DNA of 33,327 nt from Lachnospiraceae bacterium (GTDB taxonomy: Bacteria > Bacillota > Clostridia > Lachnospirales > Lachnospiraceae), in contig JAFXCD010000120.1 of the NCBI GenBank assembly GCA_017521605.1, positions 1 to 33,327 of the forward strand, read 5' to 3'. This document shows, in pieces, positions 1 through 33,327 of the stretch. The translations under genes and the position numbers were made by a program. How positions within the stretch are numbered: position 1 is the stretch's first letter; each line of letters starts with the position of its first letter. A model generated the notes under the pieces. The model searched no databases. It saw only the letters and a list, made by a program, of their open reading frames with translations, and was not told the DNA's origin.

Positions 1-61
1 GGGAATCGAACCCACGTATCCAGCTTGGAAGGCTGGTGTTCTACCATTGAACTACACCCGC
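1..61 (-). tRNA. tRNA-Gly (TCC), 3' end cut off by the window edge
   Basis: On the minus strand the gene begins GCGGGTGTAG at 61 and shows the D arm, an anticodon stem CCAGC/GCTGG around loop CTTCCAA with anticodon TCC, and a T arm with GGTTCGA. The last T-arm bases and the acceptor 3' strand lie beyond position 1. It sits 5 bases downstream of tRNA-Pro and is probably cotranscribed with it. Confidence 0.95.
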
Positions 62-66
62 AGATA

Positions 67-141
67 TCGGGGTGACAGGATTCGAACCTGCGACCCCCTG
101 GTCCCAAACCAGGTACTCTAGCCAAACTGAGCCACACCCCG
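67..141 (-). tRNA. tRNA-Pro (TGG)
   Basis: The minus strand gives a complete cloverleaf: acceptor CGGGGTG (141-135) pairs with CACCCCG, followed by discriminator A at 67. The anticodon stem CCTGG/CCAGG encloses loop TTTGGGA with anticodon TGG, and the T loop is TTCGAAT. No CCA is encoded. It is the first gene of a tRNA-Pro/tRNA-Gly unit driven by the promoter at 170-198. Confidence 0.96.
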
Positions 142-169
142 ATAATGATTCGTTTACAACGCAAAATCC

Positions 170-198
170 ATTATATAGGTATTCTCCTGTTATGTCAA
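170..198 (-). promoter_or_regulatory. Consensus sigma-A promoter of the tRNA-Pro/tRNA-Gly unit
   Basis: The minus strand reads TTGACA (198-193), a 17-base spacer, and TATAAT (175-170): a perfect match to the sigma-70/sigma-A consensus. The predicted start is near 163, about 20 bases before the mature tRNA-Pro 5' end. Fully consensus promoters are common for stable RNA genes; tRNA-Arg at 11838 has the same arrangement. Confidence 0.9.
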
Positions 199-245
199 GA
201 GCTTTCTGGGAGTTTTTGTACTTTTTTCTATTATCTGAAATTTTC

Positions 246-725
246 CTACAAATATGATATGGCAAAATGGGCTTCTCCATGCTTATCTATTTCCATTAAT
301 GCATATGTGGGCTTGTGTCCATCCTGCCGGGGATAGGATAAACTGCCGGGATTCAAAGCTATAATCTCTTCATCCTGCTCCAGACAGGGTCTGTGAGTAT
401 GCCCAAATATCACAATCTGCACACCCCTTGCCTTAGCCTCCTGCTTTATTCTCTCTGTCCCCAAACTCACCAGATAATTGTGTCCATGGGTCACCCAGAC
501 CTTGTAGTTGCCAATATTCAACTCCTGCTCTCTGGGCAGCTCCGAAAAAAAGTCATTATTCCCGGAAACCATATGCACAGGACAATCCGCAGATTCGCTT
601 AGAGCATATTCGCTTCCTTCTACATCTCCGCAATGAATCACCATATCAAGCTGCTTGAATTTTTTCAGCACCTTAAAATAATTTTCATTCTTCCGGTGAG
701 TATCACTAACGATTAATATCCGCAT
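246..725 (-). CDS. yfcE: YfcE/MJ0936-family metallophosphodiesterase
   Basis: A 159-aa protein of normal length for the YfcE-type calcineurin-like phosphoesterases, which hydrolyse small phosphodiesters using two metal ions; the natural substrate is not known. Motifs run in the expected order: D8-x-H10 (SDTH), GD at 33-34, GNND at 55-58, H80 in THGH, and GHTH at 108-111. No signal peptide is visible, so it should be cytosolic. The start overlaps the end of rdgB by 20 bases, so translation is probably coupled. The rlmL-rdgB-yfcE order puts rdgB beside yfcE, a pairing common in Firmicutes. Family call is secure; the substrate is open. Confidence 0.93.
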   Translation of the reverse strand: MRILIVSDTHRKNENYFKVLKKFKQLDMVIHCGDVEGSEYALSESADCPVHMVSGNNDFFSELPREQELNIGNYKVWVTHGHNYLVSLGTERIKQEAKARGVQIVIFGHTHRPCLEQDEEIIALNPGSLSYPRQDGHKPTYALMEIDKHGEAHFAISYL

Positions 726-1317
726 ATTTTTTCAATTCCTCTTTCATTAATCTAAGTGCATTTCCACGATGGCTTACCTGATTCTTTTCCTCTTCCGAAA
801 GCTCTGCTGTGGTTTTCCCAAACCTTGGCACATAAAAGATAGGGTCGTAGCCAAAGCCATTAGCCCCCTTTTCCTCATACCCTATAATACCCTCTATAGT
901 TCCCCTGGTAGTTACCTCTGTGCCATCCGGAAAAACAGCACCTATGGCACATACGAAACGAGCGGTTCTCTTTTCATCCGGCACACCATCAAGCCTACTA
1001 ATCAAATTAGCATTTTTAATCCGATATGAGGTATCCTCACCCAGATACCTGGCCGAATACACTCCCGGTTCCTTATTTAAATAATCAATTTCCAAACCGG
1101 AATCATCTGCCATAACAATTGCATCTGTGTACATTGCCACGGCTCTGGCTTTAATCATGGCATTTTCTTCATAGGTGGTACCATTTTCTTCAATATCTAA
1201 GCAGATACCGGCCTCTTTCATGGTGACAACCTCTACACCAAGATCTGCCAGAATCATCTGTATTTCTTTCACTTTATCCTTGTTCCCTGTTGCAAAAATA
1301 ATTTTATCCAATTTCAT
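706..1317 (-). CDS. rdgB: RdgB/HAM1 non-canonical purine NTP pyrophosphatase
   Basis: This enzyme hydrolyses ITP, dITP and XTP to the monophosphates and so cleans the nucleotide pool. Family motifs are present: TGNKDKVKEI near the N terminus (substrate lysines), ADDSGLEID with the catalytic Asp, GFGYDPIF, and SHRGNAL near the C terminus. I choose ATG 1317 (MKLDKII), 203 aa, rather than an ATG 18 bases upstream, because GGAG lies 8 bases before it and the N terminus then begins at the core first strand. The start follows the stop of the upstream methyltransferase gene directly, with the two genes two bases out of overlap, and the 3' end overlaps yfcE by 20 bases. This is a tight three-gene operon. 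Confidence 0.95.
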   Translation of the reverse strand: MKLDKIIFATGNKDKVKEIQMILADLGVEVVTMKEAGICLDIEENGTTYEENAMIKARAVAMYTDAIVMADDSGLEIDYLNKEPGVYSARYLGEDTSYRIKNANLISRLDGVPDEKRTARFVCAIGAVFPDGTEVTTRGTIEGIIGYEEKGANGFGYDPIFYVPRFGKTTAELSEEEKNQVSHRGNALRLMKEELKKYADINR

Positions 1318-1318
1318 G

Positions 1319-2479
1319 TTAATTTCTCCGTTCATCCTGTCTTCTGGGAGGCTTTGGCCCTATAAACTGATAAAAATAGGTTTTCATCATACCATTATAA
1401 ATCTTACGATTTTTATCTGATTTACGTCCCATATCATTCTCAGCCTGTTCATACGCGGTAATCATATACAAGCTCCAGGTATCCAATGCTTTATAACGCT
1501 CACCAATAGTCTTGTAAAGAGCCGGCAAGGCTGCTTTCTCCTCCAAACGTTCACCATAAGGAGGATTTGTTATTATAAATCCATATTTCTTGGGATGGCT
1601 CAAATCTGCTACACTTCTTTTTTGGAAATGAATCAGTTTATCCACACCTGCCAGCTTGGCATTTTCCCTGGCAATTGCCACCATCTTTTCATCAATATCA
1701 TAGCCCTGAATATCTGTCTCTACCGTCAAATCCACTATTTCCCGTGCTTCATCCACTGTATCGTACCAATTGCTCTTACCTATAATATGTTGCCAGCTTT
1801 CTGCTGTAAAGCTTCTGTTCATACCCGGCGCCATATTTGCAGCCATCATAGCCGCTTCAATAGGAAAGGTACCACTTCCACAGAACGGGTCCACCAAAAT
1901 GCGGTCTCCCCTCCAAGGCGTCAGCATAATGAGAGACGCTGCAAGGTTCTCTGCAATAGGAGCCTTTGCAGTAAGCTTACGATACCCTCTCTTATGGAGA
2001 GAATCTCCTGTACTATCCAGTCCCACTGTCACTTCATCTTTCATAATGAAAACTCTGAGAGGAAAGCTCTCTCCGTTCTCTTCAAACCAGTTCACATGGT
2101 ACTTATCCTTCAGGCGTTCTACCATGGCCTTTTTCATAATACTTTGTATATCTGACGGACTAAAAAGCTTACTTTTCACACTTGCCGCCTTGGCAACCCA
2201 GAATTTACCATTCTTTGGAATATATTCTTCCCAAGGAAGTGCCTTAGTTCCTTGGAACAGCTCTTCGTAGGTTTCCGCGCGAAATCTGCCTATTTTTATT
2301 AATATACGCTCCGCAGTACGTAAAAACACATTCGCACGACACAGAGCTTCCTCATCACCCCAGAAGGTAATGCGACCATCTACCACCTCAGTCACATCAT
2401 ATCCCAAATCAATTATTTCCTTTTTCAATACTGCTTCCATACCAAAATGACATGGAGCAATCAATTCAAACTTTCTCAT
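1319..2479 (-). CDS. THUMP-domain 23S rRNA methyltransferase of the RlmL N-terminal/YpsC type
   Basis: A 386-aa protein with an N-terminal ferredoxin-like plus THUMP RNA-binding region (about residues 1-165) and a class I SAM methyltransferase domain (about 165-386). DPFCGSGT at 197-204 is the SAM-binding loop and NPPY at 305-308 is the N-methylating catalytic motif. Such proteins (COG0116) methylate guanine N2 in 23S rRNA, matching the N-terminal half of E. coli RlmL; the exact site is not inferable here. The frame is open upstream to 2563, but those residues are not family-like. ATG 2479 (MRKFELIAPCHFG) has GGAAG 10 bases upstream and begins where homologues do. It leads directly into rdgB. 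Confidence 0.9.
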   Translation of the reverse strand: MRKFELIAPCHFGMEAVLKKEIIDLGYDVTEVVDGRITFWGDEEALCRANVFLRTAERILIKIGRFRAETYEELFQGTKALPWEEYIPKNGKFWVAKAASVKSKLFSPSDIQSIMKKAMVERLKDKYHVNWFEENGESFPLRVFIMKDEVTVGLDSTGDSLHKRGYRKLTAKAPIAENLAASLIMLTPWRGDRILVDPFCGSGTFPIEAAMMAANMAPGMNRSFTAESWQHIIGKSNWYDTVDEAREIVDLTVETDIQGYDIDEKMVAIARENAKLAGVDKLIHFQKRSVADLSHPKKYGFIITNPPYGERLEEKAALPALYKTIGERYKALDTWSLYMITAYEQAENDMGRKSDKNRKIYNGMMKTYFYQFIGPKPPRRQDERRN

Positions 2480-2546
2480 GAATCTGTCTCTTCCAAATTT
2501 TATTTTCTTTTCCACAACAGTATACACGATATTTTCTATTATGTAA

Positions 2547-2576
2547 ATAAGGATACCCGGCAAAGGGTATCCTTAT
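2547..2576. terminator. 12-bp hairpin between the small repeat protein gene and the methyltransferase gene
   Basis: ATAAGGATACCC (2547-2558) pairs perfectly with GGGTATCCTTAT (2565-2576) around a 6-base loop. On the plus strand it is followed by a T-rich run; on the minus strand the tail ATTTACATAA is weaker. It probably stops or attenuates transcripts from the small gene ending at 2587, but the weak tail leaves some read-through likely. Confidence 0.65.
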
Positions 2577-2586
2577 CTTTTTCTTC

Positions 2587-2763
2587 TTAGAAATTCTTAT
2601 TCTGATTATTGCTGTTCTTAGAAGAATCCTTAGAACTGTTCTTAGAAGAATTCTGTGAACTGTTCTTAGATGAATCCTTAGAACTATTCTTAGATGAATT
2701 CTGTGAAGAGTTACTGTAATCTCTGCAGTTGTTAGCATCTAAATTCTGATTCTTATTTTCCAT
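2587..2763 (-). CDS. 58-aa Ser/Asn/Lys-rich tandem-repeat protein, function unknown
   Basis: ATG at 2763 is preceded by AGGAGGG at 7 bases, one of the strongest ribosome binding sites in the window, and the frame runs 58 codons to TAA. The protein starts MENKNQNLDANNCRDYSN and continues as repeated SSKNSSKDSSKN / SSQN units, ending NNQNKNF. It has one Cys, no hydrophobic segment and almost no large hydrophobic residues, so it should be disordered and soluble. The DNA repeats are imperfect 24-base units, with most changes synonymous at third positions (TCA/TCT, AAT/AAC), which suggests the protein is selected. The gene lies 61 bases downstream of the HAAS-domain gene. Small Asn/Gln-rich proteins of this style occur in Clostridia, but I know no function. 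Confidence 0.75.
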   Translation of the reverse strand: MENKNQNLDANNCRDYSNSSQNSSKNSSKDSSKNSSQNSSKNSSKDSSKNSNNQNKNF

Positions 2764-2824
2764 GATTTATCCCTCCTGTTTTCAAGTTACAGGATTAGTA
2801 TGTCATGTTTTTAACATATTATTC

Positions 2825-3280
2825 TTAATTTAGCCAATCTCTAAAAACTTTTATAAAAAAATAAACAATTCCGCCCATCATAATCAAGGGGAAGAACAAG
2901 GATATCAGAGAAAATACTGCTCCAACAAGCAAAACCAGTACCAGTATTATAATTGCAAGTGTTATCCAGCCATTTACGCGCACCATCTTGGGAAGCTTTT
3001 GTTCTCTGGGCTCAGTATAATACTTTTCTTGTCTATAATCAGAATAATGGCTTGTCTCATTGCTTTTTGTATATTCTTCACCGGAATTAGCTGTAATAAT
3101 ACTTTTTGCAATTAATCGTGGATCACCCAGCCCACTCAGTACCTTTTCTTCCGGTTGTCCCATTCGTAGCTGGGCGTTTATATAATCTGCATAATATGCA
3201 ACATTATCTTCTACCAGCCTGGCGGAAACATTTCCACTTAAAGAGGCTCTCAATTTATCCAAAAAATCCTGTTTGCCCAT
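2825..3280 (-). CDS. HAAS-domain (DUF1700-like) membrane protein
   Basis: A 151-aa protein. Residues 1-60 (MGKQDFLDKLRASLSG...EEKVLSGLGDPRLIAKSI) match the HAAS helical domain, with the typical 'W/YYADYI...A...G..EEEVI..LG.P..IA' pattern. A polar linker at 65-95 is followed by a hydrophobic C terminus (about 104-145) that makes two membrane helices. HAAS proteins often sit beside PadR-type regulators and membrane stress genes and probably act as signal-coupled anchors; no PadR gene is adjacent here. The promoter at 3315-3343 drives it, and the small repeat-protein gene follows. Role inferred only at family level. Confidence 0.75.
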   Translation of the reverse strand: MGKQDFLDKLRASLSGNVSARLVEDNVAYYADYINAQLRMGQPEEKVLSGLGDPRLIAKSIITANSGEEYTKSNETSHYSDYRQEKYYTEPREQKLPKMVRVNGWITLAIIILVLVLLVGAVFSLISLFFPLIMMGGIVYFFIKVFRDWLN

Positions 3281-3314
3281 ATTTCGCCTACTTTACCTTT
3301 CATAAATTAACTAA

Positions 3315-3343
3315 AGTATAGCATGTATGACATTCTTCGTAAA
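3315..3343 (-). promoter_or_regulatory. Promoter of the HAAS-domain gene
   Basis: The minus strand reads TTTACG (3343-3338), a 17-base spacer and TATACT (3320-3315). The start of transcription would be near 3308, giving a leader of about 28 bases. The -10 is good and the -35 is moderate. Confidence 0.6.
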
Positions 3344-3391
3344 TATTCCACATCTAAATCCTTTATAAACTTTTTCTAAAGTAGAAAATAT

Positions 3392-3417
3392 AAGAGCATG
3401 CCTTTCGACATGCTCTT
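3392..3417 (-). terminator. Probable terminator of the sugar ABC transporter operon
   Basis: AAGAGCATG (3392-3400) pairs with CATGCTCTT (3409-3417) around an 8-base loop. On the minus strand it is followed by ATATTTTCTA, a moderate T-rich tail. It lies 95 bases after the last permease stop codon. Two weaker hairpins (3432-3454 and 3472-3492) lie between the stop codon and this site. Confidence 0.65.
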
Positions 3418-3512
3418 GAAAACGAATCATTGTGAAAAATCAAAGTTTTTTCACCTTCCATTTTAGCAGTATCACAATCACTGCTTGTGATATGCATGGG
3501 GTGTAATAAAAA

Positions 3513-4352
3513 TTAACCCTTCACACTACCTAAAGCAACACCGGCAATGATGTACTTAGAAAGTGCAAAATAAACAAGGAACAACGGTAATACAGTCAAT
3601 GTAAGACCCAAATAAACTGCACCGTATTCTGTTTTATAAATGTCACCTCTCAACAAACTAATCATACAAGGCATGGTGTATTTGTCCTGACGTAACAAAA
3701 TCATAGGCATAAACAACTGATTCCACGTATTTACAAAGGTAAAAATAGCCTGAGTTGCAATTGCCGGCTTCATAATCGGTAATGCAATACGATTAAAGAT
3801 GAAAAACTCTCCTGCACCGTCAATACGAGCTGACTGTACGATTTCCAAAGACAACGCCGGTTTCATATACTGTCTCATAAAGAACACCATACTGGGCGCT
3901 GCAATAGAAGGCAGAATCAAGGGTGCAAAAGTATTAATCCAACCCCATGAGTACATCATCTTGTAAAAACCGATAGTAAGTAACTGACTGGGAATCATTA
4001 ATACACACATAACAAAGGTAAAGAATACATTCTTTAATTTCCAATCATATACCACTACGGAATATGCAGTCAAAGTAGAGAAATACACTGCACATAGGGT
4101 TGCACCGGTTGATACAATCATCGAGTTAACAAAACCCTTCATAGGACTAAAAGGTTTATTTTCAAACACCTTAAAGTTACTGAAAAGATAATCTGATGGT
4201 ATCAATGAAATTGCTGTCTGCTGAATCTCATATGTAGATCGGGTAGCATTTACAATCATAATATAAAATGGGAAAATACTTAATATGGCAAGGAAAATGC
4301 ACACAACATAGATGCCGGTCTTGCCTAATGTAGCTCTAACACCATGTCTCAT
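3513..4352 (-). CDS. CUT1 sugar ABC transporter permease, MalG/LacG type
   Basis: A 279-aa inner membrane permease with six predicted helices. The EAA loop that contacts the ATPase is clear at EIVQSARIDGAGEFFIFNRIALPIMKP, with the conserved Gly of the 'EAA---G---------I-LP' motif. The C terminus SKYIIAGVALGSVKG is typical of MalG-type subunits. Its ATG overlaps the upstream stop (TAATG), and GGGAGGT lies 8 bases upstream. It forms a heterodimer with the adjacent MalF-type permease. No ATPase gene is present; in Firmicutes a shared MsmX-type ATPase usually serves CUT1 systems. The substrate is inferred to be cellobiose or longer cello-oligosaccharides from the neighbouring GH94 gene. Confidence 0.92.
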   Translation of the reverse strand: MRHGVRATLGKTGIYVVCIFLAILSIFPFYIMIVNATRSTYEIQQTAISLIPSDYLFSNFKVFENKPFSPMKGFVNSMIVSTGATLCAVYFSTLTAYSVVVYDWKLKNVFFTFVMCVLMIPSQLLTIGFYKMMYSWGWINTFAPLILPSIAAPSMVFFMRQYMKPALSLEIVQSARIDGAGEFFIFNRIALPIMKPAIATQAIFTFVNTWNQLFMPMILLRQDKYTMPCMISLLRGDIYKTEYGAVYLGLTLTVLPLFLVYFALSKYIIAGVALGSVKG

Positions 4353-5341
4353 TATTTGCCACCTCCCATTAATTCTTTCTCTTTCATTTTCTGCTTATAT
4401 TCTTTCTCCTGCTTACGAATAATCTTACGCATTTCTATTTCATCTTTGTCGCGTAACATATAGAAGGTAAATGCTGACAGTACTGCAATAATAGCAAACA
4501 TAATCATACTTGCAGCAGAAGCTCTGTTATACATATAGCTTCCTCTAAATGCCTGATCATATATAAAGGTAGCAGCTGTCGCCGTTGCATTGTTCGGACC
4601 ACCAGCCAGGAACATCAAAGGTATATCGAACATGTTCAAACCACCAATTAAAGATGTTACTAAAGTAAACAGCATAATTGTTTTTAGGTTAGGTAAAGTC
4701 ACATACCAGAACTGCTGGAATCCACTGGCACCATCAATTTCAGCCGCCTCAAATAATTCAGGGCTGATACCCAAGATACCGGAAATTAAAACAATCATAG
4801 TATATCCATACCACTGCCAGAACTGAATAAATGCAACGATACATTTTGCCGCAACACCATCGATTGCGAAATAATAAGGTTCTGTGATAATACCCAGATT
4901 AAGCAGAATATCATTTACTGCTCCCTTAGGGTACATAAACAACTGATTGAACAAAAGAGCCACAGTTGCTGCGGTAATAATATTGGGCATGTAAAGTACT
5001 ACCTTAAAGAAACCCTGTCCTTTAATCTTACGACGGGTGCTGGTAAACCAAACTGCCAAAACTAATGCCAACAAAATCTGAGGGATAAAGTTTACACCCC
5101 AAATAATAAAGGTATTCTTAAGACTAGTACGGAAAACCGGACTACTCAAAACATCCTTATACTTTGCCAACGGATCATCCAATATCTGCAGGGGGGGAGC
5201 CATCAATCCCTGCTGATTGGTGAAACCGATAAAGAAAGTATAAAGCAACGGATACAGTGTAAACACTGCAAATGCGATAATAAATGGTGCTGCAAAAATA
5301 TAGCCCCATTTTGCATAGCTGACACGCTTCTGCGGTTGCAT
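4352..5341 (-). CDS. CUT1 sugar ABC transporter permease, MalF/LacF type
   Basis: A 329-aa permease with an N-terminal helix (WGYIFAAPFIIAFAVFTLYPLLYTF) carrying the family 'P...YP' pattern, further helices, and the EAA loop ELFEAAEIDGASGFQQFWYVTLPNLK. The frame is open to 5431, but ATG 5341 (MQPQKRVSYAKWG) has GGAGGT 6 bases upstream and fits the family start. The last codon overlaps the next permease by one base. It is downstream of the binding-protein gene across a strong terminator hairpin, so its expression is probably lower than that of the binding protein. Confidence 0.92.
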   Translation of the reverse strand: MQPQKRVSYAKWGYIFAAPFIIAFAVFTLYPLLYTFFIGFTNQQGLMAPPLQILDDPLAKYKDVLSSPVFRTSLKNTFIIWGVNFIPQILLALVLAVWFTSTRRKIKGQGFFKVVLYMPNIITAATVALLFNQLFMYPKGAVNDILLNLGIITEPYYFAIDGVAAKCIVAFIQFWQWYGYTMIVLISGILGISPELFEAAEIDGASGFQQFWYVTLPNLKTIMLFTLVTSLIGGLNMFDIPLMFLAGGPNNATATAATFIYDQAFRGSYMYNRASAASMIMFAIIAVLSAFTFYMLRDKDEIEMRKIIRKQEKEYKQKMKEKELMGGGK

Positions 5342-5448
5342 ATTTCCACCTCCATAGAAATTTAAATTAGAAGATGTAAATCCCTTGATCAATTCACATC
5401 TTAAGTACATATGCTTATGGCAAATCCACAAGGGATTTTTGCAAAAAA

Positions 5449-5475
5449 GGGGCAGACGGAAAACCCGTCCGCCCC
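5449..5475 (-). terminator. GC-rich intra-operon terminator/attenuating hairpin after the binding protein gene
   Basis: On the minus strand GGGGCGGACGG pairs with CCGTCTGCCCC (11 bp with one G-U) around GTTTT, followed by TTTTTTGC. This is a textbook intrinsic terminator 28 bases after the binding-protein stop and 108 bases before the first permease start. It probably lets partial read-through set a high binding protein to permease ratio, and also blocks 3' exonucleases. Confidence 0.88.
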
Positions 5476-5502
5476 GAAAAACCTATTTAGTATTTATACA
5501 GA

Positions 5503-6918
5503 TTATTCTGCTTCGATACCTAATTTTTCCTTAACATTTGTCTTGAAGTTGTTAAGAGCTTCTTCACGGCTGATAGTACCAGCGGTGTACAGACGAACCT
5601 GCTCTCTGAATGCATCGTTGATGGTCTGATCGTGCTGTGTTAAGTTCTTACCATTTGCGAATGCGTTTGCAGGAACAAATACGTCGAACATGTTCTGTCC
5701 GCTTAAGAATTCTAATTCACCATTAGACTTATCCATAACAGTACCAGAACCTACAGAGTCCTTTGCAGTTGCAGTAGAAGGATCGTTATCCCAATCTACA
5801 GTACCGTTAGCCCAAGCATACTGTAAACCATTTTCAGAAGCATCAAGAGTAATCCACTCGATGATATCACCTACAGCAGCCTTAACCTTAGAATCCTTGT
5901 TACCAAGTAACCATGTACCACCCCAGAAGAAACCTACAGGAGATTCACAAATAGCCCAATCACCATAAGTACCTTCGCCAACAGCGTTACCGCCACAGTT
6001 AGGAGCGATGGTGTAGTTGATTAACCATGCAGGACCGAAGAAACCAAAAATTTGCTTATCGCCTTCACCCTTCATATCTGCATACCAAGCATCCTGCCAG
6101 TCCTGAGTATCATTGTGGTAACCATTGTCTTTTAACTTCTTAGAGATGTCTAAGAACTCTTCTCTCTTAGGATCGATATGTAACTTACCATCTACAATCC
6201 AACCCTTATCAGAGCTGTTCTCAATTGCGTGCCAGATATCACCGTCACCAGAGATGATACCATAACCCTTAGCCTTTAATTCATCAGCTGCTACCCAGAA
6301 CTGATCCCATTTTCCTGAACCACCACCAATTTTGGTCTTAACAGTTGCAGGATCATCAGTTCCCCAAGTTGCCTGTGCGATAGAACGACGATAAATGAAA
6401 GCACCACCGGTAGCCTGGTAACCAAGAGCTACTACTTCGCCATCGCTAGGACGAGTACCAATCTGTACAGAGTAATCTGCAATAGCACCATCCTTGATCA
6501 TCTTATCTACATCGATACCTAACTCTTTGTAGGTTGCTGCGTATCCGCTAGCATCACCCTGAGTATACTTCAAAACGAAAGCTGCTTCTGCACAGAAGAT
6601 ATCAGGAGCTTCTGCACCACCAGCCTGTAATGCTGCATCAAGTGCAGGAGTATACAGGTTGTCAGTTGTAGAAATGATGGTTGTCTTGATTTCGTAACCG
6701 AAATCAGGATGATCTGCAACATACTTATCAATCATCTTAGGAACTTCATCAGTAAATGCCCAAACGTTGATAACTTTTACTTCGGGATCATTAGTAGCAT
6801 CTGCCACTGGAGCGTTGCCGCCTTCTGAACCTGAGCTAGCAGGTGTCTTTTCTCCACATGCAGTTAAACATCCTAATGCTAATACTGCACATAAAGAAGT
6901 TGCGATTAACTTTTTCAT
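5503..6918 (-). CDS. Sugar ABC transporter substrate-binding lipoprotein (CUT1, probably cello-oligosaccharide)
   Basis: A 471-aa extracellular binding protein. The N terminus MKKLIATSLCAVLALGCLTAC is a lipoprotein signal with lipobox LTAC and lipidated Cys21, followed by a Ser/Gly/Ala linker. The rest has the size and pattern of SBP_bac_1 proteins (repeated Trp/Tyr, 'WINGTVDWDND', 'EEALNNFKTNVKEKLGIE' at the C terminus). It captures the sugar at the membrane surface and passes it to the two permeases downstream. AAGGAGGG lies 7 bases before the ATG and a promoter lies at 6964-6992. Substrate assignment rests on the adjacent LacI gene and cellobiose phosphorylase, not on binding residues. Confidence 0.9.
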   Translation of the reverse strand: MKKLIATSLCAVLALGCLTACGEKTPASSGSEGGNAPVADATNDPEVKVINVWAFTDEVPKMIDKYVADHPDFGYEIKTTIISTTDNLYTPALDAALQAGGAEAPDIFCAEAAFVLKYTQGDASGYAATYKELGIDVDKMIKDGAIADYSVQIGTRPSDGEVVALGYQATGGAFIYRRSIAQATWGTDDPATVKTKIGGGSGKWDQFWVAADELKAKGYGIISGDGDIWHAIENSSDKGWIVDGKLHIDPKREEFLDISKKLKDNGYHNDTQDWQDAWYADMKGEGDKQIFGFFGPAWLINYTIAPNCGGNAVGEGTYGDWAICESPVGFFWGGTWLLGNKDSKVKAAVGDIIEWITLDASENGLQYAWANGTVDWDNDPSTATAKDSVGSGTVMDKSNGELEFLSGQNMFDVFVPANAFANGKNLTQHDQTINDAFREQVRLYTAGTISREEALNNFKTNVKEKLGIEAE

Positions 6919-6963
6919 TAGATAACCCTCCTTGAAAAATTAAAAAAATTAAATTGTAATAAT

Positions 6964-6992
6964 AGTATATATGTAAATATAACACTATTCAA
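6964..6992 (-). promoter_or_regulatory. Promoter of the sugar ABC transporter operon
   Basis: The minus strand reads TTGAAT (6992-6987), a 17-base spacer, and TATACT (6969-6964). Transcription would start near 6957. Upstream, GTAC-centred words occur at 7000-7006, 7040-7046 and 7059-7065. The TTAAACGTTTAA operator seen before the GH94 gene is not present here, so control may differ or use a diverged site. Confidence 0.75.
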
Positions 6993-7075
6993 TAGTTAAT
7001 GTACAAATTCCACAACTTTTTTCGTAATTTATGGTTAACTTGTACGTTCTGACTTGTATTGTACATCAAAATTTC

Positions 7076-8092
7076 CTATTTGTCAATCCTTCTTACAGTA
7101 TCTCCTTCATAAACTATTCCGCTGACCATGACCTGCTCTATTAAAGCGGTTTTCGGACTCTCTATGAGTCCTATTAATTTTTTGGCTGCTTCATAGCCCA
7201 TCTTTTCGGTGTCCTGCTTTAAGGTAGTAACTCTGGGAACTACATGTCTGTCTGCTTTTACTCCATCATACCCTACTACGGACACATCATCAGGAATCCG
7301 ATAGCCCATGGCCTTGATGGTATTCATACCGCCCTGACAGGCAATATCATCGGGATACAATATACATGTAGGCGGCTTTTCCAGAGTCATCAGTTGTACT
7401 GTTGCCAAAGAGGCGGCTTTTACATCTCTGTAGGCTGCTTCCCTCACATATTCATCCGGCACATCAACACCAAACTGTGCTGCCGTTCTATAAAAGGAAG
7501 CCACTCTCTTCTGTGTAACTGAAGAAGGTTCTCCATGAATATATGCAATCCTGTCATGTCCCATCTTATAAATATATGTAAACAAATCGCTCATGCCACC
7601 TATGTTATCTGAAACAATGGCTGTGCGCTGTTCGAAAACATGATCAATAGTAACAACCGGAATATCGCTCTGGATTAATTCCAGCACCTCAGGATCATAA
7701 AAATCCACACAGGCAATTACCACTCCGTCAAAGCTTCTGTATCTGCAATGTTCTGTAATCGACAATTGGTTACGCCCTTTTTTACTACTATTAATAAATG
7801 TAATATCGTAACCACTCTCTTCAACGGTACGCTTAAAGCTGTCTAAAACATAAGAAAAGAAATCATGGGTCAAACCACTCTGAGCATCATCCACAAAAAG
7901 TACTCCTATATTATAAGTACGATTGGTTTTTAAAGCCCGGGCCATAGAGTTAGGATAATACCCCATCTCTTTTGCCACTTTCCTGATTCTGTTTTTGGTT
8001 TCCTCTCCAATGTCGCTATGGTCGTTCAGTGCTTTGCTTACTGTAGCCACACTTACACCACAGGCAATGGATATATCTTTCATCGATACCAA
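7076..8092 (-). CDS. LacI-family transcriptional repressor of the cellobiose locus
   Basis: A 338-aa LacI/GalR protein. The HTH (residues 4-25, MKDISIACGVSVATVSKALN) and hinge helix (YYPNSMARALKT) are standard, followed by a periplasmic-binding-protein-like sensor domain (about 60-330). TTG at 8092 is preferred because AAGGGG lies 10 bases upstream; the ATG at 8083 would be 19 bases from it. The gene lies between the transporter operon and the divergent GH94 gene. A near-palindrome TTAAACGTTTTC lies just downstream of its own -10, and the perfect version lies downstream of the GH94 promoter, so it most likely represses itself and GH94 until a cello-oligosaccharide or related ligand binds. Confidence 0.93.
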   Translation of the reverse strand: MVSMKDISIACGVSVATVSKALNDHSDIGEETKNRIRKVAKEMGYYPNSMARALKTNRTYNIGVLFVDDAQSGLTHDFFSYVLDSFKRTVEESGYDITFINSSKKGRNQLSITEHCRYRSFDGVVIACVDFYDPEVLELIQSDIPVVTIDHVFEQRTAIVSDNIGGMSDLFTYIYKMGHDRIAYIHGEPSSVTQKRVASFYRTAAQFGVDVPDEYVREAAYRDVKAASLATVQLMTLEKPPTCILYPDDIACQGGMNTIKAMGYRIPDDVSVVGYDGVKADRHVVPRVTTLKQDTEKMGYEAAKKLIGLIESPKTALIEQVMVSGIVYEGDTVRRIDK

Positions 8093-8128
8093 GACTTCTG
8101 ATTCCCCTTTTGTACAACCTGCACGCCC

Positions 8129-8177
8129 TTAAACGTTTTCGTAATCCTAATATAGTCCACTTTTTCAAAAAAAGCAA
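8129..8177 (-). promoter_or_regulatory. lacI-type gene promoter with overlapping operator
   Basis: The minus strand reads TTGCTT (8177-8172), a 17-base spacer and TATATT (8154-8149). The operator-like TTAAACGTTTTC at 8129-8140 (plus-strand reading) falls around +3 to +14. This placement suggests negative autoregulation. Confidence 0.7.
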
Positions 8178-8260
8178 CATTTATTTTACATTTTTTTATT
8201 TTTCATGTGATTTTTGGTCATTTTTCACAAGTTTCCACTCGCTTTTCTAACATTATGCTA

Positions 8261-8324
8261 TTGCATTAGAGATTTTTCTTTTGTATAATGCAAATATAAC
8301 TATCATTTTTACTTAAACGTTTAA
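8261..8324 (+). promoter_or_regulatory. Cellobiose phosphorylase promoter with palindromic LacI operator
   Basis: TTGCAT (8261-8266), a 17-base spacer and TATAAT (8284-8289) form a strong promoter with a start near 8296. The perfect 12-bp palindrome TTAAACGTTTAA at 8313-8324 lies about 17 bases downstream of the start, with the central CG typical of LacI/GalR operators. It is 28 bases before the GH94 ATG. Confidence 0.82.
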
Positions 8325-8352
8325 CTAAATTTTATCAAAGGAGATTAACAGT

Positions 8353-10788
8353 ATGAAATTCGGTTATTTTGATGATGCCAATATGGAATACGTCATCACA
8401 ACCCCCAAAACTCCCTTACCCTGGATTAACTATCTGGGATGCAACGAATTTTTCAGTTTAATTTCAAACACCTGTGGTGGCTACACCTTTTATAAGGATG
8501 CGAAATTACTGAGATTAACTCGTTATCGTTACAATAACGTACCTACCGATATGGGTGGCAAGTATCTCTATATTAAAGATGCTGATACTGTTTGGAACCC
8601 CGGCTGGCAGCCTGTAAAAACCACTTTGGACTCTTACGAGTGCCGCCACGGTATCGGTTATAGCCGTTTTACTTCTTCCAAGAATAATGTAAAGGCTGAT
8701 CTGCTCACTTTCGTTCCCATGAATGACAACTGTGAAATCAGCAAATTCACTGTTTCCAACACAGGCTCTGAAGTAAAAGAATTAAAAGTTTTTTCTTATG
8801 TAGAGTGGTGTCTGTGGAATGCAGATGATGATATGAAGAACTTCCAACGTTTATTAAGCTGTGGTGAAGTGGAAGTAGTTGGATCTACCATTTTTCACAA
8901 GACAGAGTACAGAGAGCGTCGTAATCACTATGCTATCTACTCCGTAAACGCACCTATTGCAGGCTTTGATACTATCCGCGATGACTTCCTGGGCGAATAT
9001 AGAAGCTTAGACAATCCGGAAGTTGTAGAAAACGGTCAGTGTAAGAATACTATGGCAAGCGGTTGGTCTCCCATCGCATGTCAGCAGTTAAACATCACTT
9101 TACAGCCCGGCGAAGAAAAGACCTTTGTATTTGTACTTGGTTACATAGAGAATCCTCAGGAAGAAAAATGGGAATCTCACGGCATTATTAATAAGAAGCC
9201 TGCTAACGAAATGTTAGCTCGCTACGCTACTGCTGAAGATGTTGATGTTGCATTTGCAGCTTTACAGGATTACTGGAAGACACTTCTTTCAAAGTTCCAT
9301 GTAGAATCCTCTAACGACAAAGTAAATCGAATGGTAAATATCTGGAACCAGTATCAGTGTATGGTAACCTTCAACATGTCCCGTTCCGCTTCTTATTATG
9401 AATCCGGCATCGGCCGTGGTATGGGCTTCCGTGACAGTTGTCAGGACTTACTTGGTTTCGTACATCTGATTCCTGACCGTGCAAAAGAAAGAATTATTGA
9501 TATCGCTTCTACCCAGTTTGAAGATGGTAGTGCATATCATCAGTATCAGCCTCTTACCAAGAAGGGTAACGCAGACATCGGCGGCGGTTTCAACGATGAC
9601 CCCTTGTGGTTAATCGCAGGCACCAGTGCTTATGTTCGCGAAACAGGCGATACCTCTATTTTAGAAGCATCTGTTCCTTATGATAACGATTGGTCTAAGG
9701 CAACCAGCCTGATGGGTCACTTAAAGAGATCCTTTGACTTTACCGTAAATCACAAAGGACCTCATAAATTACCATTAATCGGTCGAGCAGACTGGAATGA
9801 CTGTTTGAACTTAAACTGCTTCTCAGAGCATCCCGGTGAATCCTTCCAGACCTTTGGTCCCAGTGAAGGTCCTGTTGCAGAATCTGTATTTATTGCAGGT
9901 ATGTTCGTTAAATATGGTGAAGAATATGCACAGTTGTGCGAATTAATGGGCGATACTGCTGAAGCAGAATATGCTCGTAAAGAAGTTGCTAAAATGTATG
10001 ATACTATTCTGGAAGCCGGTTGGGACGGCGAATGGTTCGTTCGTGCATACGATGCATACAGTAACAAGGTTGGTTCTAAGGAATGTGAAGAAGGTCAGAT
10101 TTACATTGAGCCTCAGGGCTTCTGTGTACTTGCAGGTGTTGGTGTTAAGGAAGGTCTTGCAGAAAAAGCGCTTGACTCTGTTAAGGCTAAATTGGATACC
10201 GAATATGGTATCATGATTTTACAGCCTGCTTATACCAAGTATCACTTAGAGCTTGGTGAAGTTTCTTCTTATCCCCCGGGATACAAAGAAAATGCCGGTA
10301 TCTTCTGTCATAACAACCCTTGGGTATCTATTGCAGAAACAGTTATTGGACGTGGTGACAGAGCATTCGAAATCTACAAGAAGACCTGTCCTGCATACAC
10401 CGAAGAAATCAGTGAAATCCATCGTACCGAGCCTTACTGCTACGCTCAGATGATTGCCGGTCGTGATGCTAAGTTCCACGGCGAAGCAAAGAACAGCTGG
10501 TTAACCGGTACTGCTGCTTGGACCTTTACCAATATCTCTCAGTACATTCTGGGTGTTTATCCTACCTTGAACGGTTTACAGATTAACCCCTGTGTACCTA
10601 CCGGCTTTGGCGATTTCAGCTTAACCCGTGAATATCGCGGAGTTATCTACAATGTTCAGGTTAAGAACCCTAACAATGTTCAGAAGGGTGTAGTAAGCAT
10701 GGTAGTTGACGGTGCGGAAGTTTCAGGTAATGTGATTCCTTACGATGCTTCTAAGAAGGAAGTTAATGTAATCGTTACCATGGGGTAA
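8353..10788 (+). CDS. Cellobiose phosphorylase (GH94)
   Basis: An 811-aa protein, the same length as the Clostridium thermocellum cellobiose phosphorylase as I remember it, and co-linear with it from MKFG-FDDAN-EYVIT to the C-terminal VTMG. It phosphorolyses cellobiose to glucose 1-phosphate and glucose in the cytosol, saving ATP. The catalytic motif [12 protein letters not shown] places Trp481 and the general acid Asp483 (matching the DWND motif of GH94), and [37 protein letters not shown] and [15 protein letters not shown] are further conserved blocks of the (alpha/alpha)6 barrel. AAAGGAG lies 9 bases before the ATG. It pairs with the divergent CUT1 transporter, which should supply its substrate. 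Confidence 0.95.
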
Positions 10789-10808
10789 ACCTAAATTATT
10801 GCATACTT

Positions 10809-10834
10809 AAACGGCGGAAAAATTTCCGCCGTTT
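10809..10834 (+). terminator. Terminator of the cellobiose phosphorylase gene
   Basis: AAACGGCGGAAA (10809-10820) pairs with TTTCCGCCGTTT (10823-10834), followed by TATTTT on the plus strand. The T tail favours the plus direction; it lies directly against the end of the convergent DUF6171 gene. Confidence 0.88.
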
Positions 10835-10838
10835 TATT

Positions 10839-11105
10839 TTACCACTTCTTTCTGGGACAACTGTTCTTATTCACTGCAGCCCTAAGTTCCACATAACAGC
10901 CACAGGAACGACACATGGCCTCTAGAAACATTTCGCATTCCTTACAAATCTGCAAACGTTTCTCATATACTTCATCCGACACTTTCATGTCCGGTTCCAG
11001 TCTTTCAAGTAATGCTCCTATAGATTCATAATACTCAGTTTTATCCTGCAACTCCCGCATCAGACATTTCTTACAGATACGATAAGTATTGGTATTCTCA
11101 CTCAT
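10839..11105 (-). CDS. DUF6171 small cysteine-rich protein
   Basis: An 88-aa protein with Cys pairs C11-x2-C14, C54-x2-C57 and C65-x2-C68-x-C70, plus C83, suggesting one or two zinc sites. The core KRLQICKECEMFLEAMCRSCGCYVELRAAVNKNSCP is what I recognise as DUF6171, widespread in Lachnospiraceae with no assigned function. No signal peptide or membrane segment is visible. AAGGA lies 8 bases before the ATG. It is convergent with GH94 and separated from it only by the terminator. Confidence 0.8.
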   Translation of the reverse strand: MSENTNTYRICKKCLMRELQDKTEYYESIGALLERLEPDMKVSDEVYEKRLQICKECEMFLEAMCRSCGCYVELRAAVNKNSCPRKKW

Positions 11106-11277
11106 ATTATAATTCCTTTATACTATGTATTATAAATTATTTCTTTTCAGTTTCTTGATTTTGTTCCATTCACAAAATAGTTACACTACATTTGTTTTAG
11201 GGCTCATTATAAAATCTCCTCATGAACTCTGTATATATTTCATAGTTTAATCAGCTTTCCCACAATCCAACATAATA

Positions 11278-11379
11278 ATTTTACACCTTTACAAACTTAC
11301 AAGGTTCTCAAACTTCCATTGTTAGTGGAAAATTCTATTTTGAGTTTTACACCTTTACAAACTTACAAGGTTCTCAAAC
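11278..11379 (-). CRISPR. Minimal CRISPR array: two 36-nt repeats and one 30-nt spacer (type II-A style)
   Basis: On the minus strand the repeat begins GTTTGAGAACCTTGTAAG and ends TTTGTAAAGGTGTAAAAC. The first copy is 11379-11344 and the second 11313-11278; they differ only at the last base (C to T), as expected for a decayed terminal repeat. The spacer (11343-11314) is 30 bases. Repeat length, GTTT...AAAC ends and spacer length fit type II-A. The array follows a csn2 remnant on the same strand, the usual type II-A order. No cas9, cas1 or cas2 is in the window. A possible third, heavily decayed copy near 11408-11443 was not convincing. Confidence 0.8.
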
Positions 11380-11437
11380 CTCAAAATAATTTTAGATCAT
11401 CACCGAACCATAACATTTAGGTAAATGCTGTAAGTTT
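11380..11437 (-). promoter_or_regulatory. CRISPR leader between csn2 remnant and first repeat
   Basis: This 58-base AT-rich stretch separates the csn2 stop from the first repeat. On the minus strand it ends ATTATTTTGAG directly against the repeat, closely resembling the ATTTGAG leader-end motif that guides Cas1-Cas2 integration in one group of type II-A systems. This supports the orientation of the array. Confidence 0.6.
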
Positions 11438-11733
11438 CTAAACTTGAATCAAACATTTGTCTTTATCAATTATACAATATCTTTCTACATCTATACAATC
11501 CTTTTTATCGGATTCAATCATTAATATTGATAACTTGTTATAGAAAGATGATTTATATATATCTCTCTTATCTGTTCTTTATCAAAAAACGATTTAAAAT
11601 TGATAAAAACAATTAATTTCGTACCACATAATGTCTTTTCCAACTGCATATAGTTTAACACTTTTTCAAGCAAATCAATTTCTTGGAAATCAAAGTGTAC
11701 ATTGTACATCTTAAAAAAGTCTTTTTTTGTTTC
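11438..11733 (-). pseudogene. csn2: csn2 remnant: 3' end only, with a one-base frameshift
   Basis: The minus-strand frame from 11733 reads DFFKMYNVHFDFQEIDLLEK and then KLIVFINFKSFFDKEQI, matching the C-terminal half of Csn2 (helical 'LLEKLLEYM', strand 'LFVFVN.KSFL..EEL'). It hits a stop at 11521-11523 after ITSYQY. Restoring one missing base near 11529 lets the next frame continue LMIESDKKD...ERYCIIDKDKCLIQV to TAG at 11438, the usual Csn2 C terminus. About 95 codons survive of roughly 220; an in-frame TAG at 11734-11736 marks loss of homology. Csn2 is the type II-A adaptation accessory ring protein. Internal ATG 11709 could still start a 62-aa peptide, but function is very unlikely. Confidence 0.78.
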
Positions 11734-11781
11734 CTATAATATGATAACATATTTTTTACAATCTTTCCATATCAACAACAA

Positions 11782-11815
11782 AAAAACCTTGAAAGCTTTC
11801 ACTTTCAAGGTTTTT
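11782..11815 (-). terminator. Terminator of tRNA-Arg
   Basis: On the minus strand AAAAACCTTGAAAG (11815-11802) pairs with CTTTCAAGGTTTTT (11795-11782), followed by TTGTTGTTG. This gives a 14-bp stem with a T-rich 3' arm and tail, 23 bases after the tRNA 3' end. Confidence 0.9.
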
Positions 11816-11837
11816 AGCGTGCACAAACCGCACATAG

Positions 11838-11911
11838 CGTGCGCTAGAAGATTCGAACTCCCGACCTTTTGGTCCGTAGCCAAACGCTCTATCCAGCTGA
11901 GCTAAGCGCAC
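11838..11911 (-). tRNA. tRNA-Arg (ACG)
   Basis: The minus strand starts GTGCGCT at 11911, pairing with AGCGCAC and then discriminator G at 11838. The anticodon stem TTTGG/CCAAA encloses loop CTACGGA with anticodon ACG, and the T arm contains AGTTCGAAT. No CCA is encoded. It lies between a consensus promoter and a strong terminator. The word TAGCGTGC at its 3' end recurs 20 bases downstream (11815-11822), possibly a trace of past insertion or deletion. Confidence 0.96.
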
Positions 11912-11913
11912 AT

Positions 11914-11973
11914 ATGTTGCAGATTATCGCCTGCAACATTTAGTATTATATACACTTCTCATAGAAATGTCAA
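11914..11973 (-). promoter_or_regulatory. Consensus promoter and hairpin leader of tRNA-Arg
   Basis: The minus strand reads TTGACA (11973-11968), a 17-base spacer and TATAAT (11950-11945), a perfect consensus. The predicted start is near 11938. ATGTTGCAG (11939-11931) pairs with CTGCAACAT (11922-11914), so almost the whole 27-base leader is one 9-bp hairpin ending 2 bases before the tRNA. Confidence 0.85.
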
Positions 11974-12022
11974 TACCCATTTACAAATAAATTTTTGCAA
12001 TTTTTTATTCAATTATAATTTC

Positions 12023-13492
12023 TTATTTTGCAGAGGCATATATTTTTGCAGCTGCATTTAAATCATTTACAATTGCATTTACTTCCTGTACCATGGCACT
12101 GTTCTTTTCACAGGCATCATAGGTTTCACCGGAATGTGCACTTACTTCCTCTGTAATAGCAGAGATTGTCTGGATACTGTCCACAATTCCTTCATTAGCC
12201 ACTTCCAGAGAACGAATGATTCGTTCCATCAGTTCCACCTGGTTACCGATGGACTTTGTACTGGTTGAAATCTTGTTAAAGCTTTCGGATACTTCGCCGG
12301 TACTGGCTGCATAGGCACGATTACACTCTGTTACCATGTTGATAGCTTCTTTTACTGCTACCAATTCCTCATTCATATTACGTATCAAATCCACAATATT
12401 CACTGTAGCATCCTTGGTTTGTCCTGACAACGCTGATACTTCCCCTGCTACTACGGCAAACCCCCTTCCGGCTTCTCCCGCTCTGGCTGCTTCGATACTT
12501 GCATTCAGTGCCAACAAACCTGTTCTGTTGGCCACATCAGTAATAGTTTCAATAATCGTATTCATATTTTCAGCATGGGTATTCAGCGCTTCCATCTTTT
12601 CAAGCATCAAATTATTAGCCTCTACAGACTTCTTCACCTGCTCTCCCAGTGTTACCACATGAGAGTTGCCCTTTCCTAATACCTCCAAGGCCATTTGCAT
12701 CTCATTCATTATTCCATCGGAAGTATTCTTTACATCTGTTACATAGCGTTGAATATCCTCTGTTTTATGTAACTGCTGTTGCACTGCATCAGAAGTCTCA
12801 TTGCTACCATCAGCCACCTGCTTCATGGATTCCTGAATATGGATAACAGAAGCACCCAACTCTTCCATCTTGCCTGTCACACCTGCGATATCTGCACTAA
12901 TCTTGGCTGCCATATTCAAATTATCTGCCAATGCCTTGTCAGTAGTATCCTTTTGGGCATTAATCAGCGACATACGCATATCATTGGTTCGCTTCAGACA
13001 AACTGTACTTACGATTAAGAAAATACCTACAACAAACACACCCGCCACACGTATCTCCATATCTGCCAGAGTTACACCTAACAGCTTATCCATAATCATC
13101 CGATAAATGATATCAATAGCATTGATCACTATGGATGAGATGCACATATTTATGGAATATTTTACACTGGAAAACAATGTAACTACTATCATCATAGGAA
13201 AAATGTAGGTATAAGTAACAATACTATTGGAGGTAAATACCGTAAATGCATACAACACACTATAGCATATCCCCATCAAATACATAATCGCTTGTGTTTC
13301 ACTGTTTCGTTTATACAAAACCCAACACAATGCGGACGGCACCAGACATAACGCCAGCATGGCAACCAGATATACGGGACCTCTTGCCTTTTTTACAAAT
13401 TCCAGCACATACGCCACCGATAAACATAATGTAATAACCAAATAGCAAATAGACGCTGCCCTATTTACATAAGCTCTTTCTGATAATTTCAT
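12023..13492 (-). CDS. Methyl-accepting chemotaxis protein with a multi-helix membrane sensor
   Basis: A 489-aa receptor. Residues 1-175 hold about six hydrophobic helices and no large extracellular loop or Cache domain. No clear HAMP follows; a coiled-coil signalling domain runs from about 200 to 489. The hairpin tip [29 protein letters not shown] is the conserved CheA/CheW contact site. It probably senses a membrane or cytosolic cue rather than a periplasmic-type ligand. I start at ATG 13492 ([14 protein letters not shown]): AGGAG is 7 bases from it but only 1 base from the ATG at 13498. No flagellar sigma-D promoter was evident. It is divergent from the sufC-like gene. Confidence 0.92.
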
Positions 13493-13579
13493 AAGCATGC
13501 TCCTTTCAAAACTGTTTCACATCACACTTCTCACACCTTTATTGCGTGAATACTCCCAACGCATTGCACAAGTTGTTGG

Positions 13580-13614
13580 AATTATTTTAACATAAAACTA
13601 ATTATTTTAACATA
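13580..13614. repeat. Two direct 15-nt repeats with a 20-bp period
   Basis: AATTATTTTAACATA occurs at 13580-13594 and 13600-13614, two helical turns apart, in the divergent region between the chemotaxis receptor and sufC-like genes. It could be a regulator site for either gene or a chance AT-rich duplication. Confidence 0.6.
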
Positions 13615-13629
13615 CTTTTTTCGAATTTC

Positions 13630-13659
13630 TTGTATTCTTTTTCTTTTTTGTGCTATACT
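13630..13659 (+). promoter_or_regulatory. Promoter of the sufC-sufB-like operon
   Basis: TTGTAT (13630-13635), an 18-base spacer and TATACT (13654-13659) precede AGGAGG (13675-13680), which lies 7 bases before the ATG at 13688. Confidence 0.7.
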
Positions 13660-13687
13660 GTACAAGGTAATAAAAGGAGGTATAAAA

Positions 13688-14416
13688 ATGTTGAAATTAC
13701 AAGACATTTCTTTTATTGTGGATTCTGAGAATTCTACCAAGAAAGAAATTATTAAAAATATAAATTTAACTATCGATGATCATAAATTTGTGGCAATTAC
13801 CGGTCCCAACGGAGGCGGTAAATCCACTTTGGCCAAGCTGATTATGGGTATTGAAAAACCCACATCCGGTAAAATATTTTTTAATGACACGGACATTACG
13901 GATATGAGTATTTCCGATCGTGCCAAATTAGGGATCAGCTTTGCCTTCCAACAGCCGGTACGTTTCAAGGGTATCAAGGTCAAGGATTTGATTACTCTGG
14001 CTGCCGGAGACTCCATCTCCACAGCAGGTGCCTGTGAATATTTGTCCAAGGTAGGTTTATGCGCCAGAGACTATATCAATCGTGATGTGGACGGTTCCCT
14101 GTCCGGCGGTGAGTTGAAACGTATTGAAATCGCCACTATCATCGCCCGCAACACTCCTCTCTCCGTTTTCGACGAACCGGAGGCAGGCATTGATTTATGG
14201 AGCTTTAACAATCTGATCAAAGTATTTGAAGAGTTCCATAACCAGCAAAAATCATTGATTATCATCTCCCATCAGGAGAGAATTTTGAACATAGCCGATG
14301 AGATTATCATTATCGCAGATGGTACGGTACGTTCCTTCGGCAGCAAATCCGAGATTTTACCGGAGCTTCTTAATGGTACCGGTAGCTGTAAATTTTATCA
14401 GGAAGTACAGAATTAG
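13688..14416 (+). CDS. SufC-like ATPase of a minimal Fe-S assembly pair (SmsC type)
   Basis: A 242-aa soluble ABC ATPase. Walker A GPNGGGKST (39-47), Q-loop FQQP (87-90), signature LSGGE (138-142), Walker B SVFDEPE (159-165) and switch H195 (ISHQ) are intact. The signature continues LSGGELKRIEIATII, matching SufC rather than transporter ATPases, and 'FDEPEAGIDLWSF' is also SufC-like. It should drive conformational change in its partner SufB-like protein for Fe-S cluster building. The next gene starts 11 bases after the stop. No sufS, sufU or sufD is adjacent. Confidence 0.9.
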   Translation: MLKLQDISFIVDSENSTKKEIIKNINLTIDDHKFVAITGPNGGGKSTLAKLIMGIEKPTSGKIFFNDTDITDMSISDRAKLGISFAFQQPVRFKGIKVKDLITLAAGDSISTAGACEYLSKVGLCARDYINRDVDGSLSGGELKRIEIATIIARNTPLSVFDEPEAGIDLWSFNNLIKVFEEFHNQQKSLIIISHQERILNIADEIIIIADGTVRSFGSKSEILPELLNGTGSCKFYQEVQN

Positions 14417-14427
14417 GAGAATACATC

Positions 14428-15345
14428 ATGGACGCTATACAGAAAAATTTATTGGAGCAGATAGCCGGTCTGCATGAAGTACCTGCCGGAGCCTACAACA
14501 TCCGTGCCAATGGCGCTTCTGTTGGACGTAACACCACTGCTCATATTGATATTGTAACCAAAGAGGACAAGCAGGGCATCGATATTATCATCAAGCCCGG
14601 CACCAAGAGGGAAAGTGTACACATCCCTGTAGTACTTAGCCAGAGTGGCTTGACCGAAATGGTTTATAATGATTTCCACGTAGGGGATGACTGCGACGTA
14701 ACCATTGTAGCCGGCTGCGGTATTCACAATGGTGGTGATCAGGCTTCCAAGCACGATGGAATTCACAGCTTCTTCATCGGCAAAAACTCTCATGTCAAGT
14801 ATGTTGAAAAACATTACGGAAGTGGTGATGGTAAAGGAGAGAGAATTATGAATCCGGAAACCGTCATTCACTTAGCAGAAAACAGCTTTATGGAGATGGA
14901 AACCGTACAAATCAAGGGTGTAGACTCCACCAAGCGTATTACCACTGCTGATTTAGCAGAGGGTGCCAAGCTTATTGTCACAGAAAAGCTGATGACACAT
15001 GGCTCACAATATGCAGAAACCGACTTTACTGTAGACTTAAATGGTGCCGGCTCCAGTGCCAATATCATCTCCCGCGCAGTAGCCAAGGATGATTCCAAAC
15101 AGCTTTTTCTGGCAAAAATCAATGGTAACAACAAATGTGCCGGTCACTCCGAATGTGATGCCATCATTATGGACAATGCCAAAATCAGTGCCATCCCGGA
15201 AATCACAGCCAACCACTTAGATGCGGAGCTGATTCACGAGGCTGCTATTGGTAAAATTGCCGGAGAGCAGATTATTAAGCTCATGACCTTGGGACTGACT
15301 GAGACGGAGGCTGAGGCACAAATTATCAATGGATTTTTGAAATAA
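14428..15345 (+). CDS. Short SufB/SufD-like Fe-S scaffold protein (SmsB type)
   Basis: A 305-aa protein, well short of canonical SufB (about 465 aa) but like the short archaeal and clostridial SufB forms. It carries the beta-helix core and C-terminal helices: GIHSFFIGKNSHVKYVEKHYG, then CAGHSECDAIIMDN, then AELIHEAAIGKIAGEQIIKLMTLGLTETEAEAQII, matching the SufB C-terminal 'HEA..GKI..E.L.YL..RG' pattern. Cysteines near C232/C238 and His residues in these blocks are candidate cluster or persulfide ligands. With the ATPase upstream it forms a two-gene SufCB unit of the kind described as the SMS system. Cytosolic; no signal peptide. Confidence 0.88.
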   Translation: MDAIQKNLLEQIAGLHEVPAGAYNIRANGASVGRNTTAHIDIVTKEDKQGIDIIIKPGTKRESVHIPVVLSQSGLTEMVYNDFHVGDDCDVTIVAGCGIHNGGDQASKHDGIHSFFIGKNSHVKYVEKHYGSGDGKGERIMNPETVIHLAENSFMEMETVQIKGVDSTKRITTADLAEGAKLIVTEKLMTHGSQYAETDFTVDLNGAGSSANIISRAVAKDDSKQLFLAKINGNNKCAGHSECDAIIMDNAKISAIPEITANHLDAELIHEAAIGKIAGEQIIKLMTLGLTETEAEAQIINGFLK

Positions 15346-15367
15346 ATAGGTTGTTCCTTGGCAGGTT

Positions 15368-15538
15368 GAACCGGAGCAGTGCATATACCTGTCTCTCACA
15401 CACTAATGAAAACACAGCAAATCTAAAAATGTATGTCCTTGTCCGTACACTTGAATGTGTTCGTCCATGACATACATTTTTTATTTGCTGTGTTTTCAGA
15501 GTAGTATTACGTGACAGGTATATGCACTGCTCCGGTTC
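15368..15538. repeat. 171-bp long inverted-repeat element (three-tier hairpin)
   Basis: The outer arms, 26 bp (15368-15393 and 15513-15538, starting GAACCGGAGCAGTGCATATA), are perfect. A second helix of 15 bp joins 15408-15422 (GAAAACACAGCAAAT) to 15483-15497, and a third of 13 bp joins 15425-15437 to 15469-15481. The apical loop is about 31 bases. It fills the space between two convergent genes. No T run follows either side, so a plain terminator is not the full explanation; a MITE-like element or structured RNA is possible. Confidence 0.85.
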
Positions 15539-15556
15539 GCCACCGAATATGCTCTT

Positions 15557-16291
15557 TTAGATATAATGTACCTCCACATCACCGAAAGAAGTATCTATTG
15601 ATATAAACAGTTTGTTACTATCCTCATTCACATAGTTCATAATACCATCATTCTTAAAGTTCTTAAGCTTTCCGCAGAACTCATCCACTACTTTAAACTT
15701 TACATCCCAGTCAGAAGGGATGAATAATTTGGTACAGCCAAAGGAATTGTCCACTGTTACATCCGCTCTGCCACCATCCAAAACAGCCTCATCAAAATAA
15801 ATGCTGGTCTGCCCAAAAGAGTTATCTACCACTACCTCCTGCAGTTTCTGGCACTTAATGTATTTAGAAAAGCTACCAAAGGTTACATCACAAACAAAAC
15901 GATAATCACTTTCTTCCTGGTCAATCATCTTAACGCCTTCCCCACCCTCAAAATTCCAGTGCTTCTCTCCATTTTCATCTGTATACTTGTGGGTCCTTCC
16001 GAAAATCATACTAAAACCAATACTTCCCAACAGTGCTGCTCCTAAAACAGGCCAAGGAGTTAAATTCTCGATTCCTAAAGCTTCATCATATAAAATGGCC
16101 AAAATCGCCGGACAAAACAACATAGGTCCCCACTGTAATTTAAATAAGGATTTCACAAACTGCATCACCAGTAAAAAGCTAAGCAAAAGCTTCCATACCT
16201 CAATATCCCCCAAAACTCCCGTACTTCCTATAATCACAAAAACCGCAGCCACCAAAAAACCAATTCCGCTTATTACATTTTTCTTTCTCAT
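15557..16291 (-). CDS. LiaF-like membrane protein (cell-wall stress response type)
   Basis: A 244-aa protein. Four short hydrophobic helices fill residues 8-100 (ISGIGFLVAAVFVIIGSTG, VWKLLLSFLLVMQFV, WGPMLFCPAILAILY, VLGAALLGSIGFSMI). The C-terminal half is a beta-repeat with recurrent DNSFGQT, DNSFGCT and DTSFGDVEV motifs, as in the LiaF C-terminal domain. LiaF in Bacillus restrains the LiaRS envelope-stress system. Here the partner is a LytTR protein: the ATG overlaps its stop as ATGA, so the two are translationally coupled. The likely role is membrane sensing and control of that regulator. The end lies 18 bases from the 171-bp repeat. Confidence 0.82.
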   Translation of the reverse strand: MRKKNVISGIGFLVAAVFVIIGSTGVLGDIEVWKLLLSFLLVMQFVKSLFKLQWGPMLFCPAILAILYDEALGIENLTPWPVLGAALLGSIGFSMIFGRTHKYTDENGEKHWNFEGGEGVKMIDQEESDYRFVCDVTFGSFSKYIKCQKLQEVVVDNSFGQTSIYFDEAVLDGGRADVTVDNSFGCTKLFIPSDWDVKFKVVDEFCGKLKNFKNDGIMNYVNEDSNKLFISIDTSFGDVEVHYI

Positions 16292-16749
16292 AATTTTCTC
16301 CTCTTTTCCGCCAGTCGATCCACCAGCGCTTTATAGTAATTTCTCGAAACATAAACCTGTTTATGACAATTTGCAAACTCCACCAAACTGGAGGCTGTCA
16401 GATTCCTGGTGATGGAATACACATGCTTCAAATTCACTATAGTGGATTTGGATATTCGCATGAAGTATCCCGGCAGCAATTCCTCCAGCTCATATAATTT
16501 ATAGTCCGTATCATAGATTTCCGTTCTGGTATGTACCCGTATTTCCTTAGCCTCCGTCTCAAAAAACAATATCTGTTCCAAAGGCAGGTAATACTCCTTA
16601 TCCTTACGATGCAGTAGGATAGTCCTATCCGGACTTCCCAGCTCCGATAAAGTTTTCTGCATTTCTATGATTCGTTCATTCAGTTCCTTACAATGAATGA
16701 TAACTATTTCTTCCTCCAGGCTTTCGTCGATTTCGACTCTTACCTTCAC
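16288..16749 (-). CDS. LytTR-family DNA-binding regulator
   Basis: A 153-aa protein. An N-terminal segment of about 50 residues has no receiver domain; the LytTR domain spans about 55-150, with DKEYYLPLEQILFFETEAKEIRVHT, LPGYFMRISKSTIVNLKHV and VYVSRNYYKAL as recognisable strands and the DNA-contacting loop. I choose GTG 16749 (MKVRVEIDESLEEE): GGAGGAGATAGG lies just upstream, and the longer in-frame ATG at 16776 would encode the ribosome site itself (EGGD). The stop overlaps the LiaF-like start by 4 bases. Two 13-nt direct repeats upstream are its probable own binding sites. Confidence 0.88.
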   Translation of the reverse strand: MKVRVEIDESLEEEIVIIHCKELNERIIEMQKTLSELGSPDRTILLHRKDKEYYLPLEQILFFETEAKEIRVHTRTEIYDTDYKLYELEELLPGYFMRISKSTIVNLKHVYSITRNLTASSLVEFANCHKQVYVSRNYYKALVDRLAEKRRKL

Positions 16750-16793
16750 CCTATCTCCTCCTTCGAAAACTAACACGCGTTGTTTATGATGTT

Positions 16794-16864
16794 AGTATAG
16801 CATGCCCGTTTCTTTTGTAAATACTTTTAGACCAAGAGGTAAAATCCCACCACCAAAAGGTAAA
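16794..16864 (-). promoter_or_regulatory. LytTR-operon promoter and paired direct-repeat operator
   Basis: The -10 is TATACT (16799-16794) with a weak -35 ATTTAC (16822-16817) at 17 bases. On the minus strand TTTACCTTTTGGT (16864-16852) and TTTACCTCTTGGT (16843-16831) repeat with a 21-bp period. Paired repeats two turns apart upstream of a weak -35 fit LytTR activation. Confidence 0.65.
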
Positions 16865-16907
16865 TATTTGCCACCCAACAATATGCAATCCCCTTCTTAA
16901 CACAATA

Positions 16908-16940
16908 AAAGCAAGAGAGCTACCGTTACCCTCTTGCTTT
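16908..16940 (-). terminator. Terminator of the glucosyltransferase-type gene
   Basis: AAAGCAAGAG (16908-16917) pairs with CTCTTGCTTT (16931-16940). On the minus strand it follows the 16952 stop codon directly and is followed by TATTGTG, a short T-poor tail. Confidence 0.7.
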
Positions 16941-16951
16941 CTGTTTGCCAT

Positions 16952-18481
16952 TTAATCACTCAACTTTACCACGATAACACCATCAATAAATTGAACGCTT
17001 CCTTCCATAGGCCAACTGTTCATGCCGTTACATTTTTCCGTAATTCCCTTTACCTTTTCGATGGGTACACTTTTATAATCAGCCCCCAGATAATTCATCA
17101 GACCAACAACTCTTCTGGAATTATAAAACCCTTTAGGTTCCACATCAGCATCCCAGTCAAACAATGAATAACCAATGGTTTCTCCAAAAGCACAGGACTC
17201 ATTTAAAGCTGCTTTCTGCTTTCCCATAAACATTAAGCTATAAGAATTATCCGCATCCTGCAGTTTATCAATTTCTCCCATAATTGCAGAAGCTAGTTTA
17301 ACATCTCCCTGATATCTGACATTGTCCGTATAATTCAGTTCCCATGTGTATTTCACCTGAAAAACAACCGTCGCCATACATAGTAAAATACCAAATGTTT
17401 TTATCAGCCTATTATACTTCAACTTCCGTATATCGAAAAGAAATAGAATATATGCCATAAACGAAAGTGTAAATGGAAATATTAATTGGGAACGTACTAC
17501 CGGTTCCTTTCCGCATACAATTGTCAAAAAGAACGGAGCCATAAACAATAACGCTACAACAGTTACTCCAAGATATTTGCCATTTTTCGCCTTATGCTGT
17601 AACAGGGCTTGTCCACAAAGAACCATTGTCACTATAACAAATATTGCAAAGGTAAATGTATAAAAGCTGTGTCTTGCCAACAATACCTTTCCCATATGCT
17701 TAATAATATTAATGAAGCAAGTAACTATTGATTCCGATTTCCATACACTCATACCATCCAAATATGTAGATTTATCAAAAAACAATTTGGTAATAATCTG
17801 ATTCACCAAAAACGCTGAGAAAAAGCAGATTGCAAACCGAAAGATATACAACCACATCTGCCTGGTGCTTACATCCTTGTCTGATTTTAAATAATTAAAG
17901 TAATAATACAAAAGAAAACAAGCTACTGCTCCGAAAAGATACAACCCGTTAAATGCCTGGTAAGAAGCAAACGCAATTATACTAAAGGGCAATGATACCA
18001 AAAAACATCCCCACTTTTTTCGTAATGCGAACCTGTGTGAAAAATACACTGAAATTGCCACAAGACAAAAGCAGATTGCAACTTCCATAGCCTGTAATTT
18101 AAAATACATCTGTTCCGTTAATATGGGACTGGAAGAAAGGATTCCTGAAAAAATCAATATATTTAAGCCATTTTCCTTACCGGTAATTCTATAAAACAAA
18201 AATGTCCATAAAACACAACTGAGAGACAAGAAAAAAATAGTACCAATTCCAGCAACATAAACATTAAAATGATAGGTGCCTGTTATATACTTCAACAAAA
18301 CCAGTCCGGCTCTTCCGGTATTTAGCCAACCTGTATAAAGACCTTTGGGGTCAAAAAGGATAGCTTCTGTATCAATTCCCACCGAACTGTTCAACAGCAT
18401 AAACCCATGACATATTACATTAAACACTATTACCAATAACCATATAAACTTATACTTTTTCAGATATTCTATAAATGACAT
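16952..18481 (-). CDS. Polytopic membrane protein, glucosyltransferase (Glucos_trans_II) type
   Basis: A 509-aa protein with about 10-12 predicted membrane helices and a C-terminal soluble segment of roughly 110 residues (after 390). The N-terminal block SVGIDTEAILFDPKGLYTGWLNTGRAGLVLLKYI resembles the Glucos_trans_II (GtrIII-like) family, where acidic residues after the first helix act on polyprenyl-linked glucose. Such enzymes decorate surface polysaccharide or teichoic acids. No glycan cluster surrounds it, and no flippase or bactoprenyl glucosyltransferase is adjacent, so it appears to be a single-gene unit. Other lipid-linked glycosyltransferases of the same fold remain possible. Confidence 0.65.
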   Translation of the reverse strand: MSFIEYLKKYKFIWLLVIVFNVICHGFMLLNSSVGIDTEAILFDPKGLYTGWLNTGRAGLVLLKYITGTYHFNVYVAGIGTIFFLSLSCVLWTFLFYRITGKENGLNILIFSGILSSSPILTEQMYFKLQAMEVAICFCLVAISVYFSHRFALRKKWGCFLVSLPFSIIAFASYQAFNGLYLFGAVACFLLYYYFNYLKSDKDVSTRQMWLYIFRFAICFFSAFLVNQIITKLFFDKSTYLDGMSVWKSESIVTCFINIIKHMGKVLLARHSFYTFTFAIFVIVTMVLCGQALLQHKAKNGKYLGVTVVALLFMAPFFLTIVCGKEPVVRSQLIFPFTLSFMAYILFLFDIRKLKYNRLIKTFGILLCMATVVFQVKYTWELNYTDNVRYQGDVKLASAIMGEIDKLQDADNSYSLMFMGKQKAALNESCAFGETIGYSLFDWDADVEPKGFYNSRRVVGLMNYLGADYKSVPIEKVKGITEKCNGMNSWPMEGSVQFIDGVIVVKLSD

Positions 18482-18626
18482 CTTCCAGCCTGCACTTTCT
18501 TCATAATACTTAGTTAAATCCCTAATCTTCCTCTTTAAACAAGGTCGCTAACATGAAATTAATTATATAATCAATATCCTATAATAGCAAGCAATTTATT
18601 GTCCCCAAATAAGTGAAGCAAAAAGT

Positions 18627-18679
18627 AAAGCAGAGTGTTCCGTGTGTATCCTGCTTCTACACCTGAAACACTCTGCTTT
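18627..18679 (-). terminator. Terminator of the GPH symporter-GH2 operon
   Basis: AAAGCAGAGTGTT (18627-18639) pairs with AACACTCTGCTTT (18667-18679), a 13-bp stem with a long 27-base loop. On the minus strand it is followed by ACTTTTTGC. It starts 10 bases after the GH2 stop codon. Confidence 0.8.
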
Positions 18680-18688
18680 CACTATATA

Positions 18689-20917
18689 TTATTTTTGAAT
18701 TTGATTTAACTGTTCATTTATAGCCAATAACTGCTCCTTAGTCATTTTCACACCGGCGGTTCCCATTAAATTTGCCATACGCACCAAAGTAAAACCTTCC
18801 AGCATTTTCATCATTCCTTCGTTCATTTCAAAGCTCATAGCTTTTCCCCCACTCATCTGAGATTGCATGCCTGCCATCAGTCCTGCTAATACTTTGCGTC
18901 CCTGTTCATGCTTCATGATAGCCCCCATGGTATCATTCAGAGAGAAATATCCTTCCGGAGCAGTAATATCAAACCAGTTCAAAATAGCTCCTTTTTCTTT
19001 TAAGCGATAGCTTTCATCAAAAACATTCACTTTCTGAATAACACTACTATCCTGACACTCTCCAGCCACTGCACGCAATACCGTTTTTCCCACATTAGGC
19101 ACCTGAAAATAAAAGAAATGCTCCTCACTACGCTGTTTTTCCAGACTTTCTCCATTTACAAAAAGCTCTACCTCCGGAAGATTAGAGTAAACAGTTACCT
19201 TGGTCATATCTTCCACCCTGTTTACATACCGTTTACCGCAAATATGCACAAAGGGTTCATCCGACAGCCATGCTTTATATGCATAAAAGGAGTCTTTTTT
19301 ATATTTACGGTCAAAGGTCACCAGACCTTTATGATTCTGACCGTTTTCTCCTCCTTCATTACGGGCATCTGCCCCAAAATCAAACATGTTCCATACATGG
19401 GTAGCCCACAAATATTCTCTGGAAAACAGTTGCTTAATAAGCTCCTCATGATAATATGCCTGGTATTCCTCCGTATAATCTCCCTGTGCCGGTTCAGAGG
19501 TATGCCAATTCAACGCTTCACAGCCATATTCGCTACAACCAATGGGTATATCCGGGTGCAGTTCATGGAATTTATCAAACCATGGACCATTCATGGAAGT
19601 GTCCCCACCATACCAGCCGAAATAATGATTATAAGAAACCACATCCGGTATCTGAATATAAGGATCATTCATATCACACATGGAAACACAGGCAATAGTA
19701 GTCAATCTGGTAGCATCCATTTCATGAGCCAAGTCATTCAATATCCGATGATTTTCCAACAAATCCTCATCCGAGCCGGAAATGGTTATTTCATTGGAAA
19801 GTCCCCACACAACAATACCGGGATGATTATAATTTTGTGTAATCAACTCCTTCATTTGCGAGATGGTGTTTTCCCTTCCCTCAGGCATATGCTTGGATAT
19901 ATAGGGAATTTCCGCCCATACTACCATACCCGTTTCATCACATAGGTCATAAAAATATTGATCATGCTGATAATGGGCCAGACGTATGGTATTGGCACCC
20001 ATTTCACAAATCATTTCCATATCTTCTTTATGATGCTCCGGCAACAAAGCATTACCCAATCCCCATCTGTCCTGATGTCTGGAAACACCTCGCAAGGGGT
20101 ATCTTTCCCCATTTAAAATAAAACCTTTATCCGGATCAATCTGAAAGCTTCTGCAGCCAAAACGGGCGCATATCTTGTCCAGTTCCTGTTCTCCTTCTAT
20201 AAGTTTCACACAAACCGTATACAGGTATGGATCCTTTGTGCCCTTCCATAAATGTACATTAGGTAGCTTCATAACCACATCTTCTTCCATACTGCTCCAC
20301 TCCACCACCGGTTCCCCTGCCTTATCTAATATGGTGTAATACAGCTCCTGCCCTTCTTTTCTGTTTGTTACATATACTTCCACTTCCACTTCAGCATCTT
20401 TGCCCTGTATTCTTGGTGTAACTTTAATACCGGGACCTCCGTAGTATTCCAGGTCAAAATGACTTTCCTCTGTCACAATAATATTCACATCCCGATATAA
20501 CCCACCATAAAAGGTAAAGTCTGCCATCTGGGGATACACCTTTGTATTTTCACTGTTATCCACTGCAATTACCAATAAATTCTTTTCCTTTAGTGCCTTT
20601 GTCATATTTACACGCCATGTAGAATATCCTCCATCGTGATGAGCCAGCTTCTGTCCGTTCAGATACACATCTGCTGAGGAATTGGCACCATTTATTTCCA
20701 AAAAATACAACATTCCTTGTGGCAAATCCATTTTTTCGAATTCTTTTACATAATAGCAGGTACCGCGATGATAATCAGCGCCTCCATCCTGACCATCTAT
20801 ATTATTCCAGGTATGGGGCAGATTTACCCAGTCCCACTTATTTGGCATGGCTTTCGGCACTTCAGAAGCCGCCTTACTAAATGCCCATTTAAAGTTAAAA
20901 TTCATTGTTTTTCTCAT
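18689..20917 (-). CDS. GH2 beta-galactosidase-like glycoside hydrolase
   Basis: A 742-aa cytosolic enzyme. The order is a sugar-binding jelly roll (about 1-150; GGLYRDVNIIV at the end), an Ig-like domain (about 160-260), a TIM barrel (about 265-560) and a C-terminal Ig-like region. Acid/base Glu376 is in WGLSNEI and nucleophile Glu463 in GCSEYGCEA; PLRGVSRHQDRWG and RLAHYQHDQYFYDLCDE are family blocks. The last ~85 residues are Met-rich and outside the core fold. ATG 20917 is chosen because AGGGAG lies 7 bases upstream, inside the end of the symporter gene; the ATG at 20935 lacks this. Beta-galactosidase is most likely, but beta-glucuronidase or another beta-glycosidase is not excluded. Confidence 0.9.
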   Translation of the reverse strand: MRKTMNFNFKWAFSKAASEVPKAMPNKWDWVNLPHTWNNIDGQDGGADYHRGTCYYVKEFEKMDLPQGMLYFLEINGANSSADVYLNGQKLAHHDGGYSTWRVNMTKALKEKNLLVIAVDNSENTKVYPQMADFTFYGGLYRDVNIIVTEESHFDLEYYGGPGIKVTPRIQGKDAEVEVEVYVTNRKEGQELYYTILDKAGEPVVEWSSMEEDVVMKLPNVHLWKGTKDPYLYTVCVKLIEGEQELDKICARFGCRSFQIDPDKGFILNGERYPLRGVSRHQDRWGLGNALLPEHHKEDMEMICEMGANTIRLAHYQHDQYFYDLCDETGMVVWAEIPYISKHMPEGRENTISQMKELITQNYNHPGIVVWGLSNEITISGSDEDLLENHRILNDLAHEMDATRLTTIACVSMCDMNDPYIQIPDVVSYNHYFGWYGGDTSMNGPWFDKFHELHPDIPIGCSEYGCEALNWHTSEPAQGDYTEEYQAYYHEELIKQLFSREYLWATHVWNMFDFGADARNEGGENGQNHKGLVTFDRKYKKDSFYAYKAWLSDEPFVHICGKRYVNRVEDMTKVTVYSNLPEVELFVNGESLEKQRSEEHFFYFQVPNVGKTVLRAVAGECQDSSVIQKVNVFDESYRLKEKGAILNWFDITAPEGYFSLNDTMGAIMKHEQGRKVLAGLMAGMQSQMSGGKAMSFEMNEGMMKMLEGFTLVRMANLMGTAGVKMTKEQLLAINEQLNQIQK

Positions 20918-20921
20918 CTCG

Positions 20922-22322
20922 TTACTCCCTTTCATGTTTTTTCCGTAATACCTCTACATTATTCTCAACTTGTTTTTTATGCAATGGATACCAGAACCAC
21001 AAAATCCCCGCCAACAACCCGAAGCCCAAAGCAGGTACCAAGGTAGAGATATCAAAGATACCGTCCAACACCTCTGTATCAAATGCTGTCTCTGCAGAGT
21101 ATCCGATAGAATCCAATAAAAAGCCTGTAAGTCCGGCAGCAGCTGCCTGTCCCAGCTTTCTGGCAAAGGAATAAAGTGCGTACACGGAACCATCCTCACG
21201 AACACCGTTTTTTATCTCCGAATAATCAATAACATCTGTAATCAATGCCCAGGAAACCATGGTAAATACTCCCAGCCCAAACCAACTGGCAGCTTGAATC
21301 AAAACATAAACCCATACATTCTCCGGTCGATAAAAATAAAGTAATATACAAACTGCTACCGCCAGCAGATTAGCTACCACCGATATTTCTGCTTTTCCAT
21401 AACGACTAGCAAGGGGTTTGGCTACTGCTGCCGCACCTATCATACCAATTACCATCATGAAGGTTGAGATAATCTGTGCTTCCGGACTACCATAATAATT
21501 GGGGAATACATAGTTCGCCATGGACTGCATAGTTAACTGTGCCAACAGCATCACAATAGAGGCTGCAATAATGGACAATAATGCCCTGTTCTTCCCCGCA
21601 TTCCGAAACATAACCCTGACACTGTTGTTCTTCTCTACTTCATCATTCCGTTCAGGTAATACACGTTCTGTAGTAAGGGCATAACATAATAAATAACAAA
21701 CAACCGCCATAATGGAAAAAATACCAGCCACTATTGTAAACCGCCCACCATTTAACACAGCATTACCATCAATCTTATCATACGCCACCAATGGTACTCC
21801 GGCACCAATTACCAAACCGGCCAGAGTAGCTCCCATGGAACGATAGGTAGACAATGACTGTCTGTCTCCCGGCTCTGCTGAAATAGCGGATGCCATGGAA
21901 CCATAGGGAATGTTAACCGCCGTATAAAAAATGGAGCCCCAAAGAATATAAGTGACCAATAAATAGCCAATCTTAAATGCCATAGGCATATCCGCCAGAC
22001 TACTCTGATATATTAGGAAGGACGCTATTGCCACCGGTCCGCACATTCGACGAATCCATGGTTTAAACTTTCCCACAGGTGTCACTCTGCTTCTATCACA
22101 TATCCTTCCCATAGCCACGTCCGTAAACGCATCCACGAATCTGGCCAGCATCATAATAATACCTACCACACCTGCAGAAACTCCCATTACATCTGTATAA
22201 AACTTCAGCAGAAAACTGGATGATAATACAAAAGTAAAATCATTACCGAAATCACCAAACATATATCCCAGCTTATCCCGTAATCCAAATGGTCGTACCA
22301 TTTTTTGTTGATTTTCTTTCAT
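20922..22322 (-). CDS. GPH-family sugar:cation symporter (MelB-like MFS)
   Basis: A 466-aa transporter with about 12 membrane helices. FGLRDKLGYMFGDFGNDF, DVAMGRICDRSR...GKFKPWI and ALITDVIDYSEIKNGVREDGSVYALYSFARKLGQA are standard glycoside-pentoside-hexuronide symporter blocks; the Asp residues in helices 2-4 bind the cation in MelB. The ORF can be extended to TTG 22340, but GAGGG lies 7 bases before ATG 22322 (MKENQQKMVRPFG), so this start is preferred. The stop lies 5 bases before the GH2 start, so transport and hydrolysis of a beta-galactoside (or similar) are coupled in one operon. Confidence 0.92.
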   Translation of the reverse strand: MKENQQKMVRPFGLRDKLGYMFGDFGNDFTFVLSSSFLLKFYTDVMGVSAGVVGIIMMLARFVDAFTDVAMGRICDRSRVTPVGKFKPWIRRMCGPVAIASFLIYQSSLADMPMAFKIGYLLVTYILWGSIFYTAVNIPYGSMASAISAEPGDRQSLSTYRSMGATLAGLVIGAGVPLVAYDKIDGNAVLNGGRFTIVAGIFSIMAVVCYLLCYALTTERVLPERNDEVEKNNSVRVMFRNAGKNRALLSIIAASIVMLLAQLTMQSMANYVFPNYYGSPEAQIISTFMMVIGMIGAAAVAKPLASRYGKAEISVVANLLAVAVCILLYFYRPENVWVYVLIQAASWFGLGVFTMVSWALITDVIDYSEIKNGVREDGSVYALYSFARKLGQAAAAGLTGFLLDSIGYSAETAFDTEVLDGIFDISTLVPALGFGLLAGILWFWYPLHKKQVENNVEVLRKKHERE

Positions 22323-22420
22323 CATATAACCCTCACTCAATTTGGATAATAAATTACACTATCCTTAGGTTAATACAATCTGAAAGAAATTATTCATAAT
22401 AGGAAAATTTCACAATAAAA

Positions 22421-22444
22421 GACGGATGTTATTTCACATCCGCC
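22421..22444 (-). terminator. Terminator after the PepSY-like protein gene
   Basis: On the minus strand GGCGGATGT pairs with ACATCCGTC (one G-U) around GAAATA and is followed by TTTTATTG. It lies 11 bases after the stop at 22455 and closes the sensor operon. Confidence 0.82.
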
Positions 22445-22454
22445 TCTATCCCTT

Positions 22455-23717
22455 TTAATCAAACCAATAAGAATAATCCTTAAACAATACCTGCCAAAGT
22501 TCGCCTGTCTCCCAATCGGTGGCAACCTGAATTAATTCCCCATCATCTGAGTAAAACTCCACATAATTGGTTATACGGGTTCCTTCCTGACTAAGCTTCT
22601 CTTCAATAGGATTCCTATTATCTTTTTGAGCATTATATACATATACATTGTTCCAGTTTACACTGCTTACATCTGCCAGATTATACTTCTTAATAATACT
22701 TCTGGCATTCGCTACAATCTCTTCATCTGTAAAAGATGCTTTCTTAGTGTACGCCACCTGCTCTTTTCCACCTTTCAGCCACCAGATTTTACCATTCCTG
22801 GCATCCATACGGAAGGTATAATTTTTATAACGCTCGTCATTGACCGGATAGTCATTCAACAGCCAGCCACCCCAACGTCCATCCGTAAAGCTCATTACCA
22901 GCTTCATTCCGGCCATGTCCTCATCAAATAATCTATGAATCTCCTTTAACACAATATTGCCGGCTTCTTTCATGGGTAAATATCCATCCACACCGTTCTG
23001 ATATGCTACCTGTTCATCTTCCGGTGCTGCATTTAATTGCCAGTATTCTGCCACTGTCATGATAGGCACTTTTGAATAATCGATTTCTATATCCTTATCC
23101 GTCACTTCCATCTTGCCTGTATTGTCAAAAAGTGCACTCAGCTTTCCTTCCACACCTCTTTTCTCAATACGCATAATCTCACCGGTATAGGCATTTACCT
23201 GTAAATAATATTCTCTTTTAACACCATCTGTTGGCTCCTGACCTATAAGATAATTGCATAAATATCCTCTCCAGATATCCAACGCCTGGGAAGAACTGGC
23301 ATCCGATAGTACCATCATCAGATACATCCCTTCCGTATCAAAGCTCTCAATATAGCTTAACTCCTTTAATGCCAACAGCCCGGCCCACTGCATGGAGCAA
23401 TTATCTTCATTCAAGGTACCGTAGATGCCTCTCTCGTCCTGTTTTGCCACTTCCTGACCACTCAAACGATAATACTCATCCCAGGTAGTAATGGTTACAC
23501 CGGAAAACTCTGCTCTTAAAGAATCCTCTGAAAACTCACTGATTACAGATTCCACTATATCCTCTGTCAGCAATTCCTTTCCCTGTTCTTCATATAATAC
23601 TTCATCGCTACGGTTGCTCTTCATGGCACTCAGATTCATGCCTCCCAGCAGTACAACTATACTTACTGCACATATGCTAAGAGCCAAAAATAATGTTTCT
23701 ATTTTCTCTCCTAACAT
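22455..23717 (-). CDS. Membrane-anchored protein with PepSY-like repeats, linked to a two-component system
   Basis: A 420-aa protein with one N-terminal hydrophobic helix (about 6-28) and a large exported part. Three segments resemble PepSY-type beta-hairpins: YYLQVNAYTGEIMRIEK, YTFRMDARNGKIWWLKGG and YVEFYSDDGELIQVATDWETGELW. Repeats of 'TVAEYW/TWDEYYRL' also appear (residues about 78 and 221), suggesting internal duplication. Its ATG overlaps the histidine kinase stop by 7 bases, so it is the third gene of the operon. It may sense an extracytoplasmic cue or inhibit a protease and signal to the kinase. Function is inferred; no enzyme motif is visible. Confidence 0.65.
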   Translation of the reverse strand: MLGEKIETLFLALSICAVSIVVLLGGMNLSAMKSNRSDEVLYEEQGKELLTEDIVESVISEFSEDSLRAEFSGVTITTWDEYYRLSGQEVAKQDERGIYGTLNEDNCSMQWAGLLALKELSYIESFDTEGMYLMMVLSDASSSQALDIWRGYLCNYLIGQEPTDGVKREYYLQVNAYTGEIMRIEKRGVEGKLSALFDNTGKMEVTDKDIEIDYSKVPIMTVAEYWQLNAAPEDEQVAYQNGVDGYLPMKEAGNIVLKEIHRLFDEDMAGMKLVMSFTDGRWGGWLLNDYPVNDERYKNYTFRMDARNGKIWWLKGGKEQVAYTKKASFTDEEIVANARSIIKKYNLADVSSVNWNNVYVYNAQKDNRNPIEEKLSQEGTRITNYVEFYSDDGELIQVATDWETGELWQVLFKDYSYWFD

Positions 23718-25102
23718 ACTTCTTCACCATTCCTTCCCTGCGCATTTCTAAAACTATCCGGAAGTTCTATAAAAATAGTCACCTTTGTTCCTTTATCCTT
23801 TTCAGATTCCATCTGTATCTTTCCACCTAGCCTTGTTACAATGGTATCAACAATGGACAGTCCCAAACCGGCACCACCTTCTGCTCGGGTACGACTTTTA
23901 TCCACCCTGTAAAAAGCCTGCATAACCTTATCCAGCTCTTCCCTCTCCATACCAATACCATGGTCAATTATTTCAAATTCATATCCCTTATCTGTCAACC
24001 GGCTATTCCATTCCACTGTACTGCCCTTATGGCTGGCACGTATAGCATTCTCAATCAGGTTACGGAACAAAACAATATACTGATCCTCTTCTCCCAGATA
24101 CTGCTCCTGTTCATGGCTCTCCTGTAAGATAATACCTTTATTTTCCAAAGTCTCTGCCAATATTCGACGTATATGTTCCGACACTTCTTTTATGAGAACC
24201 TTATTCCATTCTACATTCTCTTTCTCAAATAAACGCATAGAAAGCATATCTGCACTCATTTTGTTCAGACGTTTGCTTTCCTTCATTATATATTCCAGTC
24301 CTTCATAGGTTTCCTCTTCCGATACTTTACCAACCTGCAATAATTGGGCATATCCATATATGGAAGTCAGTGGGGTCCTTAGCTCATGGGCCAGATTATC
24401 CATTAATTGCTGTTTGTTTTTATTCTCTTCTTCCAACTGTGATATCTGCTTTTGTATCGTATCTGCCATGGCATTAATATTGCCCGCCAGCTCAGCAATC
24501 TCGTCATCTCCTTTTGTGGATAAATTCTGCTCATAATTACCTGCTGAAATATCTGCCACAGACTGATTCAAATGCTCAAGGGGATTAAATAGTTTACGGA
24601 TTAAAAAAAACAAGATAACACATAACAACAAAGATGAGCCTACACTGATAATTACAAAAGTTGCCTGTAGCTTACGCCATGTCTGTTCAAAATCTACCAA
24701 TTCCTTTTGGTAAAAAACAGCATAATCTGAGTAAGGCTTTGACAAAGTTCGTTCTATCTGAATATATATCTTCTGTCCACCACGAATGACTACGGAACGA
24801 GTGCTGCTTTTCTCCTCCGCCGCTTCTCTCAACTCTATCGCTACATTCTGGCTCTGATAATAATTATGATAGGTCTCCACTACCTTCTTAATAACGGACA
24901 CATGCATACGTCCATTGGCCGCCAGATATGAAAAGTCATGCTCCAGATTCTGTTGCAACATATAGCATTCCCGGCCGCACTGCTGCCGCTCTATGGCAAC
25001 ATTGTGTTCAAATATGTAGTTGGCACCCAATATCAAACCCACATTCAGCATAAGTAAAAATACAACCAACGTGGCCAGATATACCTTCTGCCAAATCTTC
25101 AT
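23711..25102 (-). CDS. Sensor histidine kinase
   Basis: A 463-aa kinase with helices at about 8-30 and 146-169 flanking an extracytoplasmic domain of about 115 residues, a HAMP domain (170-225), HisKA with His239 in NLAHELRTPLTS, and HATPase_c with N box NLIENAIRAS, DHGIGM and GGAGLGLSIV. It autophosphorylates His239 and passes phosphate to the response regulator 17 bases upstream. GGAG lies 8 bases before the ATG. The stop overlaps the PepSY-like gene, implying that the third protein works with this sensor. Confidence 0.94.
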   Translation of the reverse strand: MKIWQKVYLATLVVFLLMLNVGLILGANYIFEHNVAIERQQCGRECYMLQQNLEHDFSYLAANGRMHVSVIKKVVETYHNYYQSQNVAIELREAAEEKSSTRSVVIRGGQKIYIQIERTLSKPYSDYAVFYQKELVDFEQTWRKLQATFVIISVGSSLLLCVILFFLIRKLFNPLEHLNQSVADISAGNYEQNLSTKGDDEIAELAGNINAMADTIQKQISQLEEENKNKQQLMDNLAHELRTPLTSIYGYAQLLQVGKVSEEETYEGLEYIMKESKRLNKMSADMLSMRLFEKENVEWNKVLIKEVSEHIRRILAETLENKGIILQESHEQEQYLGEEDQYIVLFRNLIENAIRASHKGSTVEWNSRLTDKGYEFEIIDHGIGMEREELDKVMQAFYRVDKSRTRAEGGAGLGLSIVDTIVTRLGGKIQMESEKDKGTKVTIFIELPDSFRNAQGRNGEEVC

Positions 25103-25119
25103 TCTCCGCTCTCCATTCT

Positions 25120-25770
25120 CTAAATTTCCAAACGATACCCTGTTTTATAAACTGTCTTTATATATTGCTCCAGATTCAGCTTCTTACGAAGCTTGGTAAT
25201 ATGTACATCCACTGTACGGGTATCTCCCATATAATCATATCCCCACGCTAAATCCAACAGCTTCTCTCGTGAAAGGGCAATATTACGATTCCGAATCAGA
25301 ATCTCCAACAAATCAAACTCCTGCTTCGCCAGTTCGATTTCCTCATCATCCCTGGAAACGGTTCTGGCTTCCAGATTTACATACACATCATTAATCCAAA
25401 TCCCCTTATTGTCCTTTTGAGTCTTTTCCAATACCAAATTGATTCTGGCAATTAATTCCAACATTTCAAAAGGCTTGGTTAGGTAATCCCATGCTCCGGA
25501 GGTAAGTCCGGTAATCTTATCCTCCAGCTGGCTTTTTGCTGTCAGAAAAATCACCGGCACTTCTTTTACATATTGCATGAGAGTAAAACCATCAATATAG
25601 GGAAGCATTACATCCATAATTATTAAATCAAAGGTATTCTCTTCCTCCAACACCTTCTTTGCCTCTGCCCCATCAAATACCTGGGTACACTCATGTCCTG
25701 CCAGTCTCAAATTCTGTTTTATCAAACGATTAATCGCTTCTTCATCTTCTACGATTAAAATATGTGCCAT
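25120..25770 (-). CDS. OmpR/PhoP-family response regulator
   Basis: A 216-aa regulator. The receiver domain (1-115) has the acidic pair ED (9-10), phosphoacceptor Asp53 in IMDVMLP, Thr in FLTAK and Lys99 in TKPF. The OmpR winged helix (about 125-216) ends TRTVDVHITKLRKKLNLEQYIKTVYKTGYRLEI. 'SGAWDYLTKPF' has Trp where 'GADDY' is usual, a minor variation. GAGGGAG precedes the ATG. It is the first gene of the RR-HK-PepSY operon, and it may also control the membrane-protein gene 88 bases upstream. Confidence 0.95.
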   Translation of the reverse strand: MAHILIVEDEEAINRLIKQNLRLAGHECTQVFDGAEAKKVLEEENTFDLIIMDVMLPYIDGFTLMQYVKEVPVIFLTAKSQLEDKITGLTSGAWDYLTKPFEMLELIARINLVLEKTQKDNKGIWINDVYVNLEARTVSRDDEEIELAKQEFDLLEILIRNRNIALSREKLLDLAWGYDYMGDTRTVDVHITKLRKKLNLEQYIKTVYKTGYRLEI

Positions 25771-25857
25771 TACACTCCCTCATCTTTCTCTTACTGTGTG
25801 CATCAAAAGATTTCCCTTATTACTATAACAGACATTTATTATGAAGTTGTTACCTAT

Positions 25858-26367
25858 TTATACCATCCGGCAAATTCTTTTGGTGTAAGTATTAAAAGCA
25901 CTGTAAACCAAAGCTGCCATCACCAATATTGCAAACAGCAATATAATTAGACTGAATTGGTCAATCAATATATCCGCCAATACATAAATAACACCCAGAT
26001 TCAACACATAATGGATACTCATAAGTGCCCGGTATGTACGGAGTTTCTCAGGATTCTTATGATACATTAACCAAGCCATCCAAGCTATTAGCAAAAGCAG
26101 CAAAGAATAGCCGCCCACAATGAAAAGTACTACCCAGAAAATCATTTTTGCATAGCTGCTTACACCTTGATCATACTTTGCAGAAAGCTCCTGCATTTCT
26201 TCCGGATCTCCCCACTCTTCCTCTTCCAGTACTTCCAGCTTTTCCTGAATCTCACGGGTATCTTTTTCGATACCGGCTACTATAATACCAATCCCCACTG
26301 GCACCAACATAAGAGCCAGCGAAAGAATTATTGCAATTACTAAGTTTTGATTAGTTGCTTTTTTCAT
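25858..26367 (-). CDS. Small polytopic membrane protein, function unknown
   Basis: A 169-aa protein with hydrophobic helices at about 8-32, 74-100 and 113-160 (probably four in total) and a highly acidic linker (residues 34-62, with KLEVLEEEEWGDPEEMQEL) expected to be a short coiled coil outside or inside the membrane. No motif identifies a family. GGAG lies 10 bases before the ATG. It lies on the same strand 87 bases upstream of the response regulator, so it may be transcribed with that operon. Its promoter is embedded in a 56-bp inverted repeat. Confidence 0.7.
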   Translation of the reverse strand: MKKATNQNLVIAIILSLALMLVPVGIGIIVAGIEKDTREIQEKLEVLEEEEWGDPEEMQELSAKYDQGVSSYAKMIFWVVLFIVGGYSLLLLLIAWMAWLMYHKNPEKLRTYRALMSIHYVLNLGVIYVLADILIDQFSLIILLFAILVMAALVYSAFNTYTKRICRMV

Positions 26368-26410
26368 GTAGTTAGTCTCCTTCTTAACAAGTTATTCCTT
26401 GTAGGGCGAA

Positions 26411-26473
26411 ATGACCTCCTTATGGCCTAAAACTCATTAGTTTCATTTTAGTCCATAGGAGGTCATTCGTCAA
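26411..26473 (-). promoter_or_regulatory. Promoter covered by a 56-bp inverted repeat
   Basis: The minus strand reads TTGACG (26473-26468), a 17-base spacer and TAAAAT (26450-26445). The arms ATGACCTCC-TATGG-CTAAAA (26466-26446) and its partner (26432-26411) pair with one bulge and one mismatch. The repeat starts in the spacer, includes the -10 and extends past the start site, a layout expected for a repressor operator; the transcript cannot fold it completely. Confidence 0.7.
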
Positions 26474-26682
26474 TTCAATCAGATTTATTTCCCTGATTAC
26501 TCTACATCTTCAATTATTCCCACACGCTTGCCAACAATAACTGATTGGACAACACCGCATAGCAGGATTCAAATATCCTCACATTCTTTTCACTCAACTC
26601 TTCCGCTATAATCCCGCATTAATATTGTCCTCCGGTTTTCTGAACCGAAAGACTTTTTCGTTTTCCTTAATTTATTGATTTC
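26474..26682. other. Intergenic stretch with a possible decayed coding fragment
   Basis: No intact gene. On the minus strand between 26622 and 26497 two overlapping frames look protein-like: one reads GIIAEELSEKNVRIFESCYA and stops, the other ends VIVGKRVGIIEDVE. Joined by a frameshift they could be a gene remnant, but I recognise no family. A short hairpin CGGTTTTCTGAACCG lies at 26633-26647. Confidence 0.35.
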
Positions 26683-27084
26683 CTAGAAGCTTACTGTTTT
26701 AGGTGCTTCTACAAAAGATGAAAATGTAGCGGTTGCGTCCTTCAGATACAATACCTCTGTATTGTCATCCTTAGGGTCATACATTGCTCCCAAATGGGGA
26801 TATGCCTGTAACATATGCTCCTTTGCCTCCAGCCTGTCATCACGTACCAATGTAGCTGCCACACGGAGCCACTTGCCACCGTCAAAAGCACAGATTTCCA
26901 CCTTACCATTCTTCTGAATCTGCTTAGATACTTCCTTCACCTTACCGGTCTGGATATATAATTTATCCTCAAACAAATCAATGGTTCCAAAGGGTCTTAC
27001 TCTGGGCTGCTCCTCCTCTACCGTGGCCAGATAATAAGTCCCTGTCTTCTTTAAAAATTCGTAAACCTCCTGCATTCCATTCAT
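26683..27084 (-). CDS. Pyridoxamine 5'-phosphate oxidase-fold flavoprotein
   Basis: A 133-aa protein with the split-barrel fold of small PNPOx/NimA-like flavin-binding proteins: GTYYLATVEEEQPRVRPFGTIDLFEDKLYIQTGKVKEVSKQIQKNGKVEICAF is the diagnostic N-terminal half, with R30 and the TGK segment expected at the phosphate/flavin site. It is about half the length of true PNPOx, so it is unlikely to make pyridoxal phosphate; reduction of small electron-poor compounds using FMN or F420-like cofactors is more usual in this group. AGGAGG precedes the ATG by 8 bases. It stands alone behind its own promoter. Confidence 0.88.
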   Translation of the reverse strand: MNGMQEVYEFLKKTGTYYLATVEEEQPRVRPFGTIDLFEDKLYIQTGKVKEVSKQIQKNGKVEICAFDGGKWLRVAATLVRDDRLEAKEHMLQAYPHLGAMYDPKDDNTEVLYLKDATATFSSFVEAPKTVSF

Positions 27085-27144
27085 TACTTTATCCTCCTGT
27101 TTTCACATGTTTTTCAAATTGTATATTTAATAATTCTCCTTTAG

Positions 27145-27173
27145 ATTATACGATACTCTGACTGAAATAGCAA
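27145..27173 (-). promoter_or_regulatory. Promoter of the PNPOx-fold gene
   Basis: The minus strand reads TTGCTA (27173-27168), a 17-base spacer and TATAAT (27150-27145). The leader to the ATG is about 55 bases. Confidence 0.75.
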
Positions 27174-27252
27174 ATGTTCTCCCCATAAACTTTTATGTCA
27201 TAATTCCCCCCCAAATGAATACATTAAATACAAAACCGTTATGAGGTTTCAT

Positions 27253-27735
27253 ATGCGCGAACTCACCTATAACCGTACCGCAGCAGTAGATTATGCCCGC
27301 AAATGGGCACTTGACAGAAATCCTGCCTTCTATAATTTCGAAGAAATTGGCGGTGACTGTACTAATTTTGCATCCCAGTGTATCTTCGCAGGTGCCGTAG
27401 TTATGAACTACACACCCATAATAGGCTGGTATTATAATTCCTCTTATGACAGGACTCCCTCCTGGAGTGGTGTGGAATATCTTTACAACTTCCTTACCAC
27501 CAACAAAGGTGTAGGACCTTATGCCCGCATGGTATCAGCCACAGAAGTGCAACCGGGAGATATCGTCCAACTAGGTACTATGACGAGTGACTTTTATCAT
27601 TCACCGGTCATCACTGCTATCACACCTATTATTTTAGTCGCTGCCCATACCTATGATGCCCTCGACCGACCACTGACCAGCTATATTTTCGATCAGGTAC
27701 GTTTCCTGCATATCGAAGGAGCTCGTACATGGTAA
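27253..27735 (+). CDS. Amidase_6-domain protein (putative cysteine amidase)
   Basis: A 160-aa protein made of a single putative amidase domain. IGGDCTNFASQC places the predicted nucleophile Cys36, and FYHSPVIT the catalytic His116; YNRTAAVDYARKWALDRNPAFYNF and GWYYN are family blocks. I start at ATG 27253 (MRELTYNR), with GAGG 6 bases upstream, since homologues begin at MREL; the ATG at 27241 would include the ribosome site. No signal peptide is present, unlike many Amidase_6 proteins that act on the cell wall, so it may be cytosolic or released by lysis. In sporeformers related proteins are often sporulation-linked; that is inference. Confidence 0.85.
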   Translation: MRELTYNRTAAVDYARKWALDRNPAFYNFEEIGGDCTNFASQCIFAGAVVMNYTPIIGWYYNSSYDRTPSWSGVEYLYNFLTTNKGVGPYARMVSATEVQPGDIVQLGTMTSDFYHSPVITAITPIILVAAHTYDALDRPLTSYIFDQVRFLHIEGARTW

Positions 27736-27776
27736 CAACCTGACGCACTCTTTGAATCTTTCCTGTTTTTTCCCTT

Positions 27777-27842
27777 ATTGGTACAAGATAATACATTGTG
27801 GAAAACACCCTCCGGCACTATACTAAAGAAAAATGTACCAAT
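27777..27842 (+). promoter_or_regulatory. Promoter of the TIM-barrel protein gene, flanked by a 9-bp inverted repeat
   Basis: TTGTGG (27796-27801), a 17-base spacer and TATACT (27819-27824) precede the gene. ATTGGTACA (27777-27785) and its exact inverse TGTACCAAT (27834-27842) flank the promoter 57 bp apart, a possible paired operator for a looping repressor. Confidence 0.65.
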
Positions 27843-27862
27843 CAGTAATCAGGAGGGTTAAC

Positions 27863-29608
27863 ATGGAAAATTATCGCAATTTTGATTTAGTTGTATATTT
27901 TATTTCTGATGGTGTAGTAAAAGCCACCAAAGAAAAACTGCAACAGGATATTGATTTCTTCAAAAAGTATATGCGTCTGGACAAGGTGTATCTGGAGCCC
28001 TATCGTGATGGCGTATTTGCTTCTGAGGAACAGTTACGTCTATGTAAAGAGATATTTGAAAGCAATGGTATCCGTACCGAAGGCGGTATCACTACCACTT
28101 ATCCTAAGGACCAAAGTCCCAAGCAGCGTCTTTTCAATGTTCTTTGCTACAATGACGAAGCAATGATGAACCTGCTTCAGCAGGTAAGTGAACTCAATGC
28201 CAAGGTGTTTGACGCCTTTATTTTGGACGACTTCTACTTTACCAATTGCACCTGCGATAAATGTAGAGCCGGTCGTGATAAGTATAATACTGAACATGGT
28301 ATCACCGATGGCAGCTGGCAGGAATATCGTACCCACCTGATGTATGAAGCTTCTAAGAAGTATGTCATAGAGCCTGCTAAGGTTATCAACCCTAACTGTA
28401 AAATCACCATTAAGTATCCCAACTGGATGGAAGCTTACCAGGAAACCGGTTATGACCCTATTCTGCAAAAGGATATTTTTGATGAAATCTACACCGGAAC
28501 AGAGACCAGAGACCCGGTGAATACGGATCAACATTTGCCCCGTTATCTTTCCTTCTCCCTTATGCGATATATGGAAGATATGGCGCCCGGACGTAATGGT
28601 GGCGGCTGGTTTGACCCCTTCGACTGCAGAATCCTGGATTATTATTTGGAACAGGCCTACTTAACCGCTTTTTCCAAACCTCGTGAAATGATGATGTTCT
28701 GCTTTCAGGCATTGGTAAACTCAGTAAATGTACCTGCCCTTGGCTTTATGCTAGATAAACTGGATGACTTATTGGATAAGCTTGCCTCACCTATTGGTAT
28801 TCCCTGTTATATCCCCAATGCCTCCCAAGGCGAAGACAATGTGCAGGATTACCTTGGCATGCATGGTTTCCCCATCGTAACCACACCTTGGTTCAAAGAA
28901 AATGCACCTGTAATGCTCCTAACAGAGTCCTCTGCTTACGATGAAGATATCGTAAATAAGTTGGAAAAATACATTGCTACCGGTCACAAAGCTATCGTTA
29001 CAAGCGGTTTTGTAAAAGCAACCTTAGGTAAGGGTATCGAACGCATTACCTCTATCCGTAACCGCGACCGCAAGGTAACTGTACAGCAATTCACTGCGGA
29101 GGCCTCCCGTTTCCGGAACCGTTGGGAAAGGAGCTTTAGTGAAAAGCAGGTAAATATCCCCGTATTAGAATTCCGCAACAACGCTACCTGGGGTGCTATT
29201 TGCAAAGGCATCAATGAGGAAGAAGGCTATACTCTTCTGGCCAGAGATTATTATGGTGACGGACAAATGTACACACTGGTAATTCCGGAATCCTTCTCTG
29301 ACATTAAATACTATCCTGAAGTAGTACTAAACCGCATGCGTGAGGAATTCCAGGTAAATGGCATCTACCTAAGTGGCAATCCTATGATAAGCCTCTTTGC
29401 TTATGATAATGACACCTTTGTTATTTACCCCTATGTAGACAGAGATACCAAAGACAACGACATCCTGGTACATATTAAAGATGCCAAGAGCATAGAAAGC
29501 CTTGATAATCCCTACACCATACAGCCCCTGTATGTAGAAAAGGATTATTCCGTATTCTCACTGCGTGCTACCGTAGGCAAATTCAGTGGTTACAAAATTA
29601 ATCGTTAA
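27863..29608 (+). CDS. Uncharacterised TIM-barrel glycoside hydrolase-like protein
   Basis: A 581-aa cytosolic protein. The first ~310 residues look like a (beta/alpha)8 barrel; the block AFILDDFYFTNCTCDKCR has the acidic-plus-Cys pattern of hypothetical glycosyl hydrolases with a 'DDFY..C.C..C' motif. About 320-400 resembles a beta-galactosidase trimerisation (amidotransferase-like) domain (NAPVMLLTESSAYDEDIVNKLEKYIATGHKAIVTSGF), and the C terminus is beta-rich. ATG 27863 (MENYRNFDL) has AGGAGGG 7 bases upstream. The Asp pair in LDDFY is a candidate catalytic site. No transporter or regulator lies beside it, so its sugar is unknown. It could instead be a non-catalytic family member. Confidence 0.6.
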   Translation: MENYRNFDLVVYFISDGVVKATKEKLQQDIDFFKKYMRLDKVYLEPYRDGVFASEEQLRLCKEIFESNGIRTEGGITTTYPKDQSPKQRLFNVLCYNDEAMMNLLQQVSELNAKVFDAFILDDFYFTNCTCDKCRAGRDKYNTEHGITDGSWQEYRTHLMYEASKKYVIEPAKVINPNCKITIKYPNWMEAYQETGYDPILQKDIFDEIYTGTETRDPVNTDQHLPRYLSFSLMRYMEDMAPGRNGGGWFDPFDCRILDYYLEQAYLTAFSKPREMMMFCFQALVNSVNVPALGFMLDKLDDLLDKLASPIGIPCYIPNASQGEDNVQDYLGMHGFPIVTTPWFKENAPVMLLTESSAYDEDIVNKLEKYIATGHKAIVTSGFVKATLGKGIERITSIRNRDRKVTVQQFTAEASRFRNRWERSFSEKQVNIPVLEFRNNATWGAICKGINEEEGYTLLARDYYGDGQMYTLVIPESFSDIKYYPEVVLNRMREEFQVNGIYLSGNPMISLFAYDNDTFVIYPYVDRDTKDNDILVHIKDAKSIESLDNPYTIQPLYVEKDYSVFSLRATVGKFSGYKINR

Positions 29609-29621
29609 TTTTCACACTTCA

Positions 29622-29661
29622 AAAAGGAGGAGGTACATTTTACTATGTACTTCCTCCTTTT
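29622..29661. terminator. Bidirectional terminator between convergent genes
   Basis: AAAAGGAGGAGGTACA (29622-29637) pairs with TGTACTTCCTCCTTTT (29646-29661), 16 bp with one G-U, loop of 8. Both arms end in T or A runs (plus TTTT, minus TTTTTGAAG), so it can stop both the TIM-barrel gene and the HD-GYP gene. Confidence 0.9.
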
Positions 29662-29663
29662 AA

Positions 29664-30710
29664 CTATCCCAATATTTCATCAATAAATATGGTTCTTTGC
29701 TCTCCCAAATCAACCACCTTGGGCTGGGACAAGGGCTTGTAGAAACTATTATAATGCACATTTACAATGGGACGTGCTCCATGATTCTTACGAATATTGG
29801 TTATGATACCAATCTCTCCGGTAGAAAGTCTCACTAATGCTCCCATAGGATACAATGCCACACTTCCTAAGAAAAGGTTCACCAGCTTTGCTTCAAAATA
29901 GATACCGCTTGTACCATAAATGATTTCCAAAGCTTCATACGGTTTCATGCCGTTATACACTGTACTTTCTGTAATACTTGCACAAATTGCTACAATTCTT
30001 GCTCCTAAAGGAATCTCATCGCCCTTTAACTGCTTAGGATAACCGGAACCATCCACATGCTCCTCATGATACTGAATAATCTCTGCGATTTCCTTTGGCA
30101 GTTCATTCTGTCTGGCAAAATAATATCCATACGTAGGATGCTCTTTCCACAGAAGCTCTTCCTGAACTGTCTTACCGGTTTTGCCGATTAAAAAGGTCAT
30201 TTCCAAGCATCCTGCATCATGCAAAAGTCCGCCAACCATAATCTGGTACATTTCTTCCTTAGAGCATCCGCAAACCCCTGCCAGAAGTCCGGAAAATACA
30301 GATGTTTCAATAGCCTTTTGGTACAAGTCCCTTTCCTTTACCATACGCATCTGCAGACAATAGTCGATAATCTTTTCATCCTTACAAATCTCTTCAATGA
30401 CACCCTGCATCTTTTCTACTATCTGCGGTATATCATCTCTCTTATTGCCCACCCGCTGCGGGGAGGAATACTTACCTAACGCATCAGCATAGGACTTCTC
30501 TACAACCAAATGCATGCGGTCAATAGGATTAATCTGTAGTGAATAAATATCTGCCACAGAAATCAGTGGTATATTTAAATCTCTTAATCTTTCAATCATG
30601 GCACGATTCAACACCTGTCCTGCCTTTAACAAATAATGACCATCTTCTGACATTACGGGCTCAACCAGAACCATTCCTACTCGTGCTTCCAACAGTGATA
30701 CCTTATACAT
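29664..30710 (-). CDS. Degenerate HD-GYP domain protein
   Basis: A 348-aa protein. The N-terminal ~55 residues (LEARVGMVLVEPVMSEDGHYLLKAGQVL) are the usual extension of HD-GYP proteins, the HD-GYP domain spans about 105-270, and a ~75-residue C-terminal beta domain follows (LYPMGALVRLSTGEIGIITNIRKN), also typical. HD (H164-D165), H191, H215 and HVDGSGYP (218-225) are present. However, the first metal His, expected about 25-30 residues before the HD, is absent, and the late Asp of 'ADVFDAL' is replaced in ICASITES. Cyclic di-GMP hydrolysis is therefore doubtful; it may bind the nucleotide or another partner. AGGGG precedes the ATG. Confidence 0.88.
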   Translation of the reverse strand: MYKVSLLEARVGMVLVEPVMSEDGHYLLKAGQVLNRAMIERLRDLNIPLISVADIYSLQINPIDRMHLVVEKSYADALGKYSSPQRVGNKRDDIPQIVEKMQGVIEEICKDEKIIDYCLQMRMVKERDLYQKAIETSVFSGLLAGVCGCSKEEMYQIMVGGLLHDAGCLEMTFLIGKTGKTVQEELLWKEHPTYGYYFARQNELPKEIAEIIQYHEEHVDGSGYPKQLKGDEIPLGARIVAICASITESTVYNGMKPYEALEIIYGTSGIYFEAKLVNLFLGSVALYPMGALVRLSTGEIGIITNIRKNHGARPIVNVHYNSFYKPLSQPKVVDLGEQRTIFIDEILG

Positions 30711-30746
30711 TCATACAGCCCCTTTACTATAATTTCCCATACTTTT

Positions 30747-30775
30747 ATTTTATTTATAATAATAGGACTTGTCAA
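30747..30775 (-). promoter_or_regulatory. Promoter of the HD-GYP gene
   Basis: The minus strand reads TTGACA (30775-30770), a 17-base spacer and TAAAAT (30752-30747). The -35 starts 8 bases after the HTH-OPRT stop codon. Leader about 30 bases. Confidence 0.75.
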
Positions 30776-30782
30776 TGTGTTG

Positions 30783-31571
30783 TTACTGTCTAAGGGCTTT
30801 TTCTACATCCCTATCCGCAATAATGGAATACACTTTTGTGCCATACCTTTCTGCCAATAATGCCGGACCTAAGCCCTTTCCCTTGGCTTCTTCATTAGTC
30901 AAATCTGCAATCACCACTACCGCAACAATTTCCACATCCGCCACTTCCTTTATGCGGTCAATTCGTTCACATAAAGTAAGTCCTGTACTCATCAAATCAT
31001 CCACAATAACCACCTTATCTCCATCCTGTAAGGTGTATCCACAGAGAATCCTTCCCTTTTGATCCGGTACCTTCCTATCATAACAGTAGCTTACCGTCTC
31101 CCCATACTTTTGAAACAGTGCACAGGCAGTGGCAGTAGAAAAAGCGATTCCATGATATGCCAGCCCCATGACCACATTACACTCCACATTGTTCTCCCGT
31201 ATACAGTCAGCAAAGTATTCGCCAATCTTGACGATTTGTGCGTTGGTGGTAAACTTCTCCGCATCCAGATAGTAGTTCTTAGTCTGACCGTTTTTCAACT
31301 GAAACTCTCCGGTCTGCAAAATACCATTCCCCAGCATAAACTTTACAAACTGTTCCTTATAAGTCAAAGCATTCAGCTTATAACCCATCAGCTCGTCGAT
31401 GCTAATGCCGAAATAATCCGCCATGGCGGGTAATATTGTAATATCCGGCAGGGCCGCACCGGATTCCCACTTACTAACCGCCTGTCCGGAAATCCCTAAT
31501 ACCTCTCCCAGCTTTTCCTGGGTCATACCCTTGTTTTGACGAAGTCTCTTAATATTCATTCCGATTGTCAT
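30783..31571 (-). CDS. XRE helix-turn-helix fused to orotate phosphoribosyltransferase-like domain
   Basis: A 262-aa fusion. Residues 5-60 are an XRE HTH (IKRLRQNKGMTQEKLGEVLG...QAVSKWESGAALPDI). From about 70 to 258 the sequence follows OPRT (PyrE): GEFQLKNGQTKNYYLDAEKF at the orotate-site strand, DRK at 165-167 in the catalytic loop position, and the PRPP motif VVIVDDLMSTGLT (187-199). The enzyme domain looks complete, so it may catalyse orotate + PRPP to OMP or sense these ligands to control DNA binding, as PRTase-fused PurR does with PRPP. GAGG lies 9 bases before the ATG. A perfect 12-bp palindrome lies at its own start site. No other pyr gene is adjacent. Confidence 0.85.
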   Translation of the reverse strand: MTIGMNIKRLRQNKGMTQEKLGEVLGISGQAVSKWESGAALPDITILPAMADYFGISIDELMGYKLNALTYKEQFVKFMLGNGILQTGEFQLKNGQTKNYYLDAEKFTTNAQIVKIGEYFADCIRENNVECNVVMGLAYHGIAFSTATACALFQKYGETVSYCYDRKVPDQKGRILCGYTLQDGDKVVIVDDLMSTGLTLCERIDRIKEVADVEIVAVVVIADLTNEEAKGKGLGPALLAERYGTKVYSIIADRDVEKALRQ

Positions 31572-31595
31572 GTACCTAACCTCTTTTCCTTATGT

Positions 31596-31644
31596 TAAGG
31601 CGCCTTACAATATGTACTATAGCATACCACCGGCCATCCTACAA
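31596..31644 (-). promoter_or_regulatory. HTH-OPRT promoter with palindromic operator
   Basis: The minus strand reads TTGTAG (31644-31639), a 17-base spacer and TATAGT (31621-31616); the start would be near 31609. The perfect palindrome TAAGGCGCCTTA (31596-31607) covers about +2 to +13. This is a good position for autorepression by the HTH protein. Confidence 0.7.
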
Positions 31645-31684
31645 TGGATGGAAAGTTACTGATTTTGAAACTGTTGGTTGAGAG

Positions 31685-32563
31685 CTACTTCTCTTTTTCT
31701 CCTCGCACCACCATGGTTATATTTACGTTGGTATCCCACTGCTTCTCACCCTTTTGATACTGCTCCATACGGATATCGTACTTTTCCTCTACAATGTCCT
31801 TCATAGCTTGGCACTCCGCTTCCGTAACCTGCTCAGGCATAAAGCTGCGCACGGAGTCAATGGCTTCCAAGGCCGTATAGCGATTGGCGTTAATCATAGC
31901 CTGAGCCATCTCGGGTGAAACAGCCGGATGGTCCGGGGTTAAATTAATAGTAGCATATCCTGTACTGATATTTTGAAAGCCATGGATCTGCAATTCTAAA
32001 GGTAGCTCCGCCTCCGACATGGGGTACTTACATACTGCAAAACGTTCCATGGTGTCATCGTATTGCTCCACCTTCTTCCAAAAAGCCTCCTCTTCCGGCC
32101 TTTTTGTCAAACACTTTGCATATACATGGATTCCTTTACGTGCGGACAGTACCAGACACACTCCTCCCGGCTTCAGCACTCGTAGTTGCTCTCCGTAAAA
32201 CTTTTCCGGCTCGATATGCTCACTTACCGTATTGGATATGGTCACATCGAAGCTTCCATCTTCAAAAGGTAACGCTGTGGCATCCCCTTCCATAAAATAG
32301 ATTCCCGGTTCATTTTCTTTGGCAAAAGAGATAAACTCACTGTCCCTGTCAATGGCTATAATCTCCGCCTCGGGATACCACCGATGCAATGCTCCTGCCA
32401 GGGCTCCCGGTCCACAGCCTATCTCTAATATCTTCAGTTTCTTTCCTTCCTCTAATCCAAACAACGCCTTATACTGCTCGCGAAACATAGTATCAAAACG
32501 TAGTTTCCTACTGTAATATAGAGTCTTAATACCCTGTATGTAGTTTGACCAGATGGTATTCAT
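31685..32563 (-). CDS. Class I SAM-dependent methyltransferase
   Basis: A 292-aa enzyme with a Methyltransf_11-like core: SAM motif ILEIGCGPGALAG (45-57), acidic Asp72 in IAIDRDSEF for ribose contact, GDATALPF (93-100), and SFDVTISNTVSEHI plus LRVLKPGGVCLVLS. The C-terminal ~130 residues are family-specific (substrate choice); no rRNA- or lipid-specific motif is visible. Of the possible starts, ATG 32563 (MNTIWSNYIQG) has AGGAGG 6 bases upstream; the frame is open upstream to 32620 but that part lacks homologous features. Small molecule or isoprenoid methylation is plausible; the substrate is unknown. Confidence 0.9.
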   Translation of the reverse strand: MNTIWSNYIQGIKTLYYSRKLRFDTMFREQYKALFGLEEGKKLKILEIGCGPGALAGALHRWYPEAEIIAIDRDSEFISFAKENEPGIYFMEGDATALPFEDGSFDVTISNTVSEHIEPEKFYGEQLRVLKPGGVCLVLSARKGIHVYAKCLTKRPEEEAFWKKVEQYDDTMERFAVCKYPMSEAELPLELQIHGFQNISTGYATINLTPDHPAVSPEMAQAMINANRYTALEAIDSVRSFMPEQVTEAECQAMKDIVEEKYDIRMEQYQKGEKQWDTNVNITMVVRGEKEK

Positions 32564-32844
32564 ATTGGTTCCTCCTTGGAATTTAATTCTTATTCTGCCG
32601 GCATACTTATAGTTTAGCATCTTACTAAAAAACTACTAGACTTGTAATATATTTTTTAGTATAATATATAATTAGTAATGCCCTGATTTAGGGCTATTTT
32701 CATGCCCCGAAATACAACTATTCGTTGACTTTGCAACAATTAATTAATAAATGACTTTTCCATATAATTTGTTATAATAAAACTGTAACAAACAGCAAGC
32801 TTGTAAACAAACACCGGTAAGTCAAATTAAGGAGATACAAAATC

Positions 32845-32979
32845 ATGCAATTAAATTTAGGAATGAAAATACGGCAGCTACGCCATCGTGATGGGCGTAC
32901 ACAGGAAATGTTGGCTGATGCCTTGGGCATTACCTCTCAGGCAGTGTCCCGCTGGGAATCCGGAGGTTCCCAAACTTAA
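32845..32979 (+). pseudogene. Truncated XRE-family regulator (HTH only)
   Basis: A 44-codon frame, [20 protein letters not shown] then [20 protein letters not shown], ends SQT-stop. It has AGGAG 10 bases before the ATG and the first four HTH helices, but normal family members continue '...YPDIELIPAIANYFG...' beyond WESGG for at least 20-200 residues. The reading breaks immediately after GGS, and what follows in other frames is not recognisable as the rest of the regulator. This looks like a decayed gene; a very short functional HTH is less likely. Rich AT promoter-like DNA (TATAAT near 32772) lies upstream. Confidence 0.7.
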
Positions 32980-33044
32980 AGATATTACACCACAAACTCA
33001 CGCTTACAAGATATTTGCAAAAACGATATATTGGATATGGAAAA

Positions 33045-33094
33045 CAAAAAATACTGTCTACATCCCCTTTTGAAGATGTGGACGGTATTTTTTG
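33045..33094. terminator. 20-bp terminator-like hairpin
   Basis: CAAAAAATACTGTCTACATC (33045-33064) pairs with GATGTGGACGGTATTTTTTG (33075-33094) with two G-U pairs in the plus-strand RNA. The 3' arm ends in a T run, giving an intrinsic terminator shape for plus-strand transcripts. Confidence 0.75.
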
Positions 33095-33129
33095 TATTTC
33101 CGGGATGAGGATGTAAAAGCGGCATGGTC

Positions 33130-33327
33130 GGTTTTGTATCCGAGAACCGGAAATGATGGGGGAATCCAAAGGGGGCAAAGCCCCACTTTGGCACACGGAC
33201 TTTGCTTGCAAAGTCTAGTGTGTTATACCCTATATCTGCGGGTTTGCGAAAGGTCGGGGACTGGGATTCTGGTCGTCGGTTTTGAAGCAGACAAAAAGAG
33301 CTTTGTTTCTGTGCCCGTGTCAGTCAC
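33130..33327. other. Structured non-coding tail at the window edge
   Basis: No convincing gene. Several hairpins follow closely: CCAAAGGGGGC/GCCCCACTTTGG (33167-33192), and CACACGGACTTTG/CAAAGTCTAGTGTG (33191-33222). GC content and the tight hairpin packing differ from the flanking DNA. A dispersed repeat element or structured RNA is possible; the right end is cut off. Confidence 0.45.

Follow-up and report, generated by a model that had tools for sequence, protein, structure and literature searches.

A remnant of a type II-A CRISPR-Cas locus between tRNA-Arg(ACG) and a DUF6171 gene in a Lachnospiraceae genome, probably left by one deletion

We analysed a stretch of 33,327 nucleotides from a putatively Acetatifactor-like Lachnospiraceae genome (hereafter the window) and conclude with high confidence that it carries what is left of a type II-A CRISPR-Cas locus, which lay between tRNA-Arg(ACG) and a DUF6171 gene and was probably lost by one deletion of ~5.8 kb. 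An earlier note on this DNA had proposed a decayed type II-A locus of which a csn2 tail, a leader and a one-spacer array are left, and the present analysis supports that interpretation. The evidence observed directly comprises the surviving parts and their order (Table 1), a terminator-like string at the junction, an assembly in which cas9 has no match and cas1 none that exceeds the cut-off, and a relative whose type II-A locus occupies the same site. In the scenario that we favour, a full type II-A locus would once have occupied the interval between tRNA-Arg(ACG) and the DUF6171 gene. A single deletion of ~5.8 kb would have removed the body of the tracrRNA, cas9, cas1 and cas2, together with ~138 codons from the 5' end of csn2. 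The breakpoints probably fell within the T-run of a tracrRNA-type terminator on one side and a T-rich part of csn2 on the other, and these may have offered a short microhomology. The csn2 tail would additionally have been frameshifted, while the leader and two repeats would have survived. Deprived of Cas9, the tracrRNA and Cas1-Cas2, the array would be inert, providing neither immunity nor new spacers.

Table 1. Positions of the remnant and of its neighbours in the window
Feature	Position	Strand	Basis or remark
DUF6171 gene, array-side neighbour	10839..11105	-	PF19668, 1.5e-27
Distal CRISPR repeat (36 nt)	11278..11313	-	35/36 identical to the proximal repeat; last base T
Spacer, single, 30 nt	11314..11343	-	
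Leader-proximal CRISPR repeat, 36 nt, GTTTGAGAACCTTGTAAGTTTGTAAAGGTGTAAAAC	11344..11379	-	
Type II-A leader, 61 nt	11380..11440	-	csn2 stop codon to TTTTGAG; matches four intact leaders
csn2 3' end, 38 codons, in a frame different from that of the preceding piece	11441..11554	-	TIGR01866, alignment
csn2 piece, 51 codons, starting at codon ~139 of 228	11560..11712	-	Csn2 profiles, alignment to relatives
AAAAAAAGACTTTTT, resembling the 3' terminus of the tracrRNA-type terminator that precedes cas9 in relatives; putative deletion edge	11714..11728	-	
Terminator after tRNA-Arg	11782..11815	-	Window collinear with L088 from 11780 on
tRNA-Arg(ACG), cas9-side neighbour	11837..11911	-	

The array consists of two repeats and one spacer on the minus strand (11278-11379), as the earlier note had described it (two 36-nt repeats around a 30-nt spacer). 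It has the features of a type II-A array, namely 36-nt repeats, a spacer of ~30 nt and a leader with a TTTGAG-type anchor at its end, and its repeat is 1-2 nt off the commonest repeats of the intact type II-A arrays in G045, G009, G090 and G120, four genomes of the same genus. The possibility that the repeat is a dispersed non-CRISPR element was checked and discarded, the array sequence having a single match in the whole assembly. A search of 11100-11278 for a third, degenerate repeat found none with 14 or fewer mismatches. No convincing protospacer for the spacer was found in viral contigs, phages, plasmids or its own genome. One scan of viral_contigs returned zero exact matches, the best 20 of 123 phage records were all at E 8 (not above chance), and 14 plasmid records had E values of 2 to 5, none above chance, including two partial 18-nt exact matches; in the own genome, at up to 3 mismatches, the spacer matched only itself. 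On the plus strand, the spacer end and the first repeat base (11313-11344) read TATTTTGAG, which resembles the leader end TTATTTTGAG; this likeness may be due to chance in AT-rich DNA.

The leader, recognized at first by its TTTTGAG end before the repeats, is confirmed by its matches to four intact type II-A leaders. It shares 49 of 61 aligned bases with the leader of G045, 52 of 61 with that of G009, 50 of 60 with that of G090 and 48 of 61 with that of G120, and these four share 47-55 of 62-66 aligned bases among themselves. Alignment scores against the four were 32.5-39, compared with a shuffle maximum of 14.5 (300 shuffles each). The leader of G021, a member of another csn2 group, still scores 23.5 against the window leader (shuffle maximum 12.0), so leader likeness by itself cannot fix the subclade. 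The leader of G047, the genome with a locus at the same site, scores 3.0, at the shuffle mean (3.5). In one account, the last seven bases of such leaders play a part in integration (PMC7999890).

The type II-A gene beside the array, csn2, is present only as a remnant of ~90 C-terminal codons, 5'-truncated and frameshifted. Its identity had been proposed from the family pattern, and a Csn2 profile search of the repaired reading now bears it out: with the two pieces joined by an X, TIGR01866 matches at 1.5e-15 and PF09711 at 1.8e-10. Taken alone, the 5' piece matches TIGR01866 (5.3e-11) and PF09711 (3.5e-9), and the 3' piece matches TIGR01866 (0.012) and nothing in Pfam. There is one frame change, between 11560 and 11554, and no stop inside either piece. 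The earlier note had counted the last ~95 codons; the tail is real, but csn2 proper starts at ~11712 and amounts to ~90 codons. A longer fused reading of csn2 has to be abandoned, as the residues before ~11712 correspond to a stretch resembling a tracrRNA terminator.

The tail is 31-39% identical to csn2 of its four nearest relatives (G045, G009, G090 and G120), compared with 52-61% among those four, and it retains 18 of the 36 residues that are invariant in them, whereas leave-one-out controls retain 36 of 37 to 42. Given this divergence, the parent locus is absent from the relatives compared. Rates of difference from the four intact genes are 0.18-0.28 at second and 0.60-0.63 at third codon positions, and the tail is thus still coding-like; at first positions they are raised (0.44-0.54, vs 0.29-0.44 among the four). 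We suspect a long divergence under constraint followed by some decay. In a FastTree phylogeny of 89 columns, the tail groups with the same four genomes (support 0.92) on a branch longer than theirs, and csn2 of G047 groups with that of G073 (support 0.88).

The string AAAAAAAGACTTTTT directly precedes the csn2 tail and has one match in the window at up to one mismatch, where 0.02 are expected. The region upstream of cas9 was inspected in six loci and is tracrRNA-like in five of them (G045, G009, G090, G073 and G082), its far end being a run of A followed by GACTT; in the sixth, G120, a contig end cuts this region off. We take the region to be that of the tracrRNA from the general anatomy of type II loci rather than from a family search. 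Of 17 CRISPR-locus stretches, 4 contain the exact 12-nt core AAAAAAAGACTT, always at 95-132 bases upstream of cas9, and the window contains it a single time; the terminator of G047 differs in sequence from the AAAAAAAGACTT type. When the junction (146 nt) was compared with 34 loci by blastn, the best match (73% over 55 nt, E 0.001) came from the region before cas9 of G009; that of G002 ranked second (E 0.023), and all other matches were weaker. At the window locus itself, the tracrRNA signal is limited to a terminator-like match of ~15 nt and of low complexity, which, like the restricted occurrence of the core and the differing G047 terminator, counts against the deletion reading. From the terminator string to csn2 codon 139 is a distance of ~5.8 kb in G009. 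Since a terminator-like string abuts csn2 codon ~139 in the window, one deletion of ~5.8 kb between two T-rich stretches is implied as the simplest explanation, and on sequence grounds the loss of cas9, cas1, cas2 and the 5' part of csn2 looks like one deletion starting inside a tracrRNA-type terminator.

That cas9 and cas1 are gone, as the earlier note had stated, holds for the assembly that contains the window (G000, contig C12), which comprises 3.8 Mb in 125 contigs and is 92.87% complete with 5.99% contamination. A search of this assembly with the TIGR01865 profile gave no cas9 match. Control genomes likewise had no match over the cut-off with this profile, so the Cas9 of G045 was used as the query instead; it matched in all three other genomes (G045, G047 and G104), and none was found in G000. 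For cas1, PF01867 gave nothing over the cut-off in G000, with two matches at 11.1 and 10.6 bits vs 22.3. Only ~100 bases separate the csn2 tail from the tRNA in the window, where Rfam at gathering thresholds reported only tRNAs. Within this 92.87% complete assembly the array is an orphan as to cas9 and cas1.

A survey of 138 genomes of the same genus found csn2 over the cut-off in 18, G000 included. In 16 of the 17 others a near full-length cas9 match is followed by cas1, cas2 and csn2, the exception being the broken locus of G047. Repeats of the window type follow csn2 in 15 of the 16 intact loci (the pattern found none in G103), and a pair of such repeats occurs in 16 of the 138 genomes, 15 of them among the 18 that bear csn2 and the remaining one G104. 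Altogether 19 of the 138 carry some trace of a type II-A system, and at least 3 of these 19 (G000, G047 and G104) are broken. The loci of G045, G009, G090 and G120 resemble the window in repeat, leader, csn2 subclade and a 66-nt repeat period, but unlike it they retain cas9, cas1, cas2 and a full csn2. The locus of G104 (L198 8410-10865, G104:C3) retains ~150-170 codons from the 5' end of cas9, then an opposite-strand ORF (helicase-like by eye) and 7 repeats, with no cas1, cas2 or csn2 match in the 19 kb around it. It is, like the window, a type II-A locus with damaged cas genes and a short array, but it has kept the 5' end of cas9. No tRNA-Arg(ACG) was found around csn2 in the 16 csn2-bearing genomes other than G000 and G047, in the stretches examined, several of which are cut by contig ends; that of G120 ends 68 bases before cas9, leaving the cas9 side unseen.

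The relative with a locus at the same site is G047. Its contig C40 (L081), in window orientation, carries tRNA-Arg(ACG), a terminator and the start of a cas9 that is in pieces and lacks residues ~918-1216, followed by cas1 residues 6-111 at 709 bases from the contig end. Contig C34 (L077) carries 16.4 kb of other DNA, cas1 residues 98-203, 1.6 kb, cas1 residues 203-318 and cas2. A full-length csn2 and a short array come next; in the array, two repeats were found and a third, degenerate one was seen by eye. Beyond it lie genes homologous to four of the window (DUF6171, HAAS-domain, RlmL-like methyltransferase and Ham1), and then tRNA-Pro. Because the cas1 parts are complementary and synteny holds on both sides, we infer that the two contigs form one interrupted locus, whose two cas1 parts are separated by ~17 kb or more of other DNA. 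Given that cas9 of G047 begins just beyond tRNA-Arg(ACG), this tRNA is the cas9-side neighbour. The earlier note had tRNA-Arg and its terminator standing in the place of the cas genes, which is incorrect, as the tRNA is the outer neighbour of the locus. The comparison that it suggested, with relatives that keep cas9 next to tRNA-Arg(ACG), could be made with G047, although this locus is broken, divided between two contigs and of another type II-A lineage.

The G047 locus shares with the window its type, damaged cas genes, a short array and the tRNA-Arg(ACG)-DUF6171 interval; unlike the window, it has an open csn2, a broken cas9 and a broken cas1, and spans two contigs. The two differ in csn2, repeat and leader lineage. 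A parent role of G047 for the window system was considered and rejected, given its leader score and the grouping of its csn2 with that of G073. The presence of different lineages at one site may reflect either two arrivals there or an old system that diverged in place. Integration at the tRNA end was likewise rejected: with up to 4 mismatches allowed, the window has a single occurrence of the final 22 nt of tRNA-Arg, and a duplicated attachment site was not found there.

The nearest relative found by a scan for DUF6171, L088 (Lachnospiraceae bacterium RGIG6370, from sheep rectum), aligns collinearly with the window to either side of the scar, with DNA identities of 80.2% (11780-15541) and 82.7% (3505-11085). 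Its tRNA-Arg and DUF6171 gene are 261 bases apart, with no CRISPR and no cas match at the site, and its genome, for which completeness was not given, has no cas1 match. The CRISPR-free site of L088 leaves room for a recent arrival of the locus, and the window system may predate or postdate the divergence from L088. Among the 80 DUF6171 relatives kept of 473, tRNA-Arg(ACG) lies upstream of DUF6171 on the same strand in 42; the gap measures 61-410 bases in 28 of these and 861-5815 bases in the other 14. None of the 80 loci contains cas genes or the window repeat type. Before its DUF6171 gene, L088 has a Cys-rich mini-ORF (9796-10000; DUF1540, E 0.0056, under the cut-off), whose last ~25 nt seem, by eye, to have a counterpart in the window within 11137-11207. 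A decayed copy of this mini-ORF between the array and DUF6171 was rejected, as the whole alignment scored 26.7 vs a shuffle maximum of 27.9.

This distribution could also be explained if a horizontal transfer had brought the csn2 tail, leader and array, already truncated, into the interval from the tRNA to the DUF6171 gene, as the CRISPR-free site and missing cas1 of L088 and the 80 DUF6171 loci would allow. However, an internal deletion predicts a terminator-like string at the junction, which is what we see, and cas9 lies at the tRNA side of the interval in G047. A deletion that preceded transfer is still compatible with both observations, and we consider a truncated arrival very unlikely. 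An array used in trans by a Cas9 and tracrRNA encoded at another locus, either on a mobile element or in sequence that the assembly lacks, is a more doubtful proposition still. The leader is about as close to intact leaders as those are to each other and the two repeats differ at one base, as might be expected of an array in use, but G000 lacks a cas9 match and a cas1 match over the cut-off, the array occurs only here, and its spacer has no convincing protospacer.

The number of contigs and the contamination estimate of G000 raise the question of an assembly or binning artefact, in which a chimeric contig would join a CRISPR fragment to chromosomal DNA. We give this hardly any credence, since collinearity with L088 holds to the left and right of the scar and since G047 carries type II-A genes, oriented as here, at either edge of this interval. 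Deletion within a resident type II-A locus is thus the reading that we retain.

Type II arrays without cas genes have been described, for instance the orphan CRISPR2 of Enterococcus faecalis (PMC4580645), which, like the window, is an array of type II kind without cas genes of its own. As described there, CRISPR2 is present in every strain studied, with variable spacers and a repeat common to CRISPR1-Cas, and the authors suggest that CRISPR1-Cas may add spacers to it (PMC4580645). In the window, by contrast, there is a single spacer, a partner system was not found, and the csn2 tail bears a deletion junction. The scar therefore joins a known kind, the cas-less type II arrays, and is distinguished by its readable junction and by empty-site and same-site relatives. 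None of the papers that a literature search listed names Acetatifactor together with CRISPR-Cas and Cas9 in its title or abstract. With its two flanks at hand, and with empty-site and same-site relatives for comparison, this scar of CRISPR-Cas9 loss may be useful for studying the deletion of type II-A systems in gut Lachnospiraceae and its recurrence within one genus. In another genome of the survey (L071, G082:C109), the array of a type II-A locus whose cas genes are complete ends beside a tRNA cluster that begins with tRNA-Pro(TGG), a tRNA also found at the far end of the window (66-142).
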